Shown here: positions 1 to 64,000 of the stretch, piece by piece | How positions within the stretch are numbered: the first letter of the stretch is position 1 | How the letters are laid out: each line of letters begins with the position of its first letter | Assembly: GCF_003151135.1 (NCBI RefSeq) | Contig: NZ_QEQK01000004.1 | Span: forward strand, 186,001-250,000 | Source of the DNA: Abyssibacter profundi | Lineage (GTDB): Bacteria; Pseudomonadota; Gammaproteobacteria; Nevskiales; OUC007 | Length of the DNA: 64,000 bases | Reading direction: 5' to 3' | Position numbers and translations under genes: made by a program | The notes under the pieces: generated by a model | Seen by the model: only the letters and a program-made list of their open reading frames with translations | Databases searched by the model: none | Told to the model about the DNA's origin: nothing

Positions 1-57
1 ACGGAAGAGGGGCGTGAACTCAATCGTCGGGTCGAGTTGCGCACCATCGCAGAATGA
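1..57 (+). CDS. C-terminal end of an OmpA-family protein (partial)
   Basis: The first 18 codons in frame 1 run to a TGA at 55-57 and end in LNRRVELRTIAE. A closing 'GR..NRRVE' is typical of the OmpA-like peptidoglycan-binding domain, where the Asn-Arg-Arg lies next to the last strand. Only this tail is in the window, so whether it belongs to a porin, a Pal-type lipoprotein or another envelope protein cannot be told. A strong terminator follows within 30 bases, which agrees with this being a gene end. Confidence 0.55.
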   Translation, partial: TEEGRELNRRVELRTIAE

Positions 58-83
58 TGCGCTGAGCTGACGGTACACGCCAC

Positions 84-113
84 AAAAAAGCCCCGGTTTT
101 CCGGGGCTTTTTT
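84..113. terminator. Bidirectional rho-independent terminator
   Basis: A GCCCCGG stem with a TTTT loop is flanked by A6 on the left and T6 on the right, so it can stop transcription from both the OmpA-type gene on the plus strand and sthA on the minus strand, which converge here. Confidence 0.9.
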
Positions 114-130
114 GATGGTTGCGTGCTGGC

Positions 131-1531
131 TTACACCAACCGGTTCATCCCGTTCAGTGCCGCAACCCGATAGGCTTCGGCCATGGTCGGGTAGTTGAAT
201 GTGGTGTCGATGAAGTGCTGCAGCTGGCGTTCGCCGCCCCTGGCCATGACCGTCTGACCAATATGGACAATCTCGGACGCGGCTTCGCCGAAGCAATGGA
301 TGCCGAGTATCTCCAGCGTCTCGGCATGAAAAATGAGCTTGAGCATGCCCACTTCCTCTCGCACCATCTGCGCGCGTGCCAAATGCTTGAAGAATGCATG
401 ACCGATCTCGTAAGGCACGCCCGTCTCGGCCAGTTCTCGCTCCGTCTTGCCCACTGAGCTGATCTCGGGAATCGTGTAAATCCCCGTCGGCATGAGGTCA
501 AAGCGGAGCGATCGCGCCTCGCCGGCCACGATGTGTGCGGCAGCAAAGCGACCCTGGTCGTAGGCACTGGAAGCCAGCGCCGGAAACCCGATGACATCGC
601 CGACCGCATAAATCGACGGCACTTCAGTCTGATGATGCTCGTTGACCTTGAGTTGACCGCGGCCATCGGCTTCCAGCCCGACCGCTGCCAGATTGAGCGA
701 ATCCGTGTTTCCCGTGCGGCCATTGGCCCACAGTAGGTAATCGGATTTGATCCGCCGCCCTGATTCCAGGTGCAACACCACATCATGGTCGCGGGGTTCG
801 ACACGCGCCATCTTTTCGTTGTGGCGGATGGTGACCCCGCGGTCACGCAGGTGGTAGGACAGCGCTTCGGTGATCTCATCGTCCATATAGGAGAGCAGTC
901 GTGACTGGGTATTGACCAGGTTCACGCGGATGCCGAGGTGGCTGAAGATCGATGCATATTCGCTGCCGATGACGCCTGCGCCATAAATCGTGATCGATCG
1001 CGGATGTTCCTCGCATTGAAGAATCGTATCGCTGTCACGAATGCGTGGATGCGAGAAATCCAGTTCCGGCGGGCGGTAGGGTCGCGACCCTGTCGACAGA
1101 ATGATCGCGTCGGCTGTCAGGGTTTGCGCCTGCGCGCCGGGGGCCGTGACTTCGACGGAATTCGGGCCGGTGAGCCTGGCCGTGCCCTCGATCAGCGGCA
1201 CGTGATTTCGCTCGTAATACGCGCGGCGCAGGCTGGTCTGCCGCGCGATGACGCTGTCGGCGGTCCGCAAGATCTCGGGGTAGGTGAGGTGCAGGTGCTT
1301 GCGAAACTCCTGGTAGAGCGGCTCCCGCCGAATTTCGGAATACCGTCGTGCGGCGTGGCGTAGCGCCTTGCTCGGGATGGTGCCCCAATGGGTGCAGCCC
1401 CCACCCACATCGACATAGCGTTCGATGACGGCGACGGACCGCCGGTTCTTGGCGGCCATCATGGCGGCGCCTTCGCCGCCGGGTCCGCTGCCTATGACGA
1501 TGACATCGTAGTGGGGATTGCGCTTCGCCAA
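131..1531 (-). CDS. sthA: Soluble pyridine nucleotide transhydrogenase SthA
   Basis: This 466-residue flavoprotein moves hydride between NADPH and NAD+ in the cytoplasm and so rebalances the two cofactor pools. An N-terminal FAD motif ([10 protein letters not shown], about residues 14-23) is followed by [13 protein letters not shown] near residue 43. In lipoamide dehydrogenase that segment holds a redox-active Cys pair. Here the second Cys is Thr, the signature that separates SthA from its disulfide-reductase relatives. A second Rossmann motif ([10 protein letters not shown], about residue 183) and a dimerisation domain ending in the usual '[11 protein letters not shown]' complete the family layout at full length. 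It is divergent from bcsD and convergent with the OmpA-type gene. Confidence 0.96.
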
Positions 1532-1671
1532 GATCGGGTGCCCTGAGCTTTAAACCTGCGCTAAATCATAGCACTGCAAGGACTTTTTATTCCTGGGTTC
1601 ACGATTTATTCACCTGTACTGTGTGTTATAAAAGCCTCGTAAATCATTGATCTCGTGTACGAGGATTCTGC

Positions 1672-2154
1672 ATGTCGAACAGCTTCGGCAGCCATCTGGC
1701 CTATTTCTCCGAGCAACAGTGCGGGCGGCAGTGGCGAGCCTTTCTCGGTGCTCTGGCGGAAGAACTTGCCGAGCAGATGTCGGACGACGAAATTCAGTCC
1801 TTCATGTACGTGCTTGGCCGCCGGATGGGTGAGTCGGTACAACCTGCCGAAGCCAGCACCCTGGAAGAGATGGAAGCTGCGGCTAACGCGATCTGGGCAG
1901 ATTGGAACTGGGGCCTGGTCCGATTCAAGGATGTTCAAACCAGCCTTGAGATCATCCACGACTGCGCGCCATTTCGCGCGGCCTTTGGCGCTGCGGGGAT
2001 CTCCTGGTCGGGGGCCCTGCTCGAGGGCATCTACAGCCGTTGGTTTGAAGCCTTCGGAGCCGGAGATGATCTGGTGCTGCGCCAGATCGAGATCGAAGAA
2101 GGAGAGGTCGATAGCTACCGCTACCGCCTTGCGCACCGCTCGTTGTTCGGTTGA
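1672..2154 (+). CDS. bcsD: Cellulose synthase accessory subunit BcsD
   Basis: A 160-residue soluble protein with the length and helical pattern of BcsD, a periplasmic or cytoskeletal octameric ring known from Komagataeibacter that helps order glucan chains into crystalline ribbons. The sequence shows no signal peptide. An acidic helical first half (QWRAFLGALAEELAEQM) and an aromatic GISWSGALLEGIYSRWFEAFG segment near residues 110-130 fit the family. The start has GAGG six to ten bases upstream. A TATAAA at 1627-1632 with TTTATT 16 bases before it is a weak promoter candidate, and a small inverted repeat CTCGT-GT-ACGAG lies at 1652-1663. It is the first gene of the bcs operon. Identification rests on family resemblance plus the bcs context. 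Confidence 0.9.
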   Translation: MSNSFGSHLAYFSEQQCGRQWRAFLGALAEELAEQMSDDEIQSFMYVLGRRMGESVQPAEASTLEEMEAAANAIWADWNWGLVRFKDVQTSLEIIHDCAPFRAAFGAAGISWSGALLEGIYSRWFEAFGAGDDLVLRQIEIEEGEVDSYRYRLAHRSLFG

Positions 2155-2178
2155 GGTTCACCACTCAGGAATGGATGC

Positions 2179-3195
2179 ATGAGTAACAAGGGCGAAGACG
2201 TCAAGCACTTATTCGCGCACTTGGGCCTGGATCCGTCGACCTATCGCGACATCAAAGGCGACGAGGCATCCGCCAACGCGCAGAAGCCGAGCAGGCGGAA
2301 AAGCCGGGCGAAGAAAAAGCCGGTCGACCCTGCTGTTGCGCCGGAAGACATGCCGCCGCCTCCACGGGTCCAGCGTGCCGAGGAGCGGCCGGATGTACCG
2401 CCGCCCGGCGCGCCCGAGGCCCCCGAAATCTCCGCGCCCCCTGAACCCGAAGAGGTGGTCGAGCAGACCCAAGACCCTGTAGAGGCAGCGACTGACCCCG
2501 CCGAGGAGCTGGTTGAAACCGATGCCGAGCCATCGGACACCGAGGAGCCGGTGTTCATGGATGCAGGCGATGATGAGATCGAAGTCAGCCCGGATCGCTG
2601 GGCGCTGCTGGCACAGTTGGGCGATCAGAATTTTCCCGTCGCCGATATTCCGGACGCCCCGGTAGAACTCGGCGCTTGGTCACGGGAGTCTGATCCCGAC
2701 CAGGAGGCCGATACTGATCGGCTTAAGCGGGCGGGTAGCCTATCCGCCTTGTTGCGAGGGTCCGAGCGGGTGGTCGAGTCGGTCAAACGCTCCGTGTCCT
2801 CGGCAGAATTGCCGGATGAAGCCCCGACGCCGGTGCCGGCGGACGATGATGCATCAGACCCTGCGCCGATTGAGGCCGTCGAAGCGGCGACCGAGGCCGA
2901 GCCCTCTGATGCCGCGCCGGCCCAGCGCAAACAGGAGACTGAGATGGCTCAATCCAGGGATGATGCCGGACCGGGTCGTCAGACTCCGGTTCAGGATGCA
3001 GCGAAGCGCCCGAGTAGTGGGGCGATCGCCAAGCTAATGGGACGCCTGGGGCAGCCACCGGCACCGCGGCGACATGAGGGAGCAAAGCTGAAGCTGCGAT
3101 ATGAACGCCGAGAAGCGCCCGTGGTGGCAGAGAATCAGATGGATCAGCGCCTTCCTTCGGTTTTTGGGCGTCTGGAAAAGTCCCGAGTCGACTAA
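2179..3195 (+). CDS. bcsP: Proline-rich scaffold protein of BcsP type
   Basis: A 338-residue, very acidic and proline/alanine-rich protein that is probably largely disordered. The ordered parts are an N-terminal segment (DVKHLFAHLGLDPSTYRDI, residues 7-25) and a C-terminal basic stretch (KLKLRYERREAP and VFGRLEKSRVD). Short conserved motifs at both ends of a disordered middle match BcsP, the beta/gammaproteobacterial partner of BcsD thought to build an inner scaffold that lines up synthase complexes, comparable with BcsH/CcpAx of Komagataeibacter. It lies 24 bases after bcsD and just before bcsQ, the expected place. The function is inferred from position and architecture; the disordered middle gives no sequence signature. 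Confidence 0.78.
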   Translation: MSNKGEDVKHLFAHLGLDPSTYRDIKGDEASANAQKPSRRKSRAKKKPVDPAVAPEDMPPPPRVQRAEERPDVPPPGAPEAPEISAPPEPEEVVEQTQDPVEAATDPAEELVETDAEPSDTEEPVFMDAGDDEIEVSPDRWALLAQLGDQNFPVADIPDAPVELGAWSRESDPDQEADTDRLKRAGSLSALLRGSERVVESVKRSVSSAELPDEAPTPVPADDDASDPAPIEAVEAATEAEPSDAAPAQRKQETEMAQSRDDAGPGRQTPVQDAAKRPSSGAIAKLMGRLGQPPAPRRHEGAKLKLRYERREAPVVAENQMDQRLPSVFGRLEKSRVD

Positions 3196-3244
3196 GTCGG
3201 CTACGGAACCCGAACCGCTACCGGAACAAGGATTGCAGGGGAAC

Positions 3245-4030
3245 ATGCTGGGGAAGTCGAGCAAACGGTCCAAGCGAATCGCAATCGTGTCTCCCAAAGG
3301 TGGGGTCGGTAAAACAACCGTCACCGCGAACCTGTCCGAGGCCTTGGTCGGACGAGGACGCCGGGTTTGCGCGGTCGATCTCGATGCCCAGAACGCACTG
3401 CAGTTTCACCTGTCGGCTGATCCGGTGAAGCCGGAGGGTCTGGCATCCGCGACGCTGCGATCCGAACCCTGGTCCGAAACGCTCCGCAAGGGTGTTGAGG
3501 GGCTGCGGTTCCTGCCGTTCGGCTTCTTGAGCGAAAAGCACCGTGAGCAGTTCGAGCAGACCGTCGTCGACGGCCCGGCCTGGCTGGCCGATGGTTTGTC
3601 GACGGTGGATCACAAGCAGACGGATTACACCGTGTTCGATACGCCCCCGGGTCCATCCGAATTCCAGCGGGCCGCCGTAGAGATGGCCGATCTGGTCATC
3701 GTCGTGGTCTTGCCCGATGCCGCATCGTTTATCACGGTCCCGACCGTCGAACGGACCATCGAGAGTTACGCCGGCCAAAAGGCCAATGAGTTCGCCGGTC
3801 TTTATTTTCTGCTGAATCGCATGAACGAGGGCCGGGTGTTATGTCGCGATGTTCGAGCGATGCTGGCCGATCGTCTGGGGGATCGATTGGTGCCCGAAAC
3901 CATCCGGTTCGATGCGGCAGCTGAGGAGGCGCTGGCCGCGCAGCAGACCGTTATGGCCTACGAGCCGGATGGTCGAGCAGCCACGGATTTCGACGGTTTG
4001 GCCGCGTGGGTGGAGCAAACGCTGAAATGA
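3245..4030 (+). CDS. bcsQ: Cellulose biosynthesis MinD/ParA-type ATPase BcsQ
   Basis: This 261-residue SIMIBI ATPase carries a deviant Walker A motif KGGVGKTT (residues 18-25), a switch region DLDAQNAL and a Walker B-like VFDTPPG. BcsQ is essential for cellulose secretion in enterobacteria and localises the synthase to the cell pole. The ATG at 3245 has AGGGG just upstream. An in-frame ATG at 3101 would add 48 residues and overlap bcsP by 95 bases, which is less likely. It couples to the synthase gene through an ATGA overlap. The core reads as a closer match to classic ParA (canonical Lys) than E. coli BcsQ, whose loop is more divergent. Confidence 0.88.
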   Translation: MLGKSSKRSKRIAIVSPKGGVGKTTVTANLSEALVGRGRRVCAVDLDAQNALQFHLSADPVKPEGLASATLRSEPWSETLRKGVEGLRFLPFGFLSEKHREQFEQTVVDGPAWLADGLSTVDHKQTDYTVFDTPPGPSEFQRAAVEMADLVIVVVLPDAASFITVPTVERTIESYAGQKANEFAGLYFLLNRMNEGRVLCRDVRAMLADRLGDRLVPETIRFDAAAEEALAAQQTVMAYEPDGRAATDFDGLAAWVEQTLK

Positions 4031-7000
4031 GGGGCAACTCCCAGGAAATGGGTCAACCGACAATGACCCCGGAGGCCGACTGGAGACGCTCTGACGGCCT
4101 GATGCGTTATGTCGACAAACTGGCCAACCTGCCGGTGCTTGATTCCCGGCTGGCGCTTCTTCTTGCTGTGGTCATCGCCGCCGGGCCCGTGTGGCTCATC
4201 ATCACCACACCGGTCGGGCTGCTGTGGCAGGCCGTGTTCGCCATCGGCTCGTTTGCGCTTTGTTCCTGGTTGCGGCGCTATGAGGGGCACCTGATCTCCA
4301 TCTGCCTGATGATGATCTCGCTGCTGACCTCGTTCCGGTATTTCTATTGGCGGGTGACCGAAACCATTGGTTTCGGAGTGCCAGGCGTCACCTATGTCGA
4401 CCTGTTCTTCGCCATTGGTCTGATTCTGGCCGAGTTCTACGCCGTGCTGGTGCTCATCCTGGGGTATTTCCAGGTGCTGTGGCCGCTGCACCGCCGGCCG
4501 TATCCTCTGCCGGAGGATACGGAGGAATGGCCCACGGTCGACGTGTTTATCCCGACCTATAACGAGCCATTGGACGTGGTCAGGCCCACCGTGCTCGCGG
4601 CCATGCAAATGGACTGGCCCGAGGACAAGATGAACGTCTACGTCCTGGATGACGGGTGTCGGGAAGAGTTCGGTGCATTCTGCCGGGAGGTGGGCGTCAC
4701 GCACTTGCCGCGCAAGGAATCGACGCACGCAAAAGCCGGCAACATCAACAAGGCGCTGACCAAGACCTCTGGTGATCTGATCACCATCTTTGATTGCGAC
4801 CATATCCCGACGCGCTCCTTCCTGCAGGTCTCGGTCGGTTGGTTCCTCAAAGATCCGCGGATGGCGCTGGTCCAGCTACCTCACCATTTTTTCTCGCCCG
4901 ACCCCTTTGAGCGCAATCTCGGCACCTTCAAGCAAGTGCCGAACGAGGGTGAGTTGTTCTATGGCCTGTTACAGGACGGCAACGATTTCTGGGACGCCAA
5001 GTTTTTCTGCGGTTCCTGCGCCGTATTGCGGCGTGAAGCGCTAGAGGAAGTCGGCGGCGTGGCCGTCGAGACCGTGACCGAAGATGCACATACCGCACTC
5101 AAGATGCATCGACGTGGCTGGCGTTCGGCGTATATCAACGTGGCGCAGGCAGCAGGGCTGGCGACGGAGTCCTTGTCGGCTCATATCGGCCAGCGAATCC
5201 GCTGGGCGCGTGGCATGGCCCAGATTTTCCGTACCGACAATCCGTTCCTGAAACGAGGGCTGCGGTTCGGCCAACGGCTTTGCTACGCCAACGCCATGCT
5301 GCACTTCTTCTACGGACTGCCGCGCATCGTGTTTCTTTCGGCACCGCTGTCCTATCTGCTGTTTGACGCCAAGATCATTCAGGCCCAGGCCCTGATGATC
5401 GCGGCCTACGCGCTGCCGCATTTGCTGATCGCGAACATGACCAACTCGCGATTACAGGGGCCGTTCAGGCATTCATTCTGGGCTGAGGTCTACGAGACCG
5501 TGCTGGCCTCTTACATCACCGCGCCGACGCTGCTGGCCATCATCAATCCCAAGCTGGGATCGTTCAATGTGACGGCCAAGGGTGGCATCGTCGAGCATGA
5601 GTATTTCGACCAGAAGATGGCGATTCCCTACCTCATTCTCGTGGCGGCGAACCTCGGGGGCGTGATTATCGGTTTCGGTCGGCTGTTCTTCTGGAGCACG
5701 CACGAGATCGATACCGTCATCCTGAACATGAGTTGGTCGGTTTATAACCTGATCATCATTGGTGCCGCACTCGCCGTCGCCTGGGAGAGCAAACAGGTGA
5801 GGCGCACGATCCGTGTTGAGTCGGATCTTGAGGCCGAAGTCACGCTGCCAGACGGCACCACGCTGTCGGCGCGTACCCTGGATCTTTCCGAAGGGGGATG
5901 CGCTGTTCGACTGGAACGTCCGACCCAGCTGCCCATGGGGAGTGAGGTCTCGGTGCAGGTGTTGCCGTCAACATCGGATGTTGCCTGGGATTGTCATGTC
6001 ACCCGTTCGGTGGGTGACACGTTAAGCGTGAAGTTTGAAGCGCTCGACATTGAACAGGAGAAGCACTTGCTTCACTGTATTTTTGGGCGGGCCGATGCAT
6101 GGGTGACCTGGGCCCAGAATCGTGATGTGGATCATCCAGGCAGAGCATTCTTAGAAGTGTTGTCGTTCGGCTACTACGGGGTTTATCGCGTGATCGAAAT
6201 GTACTTGGGTCGGTTCTGGTCCGGACTGCGGGGAGGTGCCACCCGGATGGTACGTCGACTGACGGCGACGGGTGCGTTGCTTGCGCTGACCACCTCATTG
6301 GTGGCCTTGGCACCGATGGAGGCCGAAGCGCAGGCCCAGCAGACCAAGCGCAACAGCACGTTGCCGACGGTAACGCGAACCCTGGATTTACAGGAACTCA
6401 GCGGCATCCAGGATTCGATACGCCTGCGCGGGATTCAGGGAGAGATCTCCCTGCCGGTATCCGTCCGTGACGATGAGGTCATCACCCAGGCGCAGATGAC
6501 GTTGCGCTATGCGCATTCTCCGTCACTGGTGTTCGAGCTTTCGCACATCAACGTCTTCGTCAATACCGAGCTGGTTACAACGATTCCGCTCAGCGAGGAA
6601 ACGGCCAGTGGTGGCGAACACACCTTTAATATCGATCCGCGCCTGTTTGTCCGCTACAACGAAATACTGCTGCAGTTCATCGGCCACTACACCTATGACT
6701 GCGAAGACCCGGCCCATACTTCGCTTTGGGCCAATATCAGCAAGAACAGCAGCCTCAAGCTGACCACCCAGCCACTGTTGTTGGCCAATGAGTTGAATCT
6801 GCTGCCTCAGCCGTTCTTCGATCGCAGGGACCAGAGCACCCTGGAATTGCCGTTTGTGTTTGCCTCGGAGCCCAGCATCGAGGAGATGAAGGCTGCCGGC
6901 ATTGTGGCGTCCTGGTTCGGTGCCCAGGCGGCTTATCGCGGGGCCAAGTTCCCGGTGGTCGTTAACGGCGAATTGCCGGAAGGGCACGCCGTGGTGATTG

Positions 7001-8511
7001 GCGGGGCCGGCGCACGGGTCGGCGGCTATACCTTGCCGAGCAATGGCACGTCGACGGTTTCAATGGTCGACAATCCGCGGAATAACACGTCCAAGTTGCT
7101 GGTGGTTTCGGGGTCCTCACCCGAGGGAATGATTACAGCGGCCAAGGCGTTGAGCCTGGGTGCCGAGGCGCTAGCGGGTGAGACCGCTGTCATCCGCAAT
7201 CTGGAAGAACCGAGCCCTCGTGATCCCTACGATGCACCTCGCTGGGTGCCGACCGACCGGCCGGTGTTGTTCAGCGAGTTGGTCAGCAGTCGGGATCTCG
7301 AGGTCCGGGGGTTGTACCCCGACCTCATTCGGGTGAATTTCCATGTGCCGCCCGACCTGTACGCCTGGGAGAGCGACGGCGTGCCGATGGAGCTTAAGTA
7401 CCGCTACACGCCGACCATCGGGCCGAAGTCCACGTTGAACGTAAATATCAACAACGAATTCGTGGATGCGATCCCTCTGGCCAGCGATAACGACTCCAAT
7501 GCTGCGGGTGGTGTGAAGCGCAGAATCCAGATTCCGTTCCTCAGTGAACTGGATTCGGTGAACGAGACCAAGGTCAATATTCCCTATTTCAAGATCACGG
7601 GGAGCAACCAGCTTCAGTTCCACTATTTCTTCGAACGCCAAAAGCAGGATCGCTGTAAGGACGTGGTGCTCGACAATCTACGCGGGGTCGTTGATCCCGG
7701 CTCCAAGATTGATTTCAGCGGCTTCCCGCATTACACGGCATTGCCCGAACTGTCCCTGTTTGCCAACGGCGGGTATCCCTACAGCCGGCTGGCGGATATG
7801 TCCGAAACCGCCATCGCCTTGCCCAGCCAGCTGGGTACCAGCGAGATCGCCACTTACCTCGCGTTAATGGGGCATCTGGGCAATTCCACCGGATACCCCG
7901 CCACGCGAATCACGCTGACACAGGGCGCTGATGCCGGTGCCATCGAGGACAAGAATGTGATCGTGCTCGGGGCGGCCGGCAATCAGCCGCTGCTGGAGCA
8001 GTGGGCGGACGATATGCCGCTGAGTCTGGTTGGTGGAACGGCACGCCTCCGCGTCATCGGGCCCATTGAACGCTTGCTCGGACGTTGGAGGGGCTACGAT
8101 CTCGAGGCCGCCGTTGATCATGCCGGTCAGGTCTTGCTAGAGGCGGGGGACGCCCTGGGCGCGATGATGAGCTTTGAATCCCCTGTGAGCTCCGAGAAAA
8201 CCGTGGTCGTGCTGACGGCGGGTCTGGATGAACGACTGCTGGAGGTGGCGAATCTGTTGCTGGACCCCGGCGATCGCCAGTTCCTGCAGGGCGACCTGGT
8301 GTTGCTCAACGGGTCTGAGATCAATCACTACCGACTGGGTACGCAATACAAGGTCGGCCGACTGCCACTGTTCATGGCGTTGAAGCATTGGTTCTCGACC
8401 AAGCCGCTGGGCATGCTCATTCTGATGCTGATTATTGCGCTCATCATTGCGGCCGTGCTGTATCGAACGCTCCGCCGCATGGCGATTGCAAGGCATGAAG
8501 GCAAGCGATAG
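4027..8511 (+). CDS. bcsAB: Cellulose synthase catalytic and periplasmic subunits fused (BcsA-BcsB)
   Basis: One 1494-residue polypeptide holds both synthase subunits. BcsA half: transmembrane helices around a GT2 domain with DDG (208-210), DCD (256-258), TED (351-353) and QRIRW (389-393), the catalytic and UDP-glucose/acceptor motifs, then FNVTAKGG (513-520), the gating loop. A PilZ domain follows with R592-x3-R596 and DLSEGG (619-624), the two c-di-GMP-binding motifs, both intact. After about residue 750 a hydrophobic segment leads into the periplasmic BcsB part (carbohydrate-binding and flavodoxin-like repeats), ending in one transmembrane helix and a basic tail. Fused AB synthases are known in Komagataeibacter; most gammaproteobacteria keep two genes. 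The start at 4027 overlaps bcsQ by ATGA; an upstream GTG (4006) and ATGs at 4048 and 4063 are alternatives. Activity is expected to depend on c-di-GMP. Confidence 0.96.
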   Translation: MRGNSQEMGQPTMTPEADWRRSDGLMRYVDKLANLPVLDSRLALLLAVVIAAGPVWLIITTPVGLLWQAVFAIGSFALCSWLRRYEGHLISICLMMISLLTSFRYFYWRVTETIGFGVPGVTYVDLFFAIGLILAEFYAVLVLILGYFQVLWPLHRRPYPLPEDTEEWPTVDVFIPTYNEPLDVVRPTVLAAMQMDWPEDKMNVYVLDDGCREEFGAFCREVGVTHLPRKESTHAKAGNINKALTKTSGDLITIFDCDHIPTRSFLQVSVGWFLKDPRMALVQLPHHFFSPDPFERNLGTFKQVPNEGELFYGLLQDGNDFWDAKFFCGSCAVLRREALEEVGGVAVETVTEDAHTALKMHRRGWRSAYINVAQAAGLATESLSAHIGQRIRWARGMAQIFRTDNPFLKRGLRFGQRLCYANAMLHFFYGLPRIVFLSAPLSYLLFDAKIIQAQALMIAAYALPHLLIANMTNSRLQGPFRHSFWAEVYETVLASYITAPTLLAIINPKLGSFNVTAKGGIVEHEYFDQKMAIPYLILVAANLGGVIIGFGRLFFWSTHEIDTVILNMSWSVYNLIIIGAALAVAWESKQVRRTIRVESDLEAEVTLPDGTTLSARTLDLSEGGCAVRLERPTQLPMGSEVSVQVLPSTSDVAWDCHVTRSVGDTLSVKFEALDIEQEKHLLHCIFGRADAWVTWAQNRDVDHPGRAFLEVLSFGYYGVYRVIEMYLGRFWSGLRGGATRMVRRLTATGALLALTTSLVALAPMEAEAQAQQTKRNSTLPTVTRTLDLQELSGIQDSIRLRGIQGEISLPVSVRDDEVITQAQMTLRYAHSPSLVFELSHINVFVNTELVTTIPLSEETASGGEHTFNIDPRLFVRYNEILLQFIGHYTYDCEDPAHTSLWANISKNSSLKLTTQPLLLANELNLLPQPFFDRRDQSTLELPFVFASEPSIEEMKAAGIVASWFGAQAAYRGAKFPVVVNGELPEGHAVVIGGAGARVGGYTLPSNGTSTVSMVDNPRNNTSKLLVVSGSSPEGMITAAKALSLGAEALAGETAVIRNLEEPSPRDPYDAPRWVPTDRPVLFSELVSSRDLEVRGLYPDLIRVNFHVPPDLYAWESDGVPMELKYRYTPTIGPKSTLNVNINNEFVDAIPLASDNDSNAAGGVKRRIQIPFLSELDSVNETKVNIPYFKITGSNQLQFHYFFERQKQDRCKDVVLDNLRGVVDPGSKIDFSGFPHYTALPELSLFANGGYPYSRLADMSETAIALPSQLGTSEIATYLALMGHLGNSTGYPATRITLTQGADAGAIEDKNVIVLGAAGNQPLLEQWADDMPLSLVGGTARLRVIGPIERLLGRWRGYDLEAAVDHAGQVLLEAGDALGAMMSFESPVSSEKTVVVLTAGLDERLLEVANLLLDPGDRQFLQGDLVLLNGSEINHYRLGTQYKVGRLPLFMALKHWFSTKPLGMLILMLIIALIIAAVLYRTLRRMAIARHEGKR

Positions 8512-9670
8512 ATCAGTCAGCAGGGGCGGAGTCCGGCATCTCACCGGGCTCTGCCTAGCAGGAATCGGCTGCCTCTTACTGGCGGGCTGTGAGCTGATCA
8601 ACCCTTCCTGGTCACGCTGGGAGGCTTTCAAGACCCATTTCATCCAGCACGACGGGCGTGTCATCGACCGCACCGACGGCGCTCGATCCACGTCTGAAGG
8701 TCAGGCGTACGGACTGTTCTTTGCCCTTGTGGCCAACGAGCCGGACACCTTCGCCTCCATTCTCTCCTGGACCACGCATAACTTGGCGCAGGGGAGCTTG
8801 ACCGAGCACCTGCCGGCCTGGCTCTGGGGCCAGCGTGACGACGGTAGCTGGGGGGTCATCGACGCCAATCCCGCGACCGATGCGGATTTGTGGATTGCCT
8901 ATACGCTGCTCGAGGCCGCACGGTTATGGGACATTCCGCAGTACACGATTATTGCGGATAAGTTGCTGGCGCAGGTCGTCCAGGACAATCTCGTTCGTGC
9001 GGACGACGGGTTGACGCTGTTGCTACCGGCCCCGGAAGGGTTCGACCTGGACGAACGCGGTTTCCGGCTGAATCCCAGCTATTTCCCCGAATTCCAGTTT
9101 CGTTATTTCGACCATCACCAACCCAGTGGACCCTGGGACACGCTCATCCAAAACCATTCGGCGCTGGTTATCAGCCTTGCGCAGGCTGCGGGGTTGGCGC
9201 CCGATTGGTTGGTCTACGGCCCGGACGGCATTGCCTTTCCGGACGGGACCGAGCCACAGGGTAGTTACGACGCCATCCGGGTGTATCTCTGGGCTGGACT
9301 GACCCCCAACTCGGACACCTTGGATGCCGTGCATGGCATGCGGGACTTGCTGCAGGGGAGGCCCCGGCCGCCGGAGCGCGTCGATGTGCTCTCCGGTGAT
9401 GTGCTGGCAGAGGGTTCGCCTGTTGGATTCAGCGCGGCTTTGTTGCCTTATCTCAATGCTTTGGGGGATGATAAGCTCTTAGAAGCACAGCAATTATTGA
9501 TACAGGCAGCTGATCGCGGGGGGCTGCTCGGCGATGTGCCTGCATACTACGATCACGTATTGTCATTGTTCGGGGAAGGCCAGTTGGACGGCTGGTACCG
9601 TTTCGATGAAACGGGTCGAATCATTCCGAATTGGGAGCGTTCATGCTGGTTGATTTTCGGGGACTGCTAA
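8495..9670 (+). CDS. bcsZ: Endo-1,4-beta-glucanase BcsZ (GH8), lipoprotein form
   Basis: A 391-residue GH8 cellulase that trims glucan in the periplasm and is needed for proper cellulose secretion. The family pattern is clear: GRVIDR...TSEGQAYGLFFAL with the catalytic Glu, then ATDADLWIAY and HNSALVISLA. The N-terminus is a lipoprotein signal: a hydrophobic stretch ending LLLAGC, with Cys32 as the lipidation site, whereas E. coli BcsZ has an ordinary cleaved signal. The ATG at 8495 is chosen because it puts the signal at the N-terminus; it overlaps the synthase gene by 17 bases. A longer reading from 8435 would bury the signal. Its end overlaps bcsC by 28 bases. Confidence 0.93.
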   Translation: MKASDRSVSRGGVRHLTGLCLAGIGCLLLAGCELINPSWSRWEAFKTHFIQHDGRVIDRTDGARSTSEGQAYGLFFALVANEPDTFASILSWTTHNLAQGSLTEHLPAWLWGQRDDGSWGVIDANPATDADLWIAYTLLEAARLWDIPQYTIIADKLLAQVVQDNLVRADDGLTLLLPAPEGFDLDERGFRLNPSYFPEFQFRYFDHHQPSGPWDTLIQNHSALVISLAQAAGLAPDWLVYGPDGIAFPDGTEPQGSYDAIRVYLWAGLTPNSDTLDAVHGMRDLLQGRPRPPERVDVLSGDVLAEGSPVGFSAALLPYLNALGDDKLLEAQQLLIQAADRGGLLGDVPAYYDHVLSLFGEGQLDGWYRFDETGRIIPNWERSCWLIFGDC

Positions 9671-12600
9671 CTGCGGCGGTACTGGCCGTGGCCTGCGTGG
9701 CCCCGCTTCATGCACAGACCGCTGCCGAGACCAGGGTGGCCGAGCAGGCGCGCTACTGGGAGAACCGCGGACGCTTCGATCTGGCCCGCGAAGCCTGGCA
9801 GAAACTGCTCCAGTCCGACCCGCAGAATCCAGCTGCATTGTCCGGCCTCGGTGCGATGGAGGCCCGGGCGGGGCGTCCGGGTGTTGCCCAGCAGTACCTG
9901 GATCAGCTCATGCAGGCCCATCCCGATGATCCCGGTGTACGTGAGTTGCGGGCTGCCATCGCGCAGAGCGCCATTGATCAGCAGCAGCTGGATCGTGCGC
10001 GTCAACTTGCACAGAACGGTGAGTACGACCAATCGGTTCAGGCCTATCGACAGGCCTTTGGTGATGTCGCACCGGACGGCCGTCTGGCATTGGAGTACTA
10101 CCAGACACTGGCGGGTGCCACGAACGGATGGGGTGAGGCCCGCTCCGGCCTGGCCGAGTTGGCCAAGACCTATCCCGATCAACCGATTTACAAGCTTGCG
10201 TTGGCGCAGCATCTGACCTATCGCGAGGAAACGCGCCGGCAGGGGATTAGCGACCTCGCTCAGCTCGTCGACAATGCGGTCGTGGCGGAACAGGCCCGTT
10301 CGGCCTGGCGACAGGCTCTGATCTGGCTATCGCCCAAGGCCGGAGATGAGCGCTACTACCGCGCGTACCTGAATCGCTTTGGCCAGGATGCGGAACTGTC
10401 CCGACGGCTTGCGTCCTTGAACCGCCCGGCCGAGGAAACGGAAGAAGACCTGGTGGCACAGGCCTACCGCAACCTGAATGCCGGTGACCTGAATCTGGCC
10501 TATACCGAATTCCAGGAAGTCCTGCGCGCCGAGCCGAATAACCCTGATGCCCTGGGTGGTATTGGGATCATCTTGTTAAGACAAGAGCAGTTTGCCAGTG
10601 CGGTGGACTACCTGGAGCGTGCGCGAGCCGCTGATACCAAACGTGGGCAGCGCTGGTCCGAGGCTCTGGATAGCGCGCGTTTCTGGACCGTGGTGCGACA
10701 GGCCGAATCCGCCCGGGCTGCCGGCGAGTCGGAGCGCGCAATCCAGCTGTATGAACGTGCAACGGCAGATCGCCCGAATGAGCTGAGTGTTCGCAGCTCG
10801 CTCGGCGATTTATATGCCGAGGTCGGCTATCTTGACCGGGCCGATGCCGCGTTTCGCGCGATCCTGTCGGTTCAGCCGAACAACGTGAATGCGCTGCGCG
10901 GCCTCATCGGCGTGCTGACGCAGCAGGGTCGCATGCGCGAGGCCTTGGCTTTAGCTGAACGCGTGCCGCAGGAACAACGGGGAGAACTGGGGAATCTGGC
11001 CACACTGAAGGCGCAGTACCTGCGTGACCAAGCCAGCGAGGCCAGCAGTGCGAAGAACTTTGCTGAGGCAGAGCGGCTGCTCAAGGAAGCGCTCATTCTT
11101 GACCCGCAGTCGCCCTGGGTTCGACTCGATCTGGCCCGTTTATACCAGCGCCAGGGCAGAACACGCGAAGCCAATACGCTGATTGATGGCCTGCTGGATT
11201 CCAATCCGCGGATGGCCGAGGCGCTGTACGTCAAAGCCCTGCTGGTGAGTGAGAATCAGCGGTGGTACGAAGGCCTGCAGCTGCTCGAACAAGTCCCGCT
11301 GCAATCCCGCACGGACTACATGAACAATCTGCAACGTCGCCTATGGGTGCGTTATCAAAGCGAGCGCGCAGCCGTGTTTGCCCGCCTCGGCCGGCCGGAG
11401 CAGGCGGCTCAGATTCTCCGGCAAATCGAACCGCTGGTGGGTGAATCCCCCGAATTGCTTGGGGCGCTGGCCACGGCTTTGGCGGAAATCGGCGAAGAGG
11501 GTGAGGCCTTACGCTACATGCGCATGGCCTTATCGCGGCAGGCGGTCCCCGATCCGGGTACCCGGCTGCAGTACGCCTCCTTGCTGCTTAAATTGCGCCA
11601 GGACGCCGAGTTCGAGGTCCAGATCGAGGATCTACAGAACGAGCCCAATCTCACGCCGCAGCAGCGCCAAGATCTGGCAAATCTGCAGGTCGCACACCGG
11701 CTGCGTCAGGCGGACATGATTCGTGAAGAGGGCGATCTCGCGCTGGCCTACGAGTATCTGCATCCGTTGCTGCAGGTGAATCCCAACGATCCGCGTCTGC
11801 TCATGGCGCTTGCCCGTCTTTATAGCGATGCGGAAGAGTACGACCGCACGCTGGAGATCTACGATCGGGTGCTGCGCATCGACCCATCGAGCATCGATGC
11901 CTACAAAGGCGCGATCGCGGCTTCGATCTCTTTGCAGCAATATGATCGCGCCGAGGCGATGCTGGCGCAGGCCCTTGAGCGCGAGCCGGGGAATGCACGG
12001 CTTTATGCGCTGGCTGGCAGACTGGCCCGTATTCAAGGGCAGGACGGCCGCGCGCTGGAATATTTCCGCCAAGCCTTGGCGCTGGACGCCGAGAATAATC
12101 GCGGGGACCTGGGCGGCACGGATAGCTGGCGGCATGCACCCACGCTTTATCTGATCGATCCTGAGCGTGCCCAGCTGGGCCAACGCGGTGGAGCGGACCT
12201 GGCCTTGGACACCCGGCTTAAGGACGATCGTGCGCTTGTGGATGGCGACGCCGCTCTGCGGGTGCAGAAAACCGGCGGACTGGGTGCGACGAACAGCGGG
12301 TTCGAGGCTGTTGCAGTGGGAATGCCCGCGCAAGGGCGACCGGGCGAGCCCAGAGACTCACCGGCGGGCCTCTCGGCGAATCGGTTTGATGCGACGCTCA
12401 CGCCGCAGACTGATACCCGAAGTCCCGAGACATTTCGCAGCTATCCGATTCGCCCTCAAGCCCCCTACGAGGGCGAAGTCATTTATGAGTCGACGCCGTA
12501 CACGCTCGATGAATCTTTAACGGCCCCGGCGCCGGTTGCGCAACCCTATGGCACGGCACCCGTCACCTCGGTTCCATCGCCAGTAAGAAGCGGCCCTACC

Positions 12601-13932
12601 TACCAGTCGGTCCCGGCACCTCCGGCCACTCAGCGCCCCCCGGTCATCTACGAATACCCAGCCCGCGAGCCGCTGCGCCCCGCACCGGCGCTTCAAACGC
12701 GTCAGCGGCCACGGCTTGTTGCCACCGATCCGCGGGATGACATTCTTCGCGAAATCTCCGAAATACGCGCACAACGTAGTGCCTACGGTGCGGGCGGTCT
12801 GAGCTTGCGCACGCGCGATGGACAGCCCGGACTCGATGAATTGACCGATTTGGAACTGCCGGTCGAGTTCAGTTTTGCGCCCGCAGCGGGCCGCGTACGG
12901 TTGCGCGCGGTGCCGGTTTTCCTGGACGCAGGAAATCTGGATGGCCGTGAACTGGCGTTCTTCGGTGCGCTGCCATTGGTTGAGGGCGTCGTCGCGGGTG
13001 ACCGTAACGACCTGCGGTTCTCGCAGGATGATGCCGGCGTTGCGGTGGGTCTGGTTTACGATGTCGCCAACCTTCGCCTGGACGTCGGATCGACCCCGAT
13101 CGGTTTCAGAGAGGAGGATCTTCAAGGCGGTCTCCGCTGGGCACCGCGGACCGGCGATCTGGTCTGGCAGCTCGATTTGTCACGGCGTTCGGTTTCGGAC
13201 AGCCTGCTGTCTTATGCCGGCGCATTTGATCCGGCATTGGGCGTGAATTGGGGCGGCGTCATGCGAACGGGCGGGCGGCTGGACCTGGCCTACGATGGCG
13301 GGCCTAACGGGCTCTACACCAACGCGGCCTACTACGTACTGGAAGGCAACAACGTTCTCGACAACACCCAGTTCGAAATCGGCGCGGGCTTCTACAGCCG
13401 AGCGATCGACCGTGATGACATGCGGGTAACCTGGGGAATTAATGCCACCTCGTTCTTTTACGAACACAACATCCGGTATTTCACCTTCGGACATGGGGGC
13501 TATTTCAGTCCGCAGTTCTATCTCAGCTTGGGTGTTCCTGTTGAGTGGTTGGGGCGACAAGACCGCTGGTCGTACCGCATATCTGGGGCCTTGGGCATCC
13601 AGTCCTTCCGAGAGGATGATGCCGCTTATTTCCCGACCAGCGACGCCTTGCAGTCGGCGTTGGTCGAGTTTCAGCAGAACGAACCCACGCTGCCCGTTGA
13701 GTCTCGCTATGAAGGCCAAAGCGTCACGGGCCTGGGGTTCAACCTCAGTGGCGAAATGGAGTACATGCTGGCACCGCAGGTGTCGATTGGTGCGACCATT
13801 GGGTTTGACAATGCACGTGACTACGAACAGTTCAACGGAATGGGCTTTCTGCGATACTGGTTCCGCCCGCAGGCGCAAGTTCCATTACCTCCAAGCCGGA
13901 TTGCACCGGACTGGGTAGGAGATCCTTCGTGA
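9643..13932 (+). CDS. bcsC: Cellulose synthase outer-membrane export subunit BcsC
   Basis: This 1429-residue protein is the periplasmic scaffold and outer-membrane channel for cellulose. A signal peptide (cleavage near PLHA-QTA, residue 25) is followed by a long superhelix of about twenty TPR units to residue 820. Next comes a proline-rich linker of some 200 residues (about 830-1030) and then a C-terminal beta-barrel from about residue 1060 to the end (for example GLRWAPRTGDLVWQLDLSRRS and FLRYWFRPQA). It is longer than E. coli BcsC, mainly in the linker. The ATG at 9643 follows GGGAG and overlaps bcsZ; an upstream TTG at 9631 is possible. Its TGA overlaps the next gene's GTG. Confidence 0.95.
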   Translation: MLVDFRGLLTAAVLAVACVAPLHAQTAAETRVAEQARYWENRGRFDLAREAWQKLLQSDPQNPAALSGLGAMEARAGRPGVAQQYLDQLMQAHPDDPGVRELRAAIAQSAIDQQQLDRARQLAQNGEYDQSVQAYRQAFGDVAPDGRLALEYYQTLAGATNGWGEARSGLAELAKTYPDQPIYKLALAQHLTYREETRRQGISDLAQLVDNAVVAEQARSAWRQALIWLSPKAGDERYYRAYLNRFGQDAELSRRLASLNRPAEETEEDLVAQAYRNLNAGDLNLAYTEFQEVLRAEPNNPDALGGIGIILLRQEQFASAVDYLERARAADTKRGQRWSEALDSARFWTVVRQAESARAAGESERAIQLYERATADRPNELSVRSSLGDLYAEVGYLDRADAAFRAILSVQPNNVNALRGLIGVLTQQGRMREALALAERVPQEQRGELGNLATLKAQYLRDQASEASSAKNFAEAERLLKEALILDPQSPWVRLDLARLYQRQGRTREANTLIDGLLDSNPRMAEALYVKALLVSENQRWYEGLQLLEQVPLQSRTDYMNNLQRRLWVRYQSERAAVFARLGRPEQAAQILRQIEPLVGESPELLGALATALAEIGEEGEALRYMRMALSRQAVPDPGTRLQYASLLLKLRQDAEFEVQIEDLQNEPNLTPQQRQDLANLQVAHRLRQADMIREEGDLALAYEYLHPLLQVNPNDPRLLMALARLYSDAEEYDRTLEIYDRVLRIDPSSIDAYKGAIAASISLQQYDRAEAMLAQALEREPGNARLYALAGRLARIQGQDGRALEYFRQALALDAENNRGDLGGTDSWRHAPTLYLIDPERAQLGQRGGADLALDTRLKDDRALVDGDAALRVQKTGGLGATNSGFEAVAVGMPAQGRPGEPRDSPAGLSANRFDATLTPQTDTRSPETFRSYPIRPQAPYEGEVIYESTPYTLDESLTAPAPVAQPYGTAPVTSVPSPVRSGPTYQSVPAPPATQRPPVIYEYPAREPLRPAPALQTRQRPRLVATDPRDDILREISEIRAQRSAYGAGGLSLRTRDGQPGLDELTDLELPVEFSFAPAAGRVRLRAVPVFLDAGNLDGRELAFFGALPLVEGVVAGDRNDLRFSQDDAGVAVGLVYDVANLRLDVGSTPIGFREEDLQGGLRWAPRTGDLVWQLDLSRRSVSDSLLSYAGAFDPALGVNWGGVMRTGGRLDLAYDGGPNGLYTNAAYYVLEGNNVLDNTQFEIGAGFYSRAIDRDDMRVTWGINATSFFYEHNIRYFTFGHGGYFSPQFYLSLGVPVEWLGRQDRWSYRISGALGIQSFREDDAAYFPTSDALQSALVEFQQNEPTLPVESRYEGQSVTGLGFNLSGEMEYMLAPQVSIGATIGFDNARDYEQFNGMGFLRYWFRPQAQVPLPPSRIAPDWVGDPS

Positions 13933-14513
13933 AAACACCGATGAAACAACACCGCTTGCTGGCATTTATGCTCATAGCGGCCGGGGGCACGGCTCAGGCA
14001 GCCGCGGATATGCTGCCGGGTCAGAATCCATTTGCTCGCAGCAGCACCAGCCAACCGTCATCGATGCAGGTCGCCCAGCGAGCCGAGGCCGCGTATGGAC
14101 CGCAGACCTTCCATTCGCTGGGACGTCGCAACATGGCCGAGGGCGATGTGGCGACCGCAGAGCGTCGGTTTGCCGAAGCGTTGGAGATCAATCCGTTTGA
14201 TCCTGTGGCGCTGAACAACCTGGCCGCTGCAAAGGCGGAGCAGGGGGATTACCACACTGCCTTGGAGCTCTTGGAGCGCGCCGAGCGCCTGGCTCCGCAG
14301 AGTGCCGATATCGCCGCCAATCTGGCCAGATTACGTGGCTGGGTCAACTATTACGCGGGAAATGAATTGCATCCGGCAGCCCGTATCGCGGTGCCGCAGG
14401 CACGGATGACCGAAGGCTTGCCGCCGCCGCCCCCAGCGCTTTGGGAGCCCACCCGTACCCAGCCCCGGATCGTCCTACCGCCGGGTGAACGCTACGAAGG
14501 ACAGGTTCGATAG
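13929..14513 (+). CDS. Exported TPR protein at the end of the bcs operon
   Basis: A 194-residue protein with a signal peptide (LLAFMLIAAGGTAQA, cleavage near residue 25), two or three TPR units (for example FAEALEINPFDPVALNNLA and LERAERLAPQSADIAANLA) and a proline-rich tail (GLPPPPPALWEP). No standard bcs gene has this architecture. The GTG start is supported by a strong GTAGGAG seven bases upstream and by a GTGA overlap with the bcsC stop; an ATG at 13941 is the alternative. Tight coupling to bcsC suggests a periplasmic partner of BcsC's TPR domain, but this is inference. The operon terminator follows directly. Confidence 0.85.
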   Translation: MKTPMKQHRLLAFMLIAAGGTAQAAADMLPGQNPFARSSTSQPSSMQVAQRAEAAYGPQTFHSLGRRNMAEGDVATAERRFAEALEINPFDPVALNNLAAAKAEQGDYHTALELLERAERLAPQSADIAANLARLRGWVNYYAGNELHPAARIAVPQARMTEGLPPPPPALWEPTRTQPRIVLPPGERYEGQVR

Positions 14514-14515
14514 AT

Positions 14516-14545
14516 AAAAAAACCGGGCGATGGCCCGGTTTTTTT
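14516..14545. terminator. Rho-independent terminator closing the bcs operon
   Basis: An ACCGGGC/GCCCGGT stem with a GATG loop follows the TPR gene stop by a few bases. It is flanked by A7 and T7, so it may also stop the convergent parA transcript. Confidence 0.92.
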
Positions 14546-14567
14546 GTGTCGCTAGCTAGCTAGGCAC

Positions 14568-15335
14568 CTAACCGTGGTCAAGCTCCTCGAACAATGCGGT
14601 GAATTGCTCGGTGATTTTGTGCTTGGGCTCCAAGGCAATCAACGGCTTGCCCTGCTCATGCGATTCTCTCACCTTCACTGATGGGCCGAGCCGGGTTGAA
14701 AGCACGGGCAGGCCCTCGTCGACGAGGTCTTGCACGATGCGCTGCGGTAGTTTGGCGCGATGCTGAAACTGGTTGGCGACGATTCCATCGACTTCCAGCT
14801 CTTCATTGTGATCGGCGCGTAGTTCAGCAATGTTGTCCAGCAAGACATATAGCGCCTGGCGAGCGAAGTCGTCGCAATCGAATGGGATGAGCACACGGTC
14901 CGCAGCAATTAGCGCTGAGCGACTGTAGAAGTTCAGAGCCGGTGGGGTGTCGATATAAACCGCATCAAAACCCTTGAGTTTGTCCAAGGCCTGGCGCAGC
15001 TTGTAGATTTTCTGGCGTGACTCCAGTTTCGGCTGCAGGTGCTCCAGCGCCGGGTCGCCGGGTAGCACATAAAGGCCGTTGGTCTGGGTGGCGACCAAGA
15101 ATGGGTCCAACCCACGCGATTGAAGACTGAACGACAAGGTCCCTTCGAAGAAGTCACCAATCGTGCCCTCGCCACTAGCCGCGGCGTCTCCGAGCAGGTA
15201 CTGGGTCGCATTGCACTGGGAATCAAGATCCAGCACCAGCGTGCGTAATCCACGACTGGCGGCAATGGCCGCCAGGTTGCAGACAATGGTTGTCTTGCCA
15301 ACGCCGCCTTTCTGGTTGAAGACCACTCGTCTCAT
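14568..15335 (-). CDS. Orphan ParA-family ATPase
   Basis: A 255-residue ParA/Soj-type ATPase with deviant Walker A KGGVGKTT (residues 9-16), DLDSQCNATQ after it and Walker B VYIDTPPA. Such proteins position DNA or large complexes by ATP-driven patterning on the nucleoid or membrane. No parB, parS-like array or plasmid gene is visible nearby, so chromosome partitioning is unlikely. It lies convergent with the bcs operon, which has its own MinD/ParA-type protein (BcsQ). Whether it serves cellulose synthase placement or an unrelated cargo cannot be said. Its position downstream of acnA (terminator between) argues for a separate promoter in the 15336-15420 stretch. Confidence 0.88.
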   Translation of the reverse strand: MRRVVFNQKGGVGKTTIVCNLAAIAASRGLRTLVLDLDSQCNATQYLLGDAAASGEGTIGDFFEGTLSFSLQSRGLDPFLVATQTNGLYVLPGDPALEHLQPKLESRQKIYKLRQALDKLKGFDAVYIDTPPALNFYSRSALIAADRVLIPFDCDDFARQALYVLLDNIAELRADHNEELEVDGIVANQFQHRAKLPQRIVQDLVDEGLPVLSTRLGPSVKVRESHEQGKPLIALEPKHKITEQFTALFEELDHG

Positions 15336-15420
15336 TTCAGTCTCGATCCTTGATTAAACCCGGCGTAGCCGGATGATCCAACAGCCATGCCACGTCGCTG
15401 ATGACTTGTGGCGAATGTAC

Positions 15421-15449
15421 AGAAAAAGGCCCCGCCGTGGCGGGGCCGG
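15421..15449 (-). terminator. Rho-independent terminator of acnA
   Basis: Read on the minus strand, a GGCCCCGCC/GGCGGGGCC hairpin is followed by TTTTTCT, 24 bases beyond the acnA stop. Confidence 0.88.
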
Positions 15450-15472
15450 TAGAAATAGGGGGCGGGCCCCGA

Positions 15473-18199
15473 TCAGGCAGCTGCTGCGAGCTCGCGCAGC
15501 ACGTAGTGGAGAATGCCGCCGTTGCGGTAGTAATCCCACTCCTTAGGCGTGTCGATGCGGACTTTCGCCTCGAAGGTTTTTTCCTCGCCATCGTCTGACG
15601 TGGCCTTGACGGTGACGAACTTGGCGCCTTCTTCCAAACCTTCGATCTCGAAGGTTTCTTTGCCCGACAGCCCCAGGGACTCGATGTCATCGCCGTCCTT
15701 GAAGCACAGCGGAAGGACGCCGAAGCCCACCAGATTGGAGCGATGAATACGCTCAAAACTCTGTGCGATCACGGCCTTAACGCCCAGCAGCTGGGTTCCC
15801 TTGGCGGCCCAGTCGCGGGACGAGCCCGTGCCGTACTCCTTGCCGGCCAGCACCACCAGCGGCGTACCGTTGTCTTGGTACTTCATCGCCGCATCGTAAA
15901 TCGTCATTTCTTCGTCATCCGGCTGGAAGCGTGTCCAACCGCCCTCGGTGCCGGGGGCCAGCTGGTTACGTAGCCGGATGTTGGCAAAGGTGCCCCGCAT
16001 CATCACTTCATGGTTGCCACGGCGCGAACCGTAGCTGTTGAAGTCCACCGGCTTGACACCTTTGCTCTGCAGGTACTGACCGGCTGGGGAATCAGCCGCA
16101 ATGTTGCCGGCCGGAGAAATGTGGTCGGTGGTGATGGAATCACCGAGTAGGGCCAGGCAGCGTGCGCCCCGGATGGGTTTAATGTCTTCCGGCTCCGGGT
16201 CCATATCGACGAAGTAGGGCGGGTTCTGGACATAGGTCGAATCGTCCTGCCAATCGAAACGATTCCCTTCCGGGGTCTCCATGCCCTTCCACCGGGCATC
16301 ACCTTCGAAGACCGAGCCGTAACTGCTCTTGAACATCTCGGACGACAGCGACGTGCCGATGAGTTCCTGAATCTCTTTTTGACTGGGCCAGACATCCTTG
16401 AGAAAGACGTCGTTGCCATCGGCGTCCTGACCAATCGGCCGCTCGACCAATGAATCGACGACGCTGCCGGCCAGTGCGTAGGCGACAACCAGCGGGGGCG
16501 ACGCGAGAAAATTCATTCGCACGTCGGCGTGTACCCGGCCCTCGAAGTTGCGATTGCCTGAGAGCACCGACGTGGCGACCAGGTCGTGTTCGTTGATCGC
16601 CTTGGAGATTTCGTCCGGCAGGGGGCCGGAGTTACCGATACAGGTCGTGCACCCGTAGCCGACCACATGGAACCCGAGGGCTTCCAGGTCATCCATTAAG
16701 CCGGCCTTGATCAGGTAGTCCGTCACGACCTTGGAGCCGGGCGCTAGCGAGGTCTTGACCCAGGGTTTGACGGTCAACCCCTTGGCCCGTGCATTGCGCG
16801 CCAGCAACCCTGCTGCGATCAGCACAGCCGGATTCGAGGTATTGGTGCAAGAGGTGATGGCGGCGATGACCACCGAGCCGTCCTTGAGCGTGAACTCCTG
16901 ACCGTTGTAGCTGACAGTGGCTTCGCCGAGCTTGGTGTCCGAGCCCACCGCGACGCCGCCACCGCCTTCACTTTCCAGCCGAGCCACTTCGCCGCTCTTG
17001 GCTTCGCGTTCATCCACGAACTTGCCGACTTCCTTCTGGTACAGCGTCGCCATGTCCTTGAGCAACACGCGATCCTGCGGCCGCTTGGGCCCAGCCAGGC
17101 TGGGTTGGACAGTGGACATGTCGAGTTCCAGCACATCCGTGTATTCCGGATCCGGCTCGCCATCGATGCGCCACATGCCCTGTTCCTTGGCATAGGCTTC
17201 GACGCGGGCAATTTGCTCGGCGTCGCGGCCGGTGAGTTCCAGGTACCGAATCGTCTCGCCGTCCACCGGAAAGATTCCGCAGGTGGCACCGTATTCTGGC
17301 GCCATGTTGGCGATGGTGGCGCGATCGGCCAGCGGCAACTCGGCCAGGCCGTCTCCGAAGAACTCCACGAACTTTCCGACCACGCCTTTCGCGCGCAGCA
17401 TCTCGGTCACGGTCAGCACAAGGTCGGTGGCCGTTGTGCCCTCAGGCAGCTTGCCACTCAATTTGAAGCCGACCACCTGCGGAATCAGCATGGTAATGGG
17501 CTGACCAAGCATCGCGGCTTCGGCTTCAATGCCACCGACACCCCAGCCCAGCACGCCGACACCGTTGATCATTGTGGTGTGGGAGTCCGTTCCGACGACG
17601 GTGTCCGGGTAGGCCACCCCGTCGCGATCAAAGATTACGCGAGCCAGATACTCCAGATTGACCTGGTGCACGATGCCCGTATCGGGCGGGACAACCTTGA
17701 AATTGGAAAACGCACCCTGTCCCCAGCGCAGGAAGGCATAGCGTTCCTTGTTTCGATCGAATTCGATCTTGGCATTCAGGTCCAGCGCGTCGTCCGAGGC
17801 AAAGTGGTCGACCATCACCGAGTGGTCAATGACCAGTTCGGCCGGCGACAAGGGATTGATCTTGTCCGGGTCGCCGCCCAGCGCCTGCATGGCATCACGC
17901 ATCGCAGCCAGATCCACGATTGCGGGCACGCCTGTGAAGTCCTGAAGAATGACGCGGGATGGGGTGAAGGCGATTTCCTGCGTCTGCTCCGCCTTGGCGT
18001 CCCACTGGGCTACCGCTTTGATGTCCTCAGCCGTGACATCTTTTCCGTTTTCGTTGCGAAGCAGGTTCTCCAGAAGAATTTTCATGGAGTAGGGCAGGCG
18101 GGAGACCTGATAATCATTCTCCAGCGCACTGAGCCGATACATGGTGTACGACTGGCTGCCGACTTCTAGCGTGCCGCGGGCGGAAAAGCTGTCACTCAT
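15473..18199 (-). CDS. acnA: Aconitate hydratase A
   Basis: A 908-residue monomeric aconitase that interconverts citrate and isocitrate in the TCA cycle, with a [4Fe-4S] cluster. Cluster-ligand motifs are present as SCTNTSNP (about residue 448) and [12 protein letters not shown] (about residue 513). The substrate-binding [23 protein letters not shown] lies near residue 202. The C-terminal swivel domain has [20 protein letters not shown] and the [12 protein letters not shown] loop. Length and order fit AcnA/IRP-type aconitases rather than AcnB. AGGAG stands seven bases before the ATG. Transcribed in line with mnmA, 52 bases downstream of it. Confidence 0.97.
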
Positions 18200-18251
18200 G
18201 GAGTTCTCCTAGGAACTTGTGTGAACCGGGGCTGTTGCGTTCGGCCAGAGA

Positions 18252-19325
18252 TTATAACGCTTCGTTAACCTCGATGACGGCGCCGCCCAGGCAGCGCGGA
18301 CCATCGTAGAAGACGATGTACTGCCCCGGGGCGATGGCCCAGGGTGGTTGGTCGAACTGCACATGCAGCCGTGACGGAGTATCAGGCAACGATGCGACCT
18401 GACAGTTCATTAACGGCTGGCGGTGCCGAATTCTGGCCTGCAGGCGCGTGGGTAGCACAGGCGCCTCGCCAATCCAGTTCACGTCGGCAGCGATTAGTAC
18501 TTTGCCGGACAGCACCGGGTGTTCGCGGTCTTGTGTGACCAGCAGGGTTCGGTTATCCGGTTGCTTGCCGCAAACAAACCAGGGCGACTCGCTGGCCCCT
18601 TTGACACCACCGATACCCAGCCCTTTGCGTTGTCCAATCGTAAAGCGCCACAGTCCACGATGCTCTCCGATCTGCCGACCTGATTCATCACAGATGGGGC
18701 CTGGCTGATCGTCAAGGTGGCCGGCGAGAAAGTCAGCGAAATTGCGCTCGCCGATGAAACAAATGCCCGTCGAGTCCTTGCGGTCGTGGTTGGGTAGGCC
18801 GATGGATGCGGCGATCGCCCGCACCTCTGATTTGGGCAGATCGGCCAATGGAAACACGACCTGCTGCAGTTGCTCGGAGCGGACCAGCGCCAGGAAGTAG
18901 GTCTGGTCCTTGTTCTCGTCTACCGCACGGTAGAGCAGGCCGTTGCGCGTGGCCGCATAGTGCCCCGTGGCCACTGCGTCTGCGCCCAGGCGCAAGGCAT
19001 GCTCACGAAACGGGGCGAACTTGATTTCCCGGTTGCAGAGCAGATCAGGATTCGGCGTTCGCCCGGCGGCATATTCATCCAGAAAATGCTGGAACACCCG
19101 GTCGAGGTACGCCTGAGAAAAGTCAGCACGATGCAGCACGATGCCCAGGTGATCAGCCACGGCCTGGGCAGCCTTGAAGTCGTCGGCAGCCTGGCAATAG
19201 CCGGTCTCATCCTCGGCCCAGTTGAACATGAACAGGCCTTCGACGGTGTGGCCTGCCTGTATCAGGCGATGCGCTGCCACCGCGGAATCCACGCCACCGG
19301 ATAATCCGACAATCACCAGGCTCAT
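18252..19325 (-). CDS. mnmA: tRNA-specific 2-thiouridylase MnmA
   Basis: This 357-residue enzyme adds sulfur to C2 of the wobble uridine in tRNA-Lys, -Glu and -Gln. It has the PP-loop SGGVDS (residues 9-14) for ATP binding and two conserved Cys motifs, NPDLLCNREIKF (near residue 100, nucleophile) and STGICFIGE (near 195, sulfur acceptor). The C-terminal beta domains are of normal length. Its ATG overlaps the nudJ stop as ATGA, so the two are translationally coupled. The nudJ-mnmA pair is conserved in gammaproteobacteria. Confidence 0.97.
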   Translation of the reverse strand: MSLVIVGLSGGVDSAVAAHRLIQAGHTVEGLFMFNWAEDETGYCQAADDFKAAQAVADHLGIVLHRADFSQAYLDRVFQHFLDEYAAGRTPNPDLLCNREIKFAPFREHALRLGADAVATGHYAATRNGLLYRAVDENKDQTYFLALVRSEQLQQVVFPLADLPKSEVRAIAASIGLPNHDRKDSTGICFIGERNFADFLAGHLDDQPGPICDESGRQIGEHRGLWRFTIGQRKGLGIGGVKGASESPWFVCGKQPDNRTLLVTQDREHPVLSGKVLIAADVNWIGEAPVLPTRLQARIRHRQPLMNCQVASLPDTPSRLHVQFDQPPWAIAPGQYIVFYDGPRCLGGAVIEVNEAL

Positions 19326-19789
19326 GGCTGGAGATGGTGAAGCACATCCAGGGGGTGGCGCGCGCCGGCCAGCCAGTCATCAATGCATTGCAACACCATC
19401 GGACTGCGAAGCCGGGCCGCGTTGGCGGCGATCTCATCCCGGCTGGCCCAGTGGGCCCGAACAATGCCCTCGTCCAATGCCTGGTCCGGATGGTGCTGTC
19501 GGACCTCACCGGCGAATGTGACCCGAAGAAAGGTTTCAGCGGCACCGTCGTTGGGCGCGTCAGGACGGGTCCAGACATACAGCCCGACAACGGAGGTCAA
19601 CCGCACATCGACGGCGGCTTCTTCCCGGGTTTCACGAACGGCAGCTTGGAGCAGGGTTTCGTTGGGTTCCCAGTGTCCTGCGGGTTGGTTCCAGCGCAGG
19701 CCGTGCCGGGTCTGCTCTTCCACGAGCAGGAATCGCCCGCCATCCTCAATGACCGTTGCAACCGTGACGTGGGGGTGCCAGCTCACCAC
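19322..19789 (-). CDS. nudJ: Nudix phosphohydrolase NudJ
   Basis: A 155-residue Nudix hydrolase. The Nudix box lies at GHWEPNETLLQAAVRETREE (about residues 38-57), with the metal-binding Glu cluster REtREE complete. The Gly that usually follows EE is Ala, and the helix-capping Gly after that is Val-Asp. NudJ acts on thiamine pyrophosphate precursors and nucleoside di/triphosphates in E. coli, where it also precedes mnmA. The start is a GTG at 19789 or the next GTG at 19786, which would give a GTGA overlap with the gspN stop. The end of the T2SS operon therefore runs straight into nudJ-mnmA. Confidence 0.9.
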   Translation of the reverse strand: MVSWHPHVTVATVIEDGGRFLLVEEQTRHGLRWNQPAGHWEPNETLLQAAVRETREEAAVDVRLTSVVGLYVWTRPDAPNDGAAETFLRVTFAGEVRQHHPDQALDEGIVRAHWASRDEIAANAARLRSPMVLQCIDDWLAGARHPLDVLHHLQP

Positions 19790-20535
19790 TGACCTTGCTG
19801 TCTCAACCGGAACCAGCCTTGGGCGTCGGGGCGACCCAAGGACCCGCTGATGAGGTTGCCAAGCACGGGGTCGGCCGTGCTCCGCAGTTTGAGCCGGCCC
19901 TCCAGGTTGTATCGGCGGCTGGCGGGGTCGACGCGCACCGTCCCCTCCAGTGCGACCGGTCCGCCGGTATCCGACAATGTCCCTACGACGGCGGCTTCTT
20001 CCAGCGCGAAACGGGCTTCGAAGTCGCCGAGCGCGTAGTTCTTGGGCCCGAACGCCCAGGCCAGGTCGCGGACGGTCACCATGGCATCCACCGCCGAAAG
20101 GGCCGAGGGCGTAAAGACCAGTTCGCGAACATCCAGAGCCGCGCCACCGCCAATGCCAATGCCGTCTAACTCGGCCAGACCAAGCAGATCAACAAGATTG
20201 AATCGGCCCTGCACCGCGCTCATGCGCACGCGTCCCCAGGGCGTGGCCGACACCACTGCTGTCACCGGACCGCGAGCCACATCTGCGGTCACCGTCCCGG
20301 CCACCTGTAGCAGTAACAACCGCAGGGGCTGCCATTGCCATGTCAGGTCGGTGGCCACGGCCTGTTGCTGGTACGCCAGCGTGTCGACGCGCGCGTGAAC
20401 CAATGTGCCGTCCAGGCCATGCACGGTGACTGGTGATTGGTCGGGCGCGAACCAGCCATAAACCGTGCGGACCGGCAAGAAGATCACCAAGCCGATGAGC
20501 AGCGCGACAACGAACGCAATGGTTGCACGAATCAT
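19783..20535 (-). CDS. gspN: Type II secretion system protein GspN
   Basis: A 250-residue protein with one N-terminal transmembrane helix (FVVALLIGLVIFLPV, residues 8-22) and a periplasmic beta-rich domain with VHGLDGTLVHARV early on, the usual GspN layout. It ends in GSLGRPDAQGWFRLRQ. GspN is an accessory inner-membrane component of unclear role. Its ATG overlaps the gspM stop (ATGA) and its end overlaps nudJ. Confidence 0.88.
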   Translation of the reverse strand: MIRATIAFVVALLIGLVIFLPVRTVYGWFAPDQSPVTVHGLDGTLVHARVDTLAYQQQAVATDLTWQWQPLRLLLLQVAGTVTADVARGPVTAVVSATPWGRVRMSAVQGRFNLVDLLGLAELDGIGIGGGAALDVRELVFTPSALSAVDAMVTVRDLAWAFGPKNYALGDFEARFALEEAAVVGTLSDTGGPVALEGTVRVDPASRRYNLEGRLKLRSTADPVLGNLISGSLGRPDAQGWFRLRQQGQW

Positions 20536-21035
20536 GGCCGCACCAGCCCGAGGCGCGCTTCAACGAGTCCGGGTTTGCTCTGCCTGCCGACATCGGCCGA
20601 ATCGACTTCGAGACCATGTTGCGTCTCGATCTGGTGTAACCAGCGGACGGCCTGGTTGAATTCGACCCCCTCCAACCAGACGCGAACACGGTTGTCACCC
20701 TCTGGCTGCACGCGGCGGATGCCAGACCCCAACCCGGCCGCTTTGCCGGTCTGGTCAACTACCGCCAACATCGAACGATTCCGATTCGCGGTAGCAGACC
20801 GGTTCGCGCTGCCTGCGCTACGTGCGAGCGGAGCGGCGGCCGCCAGTTCCATGGCCAGGTTTTGTTCCGCCTGAATTTGGTTGCTCAACTGCGCACGCCC
20901 CAAGGCCAGAGGCTCCCAGACCAAGAGGTAGTAAAGCAGGGCCAAGACCACAGCGGCAGCGCCCACAACCAGACGGCGCTCACGTGGCTCCAGCGCCAGA
21001 TAGCGGGCGCGGATCTGCTCCAGTGCCGGACTCAT
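20532..21035 (-). CDS. gspM: Type II secretion system protein GspM
   Basis: A 167-residue bitopic membrane protein: short cytoplasmic start with YLALEPRERRLV, one transmembrane helix (VVGAAAVVLALLYYLLVW, about residues 23-40) and a periplasmic ferredoxin-like fold. GspM pairs with GspL in the inner-membrane assembly platform. It overlaps gspL and gspN by ATGA on both sides. Confidence 0.92.
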   Translation of the reverse strand: MSPALEQIRARYLALEPRERRLVVGAAAVVLALLYYLLVWEPLALGRAQLSNQIQAEQNLAMELAAAAPLARSAGSANRSATANRNRSMLAVVDQTGKAAGLGSGIRRVQPEGDNRVRVWLEGVEFNQAVRWLHQIETQHGLEVDSADVGRQSKPGLVEARLGLVRP

Positions 21036-22234
21036 GCGCCACCCCGCGGGCTGAGCCGCAGTCGGACCTTAACGCCATCTGTTCCAGCATTGGCCGATAA
21101 CACTTCAAGCTCCACCGCGGTCTGCTGGGCGAACTGCTCTCGTAGCCGCTCCAGGGCTTGCAAGTCCTCGCCCTCCAGCCCGATGAACAGCTGGCCGTCG
21201 CGATACTGGAGTTCCGTCATGGCAAAACTGCTGCTGTCTGCAAACGCCTGTTGTGTCTGATCCAGCAGGAACAGGAATCCCTGCGCGTCGTTCGGATTGT
21301 TGAGCTGCCGCAGCTGCTGTTCGAGCTGGGTCCGGACATCGACAATGCGCTGTTCAGCAGGAAACAGTTGCTGGAACTGGGCGATGTTGTCCGCTTCAAG
21401 CGCTTGCAATGTCTGGCGCTTTTGTACGAGATCAACGGCCTGGTAGCCGGTCGCCAGCAGCACCAGGATGCCGCCGATGACAGCGGCTGGCAGCCAGGGG
21501 CGCCACCATTGCGATTGTTCAGCTTGCGGCCGAAAAGCGCCCTGGAGCAGATTCAGCGCCCCATGGCCGGCGTGCGCCCATTGAGCCAGCTGCTCGATCC
21601 CGTCGCGTACCTGGTGTCGAGTGGCATCCGCCGGCAGGCCGGCGGGGGCATCTAAACCGTCTGCAAGCCAGACTTCCGCCGCTTCTGGGTGGTCCAGCTG
21701 CTCCAACGCAATCGCGAGCAACTCGGTGTCCATGGCCAGCGCCTGCCCGTCGGTTTTGAGCAGGCCGCGCTGCGTTTCCAGCCACAGCGCAGTTGATATC
21801 CCGGCTTCCAGCGGGAGTAGCTGCGCATCAAGGTAGGCCGCCTCGACCGTGGCAGCACAGTGCTCGAAGGGGGCCAGATAGGCCTCCAGGCGGTCTGCCC
21901 GAATGGCCGCGACATGATGTCCGCCCTGGGTCGTCTTGCCGCCCAATGCGAAATGCATGGTATCGACGTCGTCCGCCAGCTGCTCCTCGAGCGCGAAGGG
22001 CAGGGCCTGCATCAGACGCGCCCGCTGGCGGACGGGCAAATCCACAGTCGTGATCACAGCATCTTCTGCTGGCAAGAGCAGCACGACGCGGTCATCAGCC
22101 GCAGCTTCGCCGAGCAATGTGGCGAGGCTGGCGCGCTCAACGCGGCCGAATTCGCCGGACGGCTGCCGGACAACAGATGTTGCAGGGACGTCCGGACCTG
22201 GCTGGGTCAGGCGAATGAACAGGGTACGTCGCAC
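21032..22234 (-). CDS. gspL: Type II secretion system protein GspL
   Basis: A 400-residue assembly-platform protein. The cytoplasmic actin-like domain (residues 1 to about 245) binds the secretion ATPase GspE. A single transmembrane helix (WLPAAVIGGILVLLATGYQAV, about 255-275) leads into a periplasmic ferredoxin-like domain that dimerises with GspM. It starts with GTG and no clear Shine-Dalgarno. A 75-base gap from gspK is the largest break in the gsp string, so initiation here may be less efficient or separately controlled. GspE itself is not in the window. Confidence 0.93.
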   Translation of the reverse strand: MRRTLFIRLTQPGPDVPATSVVRQPSGEFGRVERASLATLLGEAAADDRVVLLLPAEDAVITTVDLPVRQRARLMQALPFALEEQLADDVDTMHFALGGKTTQGGHHVAAIRADRLEAYLAPFEHCAATVEAAYLDAQLLPLEAGISTALWLETQRGLLKTDGQALAMDTELLAIALEQLDHPEAAEVWLADGLDAPAGLPADATRHQVRDGIEQLAQWAHAGHGALNLLQGAFRPQAEQSQWWRPWLPAAVIGGILVLLATGYQAVDLVQKRQTLQALEADNIAQFQQLFPAEQRIVDVRTQLEQQLRQLNNPNDAQGFLFLLDQTQQAFADSSSFAMTELQYRDGQLFIGLEGEDLQALERLREQFAQQTAVELEVLSANAGTDGVKVRLRLSPRGGA

Positions 22235-22309
22235 AGGTTAGTTCTGAATGCTGTCAGGTAATGCGGAGGCTGGCTCACGTCGCGTCGGCTGTCGCCGTCT
22301 TGTCGGGGC

Positions 22310-23245
22310 TCAGAATGTATCCCGGCTCTGATAGACGACACGCGCCTGGCCCTGCGCGCTGCGGAAGATCAAACTGTACAGTCTCACCCGACCTCTGCCA
22401 ATTGTCGCTTCGCCGTGGACCAGGAAGTAGCGGCTGGAAACCGAGAGCCCCTGGCGATCAACAGCGGGCCCCAGCAAGGCATCGTTGGTGATGGGGTCGA
22501 GTGACTCGGCGGGTTGCTCCGCGCGATTCTCCACGAAGGCTGCAATGTCTCCTGGGGATGGGTTGGCGCTTAGGGCCAGGAGAAGCGCAGGCGGCGCGGT
22601 ATTGATATTGATCGTCGTTTCTTCGGGCAATGCCGTCACCAACGGCTCCAGTGCGGCATAGAGGGCGGGCGTGACTCCGTCGACCAAACGGAGTTCCGAC
22701 ACGCTGGCAAACGGCCTGTTGGCCGCACGGTAGGGCGGTGTTTTGGACAGGTATATTCCGTCTTCTGCGCCGCCGGGAAACCGCGGCTCGACATCCGGAT
22801 CGATCCAGTCCTGAATGGCTGCGACCAGTTGCTCGGGGTCTGGTGTCGGGCTGCCCGATTCCAGGCTCAGACCCAGGATGAGGCGCTGAAAAATCTCGCT
22901 GTAAATCGGATCGGTGCTGGCGAGGTTGTTCAGGTTGAAGCGACCTTGAAGATCGACCATGCCGCCCGTCACCACGCCGTTATCGACCGGCAAGTAGTCC
23001 ACAGGCGTGGCCCAGAATTCGCCGAGATGATCGACCTCACCTTGTTCCCGATCTTTCTCCAGCAAGGTGGTCGCCCAATCCGCCACGCCCCGGGCCACCC
23101 ACCATGCCTGCTCGGAGTGCTTGAGGGCCTCTGTCCTGTGGAAGGCGATATTCTGGCGATAGGCCAGCGATGCTGCTGCGATGCTGGCCAGCGCCATAAC
23201 AAAAATGGCGGTCAGGACCGCGACGCCTTGCTGCGACCGCTTCAT
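22310..23245 (-). CDS. gspK: Type II secretion minor pseudopilin GspK
   Basis: A 311-residue minor pseudopilin forming the tip with GspI and GspJ. The prepilin site is Q-Q-G followed by VAVLTAIFVMALAS. The usual Glu at mature position 5 is absent, as is normal for GspK. The large inserted alpha domain includes the AIQDWIDPDVEPRFPGGAED calcium-site region and FASVSELRLVDGV. It overlaps gspJ by ATGA. Confidence 0.95.
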   Translation of the reverse strand: MKRSQQGVAVLTAIFVMALASIAAASLAYRQNIAFHRTEALKHSEQAWWVARGVADWATTLLEKDREQGEVDHLGEFWATPVDYLPVDNGVVTGGMVDLQGRFNLNNLASTDPIYSEIFQRLILGLSLESGSPTPDPEQLVAAIQDWIDPDVEPRFPGGAEDGIYLSKTPPYRAANRPFASVSELRLVDGVTPALYAALEPLVTALPEETTININTAPPALLLALSANPSPGDIAAFVENRAEQPAESLDPITNDALLGPAVDRQGLSVSSRYFLVHGEATIGRGRVRLYSLIFRSAQGQARVVYQSRDTF

Positions 23246-23874
23246 GTCGCGGACTCTGCCGAGGTAATGCGATAGAGCGCGCGCAGTTCACCCCAGCGAC
23301 GAGTCTCTATCTGTAATTCGATGACACGGGGCGGGGGCGCCGTGAGCGCAGGCGCTCCGGTTGTGGGGTCAGGGATGGGCCATTGATCTTCCCAGTCTGA
23401 TCCTGCTCCGAGAAATCGCCAGTTCAGGTCGATGACATCGTCCAGCAGGATGGTCTTGGTGATGGCGGTGTCCTGCACGCGATCCAGGGTCGCCCAGGCA
23501 TAGCGAACCAGCGCTTCGTCCTCCAGGCCGTAGGCCACGCGCTCCAGGTGACTGATCTGCAATTTCATTGGGTTGCGTCGACCACCTCGTGTGAATTCGA
23601 GACGCTGAAACTCGTCGAGCAGTACCGCAGGTCGGGGGTCACCAAAATCATCTCGAATAGGCCGAGCCCGAATTTGTTCAATGTCCTGCTCCAAGCGGAA
23701 CAAGGCCATTTGAAGCTGACGGGTATCTTCTAAGGAGTCTTCGATGTCGGCCCGTGCGTTGAGCACCGTCATCAGCCCGCCGTAGGCCATGGCAGAAAAA
23801 ATCACGAAGATGGCAATCGCCACCATGAGTTCCAGCAGCGTGAAACCCCGTTGGAGTTTGCCCTGGGGCGTCAT
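23242..23874 (-). CDS. gspJ: Type II secretion minor pseudopilin GspJ
   Basis: 210 residues with the prepilin peptidase site RG-FTLLELMVAIAIF (cleavage after residue 10). The central segment DDFGDPRPAVLLDEFQRLEFTRGGRRNP has the usual GspJ pattern. It is part of the pseudopilus tip complex and overlaps both gspI and gspK by four bases. Confidence 0.95.
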   Translation of the reverse strand: MTPQGKLQRGFTLLELMVAIAIFVIFSAMAYGGLMTVLNARADIEDSLEDTRQLQMALFRLEQDIEQIRARPIRDDFGDPRPAVLLDEFQRLEFTRGGRRNPMKLQISHLERVAYGLEDEALVRYAWATLDRVQDTAITKTILLDDVIDLNWRFLGAGSDWEDQWPIPDPTTGAPALTAPPPRVIELQIETRRWGELRALYRITSAESAT

Positions 23875-24227
23875 GGCTTGGGCAGGAATCCGGACAGTGC
23901 CGCCGCCTGGCGGCCCTGCGCATAGGTGGCCACATCCAGACGGCGCACGTTTTCGTCCGCGGTTTCACTCACCGTGGCCTCCCAGGTCCAGTCCTGACCG
24001 GCAACTTCCACATCACCATCGGAATCACCGGTATCCGGCCATTCGTCGCGGACCTGGAATTCGATCAGTACATTGCGGGCGATCAGCGTGCCGATTGTCA
24101 CGTCGCGAAAACGACCGGCATTGTTGATGGTGGCCGAAGTCGAGACCAGCACGGCAGCCAATGCAATTCCGACCATGGCCACGGCGACAAGCACCTCGAG
24201 CAGGGTGAACCCACGGCTAGTACGCAT
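23871..24227 (-). CDS. gspI: Type II secretion minor pseudopilin GspI
   Basis: 118 residues with prepilin site RG-FTLLEVLVAVAMVGIALA at the very N-terminus, and a short C-terminal domain ending RRLDVATYAQG, as in GspI. The ATG at 24227 is preferred over a TTG two codons upstream. It overlaps gspH by 11 bases. GspI nucleates the pseudopilus tip. Confidence 0.94.
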   Translation of the reverse strand: MRTSRGFTLLEVLVAVAMVGIALAAVLVSTSATINNAGRFRDVTIGTLIARNVLIEFQVRDEWPDTGDSDGDVEVAGQDWTWEATVSETADENVRRLDVATYAQGRQAAALSGFLPKP

Positions 24228-24786
24228 GCTCAACCCGCTGGGTTTCGACCTGGCCCGTCAGGTCGGTTTCGACTCGGTACGCAATGTCGGAGTCGGGAAG
24301 GACCACGGTGAGCTCGAACGGGGTCATTTCACCGGTGGACAGGAACAGTACATCGGGTTCGAGAGCCTCCGGTGCGTCCTCGTCATCCTCGGTTTGTTGA
24401 TCGGGGGTGGGCAGGGAAAACCGGTTCTCCCGATCCAGTGAAACCGCCAGGCGTAGTTCGAGGGGTTCCTGTAGCTGACGTTGCCGCAAAGGTCCGTCGG
24501 CCGGTGCCCAGCCACGATCCGTTAGCACTAGAAACGCATATTCGCGCTGCGCCACGGCCAGGCCATAGTCTTCACCGAAGATGATGGCGCGTTCTCCGGC
24601 CAGCCGGATCAGTTCGGCCATCCGCCGCGCTTCGAGTTCGACCTGATCACTGCGGCCGCGGCCGCTGACAGACAGCGCGGCAAGCGTGACGATGATGCCG
24701 ATGATGAAGATCACCACGATCAGCTCGATGAGCGTGAACCCACGGCAACGGGCCGCGGCGGGCGAAGGGCCGCGGTAAGGCGACAT
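24217..24786 (-). CDS. gspH: Type II secretion minor pseudopilin GspH
   Basis: 189 residues with prepilin site CRG-FTLIELIVVIFIIGII (cleavage after residue 16), then a beta-sandwich with RMAELIRLAGERAIIFGEDYGL typical of GspH. A very acidic loop (TEDDEDAPEALEPD) sits in the C-terminal half. GspH links the tip to the GspG filament. Eight bases separate it from gspG. Confidence 0.94.
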   Translation of the reverse strand: MSPYRGPSPAAARCRGFTLIELIVVIFIIGIIVTLAALSVSGRGRSDQVELEARRMAELIRLAGERAIIFGEDYGLAVAQREYAFLVLTDRGWAPADGPLRQRQLQEPLELRLAVSLDRENRFSLPTPDQQTEDDEDAPEALEPDVLFLSTGEMTPFELTVVLPDSDIAYRVETDLTGQVETQRVEHAY

Positions 24787-24794
24787 TCGAGTCG

Positions 24795-25241
24795 TTATCC
24801 GCCAGTCTGCCAGTTGCCGATATCGGCATTGGCGCCGTCACCACCCGGGCGACCGTCCGCGCCGAGACTGTAGACGTCGATATCCGACTTCGAGCCCGGC
24901 GAAAGGTAAAGGTAGTCGTTCCCCCAAGGATCCTTGGGCACGCTACGCAGGTAACCGCCTTCCTTCCAGTTGCGGGCCGGCGGCTCGCCACTGGGCTGTC
25001 GCACCAGGGCCTCCAAGCCTTGCTGCGTGCTGGGGTAGTGGTAGTTATCCAGGCGATACATGTCCAATGCCGCCTCGATTGCTCGCACGTCCTGTCGTGC
25101 CTTGGCTGCCCGCGCCTTGTCAGGATTGTCCATAATGCGCGGCACTGCGACGGCCGCGAGTATCCCGAGTATGACCACGACGACCATGACTTCGATCAAG
25201 GTGAAGCCGGACTGTCGCGTAAGACGCTGATTGGAACGCAT
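24795..25241 (-). CDS. gspG: Type II secretion major pseudopilin GspG
   Basis: 148 residues, the main subunit of the pseudopilus that pushes folded substrates through the outer-membrane secretin. The prepilin site is SG-FTLIEVMVVVVILGILAA (cleavage after residue 12). The conserved YPSTQQGLEALV and WGNDYLYLSPG follow, and the C-terminal calcium loop reads GADGRPGGDGANADIGNW. It is the first gene of this gsp string. gspC, D, E and F, which usually precede it, are not in the window; a divergent gene starts 28 bases away. Confidence 0.97.
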   Translation of the reverse strand: MRSNQRLTRQSGFTLIEVMVVVVILGILAAVAVPRIMDNPDKARAAKARQDVRAIEAALDMYRLDNYHYPSTQQGLEALVRQPSGEPPARNWKEGGYLRSVPKDPWGNDYLYLSPGSKSDIDVYSLGADGRPGGDGANADIGNWQTGG

Positions 25242-25268
25242 GTTAAACCGTCAAGACTGGAAGAAAAC

Positions 25269-25904
25269 GTGGTCGCGATCATAGCAAACCAGGGTGGGTT
25301 GAAGCGGCAGGAATGGCTGTTTCCCGCGCTGCTGGGCCTCGTGATTCTGGCGCTGGCCTGTCTGGGCGAATGGGGACGCGAGTGGCTGCGATTCGATCAT
25401 GCTGCAGTCGCCCAGGGGCAGTGGTGGCGGATCTGGACGGGACATCTCGTCCATGCGAGCTGGTACCACCTGTTACTCAACGGAACGGGTTTGGTCATTC
25501 TGGTGTTGCTCTGTCCTGAGACGATTCGCCTGTCGTGGTGGATGCTTCGTTTCCTGCTCATGGCGGTTATGACCAGTGCAGGCCTGTACTGGTTTGGTGA
25601 GGGGATGCAGTGGTACGTTGGTTTGTCAGGGCTCATGCACGGATTTTTCTTGCTGGGCCTGCGACAACCGGCCCTGCGCGGTGACTGGATTGCGGTGGCC
25701 TGCCTGGTCTACCTGGTGGGCAAGCTGCTGTGGGAAGAGTTCATCGGCATCACGGTGTCCAACGAAGCCGCCATCGGCGTGCCGGTTGCCACGCGTTCTC
25801 ACTTGTTCGGGGCTTTGGCCGCGCTGCCATTAATGTGGGCCGAATGGCGCTGGCCGAATGCCGCCGAAGCACCGGCCGCGGATGCAGCGTCTGGTAGCGA
25901 CTAG
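25269..25904 (+). CDS. rrtA: Rhombosortase-type rhomboid intramembrane protease
   Basis: A 211-residue membrane protein with about six helices. Rhomboid residues are visible: WYHLLLNG (H67, N71), GLSGLMHG with catalytic Ser120 and H124, and RSHLFG with catalytic His178. The small size, the GxSGxxHG form and the absence of extra domains fit rhombosortase, which cleaves the C-terminal GlyGly-CTERM signal of proteins exported by type II secretion. Divergence from gspG by 28 bases and two GlyGly-CTERM-type proteins in the same window strengthen the call. The start is a GTG with GGAAG five bases upstream; a TTG at 25299 is an alternative. A longer reading to 25020 would overlap gspG and is rejected. 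Confidence 0.82.
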   Translation: MVAIIANQGGLKRQEWLFPALLGLVILALACLGEWGREWLRFDHAAVAQGQWWRIWTGHLVHASWYHLLLNGTGLVILVLLCPETIRLSWWMLRFLLMAVMTSAGLYWFGEGMQWYVGLSGLMHGFFLLGLRQPALRGDWIAVACLVYLVGKLLWEEFIGITVSNEAAIGVPVATRSHLFGALAALPLMWAEWRWPNAAEAPAADAASGSD

Positions 25905-25952
25905 ATCAAGAGCAAAACAGACCAAGAACAACAGAACTGAACGGAGTCGAGA

Positions 25953-26882
25953 TTGAGCAAGACAATCATGCTGTTCCCCGGGCAGGGGTCGCAAAGCGTC
26001 GGGATGTTGGATGCCTTCATCGACGCCTCGTCGGTGGTCCGCCAGACGCTGGACGAGGCAGACGAGGCGTTGGGGTATGCGCTGTCGGCCTTGATTCGAC
26101 AAGGTCCGTCCGACGAGTTGGATCGCACGGAACACACCCAGCCGGCCATGCTGGCGGCCGATGTCGCACTGTATCGGCACTGGACAGAAGCCGGTGGCGC
26201 GCAGCCGGTGGCGGTTGCCGGTCATAGCTTGGGTGAATACGCAGCCCTGGTCGCCGCCAACGTCTTAAGCTTTGCGGATGCGCTGCGCTTGTCGCGTGTT
26301 CGTGCCCAGGCCATGCAGGCGGCGGTGAAAGAAGGTGAGGGCGCCATGGCGGCGGTGGTGGGATTGGAGGACGCCGCAGTCCAGGTCCTATGCGACCAGT
26401 ACGCAGAGGACGATGTGCTGGAACCCGTAAACTTCAACGCGCCTGGGCAGGTTGTTATCGCCGGTCACGCCAGCGCGGTGGCGCGCGCCAGTGAACACGC
26501 CAAGGCCCATGGGGCCCGTATGGTGGTCAAATTGCCGGTCAGCGTGCCGTCGCATTGCCGACTGATGGGACCAGCGGCCGATCGACTGCGGGAGGCGCTG
26601 GATGCGCTGGCCCTTGCCGAGCCCACGTGTCCGGTGATCCAGAATGTCTCCGCGGCGCCCGCCGATAACCTGCAGGTGCTCCGTGAACAATTGATCGAAC
26701 AGGTCCGCGCCCCCGTGCGCTGGGTTGAAACCATCGAGTACCTGGCGGGCATGGGCGACGTGCGTTTCCTGGAATGCGGCCCAGGCAAAGTGTTAACGGG
26801 TTTAATGCGACGGATTAACCGCGCTTTGCCGGCCACGAGTTTGGCCACACCCGAGGCCATGCAACAGGCTCTGACCGCCTAA
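25953..26882 (+). CDS. fabD: Malonyl-CoA:ACP transacylase FabD
   Basis: A 309-residue enzyme that loads malonyl groups onto acyl carrier protein. It has FPGQGSQ at residues 8-14, the nucleophile motif GHSLGEY near residue 91 and the catalytic His in VSVPSHCRLM near residue 200. It starts with TTG, supported by GGAG eight bases upstream and by normal family length. plsX and fabH, which usually come before fabD, are missing; the rhombosortase gene is there instead. Confidence 0.97.
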   Translation: MSKTIMLFPGQGSQSVGMLDAFIDASSVVRQTLDEADEALGYALSALIRQGPSDELDRTEHTQPAMLAADVALYRHWTEAGGAQPVAVAGHSLGEYAALVAANVLSFADALRLSRVRAQAMQAAVKEGEGAMAAVVGLEDAAVQVLCDQYAEDDVLEPVNFNAPGQVVIAGHASAVARASEHAKAHGARMVVKLPVSVPSHCRLMGPAADRLREALDALALAEPTCPVIQNVSAAPADNLQVLREQLIEQVRAPVRWVETIEYLAGMGDVRFLECGPGKVLTGLMRRINRALPATSLATPEAMQQALTA

Positions 26883-26896
26883 AACGGAGTGACTCC

Positions 26897-27655
26897 ATGA
26901 CCGAGAACACATCAAGTCAGCCGCTGGCCGGCCAGGTCGCACTGGTGACCGGTGCATCCAGAGGTATCGGTGCGGCAATTGCCCGCAAGTTGGGCGAGCA
27001 GGGCGCCGAAGTCATCGGTACGGCGACCAGTGCCGCCGGCGCAGGCCGCATCGGTGAGGCCCTGGCTCAGTACGGGGGGCGTGGCGCTGAACTCGATGTC
27101 ACGGATGCAGCGGCCTGCGACGCCCTGATCAAGCAGGTGGCGGCCGAATCTGGCGCTGTTCAGCTACTGATCAACAATGCGGGTATCACGCGTGACAACA
27201 TCTTCCTGCGGATGAAGGACGAGGATGTCATGGACGTGCTACAGGCCAATCTTGTGGGCGCCATTCGCCTGTCTCGCCTGGTGCTGCGCGGCATGATGAA
27301 AGCGCGAGCCGGGCGCATCGTGAACATCGGATCCGTCGTGGGTTCAACGGGCAACGCCGGCCAGGTGAACTATGCCGCGAGTAAGGCCGGCCTGCTGGGT
27401 GCCACGCGTTCGCTGGCGGCGGAGATCGGTTCGCGAAACATTACCGTTAATGCAGTGGCTCCCGGGTTTATTGCCACGGATATGACAGACGTGCTCGATG
27501 AAGGCACGCGTGAGTCACTGCTAGGCAGCATTCCGCTTGGCCGTCTCGGCGCGCCGGAGGAGATCGCCGAGGCGGTGGCATTTCTCTGTGGTCCGGGCGC
27601 GGGCTACATCACGGGTACGACCTTGCACGTCAATGGTGGGATGTTCATGGCGTGA
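26897..27655 (+). CDS. fabG: 3-oxoacyl-ACP reductase FabG
   Basis: A 252-residue short-chain dehydrogenase that reduces 3-oxoacyl-ACP with NADPH. TGASRGIGAAIA (about residues 18-29) binds the cofactor, NNAG follows near 94, and the catalytic Ser-Tyr-Lys are in GSVVGS and YAASKAG. CGGAG precedes the ATG. 14 bases after fabD. Confidence 0.97.
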   Translation: MTENTSSQPLAGQVALVTGASRGIGAAIARKLGEQGAEVIGTATSAAGAGRIGEALAQYGGRGAELDVTDAAACDALIKQVAAESGAVQLLINNAGITRDNIFLRMKDEDVMDVLQANLVGAIRLSRLVLRGMMKARAGRIVNIGSVVGSTGNAGQVNYAASKAGLLGATRSLAAEIGSRNITVNAVAPGFIATDMTDVLDEGTRESLLGSIPLGRLGAPEEIAEAVAFLCGPGAGYITGTTLHVNGGMFMA

Positions 27656-27769
27656 GCCGCGATGCGACCCTGGGGCGAGGCAGGCTAGCCGCGCCTCCCG
27701 GGTTCCCATACAATGGCGCGCCCCGGCGTGAGGACGCCGAGTTACCGTATTTTTGAGGAGTTAGTTCGG

Positions 27770-28015
27770 ATGAGCGGAATGGAAGATCGGGTCAAGAAAA
27801 TCATCGCCGAGCAGCTGAGCGTCTCGGAAGAGCAGATCACACCCGAGGCCTCGTTCGTCGACGACCTGGGGGCTGACTCCCTGGATACCGTCGAACTCGT
27901 GATGGCTCTGGAAGAAGAATTCGAAATCGATATCCCGGACGAAGAAGCCGAGAAGATCGTCACCTTCCAGCACGTCATTGAATACATCAAGGCGAATGCC
28001 CCCGACGCGAGCTAA
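27770..28015 (+). CDS. acpP: Acyl carrier protein
   Basis: An 81-residue acidic carrier. The 4'-phosphopantetheine attachment Ser is in [12 protein letters not shown]. The ATG at 27770 has GAGGAG ten bases before it and gives the normal length; a longer reading from 27713 would add 19 unrelated residues. A TACAAT at 27709-27714 in the 114-base gap after fabG is a plausible -10 for a private acpP promoter, but no good -35 is seen. Codon choice is strongly biased, as expected for a highly expressed gene. Confidence 0.98.
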
Positions 28016-28076
28016 TCAGCTCGCGTTTTCTTTGGCGCTGCCGCGCCACACCTAATCTGTCTAGCAGACTGTTTCC

Positions 28077-29315
28077 ATGAAGCAACGTGTCGTTGTCACT
28101 GGAATGGGCGTCATCTCGCCCGTGGGCTCAACGCTGAGCGATGCGTGGTCTCGCGTCGTCGAGGGGCGGTCGGGGATTCGGACCATCGAATCCTATGACG
28201 TGAGTCAGTATCCGACCCGTTTTGCAGGTCTGGTAGACGGGTTCGATGCCGACGCCTACCTCGGGGCGCGCGAACAGCGACGGACCGATGCCTTCGTGCA
28301 TTACGGCATTGCGGCCGCCAAACAGGCGGTGGAACATGCCGGCCTGGACATTGCCGCCAATGCGGACCGCATCGGCGTGAATATCGGATCCGGTATTGGC
28401 GGCATCGGCACCATTGAGCAGAACGCGGTCCTGCTGGAAAAGACCGGATCCACAAAGAAGATTTCGCCATTCTTCGTTCCGTCTTCCATCATCAACATGG
28501 TGTCGGGCTACGTGTCCATCATGCTGGGTGCGCGTGGTCCCAATCTGGCCACGGTTTCGGCCTGCGCGACTTCGGCGCATAGCATCGGCCTGGGCGCACG
28601 GATGATTGCTCACGGCGATGCCGACGTCATGATTGTCGGTGGCGCGGAAGCGGGATCCAGCCCGATGGGGCTGGCCGGGTTCTGTGCGGCACGTGCGATG
28701 TCGACGCGAAATGAGGCGCCGACCGAAGCCAGCCGGCCCTGGGATCGTGACCGTGACGGCTTCGTGCTGGCCGATGGTGCCGCTGTGCTCGTCATCGAAT
28801 CCGAAGCCCATGCGAAAGCACGCGGCGCCGAGATCCTGGGCGAGCTTGCAGGGTTCGGCATGAGCGGCGACGCCTACCACGTCACGCAACCCGCGGACGA
28901 TGGCAATGGCGCGGCTCGGGCCATGCAAGCGTCGCTGGCGGATGCCGGTGTGCGGCCAGAACAAGTGGGCTATATCAATGCCCACGCCACCTCCACCAAA
29001 GTGGGAGATGTGGCAGAAACGCAGGCCATCAAAGCCGTGTTCGGCGATCACGCCAGCAGCCTGCCGGTGAGTTCCACTAAATCCGTGACGGGACATCTGC
29101 TGGGCGCAGCCGGGGGCATCGAGGCAGTGTTCTCGGTTTTGGCGATGCGCGATGGCGTATTGCCACCGACGATTAATTTGCATGACCCCGACGATGGTTG
29201 CGATCTTGATTACGTGCCCAACGAGGCGCGCGAGGTATCGGTGGATTGCGTGTTGTCCAACTCTTTCGGGTTCGGGGGGACGAATGCGTCACTGGTGTTC
29301 CGCCGGTACGTCTGA
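28077..29315 (+). CDS. fabF: 3-oxoacyl-ACP synthase II FabF
   Basis: A 412-residue condensing enzyme that elongates acyl-ACP. The Cys-His-His triad is in VSACATSAHSIG (Cys near 162), INAHATSTKVGD and KSVTGHLLGAAGG. The N-terminus KQRVVVTGMGVISPVG is canonical. No clear Shine-Dalgarno precedes the ATG. It lies 61 bases after acpP in the usual order. Confidence 0.97.
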   Translation: MKQRVVVTGMGVISPVGSTLSDAWSRVVEGRSGIRTIESYDVSQYPTRFAGLVDGFDADAYLGAREQRRTDAFVHYGIAAAKQAVEHAGLDIAANADRIGVNIGSGIGGIGTIEQNAVLLEKTGSTKKISPFFVPSSIINMVSGYVSIMLGARGPNLATVSACATSAHSIGLGARMIAHGDADVMIVGGAEAGSSPMGLAGFCAARAMSTRNEAPTEASRPWDRDRDGFVLADGAAVLVIESEAHAKARGAEILGELAGFGMSGDAYHVTQPADDGNGAARAMQASLADAGVRPEQVGYINAHATSTKVGDVAETQAIKAVFGDHASSLPVSSTKSVTGHLLGAAGGIEAVFSVLAMRDGVLPPTINLHDPDDGCDLDYVPNEAREVSVDCVLSNSFGFGGTNASLVFRRYV

Positions 29316-29324
29316 TCCCGATTC

Positions 29325-30680
29325 TTGAAACCCCAGTCGATTCGAATCCCCTGGGATTCGCCCTGCTCATTTCTTGATCTGCACGCATCGGCTCCGGCGT
29401 TCTTTCCGGGGCTGCTGGAGAGTGTGGTGCAGGGCACGCCTAACGCCCGCTTCGATGTCTTGTTCGCGGCACCGTCCACGATGATCGAATCGCAAACGGG
29501 GCAGCACGCGAACTCGGCTGGATTTCTCGAATCCCTGGATGCCGCTGTCGCAGCGGAACGTCAGGACCCGTCGCCGGCGAGTAACGATCTGCCGTTCATA
29601 TCGGGTTGGCTGCTCTACCTCGGCTACGAGTTATTGGCTGAATGCGAGCCCCGCGTGCCGGTCTCGACAGACCCGGCCAAACTGCCACAAGCCTGCGCCA
29701 TCCGTTGTCATGGTGCGCTCATCCGCGAGCATACGAGCGGGCAGGTCTGGATCGTGGCAGAGTCTCAGGCTGTCGCTGACCAGATTCGGGAACGGCTGAG
29801 GAATTGCTCCGAGCACAGCCTGCACCAGCCAGCACTGATCTCGGCCGAGGCGGAAGATCCGGGTCGGCTGAAGCACTCACTGGAACGCATCCGCGAGTAC
29901 ATCTTGGCCGGCGACGTGTTCCAGGTGAATCTCTCACGCGGCTGGCACGCTCGTTATGCGGTCGACCTGGACCCTGTCACCACGTACCGTCGCCTGCGCG
30001 ACAGCAACCCCAGCCCCTTCGCCGGCCTATTCCGGCGCGCGGACTGGGCGGTGATTAGTTCCTCGCCCGAGCGTCTGGTCAAGGTCCAGGACGGCTGGGT
30101 GGAAACCCGGCCCATCGCCGGGACACGGCGCCGTGGTGTCAACGAGGCCAACGACGAGGCCTTGCTCGCCGAATTGATCGGGCACCCGAAAGAGCGGGCC
30201 GAACACGTCATGCTCATCGATCTGGAGCGTAACGACCTCGGTCGGCTGTGCGAACCGGGGAGCGTGGAAGTGGACGACTTAATGGTGCTGGAAAGCTACG
30301 CCCATGTGCACCACATCGTCTCCAACGTGCGTGGCCGTATTCGTGCCGACGTCAGTCCGGGTGATGTGATTGCAGCGACCTTTCCCGGCGGGACCATCAC
30401 CGGCTGCCCCAAGGTTCGGTGCATGGAGATCATCCAGGAACTCGAACCTGCGGGGCGGGGCGCTTATACCGGCGCGCTGGGCTATCTCGGTGTCGACGGT
30501 CGTCTTGATCTGAATATTCTGATTCGGACCCTCGTGACTCGCGGGGTCGAGGCCTGGTTTCGCGCGGGAGCCGGCATCGTTGCCGATTCCGAGCCGGATG
30601 CGGAGTTGCTGGAAATGCAGGCCAAGGCGCGTGGATTGTTGCCGGCCTTGGGCCTTGATAGCGAATTCGGTCGACCATGA
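29325..30680 (+). CDS. pabB: Aminodeoxychorismate synthase component I (PabB-type)
   Basis: A 451-residue chorismate-utilising enzyme. It would convert chorismate plus ammonia to 4-amino-4-deoxychorismate for folate synthesis. The N-terminal half is the weaker PabB-type domain (FFPGLLESV). The C-terminal catalytic half has GDVFQVNLSR, LIDLERNDLGR, FPGGTITGCPKVRCMEI and GAGIVADSEPDAE. The active-site segment reads TRPIAGT, with Ala where E. coli PabB has its Lys (PIKGT); PIAGT is usual in anthranilate synthase. The adjacent pabC, joined by ATGA, argues for PabB. The start is a TTG without a clear ribosome site, so the exact N-terminus is uncertain. Confidence 0.85.
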   Translation: MKPQSIRIPWDSPCSFLDLHASAPAFFPGLLESVVQGTPNARFDVLFAAPSTMIESQTGQHANSAGFLESLDAAVAAERQDPSPASNDLPFISGWLLYLGYELLAECEPRVPVSTDPAKLPQACAIRCHGALIREHTSGQVWIVAESQAVADQIRERLRNCSEHSLHQPALISAEAEDPGRLKHSLERIREYILAGDVFQVNLSRGWHARYAVDLDPVTTYRRLRDSNPSPFAGLFRRADWAVISSSPERLVKVQDGWVETRPIAGTRRRGVNEANDEALLAELIGHPKERAEHVMLIDLERNDLGRLCEPGSVEVDDLMVLESYAHVHHIVSNVRGRIRADVSPGDVIAATFPGGTITGCPKVRCMEIIQELEPAGRGAYTGALGYLGVDGRLDLNILIRTLVTRGVEAWFRAGAGIVADSEPDAELLEMQAKARGLLPALGLDSEFGRP

Positions 30681-31570
30681 ACCGACATTGGGTGGATGGC
30701 GTTGCCGACGCTGGCATCCCGGCCGATGACCGGGGGTTGTTGTACGGCGATGGCGTGTTTCGTACCGGGCTTGTGTGGGATGGCCAAGTCCACCAATTTG
30801 CACTGCAACGTCAGGTGTTACTGACGGACGCGGCGGCGCTGGGTCTGGAGGTCGACGTCTCGGGTCTGACGCGGGAAATGGAACATGCCGCAAAGCAGTG
30901 CGGCCGTGGCGTGCTGCGCATCACCCTGAGTCGGTTGCAAACGGAGCGAGGCTACGGTCCTCGCTGGCCAGCACCGTGCCGGCGCATCATGTCCGTGGCC
31001 CCGTTACCGGCACGCCCCGCGCATTGGTGGGGGCGGGGCGTGCATGCGGGCCTGCTGTCGATGGACTCGGCGGGGCCAGCGTCGCTATCGCCCCACAAGC
31101 ATTTGAATCGCTTGCCCCAGGTGTTGGCACAGCGCGCGCTCACCCCTGATTCCGGGCTGCAGGAGGTCTTGATGACCGATCCAGACGGCCGCGTGCGTTG
31201 CGGCAGTATGAGCAATCTCTTTCTCAAGAAAGTCGATGCATCTGGGCCAGCTTGGATCACGCCTGCAGACGGAAGCTTGATGGGTGTTTCCCGGCGATCG
31301 GTCGCGTCGGCCATGCAACGTCTTGGATTCAGCTTGGAGGAACAAGCCGTGAGCATGGACGATTTGCAAGCAGCTGAAGAAGGTTTTCTGGCCAATTCAC
31401 TCATCGGCATCTGGCCGTTACAACGAATCACGCAGACCGGAGCCCAACCAGAGTCTGATACGGCGCTCACGGACTGGGAGGCTCCCGGTGTACAGACCCG
31501 GGCGGTCATGGCCGAGCTGGACCACCCACTCGTAACAGACATGCTCGCTGCCTATGGAGATTCGACATGA
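30677..31570 (+). CDS. pabC: Aminodeoxychorismate lyase PabC
   Basis: A 297-residue fold-type IV PLP enzyme that releases p-aminobenzoate and pyruvate from aminodeoxychorismate. The PLP Lys lies in HKHLNRLPQVLA (near residue 140), and MSNLF (near 180) is the phosphate-side motif. The N-terminus NRHWVDGVADAGIPADDRGLLYGDGVF is typical. It overlaps pabB and mltG by ATGA on each side. Confidence 0.94.
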   Translation: MNRHWVDGVADAGIPADDRGLLYGDGVFRTGLVWDGQVHQFALQRQVLLTDAAALGLEVDVSGLTREMEHAAKQCGRGVLRITLSRLQTERGYGPRWPAPCRRIMSVAPLPARPAHWWGRGVHAGLLSMDSAGPASLSPHKHLNRLPQVLAQRALTPDSGLQEVLMTDPDGRVRCGSMSNLFLKKVDASGPAWITPADGSLMGVSRRSVASAMQRLGFSLEEQAVSMDDLQAAEEGFLANSLIGIWPLQRITQTGAQPESDTALTDWEAPGVQTRAVMAELDHPLVTDMLAAYGDST

Positions 31571-32574
31571 TTCGTGGATTGGCCGGTCTGTTGCTACTGG
31601 GGCTGGTCTTGCTGGCAGCCGCGTACTGGGATGCATCAACACAGCTTCGCGCACCGCTGTCGATTTCCGAACCCACGCGTGTCGAGTTCGAGCCTGGCTC
31701 CAGCCTGTCTCGACTCATCGGCCGTCTGGAACGCGATGGCCTGCTCGGTACAGCACGCACCGGCCTGTACCTGCGAATCTACGCTCGGGTGACGGATTCG
31801 GCACGCAATCTACACGCGGGGGAATACGCCTTGGAGCCCGGGCTGACTCCGCTCGGCTTGCTGCAGCTGCTGGCCTCCGGCGCCGTCGTAGAACACAGCT
31901 TTACCATTATTGAAGGCTGGAGTACCCGGGAACTGCTGATCGCGTTGCGCGCGGAGTCCACGCTGACATGGGACCTGGGCGAGAAGCTACCCGCCACCGA
32001 GACCTTACTCAGCCAACTCGATCTAGGGGCAGGGCATGCCGAGGGCAGGTTCTTGCCGGAAACCTACCGCTATGCGCGAGGTGCCAACGCGAGTCATCTG
32101 CTGATTCGCGCATATCGGGCGATGGAACAGGCGCTGGCACAGGCATGGGCGCAGCGCATCCCCGATCTACCTTTCGACAGTGCCGAAGAAGCCTTGATTC
32201 TGGCCTCCATCGTCGAGAAAGAGACCGGTGTTGCGAGTGAGCGACGCACCATTGCCGGCGTCTTTACGCGTCGCCTGCGCAAGAACATGCGACTGCAAAC
32301 TGACCCCACGGTGATTTATGGCATCGGACCGTCGTTCGACGGCGATATTCGCTACCGAGATCTTCGCCGCGACACGCCGTACAACACGTATACCCGGGGT
32401 GGTTTGCCACCGACGCCGATCTGCAACCCGGGCGTGGCGGCACTACAGGCTGCCGTGAATCCCGAGCCGGGCACGGCGCTGTACTTCGTCTCGAAGGGTG
32501 ACGGGTCACACGTGTTTTCCGATACGCTGGCAGAACACAATGCAGCGGTCAGGCGATATCAATTGAGGCGGTGA
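31567..32574 (+). CDS. mltG: Endolytic murein transglycosylase MltG
   Basis: A 335-residue inner-membrane enzyme with an N-terminal helix (GLAGLLLLGLVLLAAAYW) and a periplasmic YceG domain that cuts nascent glycan strands and sets their length. The catalytic Glu is in ASIVEKETG (near residue 218), followed by FTRRLRKNMRLQTDPTVIYG and the TYTRGGLPPTPICNPG segment. The position between pabC and tmk is the conserved gammaproteobacterial one. Confidence 0.96.
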   Translation: MIRGLAGLLLLGLVLLAAAYWDASTQLRAPLSISEPTRVEFEPGSSLSRLIGRLERDGLLGTARTGLYLRIYARVTDSARNLHAGEYALEPGLTPLGLLQLLASGAVVEHSFTIIEGWSTRELLIALRAESTLTWDLGEKLPATETLLSQLDLGAGHAEGRFLPETYRYARGANASHLLIRAYRAMEQALAQAWAQRIPDLPFDSAEEALILASIVEKETGVASERRTIAGVFTRRLRKNMRLQTDPTVIYGIGPSFDGDIRYRDLRRDTPYNTYTRGGLPPTPICNPGVAALQAAVNPEPGTALYFVSKGDGSHVFSDTLAEHNAAVRRYQLRR

Positions 32575-33200
32575 TGACGCGGGGACGGTTTATCGTATTC
32601 GATGGAGTCGAAGGCAGCGGCAAGAGCACGCAAATGCCTCGTGTCGCGCGCTGGATTCGAGACCGGCACGGTGAACCGGTCACAACGCGGGAACCGGGTG
32701 GCACAGCGCTGGCCGAAGAGATCCGCCGTGTTGCCCTGGAAGATCACGACGAACCGCTGCCGAAGACGGCAGAGTTGCTGCTGATGTTTGCCGCCCGCAG
32801 CGTGCATTTGAACAATCGGATTTGGCCGGCCCTGCAAGCGGGTCACTGGGTGCTATGCGACCGGTTCGTTGATGCAAGCTTTGCCTATCAGGGTGCGGGG
32901 CAAGGCTTGCCCAGTCATGACATCGAACAGCTTGAGACCATGGTCGTCGGCACGCAGCAGCCAGACTGCGTCTTTCTTTTTGACCTGCCCGTGGAAGTGC
33001 TGGTCCAACGCGTCGCACAACGCGGTAATGCTGACCGGTTTGATCGCGCGGAGACTGATTTCCACGCGCGGGTCCGGACGATGTATCTGGAACGCGCACA
33101 GCGCCGACCCGAACGCTATGCAATTATTGATGCCACAGCATCGGTTGAATCGATGACCCGAACCATCTGCGACGAGCTGGAGCGCCGCTTTGCTGGCTGA
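32574..33200 (+). CDS. tmk: Thymidylate kinase
   Basis: 208 residues. It phosphorylates dTMP to dTDP. P-loop FDGVEGSGKST near residue 8, TTREPGGT (the DR/EPGGT substrate loop) near 37, and DRFVDASFAYQGAGQG in the lid/substrate region. The ATG at 32574 has GAGG five bases upstream; a GTG one codon earlier would overlap mltG as GTGA. Confidence 0.96.
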   Translation: MTRGRFIVFDGVEGSGKSTQMPRVARWIRDRHGEPVTTREPGGTALAEEIRRVALEDHDEPLPKTAELLLMFAARSVHLNNRIWPALQAGHWVLCDRFVDASFAYQGAGQGLPSHDIEQLETMVVGTQQPDCVFLFDLPVEVLVQRVAQRGNADRFDRAETDFHARVRTMYLERAQRRPERYAIIDATASVESMTRTICDELERRFAG

Positions 33201-34155
33201 TCAAAGCCTGCCGCCATGGCAGACCGAACGCTACGCACAGTTGGCAAAGCGGCTAGCTGTCGGCCGCTTTCCCACCGGCCTGCTACTGACCGGGCCTGCA
33301 GGGGTGGGCAAGCAAGCATTGGCCAACGCACTGGTTCGTGCGGCGTTTTGCGTCGATCGATCCGCTGAGGCACAGGCCTGTGGCCGCTGCATCGGTTGCC
33401 AACAATTCAACGCCGGCAGCCACCCCGACTTTGTGCTCTGTGTCCCTGAAGAGGGCAAGCAGTCGATCACCGTGGATGCGATCCGCGAATTCGGCCGCAA
33501 GTTGTATCTCACACCACAGACCGCCGCAGGTCGCCTAGGCTACATTCCACAGGCGGATTTGTTGAACGTCAACGCGGCCAATGCCTTATTGAAAACGCTG
33601 GAGGAGCCGCCGGCCTCGGCGCATCTGCTGCTGGTGTCCGATCGGCCTGCCACCTTGCCGGCGACCATTCGCAGTCGCTGCGAACAGGTGAGGGCGGTGG
33701 TCAACGATGCGGAGCGGGTCGACGTCTGGTTCGATGAAGTCTGTCCGGACCTGTCACCGGCGCTACGGCGTCGGTTTCGGCATGCGCCTCTCCAAGCCAT
33801 GCAGGCCAGCGAGTTAACCCGGCAGGAGTCCACCATCCGTCAGCAGCTCGATGCCATCTGGTCACAGCAGCGGGATCCCATCCTGGCGGCAGGGGCACTT
33901 GATGATGAGTTACTCACCGCCGTGGGGCCCAGTCTTTTTCGACTGATTGCAGAACGGTTGCGAAGCGTCGCCTCGCAATCCCTACCCAGCGATGTACGGC
34001 TGGGCTTGCAGCGATTAGCCGATGCCAATGCGTCAGCGCTACACTTGAACCAGACGAGTCAGGCCAACCTGCGCATGCTGGTCGAAACGCAGCTCATCGA
34101 GTGGGCGCGAATGGGCCGGCTGATGAGCCGCATGAACCTGAACGACAGCGTTTGA
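33190..34155 (+). CDS. holB: DNA polymerase III delta' subunit HolB
   Basis: A 321-residue AAA+ clamp-loader subunit. LTGPAGVGKQAL takes the place of Walker A, and a Cys4-type zinc site is visible in CVDRSAEAQACGRCIGCQQF. QADLLNVNAANALLKTLEEPP is the SRC-containing sensor region's lead-in and ATIRSRCEQ carries the sensor motif. It starts with TTG inside the end of tmk (11-base overlap). Confidence 0.93.
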   Translation: MLADQSLPPWQTERYAQLAKRLAVGRFPTGLLLTGPAGVGKQALANALVRAAFCVDRSAEAQACGRCIGCQQFNAGSHPDFVLCVPEEGKQSITVDAIREFGRKLYLTPQTAAGRLGYIPQADLLNVNAANALLKTLEEPPASAHLLLVSDRPATLPATIRSRCEQVRAVVNDAERVDVWFDEVCPDLSPALRRRFRHAPLQAMQASELTRQESTIRQQLDAIWSQQRDPILAAGALDDELLTAVGPSLFRLIAERLRSVASQSLPSDVRLGLQRLADANASALHLNQTSQANLRMLVETQLIEWARMGRLMSRMNLNDSV

Positions 34156-34174
34156 GTATGGAGACCCAATCCGC

Positions 34175-34528
34175 ATGAGTGCACGACCCGGTGGCCAGCC
34201 TGGCATCCTGACGCTGTCCATCAAGGACAAAGCGGCGCTATACATCGCCTACATGCCCTTCATCAAGAACGGCGGATTATTTATCCCGACCACCAAGGAC
34301 TACGCCTTGGGCGATGAAGTGTTTATTTTGTTGACGCTGTCGGAATCCAATGAACGCCTGCCCGTGGCCGGCAAGGTCATTTGGATCACGCCCAGCGGGG
34401 CGGCCAATAAGCGTCAGCAGGGGATTGGCGTGCAGTTCAGCGATCAGGATGGTGGCCAGACCCAGCGGAAGATCGAAACCTACCTGGCTGGTGCGTTATC
34501 CAGCGACCGGCCGACCAGCACGATGTAA
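34175..34528 (+). CDS. pilZ: Type IV pilus protein PilZ (single-domain)
   Basis: 117 residues, one PilZ domain. The c-di-GMP motifs RxxxR and (D/N)xSxxG are both missing; instead the N-terminal part reads LSIKDKAALYIAYMPFIKNGGLFIPT. This is the pattern of authentic PilZ in Pseudomonas and Xanthomonas, which does not bind c-di-GMP and works with PilB and FimX in pilus extension. The holB-pilZ order is conserved. GGAGA lies about ten bases before the ATG. Confidence 0.93.
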   Translation: MSARPGGQPGILTLSIKDKAALYIAYMPFIKNGGLFIPTTKDYALGDEVFILLTLSESNERLPVAGKVIWITPSGAANKRQQGIGVQFSDQDGGQTQRKIETYLAGALSSDRPTSTM

Positions 34529-34572
34529 GCAGGGCGACGCTCAGCTTCTGGCGTATGACTGCGGCTGGGCCT

Positions 34573-35628
34573 TCAGGCGGTGGTATCGCTCAATGCTTGG
34601 CTGTCCAGGACCTGAACATTGAATCCCTTTTGCGTCATGATGAAGGCCGCAACCGAGCTGCGGCGCCCTGAATCGCAATACACGATGTAGGGCAGCTCGG
34701 CACTTAACGCGCTCAGCTTCATTCGGAGCAGATAAAGCGGCAGATTACGTGCACCCGGAATACTCTTGAGCTTGAATTCCGAGGGCAGCCGCACGTCGAT
34801 GATGACCGCTGACTCTTCAGCGACCAGCCGATCGGCTTCGTCCTGGCTGATCTGTCGCGTCATGGACCGATGCAGCAAACTGCGGAAATCTTCCTTCGAC
34901 AAGCGCAGCAATGCGCCATCCGACATCATCGTGACGGTCGCGTTTCGGCTGGTGTCCGCGATGAGCGCTTCTTCGCCAAAGCTTGCCCCCGGACCCAATT
35001 CCGCCAGTTTGATGGGCTTGGGATGTGTGGTTGATTCCCGTGTCACCATGCAGTGGCCGGAATCAATCACATAGAAGTAATCGCCGACATCGCCTTGCTT
35101 AACGACGACATCATTGGCCTTGAAGTTCACAGTTTCCAGCCGCATGAACAAGGTCTGCAGGTTGCCGGGTGGGATCATCTGAAATGTCGGCAACTGCAGC
35201 AGCCGGGTCATCCAGTCATCGCTTTCCGTAGGCGACGGACCGCCGGTGAGTTCGGTGACCTCGAATGAGCCGGTTTGATCCCAGGTCAACAGCACGTCCA
35301 ACAGGCTGTTGTCGATGCCAATCACGGTGACGGCATCCAGGCAGCGTGCGGAGACGCTGCGGGGCGTCTGGTGCGCAATCCGGTGCTTGGCCGCATCACT
35401 GTCGGCCGCAATGGTTTTGATCTGCTTGCCAGCTTCATCCTCGAGTGCAATCTCGCCATCGACCAGGTAGAGGCACTCGGTATTCGGATCGCCGGCGCGG
35501 AACAGATAGTCGCCAGCTTTCACGGTGCGGGGTGCCAGCTTCCTGTAGAGATCTCGCTGATTCTCAGGCCGCAATCCATTGATCGGCGTCAGCGCGGCAA
35601 ATGCGTCGAATGACAACGCCTCGGACAT
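34573..35628 (-). CDS. Double cyclic-nucleotide-binding protein with rhodanese domain
   Basis: A 351-residue soluble protein with three parts. The first CNB-like domain (about 18-115) is degenerate. The second (about 150-255) has the phosphate-binding-cassette shape GEEALIADTSRNATV near residue 217, where the usual Arg follows Thr-Ser. A C-terminal rhodanese domain (about 265-345) has VIIDVRLPSEF and an active-site loop CDSGRRSS. It is probably a cytoplasmic cyclic-nucleotide or redox sensor. No partner gene is visible. It is divergent from the diguanylate cyclase across a 316-base gap. Confidence 0.85.
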   Translation of the reverse strand: MSEALSFDAFAALTPINGLRPENQRDLYRKLAPRTVKAGDYLFRAGDPNTECLYLVDGEIALEDEAGKQIKTIAADSDAAKHRIAHQTPRSVSARCLDAVTVIGIDNSLLDVLLTWDQTGSFEVTELTGGPSPTESDDWMTRLLQLPTFQMIPPGNLQTLFMRLETVNFKANDVVVKQGDVGDYFYVIDSGHCMVTRESTTHPKPIKLAELGPGASFGEEALIADTSRNATVTMMSDGALLRLSKEDFRSLLHRSMTRQISQDEADRLVAEESAVIIDVRLPSEFKLKSIPGARNLPLYLLRMKLSALSAELPYIVYCDSGRRSSVAAFIMTQKGFNVQVLDSQALSDTTA

Positions 35629-35944
35629 TCAGTGTCTCCAGAACCCGGATGATGAGCAGGACAGACGATAGCACGCGTGGACCTATCACTACGCTGAACG
35701 ACAGGTCTATAACTGCGCATAATGTATATTATGTAAAGTTACGTCTAGGCTCATAAACAACTCTTTGCTGACACGGTAACGCTTCAGCTCGCCAATCCGA
35801 CTTATGGGGTCAAGCTGGGCCCCGCCGCCCCTCACTCAATCTATCGACTGGGCGGCCGATACGCATGTCCAAGCGCATGTGCGCACGAGGACTAGAACGA
35901 GAACACGCGTGTCGACAAACAACCAACAGGTTAGCGAACAAGGG
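35629..35944. other. Divergent intergenic region with AT-rich inverted repeat
   Basis: About 316 bases lie between the CNB-rhodanese gene and the chosen diguanylate cyclase start. An inverted repeat CATAAT-GTAT-ATTATG at 35718-35733 lies in an AT-rich stretch and could be a regulator site or a promoter element. No additional gene is seen. The diguanylate cyclase frame stays open from 35804, but that extension (with a run of Thr-Arg repeats) looks non-coding. Confidence 0.45.
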
Positions 35945-37042
35945 ATGCGGATGCGCCGCATGCTGCTGGGCCACACCGTCTATGCGGCGACCTTGGGTCT
36001 GGTTTGCTGCCTGACCTGGATTGGCGAGCTCAGTCCCCAGAGCCTGGCCATCTACTCGACCTTGCTGATCGCGACGACGTTGTCGTTCATGCTCATGATT
36101 CGTCTAGGTTGGAATCTGCGGTTTAAGGACCCCAGCCTAACGACATGGGCGATTCTCCTTCCCTCGCTTTATGCCACCTGGGTGTTGTTTCAATTAGACG
36201 ATGCCGTGCATCGTGCGCCGCTCTTATTCATGGGTGTGGTGGGTCTGTTGTTCGGAGCATTTGTTAACCGTCCCAAAACCATGGCGTGGATTGCGGTTGC
36301 TCTGGTGCTGTATTACGCGGCCGTCATCGGCGCATTGCAGCTGTTTGCCCCGCAACGCATCACCTGGAGTGAAGAATTGCTGTTGTTCGTGGCTTACGCG
36401 GCAACCCAGGCTCAGATCGTGCTCGTGAGCCTTTATATTGCCGGATTGCGGAGCCGACTCGTCCGCAAGAACAAGGCATTGAAAGAAGCCTCACAACGGC
36501 TTGAAGAGCTTGCGACGCGTGACGCGCTGACCGGACTACCCAATCGGCGCGCTTGTTTTGAGCAGCTCGATCACGAGCGGTCACGGACCAAGGCGATGGT
36601 GACCGGCGGTGCCTGTAAATCATTATGCATCGCGCTGCTCGATGTCGATCATTTCAAGCGGATTAACGACTGCTTTGGTCACGGCGTCGGGGACGATGCG
36701 CTCATACAGATTGGTCGTGCGGTTCGCGCAGTACTTAGAAAACAGGATTTCTTCGGGCGCTACGGCGGCGAAGAATTCGTGCTGACACTCCCGATGACAC
36801 CATCGGACACCGCGCTGGACTTATTGGAGTCGGTACGCCATGCAATTGCCATGATCGACTTGGAGCACAATGGCCAGATCGTGGATCTTAGCGCCTCGTT
36901 GGGCGCTGCGATTCATGCGCCCGGCGAAGCCATTGAAAAGACGCTGACGCGTGCCGACGCCGCTCTATACGAAGCAAAAAACCTCGGCCGTAACCGCGTT
37001 TGCTTGGCTCCTGAGCTTCGACCGCACGCGCAAGCCGTTTAA
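35945..37042 (+). CDS. Membrane diguanylate cyclase (GGDEF)
   Basis: A 365-residue protein with five or six transmembrane helices (residues about 10-175), a short coiled linker (LVRKNKALKEASQRLEELATRD) and a GGDEF domain. The active site is GGEEF (274-278) and the inhibitory site R265-x2-D268 lies the standard distance upstream, so it should make c-di-GMP with product feedback. The membrane part resembles MASE-type sensors. The start is uncertain: ATGs at 35945 and 35951 and a GTG at 35909 are all in frame. Candidate source of c-di-GMP for the PilZ domain of BcsAB, by inference only. Confidence 0.88.
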   Translation: MRMRRMLLGHTVYAATLGLVCCLTWIGELSPQSLAIYSTLLIATTLSFMLMIRLGWNLRFKDPSLTTWAILLPSLYATWVLFQLDDAVHRAPLLFMGVVGLLFGAFVNRPKTMAWIAVALVLYYAAVIGALQLFAPQRITWSEELLLFVAYAATQAQIVLVSLYIAGLRSRLVRKNKALKEASQRLEELATRDALTGLPNRRACFEQLDHERSRTKAMVTGGACKSLCIALLDVDHFKRINDCFGHGVGDDALIQIGRAVRAVLRKQDFFGRYGGEEFVLTLPMTPSDTALDLLESVRHAIAMIDLEHNGQIVDLSASLGAAIHAPGEAIEKTLTRADAALYEAKNLGRNRVCLAPELRPHAQAV

Positions 37043-37158
37043 CAACATAAGCTGCGAGCGCCATTCATTCTTGCGTGGTCCGCAACGACGGAATCCTGTT
37101 TTTCTGTCCCCGGCTGTTTGGACTTGGACGCTCAATCTCGTGATACTGTCGAGCCGCC

Positions 37159-37177
37159 GTCAGGGCATTGCCCTGAC
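37159..37177. repeat. Perfect hairpin upstream of the H-NS-type gene
   Basis: GTCAGGGC-ATT-GCCCTGAC, an 8-bp perfect stem with a 3-base loop, without a T-run. It lies in the 309-base gap between the diguanylate cyclase and the H-NS-type gene. Confidence 0.6.
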
Positions 37178-37198
37178 CGCCCCACCCGGCTTGGCCGT

Positions 37199-37218
37199 AT
37201 GTAATCACCCGATTACAT
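37199..37218. promoter_or_regulatory. Palindromic candidate operator
   Basis: ATGTAATC-ACCC-GATTACAT, 8-bp perfect arms around a 4-base spacer, about 60 bases before the proposed -35 of the H-NS-type gene. Its dyad symmetry and AT content fit a dimeric regulator site, possibly for self-control. Confidence 0.45.
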
Positions 37219-37276
37219 CGTCTCAAGCTCAGGGCCAATGGCGACGTGAATTTATGGCGGACTCGCATTCATCTCT

Positions 37277-37304
37277 TTGCAATATCCAGTGATTTGATTA
37301 TGAT
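37277..37304 (+). promoter_or_regulatory. Sigma-70-type promoter of the H-NS-type gene
   Basis: TTGCAA (37277-37282), a 16-base spacer and TATGAT (37299-37304) lie about 48 bases before the start codon. Confidence 0.55.
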
Positions 37305-37351
37305 TCGCCCGCGGTTTTAAATCGTTTCTAATTCCGGAGTAAAGGGAAATA

Positions 37352-37663
37352 ATGAAAAAGAGCGAAGAGCTTCAACAAAAGATTCGCGAACTGGAACAGC
37401 AGGCAGAAGAAGCACGCAAGGAAGAGCTTAGCGAGGCGATTGCCCAGATCCGTCAGATCATGACCGAAAACGGAATCACCATGGCCGATCTGGATGGACG
37501 TCGCTCGGGCCGCAAGTCGCGCGGCAGCGGCACAGGCAGCAAGCGTCCGCCGAAGTTCCGCGACCCGGTGACCGGCAATACCTGGGCAGGTGTGGGTCGC
37601 GCGCCCAAATGGATTGTCGAAGCTGAAGCGGCGGGCAAGTCGCGGGAAGACTTCCGCATCTGA
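37352..37663 (+). CDS. H-NS-family nucleoid-associated protein
   Basis: A 103-residue protein: an N-terminal coiled coil for oligomerisation (residues 1-48), a basic linker (RRSGRKSRGSGTGSKRPP) and a C-terminal DNA-binding motif FRDPVTGNTWAGVGRAPKWI, the H-NS core loop. It is the short H-NS form common in beta- and some gammaproteobacteria and would silence AT-rich, often acquired, DNA. AAAGGGA precedes the ATG. It has its own promoter and terminator. Confidence 0.92.
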   Translation: MKKSEELQQKIRELEQQAEEARKEELSEAIAQIRQIMTENGITMADLDGRRSGRKSRGSGTGSKRPPKFRDPVTGNTWAGVGRAPKWIVEAEAAGKSREDFRI

Positions 37664-37724
37664 CTGCTCGCGATGGGGTGGGCCGTAGGCGATCAGCCTG
37701 CCCTGCCCGTCACGAACGCGGATA

Positions 37725-37758
37725 CAAAAAAGCCGAGGCACAAGCCTCGGCTTTTTTT
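37725..37758. terminator. Rho-independent terminator after the H-NS-type gene
   Basis: An AGCCGAGGC/GCCTCGGCT stem flanked by A6 and T7, so it can work in both directions. Confidence 0.92.
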
Positions 37759-37778
37759 GAGGCCGTCTTACAGACGAC

Positions 37779-37867
37779 CTAGGGAAGCACTGATTTATTC
37801 GCTCCGCCTGGGCTCGCGCGAAAACCGGCTCCGTCTTGGCAGCGCGAACAAATCAGTGCTTTCCTAG
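37779..37867. mobile_element. Candidate MITE (89 bp, terminal inverted repeats)
   Basis: Positions 37779-37802 and 37844-37867 are 24-base inverted repeats differing at only two positions (CTAGGGAAGCACTGATTT... against CTAGGAAAGCACTGATTT...). The 41-base middle codes for nothing recognisable. The outermost CTAG on each side could be a target duplication. The layout fits a non-autonomous transposon remnant; no transposase is in the window and no second copy was noticed. It lies four bases from the tRNA-Leu 3' end. A large hairpin with a regulatory role is the alternative. Confidence 0.6.
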
Positions 37868-37871
37868 TTGT

Positions 37872-37956
37872 TGGTGCCGACGCCCGGAGTCGAACCGGGA
37901 CACCTTTCGGTACTACCCCCTCAAGATAGCGCGTCTACCAATTCCGCCACGTCGGC
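37872..37956 (-). tRNA. tRNA-Leu (anticodon GAG)
   Basis: On the minus strand an 85-base class II tRNA is read: acceptor GCCGACG pairs with CGTCGGC, discriminator A and an encoded CCA follow. The D-loop has GGTAGACGC, the anticodon arm is CTATC-TTGAGGG-GGTAG (anticodon GAG), there is a long variable arm, and the T-loop is GGTTCGACTCC. The order secG then tRNA-Leu(GAG) matches other gammaproteobacteria. Confidence 0.97.
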
Positions 37957-38004
37957 TAAACAAGGCGGCGAATTGTAGTGAGACGCCGCCAAAAAAGGAA
38001 CCCG

Positions 38005-38349
38005 TTACTCGGGAATTTCCTCGACCGTCTCCGGTGTTTCTTCCGGAAGCGTCTGCGGTACGGCGTCATCCGTAGCAGCTGGCTGCTGAACACGGTCGAC
38101 CACACTGCTGGATTCATGCCGTTGGCTGACCAGATACGCCAGTGAAAGACTCACCGCAAAGAACAGGGCAGCGGATACGGCCGTGGCTCGAGACAGAAAG
38201 TTCGCCGAGCCTCGCGATCCGAAAACCGTCCCCGAGGCGCCGCTACCGAATGCCGCGCCGGCTTCGGCGCCCTTGCCCTGCTGAAGAAACACGAGCGCGA
38301 TAATGCCCAGTGCCAAGATGACCTGGACCACAACTAAGACTGTGTACAT
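38005..38349 (-). CDS. secG: Preprotein translocase subunit SecG
   Basis: A 114-residue protein with two transmembrane helices (residues about 3-22 and 55-75) around the conserved LQQGKGAEAGAAFGSGASGTVFGSRG loop. SecG helps SecYEA push proteins across the inner membrane. The C-terminal tail (about 35 residues, ending ETPETVEEIPE) is acidic and Pro-rich, as is common. No terminator is visible between it and tRNA-Leu, so the two may share a transcript. Confidence 0.95.
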   Translation of the reverse strand: MYTVLVVVQVILALGIIALVFLQQGKGAEAGAAFGSGASGTVFGSRGSANFLSRATAVSAALFFAVSLSLAYLVSQRHESSSVVDRVQQPAATDDAVPQTLPEETPETVEEIPE

Positions 38350-38364
38350 GGTTGGAAACGGTAG

Positions 38365-39120
38365 TCAGGATGCAGCAGCAGCGATGGCCAGAAAGTCTTC
38401 CGACTTGAGCGAGGCTCCGCCGATCAAGCCGCCATCTACATCTGGTTGAGCAAACAGTTCCGGCGCATTGCCGGGCTTAACGCTGCCTCCGTACAAAATT
38501 GGAAGCACGCCCGCAATTGTAGCATTGTGCGCAGCAACCTGTTGGCGCAGGAATGCATGGGCCGCCTGTGCCTGATCGGGCGACGCAGTCTTGCCCGTCC
38601 CGATCGCCCAGACCGGCTCGTAGGCCACAATGGCATCCTGAAGGGCATCGACCCCATGCATGCGCACGACCGCTTCTAGCTGTGCCTTGAGCACCGATTC
38701 CATCTGACCCTGCTCACGCTCCTCCAGCGTCTCACCGACACAGAGGATCGGCACCAATCCGGCGTCACGCGCCAGCCCGAACTTGGTGGCCACCTGCTCG
38801 TTGGATTCACCATAAAGGCTGCGCCGCTCCGAATGGCCGACGATCACGTGCCAGCAGCCGATGTCACGCAGCATGGTGCCGCTGACCTCACCCGTGAAGG
38901 CACCGCTATCCGGCTGATCCGCCAGGTTCTGTCCCCCGACGTGGACGTCGGAGTCGCCCAAGGCGCGCACCACCGCATCCAGGTAGGGGTATGGGGGACA
39001 AACAATCAATTTGGCCTTGGATTCGCTGGCGCCAGCTGCGATGGCTTCGGCCAAATTTTCAGCCATGCCCAAATTGCCGTGCATCTTCCAATTGCCGGCG
39101 ACAATGGTGGGTCGTGTCAT
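38365..39120 (-). CDS. tpiA: Triosephosphate isomerase
   Basis: A 251-residue glycolytic enzyme that interconverts DHAP and glyceraldehyde-3-phosphate. NWKMHG (Lys11), the catalytic His in IVGHSERR (near 95), the Glu in AYEPVWAIGTGK (near 167) and the phosphate loops LYGGSV and GLIGGASL are all present. Confidence 0.98.
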   Translation of the reverse strand: MTRPTIVAGNWKMHGNLGMAENLAEAIAAGASESKAKLIVCPPYPYLDAVVRALGDSDVHVGGQNLADQPDSGAFTGEVSGTMLRDIGCWHVIVGHSERRSLYGESNEQVATKFGLARDAGLVPILCVGETLEEREQGQMESVLKAQLEAVVRMHGVDALQDAIVAYEPVWAIGTGKTASPDQAQAAHAFLRQQVAAHNATIAGVLPILYGGSVKPGNAPELFAQPDVDGGLIGGASLKSEDFLAIAAAAS

Positions 39121-39174
39121 ATCGGTACCTGTGAAGTTTGTTCCAGTCTGTCAAAAGTCGTTGGAGCGCGGGAC

Positions 39175-40527
39175 TTAACCCGCGCTGGCCTGGCGAACCG
39201 CATCTGCAATGGATTCCGCATGTTGCTTAACCTGTGCGCCGTCCTCGCCTTCCACCATCACCCGGATGACGGGCTCGGTTCCGGAGGGGCGCAGCAAGAC
39301 GCGGCCGGCGGTCCCAAGGGCTTGCTCGACGGCCTGCTTGGCGGCTTGAACGGCCGGGTCAGCCATGATTGCAGCCGCATCACCGGCGTCCAGGCGCACG
39401 TTGACCAGCAGTTGCGGGTAGAGATGAAGCGGTTCGATCAGTTCTTCGAGCGACCGGCCTGAATTCATGATCACGGCCAGTGCCTGCAAGGCGGTGACAA
39501 TCCCGTCGCCAGTGCTTGTGCGGTCCAGGCAGATCACGTGACCCGAAGACTCGCCGCCAATGAGCCCGTCATGGGCCACCAACTGCTCCATGACGTACCG
39601 GTCCCCAACCTTGGCGCGGATGAAATCGATCCCTTGCTGGTTCAGGGCCTGCTCGACGCCAAGATTGGTCATCAGCGTGCCAACAACGGGGCCACGTAAC
39701 TTCTTCCGCGCCTTGCGAGACGAGGCGATCACATAGACCAACTGATCACCATCGACCACCTGCCCGCTCCGGGTCACCATCATGCAGCGGTCGCCATCTC
39801 CGTCGAAGGCGATGCCAAGATCAAGTTGTTGCTCTTGCACCGTGCGTTGCAGCAATGCCAGGTCGGTGGCTCCACAGCCTTGATTGATGTTGAAGCCGTC
39901 GGGCCGCACGGCAAGCTCGGTGACCTGGGCGCCAAGCTCGCGCAATACGTCGCCTGCAACGTGGTATGTGGCCCCGTTCCCGCAATCGACGGCGACTCGC
40001 AGGCCATGCAGCGCCGCGGGCGAACGGTAGGTGCTCTTGCAGAACTCAACGTACCGCCCCCCGGCATCGACAATGCGCCGAGCGCGCCCCACCGCCTCAG
40101 GCGCCACGCAGGTCATGGGTTGGTCCAGCGCGGCTTCGATGGCCAGTTCGTCGGCATCCGGCAGCTTGCGCCCATTGGCGCCGAACAGTTTGATGCCGTT
40201 GTCGTAGTGCGGATTATGCGACGCGCTGACCACGACGCCGACCTGGGCGCGAAAGGTACTCGTGAGATAAGCAATCGCCGGTGTGGGCATCGGGCCGACG
40301 AGCAGGACATCGATGCCCGCCGAGGCGAAGCCGGCTTCCAGTGCAGATTCAAAGAGATACCCGGACAACCTCGTGTCTTTTCCGATCACGACCTTGCTGC
40401 GGCCCGAGGTGTGACGTAGGTGCTCACCTACGGCCCATCCGAGTCGAAGCATGAAGTCTGGGGTCATGGCACCTTGGCCCACGCGTCCGCGGATGCCATC
40501 GGTTCCGAAGTAGCGACGATTGCTCAT
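39175..40527 (-). CDS. glmM: Phosphoglucosamine mutase GlmM
   Basis: A 450-residue phosphohexomutase that turns glucosamine-6-phosphate into the 1-phosphate for UDP-GlcNAc and cell-wall synthesis. The start YFGTDGIRGRVG, the phosphoserine motif VVSASHNPHYDNGIK (near 101-115), the metal loop DGDGDRC (near 242), GGESSGH and the phosphate-binding RPSGTEPVIRVMVE are in order. Its ATG overlaps the folP stop. Confidence 0.98.
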   Translation of the reverse strand: MSNRRYFGTDGIRGRVGQGAMTPDFMLRLGWAVGEHLRHTSGRSKVVIGKDTRLSGYLFESALEAGFASAGIDVLLVGPMPTPAIAYLTSTFRAQVGVVVSASHNPHYDNGIKLFGANGRKLPDADELAIEAALDQPMTCVAPEAVGRARRIVDAGGRYVEFCKSTYRSPAALHGLRVAVDCGNGATYHVAGDVLRELGAQVTELAVRPDGFNINQGCGATDLALLQRTVQEQQLDLGIAFDGDGDRCMMVTRSGQVVDGDQLVYVIASSRKARKKLRGPVVGTLMTNLGVEQALNQQGIDFIRAKVGDRYVMEQLVAHDGLIGGESSGHVICLDRTSTGDGIVTALQALAVIMNSGRSLEELIEPLHLYPQLLVNVRLDAGDAAAIMADPAVQAAKQAVEQALGTAGRVLLRPSGTEPVIRVMVEGEDGAQVKQHAESIADAVRQASAG

Positions 40528-41333
40528 TGCTTGGGTGCCAAAGCATTCGCGACGCGAATGGCCTGGGCTGTCTCCTTCACATCGTGGGTGCGGATGATGC
40601 GCGCACCGGACTGAATGGCCAGGACCGCCGCCACGGCTCCACCCAGTACGCGGCCGGTGGGTTCGGGCTCGTCGAGCAATTCGCCGAGCATCCGCTTTCG
40701 CGAAACACCGACCAAAATCGGATAGCCCAGCGCAACAAGTGACGGAAGTGCCTGAAACAGCGCCGTATTATGCGACAGCGTCTTGCCAAAACCGAAACCG
40801 GGGTCGAGCATCAAGTGCTCTCGCGGCAGGCCAGCCTCCAGACAAGCTAGTGCACGGCCCTGTAGGAAGTCGGTGACTTCGGTGACGACATCACGATAAA
40901 CCGGAGCCTGCTGCATGGTCCCAGGCTGACCCTTCATGTGCATGAGACACACGGGGACGCCCAATTCGACCGCGGTCTTCAGTGCTTCCGGCGCCTGCAG
41001 GGCTTCAACATCATTAATCCAGTGTGCGCCCGCCGCCACGGCGGCGCGCATGACCGCCGGCTTCCGCGTGTCGACGGAAAGCGTCACATCGAAACGGGCG
41101 GACAAGGCTTCAATCACCGGCACGACGCGGTCGAGCTCTTCCTCAACCTGCACCGGAGCCGCGCCCGGCCGGGTGGATTCACCGCCGATATCAAGCACGT
41201 CGGCGCCCGCTTCAACCAGGGCAGCCGCCTGGTCAACCGCGGCTGGCACCGAATTGAATTGCCCCCCGTCCGAGAACGAATCCGGGGTGATATTCAGCAC
41301 GCCCATGATGGATGCTGGTTTGTTCGGCATCAT
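40524..41333 (-). CDS. folP: Dihydropteroate synthase FolP
   Basis: A 269-residue TIM barrel that joins p-aminobenzoate to the pterin in folate synthesis, the target of sulfonamides. IMGVLNITPDSFSDGG (near residue 10), DIGGESTRPGA (near 48), LMHMKGQPGTMQ, DPGFGFGKT and a C-terminal RTHDV are the expected motifs. The ATG at 41333 with GGGG upstream gives normal length; the longer frame to 41480 runs into ftsH and is rejected. A perfect hairpin stands just upstream. Substrate p-aminobenzoate would come from pabB/pabC elsewhere in the window. Confidence 0.96.
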   Translation of the reverse strand: MMPNKPASIMGVLNITPDSFSDGGQFNSVPAAVDQAAALVEAGADVLDIGGESTRPGAAPVQVEEELDRVVPVIEALSARFDVTLSVDTRKPAVMRAAVAAGAHWINDVEALQAPEALKTAVELGVPVCLMHMKGQPGTMQQAPVYRDVVTEVTDFLQGRALACLEAGLPREHLMLDPGFGFGKTLSHNTALFQALPSLVALGYPILVGVSRKRMLGELLDEPEPTGRVLGGAVAAVLAIQSGARIIRTHDVKETAQAIRVANALAPKQ

Positions 41334-41347
41334 GTTCCCCAATGACA

Positions 41348-41370
41348 AGCGGCGCCCTGAAGGCGCCGCT
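41348..41370. other. GC-rich hairpin between ftsH and folP
   Basis: AGCGGCGCC-CTGAA-GGCGCCGCT, a 9-bp perfect stem. No T-run follows on either strand, so it is not a standard terminator. It ends a few bases before the folP Shine-Dalgarno (GGGG) on the minus strand and may lower read-through or alter translation. Confidence 0.5.
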
Positions 41371-41394
41371 GTCGTACATTTCCGGAAGCTCGAA

Positions 41395-43335
41395 TCAATG
41401 CTGCTCGGCAGGGCCACCCACACCCGACTCCGGCGCCGGCCGGGCTTTGCCCGATTCGGCACTGGAAGCCCCCGCGCCACCGGACGGTAGATCCGAATCA
41501 GGATCCTGCCAGTTGGACGGTGGGCCTGGCTCGCGCCCTGCCATGATGTCGGCGATCTGATCGCTATCGATGGTCTCGTATTTCATCAGCGCCGCCGCCA
41601 TCGCATGCAGTTCATCCATGTGATCCAAGAGAATCTGCTTGGCCCGACCGTAGTTGCTATCGATGACCTGCCGGATTTCGCTGTCGATGGCATGTGCCGT
41701 TTCATCTGACACGTTCTTCTGCTGCGTCACCGAACGGCCGAGGAACACTTCACCATCGTCCTCCGAATACGTCAGCGGCCCCATCTTCTCGGACAGCCCC
41801 CACTTCGTGACCATATTGCGCGCAATTTCCGTCGCCCGCTCGATGTCATTGGACGCCCCGGTGGTGACCCGGTCCAAGCCGAAGATCAACTCTTCAGCCA
41901 ACCGACCGCCGAACAGCGAGCAGATCTGTGAATTCAGATACTGCTTGGTGTAGCTGTAGCGATCGTCTTCAGGCAGGAACATGGTGACGCCCAGGGCACG
42001 CCCTCTCGGAATGATCGTGACCTTGTACACCGGGTCGTGCTCGGGGACCGTCAATCCGACGATGGCGTGGCCTGCCTCGTGGTAGGCGGTGAGTTTCTTG
42101 TCCTCATCCGACATGACCATGGATTTGCGCTCGGCGCCCATCATGATCTTGTCCTTGGCCTTTTCGAAGTCGTCATGATCGACCAGCTTCTTGTCAGCCC
42201 GGGCGGCGAACAGCGCGGCCTCGTTAACCAGGTTGGCCAGATCTGCGCCGGAGAACCCGGGCGTCGCCCGTGCAATCACGCCAGGCTTGACGTTCGCGGC
42301 CAGCGGCACCGTGCGCATATGCACTTTGAGAATCTGCTCACGACCACGAACATCGGGCAGCGGCACCACCACCTGACGATCGAACCGGCCAGGGCGCAGC
42401 AGCGCGGGATCCAGCACATCAGGGCGGTTGGTTGCGGCAATGACGATCACACCCTCGCTGCCTTCGAAGCCGTCCATCTCGACCAGCAGCTGGTTCAAGG
42501 TCTGTTCGCGCTCGTCGTGGCCGCCACCCAGACCGGCCCCACGCTGACGGCCAACCGCATCGATTTCATCGATGAAAATAATGCAGGGTGAATGCTTCTT
42601 CGCTTGCTCGAACATGTCGCGAACACGCGAGGCGCCGACACCGACGAACATCTCGACGAAGTCGGAGCCGGAGATCGTGAAGAAGGGCACACCCGCCTCA
42701 CCTGCGATGGCCTTGGCCAGAAGCGTTTTACCGGTACCGGGCGACCCCACCATCAGCACGCCGCGGGGAATCTTGCCGCCCAGGCGCTGGAACTTGGTCG
42801 GGTCGCGCAGAAAATCGACCAATTCGACGACTTCGTTCTTGGCCTCCTCGCAGCCGGCCACATCGCTGAAGGTGATCTTTACCTGATCGGCCGACAGCAT
42901 CCGCGCCTTGCTCTTGCCGAAACTCATGGCGCCGCGACCACCCCCGCCACCCTGCATTTGGCGCATGAAATAAATCCAGACGCCAATGAGCAGCAGAATC
43001 GGGAACGAGGAAATGAACAGCTGCATCAGGAAGGACTGGCGCTCAGGCGGCTTGCCCTCGATGACCACATCCTTGTCACGCAGGGTGCCGATCAGCGGCC
43101 CGTTATCCGTCTCCGGATTAAAGGCCTCAAACTGCTGCCCGCTAGATAACTGCCCGTAGATGGTCTGGCCCTGCAGCGTGACGGAGCTGACCGCTCCCTG
43201 CTCCACCTTGTCCAGGAATTCGGAATACTGCAGCGGCGTGCGTGACGAGCTGCTCTGCTGAAAGCTGGAAAATACGCTCATCAGCACGACGGCGATAACC
43301 ACCCAAAGCAGCAGATTCTTAGCTAAATCGTTCAA
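41395..43335 (-). CDS. ftsH: ATP-dependent zinc metalloprotease FtsH
   Basis: A 646-residue membrane-anchored AAA+ protease that degrades misfolded membrane proteins and short-lived regulators such as LpxC and sigma-32 in E. coli. Two transmembrane helices (about 6-22 and 102-122) flank the periplasmic domain. The AAA module has [13 protein letters not shown] (near 196), DEIDA and [19 protein letters not shown]. The protease has HEAGHAIVG (near 420). A Gly/Pro-rich C-terminal tail closes it. Start codon TTG with GAGG upstream. The ftsH-folP-glmM order is conserved. Confidence 0.98.
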
Positions 43336-43391
43336 GTTCAGACCTCACATCGCATCGGAAGACAACAGGTTCGATGCGTTACAAACGGACC

Positions 43392-44024
43392 CTAGCCCAG
43401 GCGGAAGTTTCTCGCCACCACGTACACCTCGCGGCTGCGTGCGCGCGAGGCGGCCGGCTTACGGACAGAAACCTTTTTAAAGCGTTCCCGAACCTGCGCC
43501 AACCAGGCGTCGAATCCTTCTCCCTGAAAAGCCTTGGCCACAAAATCGCCACCGGAAACCAGTTGGCGGTCACAAAAATCCAGAGCCAGCTCCACCAGAC
43601 CGGTGGCACGCGCCTGATCGGCCGATGCGATGCCACTGATGTTGGGGGCCATATCGGATAAGACAAGATCAACCCGTTGACCGTTCAACGCCGTCTCCAA
43701 CGCCGACAGTCCTTCATCGGACTCGAAGTCCGATTGGATGAGCACGCTGCCCGGCAGCGGATCGATGGGCAGCAGGTCGATGCCGATGACCGTCGACTTC
43801 GACCCGCAGCGTTTCACGCAATACTGCGTCCAGCCACCCGGCGCCGCCCCGAGATCCACGATCCGTTGACCGGGACGGAGCAGGCGGTCCCGCTGGTCCA
43901 GCTCTTCCAGCTTGAAAACCGCACGCGAGCGCCATCCCTCAGTGCGTGCTCGCTGCACGTACTGATCCGACTCATGTTCGGAGAGCCAGCGTCGACTGGA
44001 CGCAGAACGGCGTTTTTGGCCCAT
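43392..44024 (-). CDS. rlmE: 23S rRNA 2'-O-methyltransferase RlmE
   Basis: A 210-residue methyltransferase that modifies U2552 of 23S rRNA late in 50S assembly. The SAM motif is IVDLGAAPGGWTQY (near 55-68). The K-D-K-E tetrad is present in RSRAVFKLEE, LSDMAPNISG, DFVAKAFQGEG and the C-terminal SREVYVVARNFR. Neighbour of ftsH in the usual order. Confidence 0.97.
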   Translation of the reverse strand: MGQKRRSASSRRWLSEHESDQYVQRARTEGWRSRAVFKLEELDQRDRLLRPGQRIVDLGAAPGGWTQYCVKRCGSKSTVIGIDLLPIDPLPGSVLIQSDFESDEGLSALETALNGQRVDLVLSDMAPNISGIASADQARATGLVELALDFCDRQLVSGGDFVAKAFQGEGFDAWLAQVRERFKKVSVRKPAASRARSREVYVVARNFRLG

Positions 44025-44053
44025 AACGAATCGCCTACGCGCAGTGCGAAAGC

Positions 44054-44362
44054 CTAGGCGCGGCGCAGTTGCTCACGAAAGCGAGCACGATCCTTGTTTT
44101 CGCGATACAAGACGGCAACATGGCCAATTTGCTGCACATGGGCTGCGCCCAGAGCCTCGCAAAGCTGCTCGGCCATCGCCTTGCGATCCGCTGCGTCAGA
44201 CGCCACCAGCTTAAATTTCACCAGTTCATGATGGGCCAATGCCTGCTCGGCCTCGGCGGTGAACTCAGGTGTCAGGCCGCGCGCACCGGTTTGCAGCACC
44301 ACATTCAGATGATGGGCGGCCGCGCGCAGCACTTGTCGCTGAGGCGACGTCAAGGACTTCAC
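44054..44362 (-). CDS. yhbY: Ribosome assembly RNA-binding protein YhbY
   Basis: A 102-residue CRM-domain protein that binds pre-50S particles. [29 protein letters not shown] and the RNA-binding loop [12 protein letters not shown] fit the family. GTG start overlapping the greA stop as GTGA. In E. coli yhbY is divergent from rlmE; here both are on the same strand. Confidence 0.95.
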
Positions 44363-44847
44363 TGGTAGCGAACCTCGACGATTTCCAGCTCACGCGTCCC
44401 GCCGGGCACGACCACGTCAACCACCTCGCCCTCTTCCTTGCCGATGAGTGCACGGGCGATGGGCGACTGGACGGAAATCAGACCTTGTTTAATGTCGGCT
44501 TCATCCTCGCCGACGATCTGGTAGGTCACCTCATCACCAGAATTGGCGTCGGCCAGATCCACGGTGGCACCAAAAATCACCTTGCCATTGGCATTGGCCT
44601 TGGTCGGATCGATGATCTGTGAATTCGACAGCTTGGCTTCGATCTCGGCAATCCGCCCCTCGATGAAGCTCTGCTGCTCGCGGGCCGCATGGTATTCGGC
44701 GTTTTCCTTCAAGTCGCCGTGTTCCCGAGCTTCGGCAATGGCCTTGATCACAGCCGGCCGACGTACTGACTTCAGCTCCTTCAGTTCGTCGCGAAGCTTC
44801 TCGGCGCCGCGGGCCGTCAATGGAATGCGTGTCACGCCTCCAGTCAT
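44359..44847 (-). CDS. greA: Transcription elongation factor GreA
   Basis: A 162-residue factor that rescues backtracked RNA polymerase. The N-terminal coiled coil with [19 protein letters not shown] and [20 protein letters not shown] carries the acidic tip (Asp-Leu-Lys-Glu-Asn). The C-terminal FKBP-like domain ends [13 protein letters not shown] at 44847 with AAGGA eight bases upstream; a TTG two codons earlier is less likely. carAB, a frequent upstream neighbour, is not here. Confidence 0.97.
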
Positions 44848-44974
44848 AAACAAAATCCTTCAGGTTCGAGAAAACCGCCCGGATGGGCAGCCCGCAAGGT
44901 TCGCTGATCACCCAGACAAGATCAAGCGGGATCGCATCAACCCCAGCGCGTGGTGACCTCCCATGCCCGCATGA

Positions 44975-46540
44975 TCAGGAGCTGCAGGACAGTGCGGCGC
45001 AGCCCGGCCGATGCCGCGCCCAGTCGGGGCGTCTGGCCGCATACCGCGCAGCCCCAGGTTGCGCTGAGTAGGGTTGGGACAAAACGGCGCAAAGCCGTTC
45101 CAGCTCGCTTAGGTCACCCTGCTCCGCCGCTTCGATGGCCTGCTGTGCCAGATAGTTTCTGGGCACATAAAGCGGGTTCACCGCATTCATGGCCTCCCGC
45201 CGCTGCTCCGACGGATGCCTGCCAATCCGCGCTTGATAGCGGGCCAGCCAAGCGAGCAGCGCGTCACCGACGGGGCCGCGTAAATCATCAGCTCGGTAGT
45301 ACGCCGGTTCAAACAGCGCGCGCAATGAATCCGGCGCGCCCTCGGCGGGCACTTCGGCCAGGCAACGAAAGAACAGGCAGTAGTCGGTTTCGGTCTGCTG
45401 CATGAGCTTGAACAAATCACTGAGCAAGGCTTCGTCCTCGGCCCCTTCTAATGCGGCCAGTCCAAGCTTGTCCGCGTACATCTGCCGTGCCGATGCCTCG
45501 TAGACTTGCGCATACCGCTCGAGACCCGCCTCCAGGGCTTCGGTGTTGTCGACCAGCGGAGCCAACGCGCCACCGAATCGGGACAGATTCCACTGCGCGA
45601 TACTCGGCTGTCTCCCAAAGCAGTACCGACGCATCTGGGCATCGGTGGTGTTCGGGGTCCAGTTCGGCTCATAGGGTTCGAGCCAACCATACGGCCCGTA
45701 GTCGATGGTCAGACCATGGATCGACAGGTTGTCGGTGTTCATCACGCCGTGAACAAACCCGACCCGGGTCCATTCGACCACCAGCGCTGCGGTTCTCCGG
45801 CAAACAGCATCGAACCACTGGCTCACGGCCTCCGGTGACTGCGGGTCAATCGTGGGTTCATGCTCTGAAATCGTGTACTGCACCATGCGCCGCAGCAGAT
45901 CGTGGTCACCCCGTGCAGCGGGTAGTTCGTAGCTACCCAGTCGCAAGAACGAAGGCGCCACCCGACAGACAATGGCCCCCGGCTCGGGCGCAGGATGGCC
46001 GTCATAGAACATGTCACGTACAACCTGCTCCCCGGTGGCGACAAGCGACAGGGCGCGAGTGGTCGGTACGCCTAGCGCATGCATGGCTTCGCTGCAGATG
46101 AACTCTCGGAGTGAAGAACGCAGCACCGCACGACCGTCAGCGCCGCGTGAGTATGGCGTGGGCCCCGCGCCTTTGAGTTGGAACTCGTGGATGCGGCCGG
46201 ACCGATCAATAAACTCGCCCAGCGTGATGGCCCGCCCGTCACCCAGCTGCCCGGCCCAGTGCCCGAACTGATGGCCACCGTAACAATTGGCGTATGGACG
46301 CGTTCCTGGCCAGCGGCGGTTGCCGGCCAGCACATCAAGCCAGGATGAGTCCGTGGTATCGGGTCGGGCCAGGCCAAAATCTTTAGCCAGAGCATCGGAC
46401 CACGCCAGCAGGCTTGGCGCCCGAACCGGTGTCGGTTCGACCAACGAGTAGGCGGCGTGTTCGACGACACGTGGATGGTGACCACCGGTGGCATCGCCAG
46501 GCAGGGCGTCTAGATAGCGGTGGACCAAGGCGGGGGTCAT
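44975..46540 (-). CDS. selO: Protein adenylyltransferase SelO (YdiU)
   Basis: A 521-residue pseudokinase that transfers AMP to Ser, Thr or Tyr of target proteins and affects redox balance. GGHQFGHWAGQLGDGRAITLGEF, FQLKGAGPTPYSRGADGRAVLRSS and FVHGVMNTDNLSIHGLTIDYGPYGWLE are hallmark segments. The protein ends in Cys-Ser-Ser: the Cys sits where eukaryotic SelO has selenocysteine. ATG at 46540 with GAGAG upstream is preferred to a start 20 codons earlier. Confidence 0.95.
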   Translation of the reverse strand: MTPALVHRYLDALPGDATGGHHPRVVEHAAYSLVEPTPVRAPSLLAWSDALAKDFGLARPDTTDSSWLDVLAGNRRWPGTRPYANCYGGHQFGHWAGQLGDGRAITLGEFIDRSGRIHEFQLKGAGPTPYSRGADGRAVLRSSLREFICSEAMHALGVPTTRALSLVATGEQVVRDMFYDGHPAPEPGAIVCRVAPSFLRLGSYELPAARGDHDLLRRMVQYTISEHEPTIDPQSPEAVSQWFDAVCRRTAALVVEWTRVGFVHGVMNTDNLSIHGLTIDYGPYGWLEPYEPNWTPNTTDAQMRRYCFGRQPSIAQWNLSRFGGALAPLVDNTEALEAGLERYAQVYEASARQMYADKLGLAALEGAEDEALLSDLFKLMQQTETDYCLFFRCLAEVPAEGAPDSLRALFEPAYYRADDLRGPVGDALLAWLARYQARIGRHPSEQRREAMNAVNPLYVPRNYLAQQAIEAAEQGDLSELERLCAVLSQPYSAQPGAARYAARRPDWARHRPGCAALSCSS

Positions 46541-46658
46541 GCAAGCTCTCGTCTGGATTGGGCATGGGACCCAGTGTCGGGCCGTCACCCCATCAGACAT
46601 GCGGCGCAGTCGGCGAGTTTCAAGCCTCCGTCAGTCACCGGCAACCCGGCAACGGCGC

Positions 46659-47516
46659 TCAGGCCGCCCGGGCCACCACCTCGCCGGCTTCGATGGCGTC
46701 GCCGCTCCGTTCGTAGGCCTCACGCCAGGCTGCGTAGCTCTCCAGCTGTCCCTGCTGCCAGGGGTGGAAGCCAGGTTTGAAGTACGCCAGGTAGTGACCC
46801 AATAGTCCGCTGAACACGCCACGCGGGCCGTACAGCCACCAAAGTCCCTTGAGCCAGGCACGCCCCCGCCGCGGTAGCGCATCGACTTTGAACATATGGC
46901 GCATGATCAAGAAGGTGTGCAATGGAAACGTGATGCTGACTTGCAGCATGGCCAATACACGCGTCAGGTATCCGCCCCGAGCCACGGTCTTGTAGACATC
47001 GAATGCGACGGCCTTGTGCTCGATTTCCTCGACGGCATGCCAGGCATACATCGCTCGGATGCGTGGATCGGCATCCTTCAGGAGTCCCTTGGCGAAGAAC
47101 CCATGCGCCATCAAGGCGGTTAAGTGCTCAGCGGCGGCCGTCTGCGCCAATGTGTAACGCCGCGACATGCGCTTGCGGAAGACATTGAATAAAAAGTGGT
47201 GCTCTTCCTGGAGGATGTGATCAACAGCCACACCCTGCGCCTTGATGCGTTGATTGAACTGGCTATGCACCATGCCGTGCTGGCCTTCCTGATAAATGAA
47301 GTCCTTCACTTGGTGCTGAAGATCGGGGTCGGTGATCTGGTCACGAAAATCGCGGACGCAAGCGATGAAAAAGCGCTCACCCTCGGGGAATAGCAAACTC
47401 ATGGCATCAAAGAACCGCGACTTAAACGCATCGCCCCCAAACCAGTAGCGTGGGAGGTCGTCGTCCTCCAGACCAAAGTCCGGGCCCTTGCGTGGAACAA
47501 TTCTATGTTCGGTCAT
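46659..47516 (-). CDS. Ferritin-like metal-dependent hydrolase (PF10118 type)
   Basis: A 285-residue predicted metal-dependent hydrolase. Helical Glu/His motifs suggest a diiron-like site: DFIYQEGQHGMVH (near 81), LQEEHHFLF, TAAAEHLTALM and AWHAVEEIEHKAVAFDVY (near 166). GAGGAG stands before the ATG at 47516. Substrate unknown for the family. It is divergent from a diguanylate cyclase across about 209 bases in which no other gene is seen. Confidence 0.82.
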   Translation of the reverse strand: MTEHRIVPRKGPDFGLEDDDLPRYWFGGDAFKSRFFDAMSLLFPEGERFFIACVRDFRDQITDPDLQHQVKDFIYQEGQHGMVHSQFNQRIKAQGVAVDHILQEEHHFLFNVFRKRMSRRYTLAQTAAAEHLTALMAHGFFAKGLLKDADPRIRAMYAWHAVEEIEHKAVAFDVYKTVARGGYLTRVLAMLQVSITFPLHTFLIMRHMFKVDALPRRGRAWLKGLWWLYGPRGVFSGLLGHYLAYFKPGFHPWQQGQLESYAAWREAYERSGDAIEAGEVVARAA

Positions 47517-47725
47517 CGTTGTCGTCTCCTCGGCGCACGACATGGGCGCGCCTTTGAGTCTCGAGCATACCGACGCGTCGATGGGCTGCGATTGGTAGGA
47601 GTACCACCGATTGGTTCAGGTTTCGGTCAATCCTGCCGATTTCAGTGGCAAGATGAACGTGTCCGCCCCGCCTGGAAGACAGACGCATTTTCACACCGAG
47701 ATCACAGACTGTTGCACGGCATCCG

Positions 47726-48949
47726 GTGACCCTGCCCACCGGATCGGTCGGGGTGCAGGCCAGAGCGCTTGCCATCCGACAGGCCCTGGACCATCCCCGT
47801 CCGTGGTTGCACTTCCCCGCGTCGTTGGAAACCGCCTTTCGCCACTGGTACGTCAACGGTATCCGAGGCGCCAGAATCCTCTTGGCCATCGTGGTGATCG
47901 CACTGCTGGTGATCAATTCACTTAGCGAATGGCTGATCATGCGGCCCGATGCGCGTTTTCTTCCCGGCGCCCACTTCATTCAGTGGGGCATCGAATTTCC
48001 AGTGATCGTGCTGGCCCTGGTGATCCACCTCAGTCATCGGCTCCGATGGCTCTGGGACCCTGCGCTGATCTTGGCGGGGTTTGTCATCGCCTTGGGTGTG
48101 GAGGCCCAGCGTGTCCTGGGACTGACCGAAGGCTTCGAATTGCCCGCACTGTTTGCACCCGTGGCGATCGTCTCCGGGGCCATTAGTGCCCGGCTGCGGT
48201 TCTGGCAGGCACTGCCAGCGGGTGTCGTCTTCATCCTGGCCTGGTCGGCCATTGAAATCATCCATATCGGCTCGATTCCGCAGGCGGCCAATGAGCTGTT
48301 CGTCGGATTTGTGGCGCTATCGGGCACGTTGGTGGGGCTTTACGGGCAGGAGTACCAGGCGCGTCGCGCCTGGCTGCAACAGGAATGGAACCGGCTCATG
48401 GCCGAGACCGATGCCATGACCCTCATGCCCAATCGACGTGTGCTGACGCGGCTGGGCAGCACGCTGCGTGCACGCGCCCGCAGTGACCCGCAGGCGATCG
48501 CGCTCGCGGTGATCGATATCGATCACTTCAAACGCTACAACGACCAACTGGGTCATGACGCTGGAGATGACTGTATTCGCCGTGTGGGGCGTGCGCTGGC
48601 CACACAGGCACATCGCGAGCTAGATCTGGTTTGTCGCCTGGGGGGCGAAGAGTTTGTCGTTGTGTGGCATGGGCGTCGCGCCGAGACCTTGTTTACCGAT
48701 GCGGAGCGCTGCAGGCAGACGGTGCGCGATCTCGCAATCCCGCACCCCGATGGTGGCGATCGACCGGTGACGGTCTCTGTGGGTGCGGTCTGTATTCCGG
48801 CATCCGTGGACCCAGATCTGGACGCGCTGTATCGCTGCGCGGATGCCGAGCTGTACATCGCCAAGCGGGCTGGGCGTGATCGCTGCTCGGTACGCCATCT
48901 GCAGGTCAGTGGCCCGGAGACGATTCAGGCGCCGGCCGCCGTCCCATAA
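47726..48949 (+). CDS. Second membrane diguanylate cyclase (GGDEF)
   Basis: A 407-residue protein with about six transmembrane helices (residues about 50-210) and a GGDEF domain with active site GGEEF (306-310). The I-site R297-x2-D300 is intact, so product inhibition is expected. Its layout matches the cyclase at 35945 but the membrane parts show little likeness by eye. GTG start without a clear Shine-Dalgarno. Its 3' end overlaps that of the convergent transporter gene by 25 bases. Confidence 0.88.
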   Translation: MTLPTGSVGVQARALAIRQALDHPRPWLHFPASLETAFRHWYVNGIRGARILLAIVVIALLVINSLSEWLIMRPDARFLPGAHFIQWGIEFPVIVLALVIHLSHRLRWLWDPALILAGFVIALGVEAQRVLGLTEGFELPALFAPVAIVSGAISARLRFWQALPAGVVFILAWSAIEIIHIGSIPQAANELFVGFVALSGTLVGLYGQEYQARRAWLQQEWNRLMAETDAMTLMPNRRVLTRLGSTLRARARSDPQAIALAVIDIDHFKRYNDQLGHDAGDDCIRRVGRALATQAHRELDLVCRLGGEEFVVVWHGRRAETLFTDAERCRQTVRDLAIPHPDGGDRPVTVSVGAVCIPASVDPDLDALYRCADAELYIAKRAGRDRCSVRHLQVSGPETIQAPAAVP

Positions 48950-49839
48950 CGCCTCCAAAGGCTGGCCAATGTCAGGCCCGAGATCAGGTGCCAGACACCC
49001 CACCATGCCGCAATCATGGCCATGCCCCCCAAACCGGCGAAATGATTGAAACAAAGGACCAGGCCGAACCCTGAGTTCTGGATGCCGGTTTCAAATGCCA
49101 CCGCACGCGACTCCGCTTCGCTCAGCCGAACCTGCCGTGCCAGCCAATAGCCGATGCCGAGTCCCAGCGCGTTGACGGTGGCCACGATCCAGAAGGCCAC
49201 GCCGATGTGCTCGACAAATGCGCTCCAGTTCCCCACCAGCCCCAGTACGATGAAGCCGGCGAGCATGAGCATCGAGGCCATTCGCATTGGCCGTTTGAGC
49301 CGCTGCGCCACGCTGGGGTAGCGGCCTGCCAGCCCCATACCCAGCACAGTCGGAATCACGAGGACGACCAGCACCGTTAGCAATATGTCGGCCGGTGACA
49401 GCGGCAGCGCCTTCAGCAGGACTTGCGTCGGTGGGTAAAGCCCCGCCCAGAACATGAAATTCAACGGCGTCATCACAATCGACGCTAAGGTCGATAGCCC
49501 CGACATGCTTACGGACAACGCGGCGTGCCCGCCGCTCATGGCCGTCAGAAAATTCGACACGTTGCCTCCGGGACAGGCAGAGACCAGCATCAGTCCCAGT
49601 GCGATCGACGGGTGGGGGCGCAGAAGCAGGATGCAGCCCCAGGCGATGGCCGGTAGCAACAAAAACTGGCAGAACAGCCCTGCCAGGACGGCTTGTGGAC
49701 GCCGGGTGACGGATCGAAAGTCCTGCCAACGTATGTCCAGCGCCACGCCGAACAGGATCACGGCAATGATGCCGTTAAGAACCGCCAACGCGGTTGGGCT
49801 GAAACTCAGTTGTATTTGATCGATCCCGCTTGCGTCCAC
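48925..49839 (-). CDS. BASS-family (bile acid:sodium symporter-like) transporter
   Basis: A 304-residue, roughly ten-helix membrane protein. SACPGGNVSNFLTAMSGGHAALSVSMSGLSTLAS (about 85-118) and AFETGIQNSGFGLVL (about 247-261) are the two discontinuous-helix motifs that hold Na+ in this family. The real substrate in bacteria is usually an organic acid anion; it cannot be told here. GTG start with GGGGGAG upstream. Confidence 0.9.
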   Translation of the reverse strand: MDASGIDQIQLSFSPTALAVLNGIIAVILFGVALDIRWQDFRSVTRRPQAVLAGLFCQFLLLPAIAWGCILLLRPHPSIALGLMLVSACPGGNVSNFLTAMSGGHAALSVSMSGLSTLASIVMTPLNFMFWAGLYPPTQVLLKALPLSPADILLTVLVVLVIPTVLGMGLAGRYPSVAQRLKRPMRMASMLMLAGFIVLGLVGNWSAFVEHIGVAFWIVATVNALGLGIGYWLARQVRLSEAESRAVAFETGIQNSGFGLVLCFNHFAGLGGMAMIAAWWGVWHLISGLTLASLWRRYGTAAGA

Positions 49840-50018
49840 GCAATCTCCCCCGCCCCAGGCACTGTTGGAGATCGCGTCCGGGACACGGCCGCTTCTCCGG
49901 TCGCTCGTCGGGGCATCCTGCCCGCCTGGCTGCGACGGAACAAGCTGCGGGGCACTTGCTCCCGGTGACGCCCTTGGCCACCATGCGCGCCCGTTACTCG
50001 TCGCTCAACAGGCCCAGG

Positions 50019-50279
50019 ATGAAGTGCATCGTGCTACGCAGCCGTCGTCATGACGAACTTTATGTTTTCGTTCCGGAGGACACCGAGATCACTGAGCTGC
50101 CTGAGTCCTTGCGTCAGCTCACCGGCCCGCTGGATGAAGCGATGCGCCTGACGCTCACGCCGGACCGCAAGCTCGCGCGGTCCGACGTGACAGCCGTGCT
50201 GGCCGGGCTGAAGGAACAGGGCTACTACGTGCAAATGCCCCCCAACCCGATCCAGCCCCGCCTCTACCGCGGCGACTGA
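50019..50279 (+). CDS. YcgL-domain protein
   Basis: An 86-residue protein beginning MKCIVLRSRRHDELYVFVPE with later LTPDRKLARSDVTAVLAGLKEQGYYVQMPP, a conserved small gammaproteobacterial family of unknown function. The ATG at 50019 is chosen by family alignment; upstream ATG 49983 has no better ribosome site. Its 3' end overlaps the convergent secreted-protein gene by 16 bases. Confidence 0.88.
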   Translation: MKCIVLRSRRHDELYVFVPEDTEITELPESLRQLTGPLDEAMRLTLTPDRKLARSDVTAVLAGLKEQGYYVQMPPNPIQPRLYRGD

Positions 50280-53200
50280 CGCCGGCGCCGAAGCAGCGTT
50301 AGACCCAGCAGCGCCATCAGTCCGCTACCCAGCGCACCGCCTGCACCCGCTGGCGCAGAGGGAGACGGCACCACCGGTGGATTCCCGGCATCGTCGAAGC
50401 TATAACTCCAGATATGGCGGCCGAAGGTCGACGCGAACACCCGGTTCGGGTCCGCCGGGTCCTGGACGATTTGGGTCACCACCACATTGGGCAGGCTGTC
50501 ACCACCGAGCACCGACCACTCGGAGCCATCCGTGTCCGAGGAAATAAACGTCCCCAGGTCGGTCCCGATCAGCAGTTGACCTGCCCGCAGCAGCACGGTG
50601 TTGGTGTGGACCTCTGGCAGGTTGCCTGAAATGTTGACGAAGCTTTCGCCGCCATCGGTGGACTTGAAGACATTGCCCGTACCGATATTCGGGTTGGTGT
50701 CGAGATAAGAGCCCGGCGGCACCCACTCGCGACCGGCGTAGCCACCCAGGGTCACGTAAATGGTCTGCGGATCGGCCGGATCCTGCTCGATCGCGGTGAT
50801 GTAGCGGTTAGGCAGCCCCTCGGCCGCGGTGAAATGCCAGCCATCCGAGGTGCCGGGATTCGGCGGCAGGTCGCCATTGACATTGGTCGCAATGCCATTG
50901 CCGAAGCCCAGGTCCCATCGACCCAGAATGTCGCATACGCCACAGAAGCCCACGTAGGCGTTGCCATCGCGCAAATGAATTGTGGACATTTGCCGCAGCC
51001 CGCCGGTCTCGGAGTTGCCGAGGTCAAAGACCTCATCCCAGTTCCCCGTTTCCCGCCCGGTCAGCGTCTGCACAATGTTCGAGCCGCCGGTCATCACGTG
51101 CTCGGCATTGGTCTCATCCATGGTGAACCAGTTGGCGAACATGGGATTGGAGACGCCCGCACCCGCACCCGAGAAGCTGAGCCCGCCGTCAACGGTGACA
51201 TTCAAACCGCCGTTCTGCGTGGTCAAATAGGCGTAATGACTGTCGTCCGGATCAACCGCGGCGTAAAACCCGTCGCCACCCAGTGTCTGGAACATCTCCC
51301 GGGTGTCACCGTCGATGAAACCAGAACCGTTGTCCTGCAGGCCAAAGTACACGCGGCCGTCTTTGGCCACGGCCAGACCATAGGGCAGCAAGGTGTAGAA
51401 GCCCTCGTTGTGTCCGCGGGCCCAGCCATCGTTGTCCAGCTCTTCCCCTGCGCCGACACACTGTCGATACACGCCGCCATCGTTACCGGCGAAAAAGCAG
51501 ACACCCCCGTCAGGTGTGCCGGTTTCATCCGTGGTTGGAATCCAGATGCCGTCGTGCTGGTCAGGGTGCGTGGTCGTGCCCGGCAGCGGTGACGTGTTGG
51601 TCGGACAGGTCGGAACCCCGGACAAGGCCAGTTGACAGGTGTCCCCGCGGAAGTACACGCCAATGACTTCGTAGTCCGAGGTGCCAGGCCCCTGCAGCAC
51701 GCCATCCTGCGGGATGTTTGCGGTTGTCACCGACTGCCACACCTCTTCCAAGCCGAACATCAGCCGGGTGGGCACGCCGCCACCGAGGGCATCACTACGC
51801 GTGGGATCGGGTGAAATCCAGAGGTTGTACCAAGCTTGGACGCCGGGTCCGTTGATGGCTGCCAGCGCCGCCAGGCCGGAACCCGCCGCCGGGTTCAGAA
51901 TTTCGGGGTCATCAGCCAGGCGCATCCAGCTATCGCCGAAATCAGTGGATGCGTAGATGCCGTTGAATGCCGTGCCATTAATCGAGCCGACACCCTCGCC
52001 GTTGCCCGGGTCCGGTGCGTCCAGCACGCCGATCCCGCCGTTAAAGAGCACCGCATCTTCAACAATGGCGTAAACGACGTTGTGATCCTGGTCCGGGCCG
52101 GTTGCCTGGCCCAGTTCCACCCGACCGATGCGTTCCTGTGTGGTGAAGCCGACCGGTGACAGTCCGTCGCCCGATACGTCCAGCTTGACGAAGCTATCCG
52201 GGTCGCCTGAATCCGAGCGATACAACCCGTTACCTGGCGAATGAATCGTGCCGTCCGGGAAGGTCAGCAATCCCGCGCGGTAACCGACGGCGGCTAACAC
52301 CACGCCCCCGGCCTCGTCGGTGAGCCCGCCGGGTGTCTTGACGACAACATCGGTGACAAAGTTTGCAAACTGACAGGGACCAAGCTCCGTCACGCCGGCG
52401 CATTCTGGCGACGTGGGCAAGTTCACGTTGACGAAGCTGCTGCCGGCGTCGAACGACTTGAACAAGCCCTTGGATGTGGCCACATAGACTTCGTCGGAGT
52501 CCGCTTCATTGACAGCGACCTCGAAACCAAGCGCGGCATCGGGTAGCCCGGTCGACTGATTCCAGGTTTGGCCGAGGTCATCCGACCAGAATCCGCCCAG
52601 GCCGACGTATGCGCTCCCGCCCATCGTGTGTTCACCCGTGATGACCACCAAGCGCGACGGGCGTGAGTCCTTGGCTGGGATGAACTCAATGGCACCGGTG
52701 CTCAAGGTCGGCAGGCCATCGCCAATTGGAACCCAGAAGTCACTGAGCTGGTCGACCGAGTCGGCCTCGCTCATCCAAATGCCACCGGTTCCCACGGCAG
52801 CAAACAATCGCTTGTTCTCCGAATCATAGGCGAAGCTATCGACCCGCCCCATGGACGTGCCGATGCCGAGACCGGATGTGCCGAAACGCTCGTCATCCGT
52901 GATGAGCGGACCCGTGCCGTACTCAATCCATTGACCATCGGCCCCAGCGACGGCCTTGTCGCCCAGCATCGCCTGCTTGCGCTCCACCGCACTCCGGAAA
53001 GCGCCCGGCGCAACAATCCCGACACCGGGAGACCGCGCCTGCTGTGCCTGCTGAACCTCGAGAAAAGGTTCGGGGTGCTTGTCGCTGAGGCAGGCCTGTT
53101 CCCCGTATTGGTCCCGCAGGGCCTGCGCTTGATCAGGACTCAGGTCTGGGCGAAATTCCCTGGCATAAGCCACGGGATCAGCCAGATGCATACCTGGTGG

Positions 53201-53296
53201 GCAAAGCGTGGCCTGCGCCGGATCGGCCAGGTCGTAGACGAACACGGCCGACGCCGCCACGGCACCGGCGGCCGCAATTCCAAAGAGTTTGTTCAC
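50264..53296 (-). CDS. Secreted Asp-box beta-propeller protein with GlyGly-CTERM tail
   Basis: A 1010-residue secreted protein. A signal peptide (cleavage near PAQA-TL, residue 29) is followed by a sialidase/VPS10-like propeller with five Asp-boxes: SDDLGQTW (near 236), SFDAGSSF (near 283), STDFGDSW (near 450), TVDGGLSF (near 700) and STDGGESF (near 880). Several Cys pairs suggest disulfides. The C-terminus is Gly-rich (GAGGALGSG), then a short hydrophobic helix, then RRRR: the GlyGly-CTERM layout read by rhombosortase after type II secretion. GTG start preceded by GGGGA. Catalytic residues of true sialidases were not recognised, so it may bind sugar or protein. Adhesin or surface-anchored hydrolase are both possible. 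Confidence 0.85.
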   Translation of the reverse strand: MNKLFGIAAAGAVAASAVFVYDLADPAQATLCPPGMHLADPVAYAREFRPDLSPDQAQALRDQYGEQACLSDKHPEPFLEVQQAQQARSPGVGIVAPGAFRSAVERKQAMLGDKAVAGADGQWIEYGTGPLITDDERFGTSGLGIGTSMGRVDSFAYDSENKRLFAAVGTGGIWMSEADSVDQLSDFWVPIGDGLPTLSTGAIEFIPAKDSRPSRLVVITGEHTMGGSAYVGLGGFWSDDLGQTWNQSTGLPDAALGFEVAVNEADSDEVYVATSKGLFKSFDAGSSFVNVNLPTSPECAGVTELGPCQFANFVTDVVVKTPGGLTDEAGGVVLAAVGYRAGLLTFPDGTIHSPGNGLYRSDSGDPDSFVKLDVSGDGLSPVGFTTQERIGRVELGQATGPDQDHNVVYAIVEDAVLFNGGIGVLDAPDPGNGEGVGSINGTAFNGIYASTDFGDSWMRLADDPEILNPAAGSGLAALAAINGPGVQAWYNLWISPDPTRSDALGGGVPTRLMFGLEEVWQSVTTANIPQDGVLQGPGTSDYEVIGVYFRGDTCQLALSGVPTCPTNTSPLPGTTTHPDQHDGIWIPTTDETGTPDGGVCFFAGNDGGVYRQCVGAGEELDNDGWARGHNEGFYTLLPYGLAVAKDGRVYFGLQDNGSGFIDGDTREMFQTLGGDGFYAAVDPDDSHYAYLTTQNGGLNVTVDGGLSFSGAGAGVSNPMFANWFTMDETNAEHVMTGGSNIVQTLTGRETGNWDEVFDLGNSETGGLRQMSTIHLRDGNAYVGFCGVCDILGRWDLGFGNGIATNVNGDLPPNPGTSDGWHFTAAEGLPNRYITAIEQDPADPQTIYVTLGGYAGREWVPPGSYLDTNPNIGTGNVFKSTDGGESFVNISGNLPEVHTNTVLLRAGQLLIGTDLGTFISSDTDGSEWSVLGGDSLPNVVVTQIVQDPADPNRVFASTFGRHIWSYSFDDAGNPPVVPSPSAPAGAGGALGSGLMALLGLTLLRRRRQSPR

Positions 53297-53626
53297 TGGG
53301 GTTCCCCGAGCATTCCAAGATGGTCGATCGACGCTAGGCTAATCAACCTGCGTGCCAAGTGACGGCTTGTTCAACCGTCGACATCGTCAGGCGCTCGCCA
53401 ATCGAGTTCACTCAGGTTAACTTAATTTTAAGCAAGCACTGAATGAAACCCTCCGCCGCGCGCCCGTCGGGCCCTGTGGGTCAACCGGATTCGGCCTGTT
53501 GAAAGGCGGCATTCAGCATTTTTTGTGACGGCATGCTTGTTGCTGGCCGTCCGGATTATCCCCACGACCTGATGTCATCCGTTCGAAGGTCCTTCTTCGA
53601 TGGGATGGATGACCGGAAACAACCTC
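53297..53626. promoter_or_regulatory. Shared control region of two divergent secreted-protein genes
   Basis: About 330 bases between the Asp-box protein gene and the metalloprotease gene, with no credible gene. An AT-rich stretch includes the inverted repeat CTTAA-TT-TTAAG (53421-53432) and a further imperfect inverted repeat CTGAATG (about 53440) / CATTCAG (about 53512) followed by T6. Promoters for both genes should lie here; no clear -35/-10 pair was identified. Confidence 0.45.
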
Positions 53627-56221
53627 ATGATGACGACACGACTCTTGGCGCCGGCATTGGCGGCCCTATCTCTGCTGGCCGCAACCGCCAGCGCCAGTCC
53701 CGACCGCGGTGTACGCCTGGCGCAGCTGCAGGCACAGGCCGGCGACGCGCTGACGGTGGTCCACCGCCCACATCAGCAATTCGCCCTGCTCCGCGCCGCT
53801 TCCGACCAGCCGCTCATCGCCTTAGATGCCAGCGCGCCGCCACTGGAGCGCGCATTGCAGGCGCTGGGCCAGTTCGGGGAGACGCTGGGCGTGCAGCGCG
53901 CCGATCAGGCGTTTGTTCTGAATCGCGTCAGCCACGACGCAGCAGGCGGCACGCATGTGCACCTGGATCAGGTCCATCGCGGCGTGCCCGTGTTTGCGGC
54001 ACGCGTCGTTGTGCATCTAGATGATCGCGGTGCTCGCGGGATCAGCGGTGTCGTCATCGAGGGTTTAGAGGCGCTGAACACGGCACCGTATAAATCGGCG
54101 GCACAGGCTGAGTCCCGGGCGCTGGCCATGGCCCGGAAGCACCACTCTGGTGCAAACCCGGTTGTCGAATCAACGCGCCTCGTGTACTACCGCCATGGAC
54201 TGCTGCGCGGCATTCCCGGGAGCAACCACCTCGCCTACGAGGTGAATGTGGTCGATGCCTACCGCCGGGCCGAAGACCCCGTGCGTGAGCAAATCATCGT
54301 CGACGCCAACTCCGGTGTGGTGCTGAACCGCATCGATCGCATTCACCGAACCCTGAATCGCGAAATCTACACCCCGACCTTGGACGTGCCGCCGGTGGTC
54401 ACCGAGGGCAGCGCGCTGGCTCCGGCCGATCCTGAGTTTGCCGGTGACGTGACGGGCTCATCGCGGATTCCAGCCACGCCAACTGACAATCTCTACATTT
54501 TTGCCGGCGGCACCTACGCGCTCTACGACAACATGTTCGGTTATGCCGGTTATGACCATGGGGCGGTTGCGCCTGAAGAGCAGGTGCAGCGCAGCGTTTA
54601 TCTGATTAATCAGAACTGCCCGAATGCGTACTGGGACGGCGTGTCGACCAACTACTGCCCCGGCTTCGATGCGGATGACATCGTCAGCCACGAGTGGAGT
54701 CACGGCTACACCGAGTACACCCATGGTTTGATTTATCAATACCAGTCCGGTGCCTTGAACGAGTCGTACTCCGATATCTACGGCGAGATGTACGACCTGA
54801 TCAACGGCCTGGAGGGCCCGCTGGGCGCCACGCTGACAGAGGGTGAATACTTTGAGAACGGGGGCAGTCGTTGGGTACTCGGCGAGGACCTGAGCGAGGC
54901 CGCTGCCGGTCTCTTACTGCGCGATATGTGGGATCCGGACAACTTTGGCGCCAATGTCCCAATTCTGGGTATTCCGGTGCTGTCCACGCCCTCGCCCGGC
55001 AGCGTGATCACCTCTGAAAATTATTATTGCGCCACAGGCGATAACGGCGGCGTTCACACCAACTCGGGGGTTCCAAACCATGCCTTTGCGATGCTGGCTG
55101 ATGGCAAGTCCTTCAACGGCGTTGATATTCCCGCCATCGGCATGATCAAGGCCGCGCATATCTACTTTCATGCCGCGACCCATTACCAGACGCCCAGCAC
55201 CACGTTTCCCCAACATGCGGATGCGCTGGAGCAGTCCTGTGCGGATCTGACAGGAGTTCCGCTGAACGACTACTTTGGTGAGGTTTCGGGCGACATCATC
55301 ACCGCAGCCGATTGCGACGCTGTGGCCGCGGCCATGCTAGCGGTCGAGATGCGTGAGGATCCCACCGAAAAATGCGGCTACTTGCCGGTCTTGGCGCCGG
55401 AGGCCGAAACTCCGGCAATTTGTGGTGAAGACGAAGTCGCGTCGGTGTCCTTTAGCGAAGACTTCGAGTCCGGCAGTCTGCCGGCGGACTGGGTGTTGAC
55501 TAGCGTCGGCGCCACAGCAGATTGGCCCGACACCCACTGGGAGATTTCGGCCGATGTGCCTGGAGATCGCTCAGCCTACGCGGCTTTTGCGCTGGATTCG
55601 CTGGAGGGCAGTTGTGCGCCGGGTGGCGACATCTCGGGTCAGTTCTCCATGGACACCCCGGCCATCACCGTGAACGACACGGATACCCATTTCGAGTTCA
55701 CGCACTTCGTTCAAACCGAAACGAGCTGGGACGGGGGCAATCTAATGGTCAGCGTAAACGGCAGCGCTTTCTCGGTCGTGGATGCTGCCGCATTCGTTCA
55801 TAACCCCCATGGCGCACCGCTGAATGATGCGACCGTGGATGGCAACACCAATCCGAAGGCCGGTGAGGCGGCCTGGCACGGTTCCGATCAGGGATTTGCG
55901 ACCGGTAGCTGGGGCACCACCATCGTTGACCTAACGCAGCTCGCCAGCGCCGGTGACACCGTGCAGTTTCGCTGGGACTTCGGTCAAGATGGCTGCAACG
56001 GGAACCTGGGTTGGTTTGTTGACGACGTCAAGGTACTCGGCTGTGTTGCTGATGTGGGCAACGGCTCGGGTGGGAGCAATGGCGGGTCCGGAGGTGGATC
56101 GGGTGGTGGTTCATCGCCTGACAGCGTATCCGGTGGCGGCAGCCTGACTGGAGGCGCCTCACTCGCCTTGTTGCTGATGGCGGGTGCACGCCTGCGACGC
56201 CGGCGTCGGCACATGAACTAG
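53627..56221 (+). CDS. Secreted M4 (thermolysin-type) metalloprotease with GlyGly-CTERM tail
   Basis: An 864-residue secreted zinc protease. Signal peptide (LAALSLLAATASA, cleavage near residue 22), a fungalysin/thermolysin propeptide with PepSY (about 30-245), then the M4 domain. Zinc site HEWSH (355-359) with the third ligand Glu379 (LNESYSDIYGE), and the catalytic His477 in DNGGVHTNSG. A C-terminal beta-sandwich domain (about 610-800) precedes a Gly/Ser linker, GGGSLTGGAS, a hydrophobic helix and RRRRRHMN: GlyGly-CTERM layout. ATG 53627 has GGAA eight bases upstream; 53600 is also in frame. It probably exits by type II secretion and is processed by rhombosortase. Confidence 0.92.
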   Translation: MMTTRLLAPALAALSLLAATASASPDRGVRLAQLQAQAGDALTVVHRPHQQFALLRAASDQPLIALDASAPPLERALQALGQFGETLGVQRADQAFVLNRVSHDAAGGTHVHLDQVHRGVPVFAARVVVHLDDRGARGISGVVIEGLEALNTAPYKSAAQAESRALAMARKHHSGANPVVESTRLVYYRHGLLRGIPGSNHLAYEVNVVDAYRRAEDPVREQIIVDANSGVVLNRIDRIHRTLNREIYTPTLDVPPVVTEGSALAPADPEFAGDVTGSSRIPATPTDNLYIFAGGTYALYDNMFGYAGYDHGAVAPEEQVQRSVYLINQNCPNAYWDGVSTNYCPGFDADDIVSHEWSHGYTEYTHGLIYQYQSGALNESYSDIYGEMYDLINGLEGPLGATLTEGEYFENGGSRWVLGEDLSEAAAGLLLRDMWDPDNFGANVPILGIPVLSTPSPGSVITSENYYCATGDNGGVHTNSGVPNHAFAMLADGKSFNGVDIPAIGMIKAAHIYFHAATHYQTPSTTFPQHADALEQSCADLTGVPLNDYFGEVSGDIITAADCDAVAAAMLAVEMREDPTEKCGYLPVLAPEAETPAICGEDEVASVSFSEDFESGSLPADWVLTSVGATADWPDTHWEISADVPGDRSAYAAFALDSLEGSCAPGGDISGQFSMDTPAITVNDTDTHFEFTHFVQTETSWDGGNLMVSVNGSAFSVVDAAAFVHNPHGAPLNDATVDGNTNPKAGEAAWHGSDQGFATGSWGTTIVDLTQLASAGDTVQFRWDFGQDGCNGNLGWFVDDVKVLGCVADVGNGSGGSNGGSGGGSGGGSSPDSVSGGGSLTGGASLALLLMAGARLRRRRRHMN

Positions 56222-56240
56222 GCTGGCTTCTTTCCCGCCG

Positions 56241-56270
56241 AAGGCCGATCAGTCTGATCGGCCTTTTTTT
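56241..56270. terminator. Rho-independent terminator after the metalloprotease
   Basis: An AAGGCCGATCA/TGATCGGCCTT stem with a GTC loop, followed by a T-run that reaches the end of the convergent gene. Confidence 0.92.
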
Positions 56271-56835
56271 ATTCCTGAGGATGGCGCTGAAACCCCAGGG
56301 CGTCCGGTAGATGGCCGTGATCACAACGGACAACTGGCCGTTCCTGCCCGTGCCACATCAACTGGAGCGGGGTTTGAGCACCCGAGGGCAGCTCCAGTGC
56401 AGCGGCCAAGGCTGTGTCCAAATCCATCGACTCGCTAACCGCGACGCGATCAAGAAACCAGGTCAAATCCGCTCCGTCCAGCACGGCCGCACCCTGCCCC
56501 GTCTGCAGCACGACCGAGCCGTCGGCATCGAGGTGGGCGGACGCGATCGAATCCACCTGCTCGCCAGTGTGCAACTCCAGACCACCATCCGGCGTAGACC
56601 GGGCGATCAGCGGTGTGTACTCCAGTTCGACATAGCCGCGTTGAGGGCCATTCTGGAAGTACCAGGCACCGCGCTCGTCGGGCGCATAGTTCAGCCGCAT
56701 CATGTCGATCAGCTTGGGCCGTTCGACCTGTTGCCCCTTGAGATACCAGCGGCCGCGGCGGTCCAGTCGAATCCACCCGTAGACATGCGGCACGTTGGGC
56801 CATTTCGCCAACGCCCGTTGAACCCACGCCTCCAT
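56269..56835 (-). CDS. Unrecognised conserved-type soluble protein
   Basis: A 188-residue protein I do not recognise. It begins MEAWVQRALAKWPNVPHVYG, has WIRLDRRGRWYLKGQQV near residue 20, YAPDERGAWYFQNGPQRGYVELEYTPL (about 50-76) and later beta-rich segments. No signal peptide, membrane helix or catalytic motif is visible. The ATG at 56835 is preferred over an ATG at 56925, whose extra 30 residues look unstructured. Codon use is like its neighbours, so it is probably a real gene. It ends where the convergent metalloprotease terminator lies. Confidence 0.7.
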   Translation of the reverse strand: MEAWVQRALAKWPNVPHVYGWIRLDRRGRWYLKGQQVERPKLIDMMRLNYAPDERGAWYFQNGPQRGYVELEYTPLIARSTPDGGLELHTGEQVDSIASAHLDADGSVVLQTGQGAAVLDGADLTWFLDRVAVSESMDLDTALAAALELPSGAQTPLQLMWHGQERPVVRCDHGHLPDALGFQRHPQE

Positions 56836-57026
56836 CGTTAGCCAGCCTTCTGACTGGCAAGCCGACGCTGTTCGGTCTGCGGTTCGATTGGCATCGCTTC
56901 TTCCGATTAGATAGGGTGTAAGCATCTTGCACCATCAAGGGGCATGATCGTAACCCTTTGAAAACGCTGCCGCGTGTGCTTTCCACCTGTAGCGGGTGCC
57001 GAATAACAACACAGGGAGAGTGGCGA

Positions 57027-58103
57027 ATGAAATATCAGGGACGAATGCTGGTTGCTGGACTGGCAACCATGGCCTGTGCACCCGTGGCAGCAGAGTCGAC
57101 ACTCGGCGCAGGTGTCTGGGCCAATTATCGCTACGTGGTCGATGATCCACGTGATGAGGACACCCTCGGCGACTTCGCTGACGAGGCATTGATTCTCTAT
57201 GCCGATGGCCAGTCGGATGACAAAGACCAGCCTTGGAGTTACTCCGCTGAGCTTCGTATCGGCCCCGGTAGTTTCACGGATTCGGCCAATAACTCCACAG
57301 GCTCGACGTTCACGCTGCACAAGGCCTGAGTTGGTTTTGGCCTGAGCGATCATCACCGGCTGGTTGTCGGTAAAAGCCAAGTGCCTTTCGCCTGGAAGAC
57401 CGTCAATTTCTGGCCTGGAGACGGTTTGCAGGCCGGTTACGGGGATCAGATGGACGTGGGCCTGAAATTGGAATCCACAACGCCTATCGCCTACCAACTG
57501 GCCTACTACCACGCCGATGACTGGGGCGAGACCAGCACCGATACGGTCGATGACAACGGACACTGGGGCTCCTCCACCACGTTCCGTAAGGTGCAGACAC
57601 TGGTCGGCAATGTCGACCTGCCTCTGAGCTCTCAGCACACCCTCTCGCTATCAGCCCAGGCGGGCCGCTTGCAATCCCTGGTGCCGATGATGGAGCAGGC
57701 CGTCGATGGCGCCCACCATGCGGTGGCCCTCCACTACCATGGAGATTTCGACGCCTGGTATCTGAAGGCGGAAGTCATCCATGCCTCTCGGGACATGCCC
57801 GACAATTACCTGGCCAGCACGGCGGGTCTCGCCGAGGAAATCGTCAACCAGCGCGCCGGCTTCGAGTTGGGATACCGCAGCGGACAATGGTTCTGGTATC
57901 TCGATGCGCACGCTGCCATGCCCGATACCGATGGGTCCAATGCCGATACGGTCTACTCTTACAGCCCTGGGTTCAGCTATGACTATGGCCCTGGATGGAT
58001 TTACGTCGAGTACCTGGGCCAGACCGGTTTTGTTGATCGCAATGGTCAGGTCGGCGAAGGCGATTTCGATGCCTTTTATGTGTCGATGGATTTCTACCTC
58101 TAG
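57027..58103 (+). pseudogene. Outer-membrane porin-like gene interrupted by an in-frame TGA
   Basis: Start ATG 57027 with GGGAGAG upstream, signal peptide (MLVAGLATMACAPVAA-ES, cleavage near residue 22), then alternating beta-strands to a C-terminal FDAFYVSMDFYL, a barrel ending. The frame is open for 357 residues except for TGA at 57327-57329 (codon 101), in the context TFTLHKA-stop-VGFGLSDHHRLVVGKSQVPF. The same frame continues and codes sensibly after it, so this is a single nonsense change, most simply TGG (Trp) to TGA. The truncated product would lack the barrel. Recent decay or a sequencing error are both possible. Family resembles phosphate-type or other general porins only in layout. 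Confidence 0.82.
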
Positions 58104-58156
58104 TGAGGAGTGAATCCATCACACCGGCAGATCAGGACCTTCTTTCTTGCAAGACC

Positions 58157-58178
58157 TGGCGGTGCAAGCACCGCCAGA
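58157..58178. other. Perfect hairpin between the porin-like gene and the BCCT gene
   Basis: CTGGCGGTGC-AA-GCACCGCCAG, a 10-bp perfect stem, 54 bases after the porin stop. No T-run follows, so a factor-independent terminator is doubtful. The remaining 225-base gap shows no gene. Confidence 0.5.
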
Positions 58179-58328
58179 TCATTGCCGATTCTCAGCAGCA
58201 GGCACCCCGTTAGCTAGCATCAACCCCGGGTGTCCTTACCGATTTGTTCACGGCGGCATATTGCCGCTCGTTCTCGCCCTGGCAGGCGATAGCGTTCATC
58301 CCACCGCCCAGCGTCCGGAGGATTCGCG

Positions 58329-59903
58329 ATGCCATCTGATACGACCTACGAGACCGACCACGATGTCGGTGAAAACAATGTTCAGTTTCTCGGCCTGGAC
58401 ATGCACAACCCGGTGTTTTTCGTCAGTGCCGTCCTGGTTGTGTTTTTCGTCGTCGGCACGATCATGTTTCCCGATCTTGCTTCGGCTGGCCTGAGCGGCG
58501 CCAAGGCATTCGCCATCAACCACTTTGACTGGTTGTTCATGGCCGGTGGCAATGTCTTCGTGCTGTTTTGTCTGGCGCTTATCGTGCTGCCGGTCGGCCG
58601 CATTCGCCTCGGCGGGGACAGCGCAAGGCCGGAGTTCTCCACACTCTCCTGGTTCGCGATGCTCTTCGCAGCCGGGATGGGCATTGGCCTGATGTTCTGG
58701 AGCGTGGCGGAGCCCCTCGCCTATTACACGGACTGGTACGGCACGCCGCTGGGTGTCGAACCCGAGACCAAGGCCGCCGTGAGCAAGGCGCTGGGTGCCA
58801 CCATGTTCCACTGGGGGCTGCACCCCTGGGCGATTTACGCGCTGGTCGGGCTATCGCTGGCCTTTTTTGCCTACAACCACAAAATGCCGCTGACCATTCG
58901 CTCGGCGTTCTACCCGCTGCTGGGTGAACGGTGCTGGGGTTGGATGGGGCATGTGATCGATACGTTGGCCGTGCTGGCCACGATTTTCGGCCTGGCCACG
59001 TCGCTGGGCCTCGGCGCCAAGCAGGCGGCCAGCGGGTTGGCCTTTTTGTTCGATGTCCCGGCAACCCTGAATACCCAGATCGCCATCATCACCGGGGTGA
59101 CCGCGGTCGCCGTGATCTCAGTGATTCGCGGGCTGGAGGGCGGCGTCAAACTGCTGAGCAACTTCAACATGACACTGGCCGTGCTGTTGCTGCTGTTCGT
59201 CATTCTTGTCGGTTCGGGCATCGGCATCGTCGGCGATGTCTTCCAAACCGCCGGAGCCTATGTCGCCAATATCATCCCCTTGTCGAACTGGGTCGGCCGT
59301 GAGGACGAGACCTGGTTCCATGGCTGGACCGTGTTCTATTGGGCCTGGTGGGTGTCCTGGTCGCCATTTGTCGGCATGTTCATCGCCCGGGTCTCTCGCG
59401 GTCGTACCGTCAGGGAGTTCGTGACGGCCGTGCTGCTCGTACCCACCGCGGTGACGATTCTCTGGATGGCGGCCTTTGGTGGTAACGGGCTGGAGCAGGC
59501 CATGTCCGGTCAGGGACAGCTGGCCAATGGGATCGAGTCCGTGTCCCTCACGCTGTTCCAAATGCTGGAGCAACTGCCCTGGACCCTGGTGACATCGTTC
59601 CTCGCCATCGTTCTGGTACTGGTGTTCTTTGTGACCTCTTCTGATTCCGGCTCACTGGTCATCGACAGCATCACCGCCGGCGGAAAACTGGATGCCCCGG
59701 TGGCCCAGCGGATTTTCTGGGCCGTAATGGAAGGCATGATTGCGGGCGCGTTGCTCTTTGGTGGTGGCAAGCAGGCACTCGATGCCTTGCAGGCCGGCGC
59801 CATCTCCACCGGCCTGCCGTTTGTGGTTCTGCTGCTCGTCATGTGTGTCAGTCTGTATATCGGTTTGCATCGCGAGCGTCGTCTCGCCAATAGCAAGCCG
59901 TAG
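58329..59903 (+). CDS. BCCT-family transporter (betaine/choline type)
   Basis: A 524-residue, twelve-helix transporter that takes up a quaternary-amine compatible solute such as glycine betaine or choline with Na+ or H+. Family motifs: GMGIGLMFWSVAEPL (near 119-133) and the substrate-site helix WTVFYWAWWVSWSPFVGMFIARVSRGRTVREF (about 333-365). The C-terminal tail is short, so osmotic activation through a long tail (as in BetP) is not expected. GGAGGA precedes the ATG. It fits the osmoadaptation theme of the next genes. Confidence 0.95.
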   Translation: MPSDTTYETDHDVGENNVQFLGLDMHNPVFFVSAVLVVFFVVGTIMFPDLASAGLSGAKAFAINHFDWLFMAGGNVFVLFCLALIVLPVGRIRLGGDSARPEFSTLSWFAMLFAAGMGIGLMFWSVAEPLAYYTDWYGTPLGVEPETKAAVSKALGATMFHWGLHPWAIYALVGLSLAFFAYNHKMPLTIRSAFYPLLGERCWGWMGHVIDTLAVLATIFGLATSLGLGAKQAASGLAFLFDVPATLNTQIAIITGVTAVAVISVIRGLEGGVKLLSNFNMTLAVLLLLFVILVGSGIGIVGDVFQTAGAYVANIIPLSNWVGREDETWFHGWTVFYWAWWVSWSPFVGMFIARVSRGRTVREFVTAVLLVPTAVTILWMAAFGGNGLEQAMSGQGQLANGIESVSLTLFQMLEQLPWTLVTSFLAIVLVLVFFVTSSDSGSLVIDSITAGGKLDAPVAQRIFWAVMEGMIAGALLFGGGKQALDALQAGAISTGLPFVVLLLVMCVSLYIGLHRERRLANSKP

Positions 59904-59911
59904 CGAGTCCG

Positions 59912-59944
59912 GCGACCACCACGTCCGGGCGGCGTGGTGGTCGC
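59912..59944. terminator. Possible terminator hairpin after the BCCT gene
   Basis: GCGACCACCACG and CGTGGTGGTCGC form a 12-bp perfect stem around a 9-base loop, 8 bases after the stop. Only a weak TTCCCT follows, so the terminator role is uncertain. Confidence 0.5.
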
Positions 59945-60079
59945 TTCCCTGCTGGGCCGGGCTGCATCCAGGCAGATCGGGCCTCCGTGTCGTGGGGCTC
60001 CCGGCGCTGATATGCGGCTTCGGTGCAGAATGCAGGCAATCGCGCACCGATTTGGCTCGCGCCTTGCAGTGTAAATGCC

Positions 60080-60940
60080 GTGGAATCAGACATCGCCCAA
60101 ACTGCACCTAGCTACGTCACGCCGAGTTATGAAGCGGCTGTGGACGAGCTCAGTTCGGCGATTGCACGGTGGCACCAGGCCGGCGCCACGGTGGTTGGCC
60201 TCAGCGGCGCACAAGGAACGGGCAAGTCCACGCTGTCATTGCACCTCATTGATGCGCTGGCCGATCGGCATGGTCTGCGTGCGTGCATGCTCAGCCTGGA
60301 CGACCTTTATCTAACCCAGGCCGCTCGCCTGGGGCTGTCTCGCCGCATCCATCCGTTGTTTGCCACCCGCGGCGTACCGGGCACCCATGACCCATCCATG
60401 GGCCTGGCCGTGATTCGGACCCTGCTACAAGCACCGGCCTCGTCCGAGGTGGCCGTGCCCCGCTTTATCAAGGCGATCGACGACCGGGCACCGTTGGCGG
60501 AATGGCATCGGGTACAAGGCCCGGTGGATCTCGTATTGTTCGAAGGCTGGTGCCTGGGCATTGGGCCAGCGCCCGAGGATGAATCTTCCCGGCCGATGAA
60601 TCAGCTGGAGGCGGAGGAAGACGCCGAGGGACGCTGGCGTTGTGCCATTGAAGCAGAACTCGAGAATGCCTATCGCGAACTCAATGAGCGCATCGACCGG
60701 CTGCTCTTTCTGCAAATCCCAGACTTCGATCTGGTCGCGCAGTGGCGCGGTGAACAGGAGCTGGCGAATGCACGCGAAGTCGAGGGTGCGCAGCCGATGT
60801 CTCAAGATGCGCTGAGTCGCTTCATTCAACACTATGAGCGGCTGACCCGACGCGCGTTGCGCACGCTACCCGACTGTTGCGATGCATTGCTGCAGCTGGG
60901 ATCGGACCATCGCATCGAGCAAGTCGACATTCGCTCGTGA
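60080..60940 (+). CDS. D-glycerate 3-kinase-type P-loop kinase
   Basis: A 286-residue kinase with VVGLSGAQGTGKSTLS (P-loop, about residues 36-51), LSLDDLYLT near 72, and GPVDLVLFEGWCLG (near 151), the layout of plant-type glycerate kinases and the YggC/Tda10 group. It would convert D-glycerate to 3-phosphoglycerate. Next to glucosylglycerate genes this role is sensible, since phosphorolysis of glucosylglycerate yields D-glycerate. GTG start without a clear Shine-Dalgarno. Its stop overlaps the next start as GTGA. Confidence 0.86.
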   Translation: MESDIAQTAPSYVTPSYEAAVDELSSAIARWHQAGATVVGLSGAQGTGKSTLSLHLIDALADRHGLRACMLSLDDLYLTQAARLGLSRRIHPLFATRGVPGTHDPSMGLAVIRTLLQAPASSEVAVPRFIKAIDDRAPLAEWHRVQGPVDLVLFEGWCLGIGPAPEDESSRPMNQLEAEEDAEGRWRCAIEAELENAYRELNERIDRLLFLQIPDFDLVAQWRGEQELANAREVEGAQPMSQDALSRFIQHYERLTRRALRTLPDCCDALLQLGSDHRIEQVDIRS

Positions 60941-61785
60941 CGCGAGCACGTCCGCCCGCCCTGGTATTCACCGATTTGGACGGCAGTCTGCTGGGCCATC
61001 ACGATTACGCCGTTGAAGGCGCGATGCCCGGTCTGGATCATTGCAGGCGTCACCGGATTCCGGTGGTGCCCAATACCAGCAAAACGCGGGCGGAGGTCTT
61101 GCCGCTTCTGTCGCAGCTGTCGTTACCCTGGGCGGCGATCGTCGAGAACGGAAGCGCCATCGTCCTGCCAGAGGATTCAGCCTGGGCCGAATGCATCCCA
61201 GCCAACGAGCGCTGTCTTGGCATGGTCCGGGCGGAGATCCAGACACATCTGGCCGATCTGCGAGCCCAAACCGGGGCGCGTTGTCTGGCGTTCAGTGACA
61301 TGCGACTCGCGCAGATCGTCGATCTCACCGGCCTGCCGGAAGCTGCTGCCCGGCTGGCGTCCATGCGGGAGTACTCCGAACCGCTGCATTGGCAGGACAG
61401 CGAGGCCGCACTGGAAGCATTTGCCCAGGCCGCTCGCGAACGGGGCTTGCAGTGCCTCCGCGGTGGCCGGTTTGTGCATCTGCTGGGCCAGACCGACAAG
61501 GGTTTGGCGGCTCGCCGGGTCATGGCCACCCTGGGCTGGTCCGACGTGACCATGATCGCTTTCGGCGATGCCCCGAATGACGCGGCCATGATGGCAGCGG
61601 CCGACATCGGTGTCTGGGTCAAGCCCCAGGGCGGCCCTTGCCCGGAAACCCGGGCCCGGCAGTACACGATTCATACCTCGCGTCCCGCACCCGATGGCTG
61701 GACCGAAGGCCTTATTGCGGCGCTGGCCGCATCTCACGGAGAAGACAGGGTGCCGCCGCCTGCCGCGGCGCCTGAAGCACTATGA
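60937..61785 (+). CDS. Glucosyl/mannosyl-3-phosphoglycerate phosphatase (HAD)
   Basis: A 282-residue HAD phosphatase of the Cof/MpgP type. Motif I FTDLDGSLL (about 11-19, nucleophile Asp), motif II VPNTSKTRAEV, a C2-type cap, the Lys of motif III in GQTDKG, and motif IV AFGDAPNDAAMMAAADIGVWV. It would dephosphorylate glucosyl-3-phosphoglycerate to glucosylglycerate. GTG start in a GTGA overlap with the kinase. Its own stop overlaps the gpgS start as ATGA, so the four genes form one operon. Confidence 0.9.
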   Translation: MTRARPPALVFTDLDGSLLGHHDYAVEGAMPGLDHCRRHRIPVVPNTSKTRAEVLPLLSQLSLPWAAIVENGSAIVLPEDSAWAECIPANERCLGMVRAEIQTHLADLRAQTGARCLAFSDMRLAQIVDLTGLPEAAARLASMREYSEPLHWQDSEAALEAFAQAARERGLQCLRGGRFVHLLGQTDKGLAARRVMATLGWSDVTMIAFGDAPNDAAMMAAADIGVWVKPQGGPCPETRARQYTIHTSRPAPDGWTEGLIAALAASHGEDRVPPPAAAPEAL

Positions 61786-63008
61786 GCGATTTCTTTCAGA
61801 ACGGTGTCATCACGACGCTGCATCAACTCGGTCAGCGGCCCGTCGCGGATATTGAGTCCGAACTCCAGAACTTTGCCGAGACCCGCCCCCTGTCATTGGT
61901 GTTGCCCTGCTTGATTGATGAACTGTCGGGTCCTGCGCTGGAACACATTGTCACCGAACTCGCCGATGTGCCCTATCTAAGCCAGATTGTCATCGGCCTG
62001 GATGGCGCCAATGAATCTCAATATCGAGATGCCCGCCAGTTTTTCGCACGATTGCCACAGAGCACGCGGGTCATCTGGAATGATGGTCCGCGGCTGCGTG
62101 CCCTGGATCAGCAACTACGCGCCGAATTGCTGGCACCGGAAACACGGGGCAAAGGCTGCAACGTGTGGTATTCGCTGGGTTACATCCTCACCAATGGAGA
62201 AACCTATACCGGTGCGGTGGCGCTGCATGACTGCGACATCTTGGGTTATAACCGCAATATGTTGGCCCGCCTGCTGTATCCGGTCGCCAACAACAATTTC
62301 AGTTACGAATTCTGCAAGGGTTACTACGCGCGCGTGGGCCAGGAGCGGCTGAATGGGCGTGTCTGCCGACTGTTGCTGACGCCGCTGATCCGCACCCTGC
62401 GCAAGATCTTCGGGCCGCTGGAATACCTCGATTATCTGGACAGTTTTCGCTACGCCCTGGCCGGCGAATTCTCGCTACGCACCGGGGTGCTAACCGACCT
62501 GCGGATTCCGACCGACTGGGGGCTGGAGATCGGCGTGCTGTCCGAGATGTACCGGAACTACTCGACCAATCGGCTCTGCCAGATCGATATCGCCGAGCAG
62601 TACGACCACAAGCACAAGGCGCTGTCAGCCCATGATGACAGCGGCGGCCTGGCCAAGATGTCCATCGACATCATCAAGGCGATCTACCGCAAGCTCGCCA
62701 CCAATGGCGTCGTCTTCACCACCGAAAGCTTCCGCTCGATCAAGGCCACCTATTACCGGGTGGCACTGGATTTTGTCAGCACCTATGCCGCAGATGCACG
62801 TGTCAACGGGCTGCAGTTCGACAATCACCGTGAGGAACAGGCGGTCGAGCTGTTCGCAAAGAACATCGTCAAGGCCGGCGAAATCTTCCTGAAGAATCCG
62901 ATGGAAACCCCGTTCATCCCCAGCTGGAGTCGCGTACGGTCCGCCATGCCGGACGTGCTGGAGCAGCTGTACGATGCCGTCGAGGCCGACCATGACGACT
63001 ACCGCTAA
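61782..63008 (+). CDS. gpgS: Glucosyl-3-phosphoglycerate synthase GpgS (GT81)
   Basis: A 408-residue GT-A glycosyltransferase that joins glucose from an NDP-glucose to 3-phosphoglycerate, the first step to the compatible solute glucosylglycerate. It has SLVLPCLIDELSGPALEHIV (about 32-51), a DxD-type metal site HDCDILGYN near residue 150, GEFSLRTGVLTDLRIPTDWGLEIGVL (about 228-253) and the DIAEQYDHKHK motif near 271. Normal length. Start overlaps the phosphatase by ATGA and its end overlaps the next gene by 17 bases. Confidence 0.93.
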   Translation: MSDFFQNGVITTLHQLGQRPVADIESELQNFAETRPLSLVLPCLIDELSGPALEHIVTELADVPYLSQIVIGLDGANESQYRDARQFFARLPQSTRVIWNDGPRLRALDQQLRAELLAPETRGKGCNVWYSLGYILTNGETYTGAVALHDCDILGYNRNMLARLLYPVANNNFSYEFCKGYYARVGQERLNGRVCRLLLTPLIRTLRKIFGPLEYLDYLDSFRYALAGEFSLRTGVLTDLRIPTDWGLEIGVLSEMYRNYSTNRLCQIDIAEQYDHKHKALSAHDDSGGLAKMSIDIIKAIYRKLATNGVVFTTESFRSIKATYYRVALDFVSTYAADARVNGLQFDNHREEQAVELFAKNIVKAGEIFLKNPMETPFIPSWSRVRSAMPDVLEQLYDAVEADHDDYR

Positions 63009-64000
63009 CCGGCCGCCACAGTGGCGGCTGCGAGACCGCCTACACGATCATCTGCGTCTGCTGTACCCGGACCACAACACCGCTGAACTCATCGAGGCGG
63101 CCATTGCAGCCATGCGACTGGACCCGGAAGTGGCCACCCCACCCGGCCGTCGCAACCTATGGGACGAACGCGATGCAGTGGTGATTTCCTACGGGGACAG
63201 CATCCGCTCGCCGAACAACCCGCCGCTCGACTGCCTGGCGGACTTCATGGATCGGCACCTGAAGGACATTGTCTCTGCGGTCCATATCTTGCCGTTTTAC
63301 CCCTGGACCTCGGACGATGGGTTTGCCGTCTCCGATTATGAGCGGGTCCATCCAGACCTTGGAGACTGGGAGGATATCCGCAGAATCAGCCAGCAGTTCC
63401 GTGTCATGGGCGACTGCGTCATCAACCATTGCTCGGCGGCTCATCCCTGGTTCACGAACTATCAGGCAGGTCTGAGTCCCGGTACCGGCTACTTTGTCGA
63501 AGCCAGTCCCGATGATGATCTCAGAGCCGTGGCGCGTCCGCGGACCAGCCCCCTGCTTCGCCCCGTGAACACCAAGGCAGGCCCGCGCCATGTGTGGTGC
63601 ACCTTTGGACACGACCAGATCGATCTCAATTTCGCCAACCCGGCACTGATGTTCGAGGTCATCCGCCTCTTTCGTCATTACCTGGATCGCGGTGTTCGTG
63701 CCTTCCGGTTGGACGCGGTCGGGTATGTCTGGAAGACCGCAGGGACCAGCTGCCTCAACCTGCCCGAGGCCCACGAAGTCGTCAGGCTGCTGCGAACGTT
63801 GGTGGAGCACGCCTGTCCCGACGCATGGATCATCACCGAAACCAACGTCCCAGTTTTTGAAAACCTCGCCTACTTCGGCAACGCCAATGAGGCGCATCTC
63901 ATTTACAATTTTTCGCTGCCGCCGCTGTTGCTGCATGCGCTTTGTACCGGCAATACCCGGCACCTGCGGGCCTGGATGATGAGCATGCCGCCGGCCCGTG
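62992..64000 (+). CDS. GH13_18 phosphorylase, probable glucosylglycerate phosphorylase (partial)
   Basis: 336 codons are in the window, then the gene is cut by its end. It has the sucrose-phosphorylase-type layout: VVISYGDSIRSPNNPPLDCL (about 64-83), HILPFYPWTSDDGFAVSDY, the nucleophile Asp241 in FRLDAVGYVWKTAGTSC and the acid/base Glu283 in ITETNVP. The KTAGTSCLNLPEAH part matches the glucosylglycerate/sucrose-6-phosphate group. It would split glucosylglycerate with phosphate to glucose-1-phosphate and glycerate, consistent with its neighbours. After TETNVP the family His is Val here. ATG at 62992 overlaps gpgS by 17 bases. Confidence 0.88.
   Translation, partial: MTTTANRPPQWRLRDRLHDHLRLLYPDHNTAELIEAAIAAMRLDPEVATPPGRRNLWDERDAVVISYGDSIRSPNNPPLDCLADFMDRHLKDIVSAVHILPFYPWTSDDGFAVSDYERVHPDLGDWEDIRRISQQFRVMGDCVINHCSAAHPWFTNYQAGLSPGTGYFVEASPDDDLRAVARPRTSPLLRPVNTKAGPRHVWCTFGHDQIDLNFANPALMFEVIRLFRHYLDRGVRAFRLDAVGYVWKTAGTSCLNLPEAHEVVRLLRTLVEHACPDAWIITETNVPVFENLAYFGNANEAHLIYNFSLPPLLLHALCTGNTRHLRAWMMSMPPAR

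Follow-up and report, generated by a model that had tools for sequence, protein, structure and literature searches.

A rhombosortase gene beside the type II secretion genes of Abyssibacter profundi and the probable history of its position

Introduction

The closest described relative of the system analysed here is RssP of Vibrio cholerae, a rhombosortase of the curated family TIGR03902. In V. cholerae an exported protein is first anchored in the inner membrane by its C-terminal tail, which the rhombosortase cuts after the second Gly (Gadwal et al. 2018, PMC6219818; PMC13393428). The substrate VesB then carries a glycerophosphoethanolamine moiety at its new C-terminus and is exported to the surface by the type II secretion system (T2SS) (PMC6219818, PMC13393428). 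The rssP gene is reported to be constitutive (PMC11389362). A survey by Haft and Varghese in 2011 counted thirteen GlyGly-CTERM proteins per genome at most and gave no evidence tying rhombosortase to a T2SS subclass; its Table 3 contains loci in which a rhombosortase has a single substrate (PMC3237569).

We followed up an original prediction on a 64,000-nucleotide stretch of the Abyssibacter profundi genome (contig NZ_QEQK01000004.1, positions 186,001 to 250,000, here called the window), according to which a rhombosortase-type protease is encoded divergently from T2SS genes. The locus shares with RssP the curated family, a Ser/His dyad with the same spacing, a single copy above the family cut-off that would serve many tails, and the presence of a T2SS (PMC3237569, PMC6219818, PMC11389362, PMC13393428). 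It differs in having the gene flanked by gspG and fabD, and in being known from sequence alone. With the one-substrate loci it shares a conserved genetic linkage of rhombosortase, but their neighbour is a single substrate, whereas in the present case the secretion machinery takes that place and the candidate substrates are dispersed. Our preferred reading, to which we give a probability of about 0.82, is that the enzyme trims some 20 tails, that its adjacency to gspG was inherited, and that its position ahead of the fatty-acid genes came about through an inversion.

Identity of the rhombosortase

The reading frame is intact (Table 1). Its product scores 137.1 bits (E 4.5e-40) against the rhombosortase equivalog model TIGR03902, which has a cut-off of 84 and is its sole NCBIfam match, and it is the single protein of the genome above this cut-off. 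The general Rhomboid domain of Pfam, PF01694, also matches, with 38.4 bits. The profile search that had been proposed as a check agrees with the prediction of a rhombosortase-type protease, and the best match is not to an ordinary GlpG-type rhomboid. All four residues that the original prediction had named, the Ser120/His178 dyad together with H67 and N71, are found where it placed them. Across two alignments, one of 14 and one of 37 sequences, H67, S120 and H178 are invariant and N71 is invariant or nearly so. The spacing between the catalytic Ser and His is 58 residues, exactly as in RssP of V. cholerae (S102/H160; PMC6219818).

An AlphaFold2 model of the protein (pLDDT 90.9) has the rhomboid six-helix fold, which is thus predicted and not taken from a solved structure. 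A sequence search of the PDB found no solved chain resembling the rhombosortase. The top structural matches of the model are all GlpG structures (PDB 2IC8 and others, TM-score 0.5-0.6), and the E. coli rhomboid has the same kind of catalytic dyad. GlpG belongs to another family, with about 17-19 percent identity, and the genome has a separate rhomboid (G000:C1:205866, where G000 is the own genome), which reaches 38 bits only against TIGR03902. The predicted fold and the PF01694 match would also suit a GlpG-type rhomboid without any link to C-terminal sorting, lying beside gspG by accident. Considering the TIGR03902 score, the weak score of the ordinary rhomboid, the GlyGly-CTERM proteins of this genome and the recurrence of the gspG adjacency in 23 families outside the order, we find this extremely improbable, and we rejected the ordinary GlpG assignment on the score and the genome-wide tails. 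Judged by its sequence, the product is a genuine but ordinary rhombosortase, an enzyme of a known kind.

We infer the position of the GTG start, and the in-frame reading frame stays open further upstream, antisense through gspG. A start near 25269 is credible because a GGAAG lies about 8 nt 5' of the GTG and because the ATG of the closest relative, an Abyssibacter MAG (L224/L100), aligns three codons inside.

Table 1. Features of the window discussed in the text, with the evidence for each.
Feature	Position	Strand	Evidence or remark
Rhombosortase gene	25269..25904	+	GTG start, 211 aa; TIGR03902, PF01694, AlphaFold2 model
His67 codon (25467-25469) to Asn71 codon (25479-25481)	25467..25481	+	alignments
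Catalytic Ser120 codon (TCA)	25626..25628	+	invariant Y-x-G-x-S-G motif
Catalytic His178 codon	25800..25802	+	invariant in alignments
27-bp spacer between divergent gspG and rhombosortase starts	25242..25268	.	sequence
gspG, major pseudopilin	24795..25241	-	TIGR01710, 200.6 bits
gspH	24217..24786	-	TIGR01708, 95.8 bits
gspI	23871..24233	-	TIGR01707, 79.5 bits
gspJ	23242..23874	-	TIGR01711, 114.6 bits
gspK	22310..23245	-	NF037980, 283.7 bits
gspL	21032..22234	-	TIGR01709, 240.1 bits
gspM	20532..21035	-	PF04612, 127.8 bits
gspN	19783..20535	-	PF01203, 99.3 bits
fabD, 48 bp 3' of rhombosortase	25953..26882	+	TIGR00128, 347.7 bits
fabG, acpP, fabF	26897..29315	+	ORFs and conserved order in relatives; names not from HMM
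Candidate substrate, VPS10/sortilin-like propeller	50264..53296	-	tail AGAGGALGSGLMALLGLTLLRRRRQSPR, tail match 50279-50356
Candidate substrate, M4 metallopeptidase	53600..56221	+	tail GGGSLTGGASLALLLMAGARLRRRRRHMN, tail match 56123-56209

Candidate substrates

A profile search of the genome found 14 sites above the cut-off of the GlyGly-CTERM model TIGR03501; a genome empty of such proteins, which would have spoken against the original prediction, is not what we see. At least six further tails were recognised by their tripartite shape, either among MYXO-CTERM matches or among those scoring under the cut-off. With overlaps removed there are 20 candidate tail sites, two of which are fragments at contig ends, compared with at most 13 in the genomes surveyed in 2011. 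Pfam domains of the tail-bearing proteins include subtilase (S8), trypsin-like, M4, S15-like, PhoD and GDPD domains, and also PKD, thrombospondin-3, Calx-beta and fibronectin domains. This is the type of cargo expected of a T2SS. Three of the GlyGly-CTERM tails are near-identical (G000:C1:401829, C14:98 and C23:3129, two of them at contig ends) and represent either a repeated family of PKD proteins or collapsed assembly repeats.

The two putative substrates in the window exist and have the expected tail architecture, which by eye is tripartite: a G-rich motif, a hydrophobic stretch and RRRR. Neither reaches the GlyGly-CTERM cut-off of 15.5 bits for TIGR03501, so that this part of the original prediction stands by shape and not by score. 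The MYXO-CTERM model TIGR03901 gives 19.0 bits for the propeller protein and 16.2 bits for the metallopeptidase, both under its cut-off of 20.

The myxosortases are a protease family unrelated to rhombosortase. The MYXO-CTERM system resembles the present one in that a tripartite C-terminal tail is removed by an intramembrane protease, and differs in the invariant Cys of its tail motif (PMC11980579), which we found in neither of the window tails. Some tails of this genome fit the MYXO-CTERM profile better, without its Cys, and this is a difference from the V. cholerae system.

Neighbourhood of the gene

The starts of rhombosortase and gspG are divergent and 28 bases apart, as the original prediction had it. 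A sigma-70-like promoter was found nowhere in 24700-26100, a search in which promoters of other kinds would not show. With no promoter-like site in the spacer, we rejected a shared promoter as a demonstrated fact, and the shared regulatory spacer of the original prediction stays a conjecture. Both the spacing and the start codons differ among relatives. Directly 3' of the rhombosortase, on the same strand, lies the fatty-acid operon fabD-fabG-acpP-fabF, which was absent from the original prediction.

The genes gspCDEF are found on another contig, apart from gspG-N (G000:C8:92474-99292, equal to L206:6474-13292), where they stand between the clpA region and plsX. Here gspF runs head-on against plsX, which is followed by maf-, HAD- and rluC-like ORFs, the region that is normally found upstream of fabD. 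Two secretin-like matches below the gspD cut-off (G000:C5:147360-148622 and C1:95374-96114) probably belong to pilus or other secretins.

Conservation within the order

The nearest named relative is the Abyssibacter MAG, with 74 percent identity, and other near named relatives are the Nevskiales Solimonas, Nevskia, Panacagrimonas, Hydrocarboniphaga and Sinimarinibacterium. Rhombosortase is found above the cut-off in 41 of 61 genomes of the order, the own genome included. All 40 relatives whose surroundings were read keep the order gspN-G (reverse), rhombosortase, fabD. This does not single out the rhombosortase, because the whole block from mnmA-gspN through gspG-rhombosortase-fabD to holB is mostly conserved as well, and we discounted conservation within the order as evidence of coupling for this reason. 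Taking the aligned FabD start as the end point, 27 of the 40 relatives have a gap of no more than 14 nt between rhombosortase and fabD, and in 17 the two genes overlap. Because of these short gaps, a transcriptional coupling appears more evident with fabD than with gspG, as far as sequence can tell.

The presence of rhombosortase goes along with that of its tails. GlyGly-CTERM hits occur in 34/41 rhombosortase-positive genomes of the order and in 2/20 negative ones, both of the latter being drafts with 88 and 91 percent completeness. In one family (f6), none of the 17 genomes gives a GlyGly-CTERM hit at E 0.05, and rhombosortase is likewise absent above the cut-off. Two of these (L204, L205) have a contiguous gspC-N cluster with gspF adjoining gspG, and in five (plsX loci L339, L342, L344, L351 and L354) plsX is followed by a clpA-like ORF. 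This fits an exchange of the T2SS in which rhombosortase and tails were lost together, though it is a single lineage.

Conservation across the class

Among 369 sampled genomes of Gammaproteobacteria, 127 contain a rhombosortase at E <= 1e-20 (126 above the cut-off) and 241 contain gspG. The latter is present in 119 of the 127 genomes with rhombosortase, compared with 122 of the 242 others. The rhombosortase-positive genomes from outside the order number 125 and belong to 70 families, and gspG lies immediately divergent from the gene in at least 41 of these genomes and 23 of these families (27 of 80 loci read and 14 of 47 further genomes placed by coordinates); these adjacency counts are lower bounds, as contigs end near the gene in some genomes. 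The adjacency that the original prediction had called notable is therefore real and conserved, both in the order and far beyond it.

The far side of the gspG-linked genes varies: fabD and gspF stand there in 8 loci each, and others have unrelated genes such as recG-like ORFs. Outside the order, gspG is thus the constant partner of linked rhombosortases and the downstream neighbour changes. In the 8 loci with gspF, the gene interrupts an otherwise contiguous gspC-N cluster in reverse orientation, with gspF on one side and gspG on the other (L124, L138, L139, L151, L152, L158, L179 and L192), at a distance from gspF of up to about 2.4 kb in two of them. In one family (L170 = G213, and G418) it lies beside gspG on the same strand; the locus read places it between gspF and gspG in L170, and G418 was placed by coordinates. 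In a further family (L181) it is directly upstream of gspC. Linkage to fabD is also seen in many named Woeseiaceae MAGs. A linkage to gspG is not required, because outside the order the gene lies elsewhere in about two thirds of the genomes that contain it, among them named Psychromonas, Colwellia and Paraglaciecola. Two genomes, G407 and G366 (L188, L189, L196, L197), contain two rhombosortases each above the cut-off, none of them beside T2SS genes.

Origin of the arrangement

We propose that the ancestral rhombosortase gene stood in reverse orientation at the gspF/gspG boundary of a gspC-N cluster, and that a later inversion had its breakpoints between gspF and rhombosortase and just upstream of fabD. 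Such an inversion would have left gspG-N and rhombosortase ahead of fabD, and gspCDEF facing plsX. Starting from the reversed form, an inversion whose ends lie directly behind gspF and directly in front of fabD yields both observed junctions. One inversion explains gspG/rhombosortase/fabD as well as gspF/plsX, because both orientations come out as observed.

Of 20 genomes sampled from the order, 12 show the reciprocal junction, with gspF and plsX no more than 1.5 kb apart. It is also found in G005 (L341), a genome with neither a rhombosortase above the cut-off nor, at E 0.05, any GlyGly-CTERM hits, possibly due to a secondary loss of rhombosortase. In G239, outside the order, plsX-fabH faces gspF with fabH still attached (fabH was named by eye from sequence here and below), and in G099 and G226 gspF and plsX share a contig and point towards each other over distances of 5 and 11 kb. 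Two genomes with the reversed form, G074 and G279, have plsX-fabH-fabD together and un-inverted. Counting against the inversion, plsX no longer adjoins gspF in G044, G045 and G028.

In a tree of rhombosortases with 94 rows, 7 of 91 inner branches are starred, and at this poor resolution it does not separate a single from a repeated origin. The arrangement labels are clustered on it, with 24 changes compared with a shuffled mean of 38.6. We infer the direction of the rearrangement to be from the reversed gspF/gspG form to the inverted one. The rhombosortase and the T2SS genes had probably been passed on together for a long time when the position ahead of the fatty-acid genes arose. Descent from a reversed insertion between gspF and gspG is a better explanation of the adjacency than a regulatory spacer.

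This history raises the question whether the arrangement is more than what a single insertion and a single inversion have left behind, a neutral relic kept by phylogenetic inertia and without any present coupling of rhombosortase to the T2SS. Several observations agree with such a relic: within the order the entire mnmA-holB block is kept and not just the pair, the two systems are apart in many genomes, the adjacency label clusters on the tree, and rssP of V. cholerae is reportedly constitutive (PMC11389362). A pure relic would sit less well with the other families, in which the gspG side is kept while the far side changes between fabD, gspF, recG-like ORFs and others, with the codirectional genes beside gspG (L170, G418) and the one upstream of gspC (L181), or with the joint absence of rhombosortase and tails from a family with a contiguous T2SS. 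We consider it a serious possibility, though one that we would not favour.

Another possibility is that the meaningful partner is fatty-acid synthesis. The rhombosortase, heading the fab operon, would consume phosphatidylethanolamine as acceptor, and its dose would follow lipid synthesis. The short distance to fabD on the same strand, down to overlaps in relatives, the fabD linkage in 8 loci outside the order and in the Woeseiaceae MAGs, and the modification of VesB (PMC6219818) could all be read in this way. Nevertheless, the fabD position can be explained as a by-product of the inversion, beyond the order fabD is not the neighbour of most T2SS-linked rhombosortases, and the use of an acceptor by the enzyme itself is unproven. 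We find this link improbable.

Discussion

Returning to our preferred reading, and arguing by homology with RssP of V. cholerae, the protein would act in the inner membrane as a serine protease of the rhomboid type. Its substrates, about 20 hydrolases and adhesins exported by the Sec route, would be held in the same membrane, where the rhombosortase would cut their GlyGly-CTERM tails. The new C-terminus might be passed to a phosphoethanolamine lipid, and the T2SS would then carry the cleaved proteins to the cell surface. The gene is now probably the first of the fab transcript, and heading this block would give it a steady expression, like that of rssP. A broader suggestion is that rhombosortase is an accessory of a definable gammaproteobacterial T2SS lineage. 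It would have entered the gspC-N cluster once, at the gspF/gspG boundary, and would have disappeared along with its substrates when this type of T2SS was replaced. In this order and related ones, the lipid anchoring of its products would be the reason for a further tie to fatty-acid synthesis. As a whole we regard this as rather unlikely.

The enzyme was already known, and the new part is the gene-order history, with a recurrent position of rhombosortase at the T2SS cluster. An origin of rhombosortase in a T2SS cluster is described in none of the open papers searched, and for the gspF/rhombosortase/gspG arrangement the only related open paper, on Acinetobacter, describes a pair of substrate and rhombosortase instead. 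Such an origin thus appears to be undescribed in the open papers searched, and within that literature our results give the first concrete genomic tie of rhombosortase to a particular organisation of the T2SS. They lead to the prediction that in many environmental Gammaproteobacteria rhombosortase may be a dedicated front-end of the T2SS. Solimonas, Nevskia and Abyssibacter, as environmental systems with several to many candidate substrates, would be suitable for studying the order of cleavage, lipid attachment and export.
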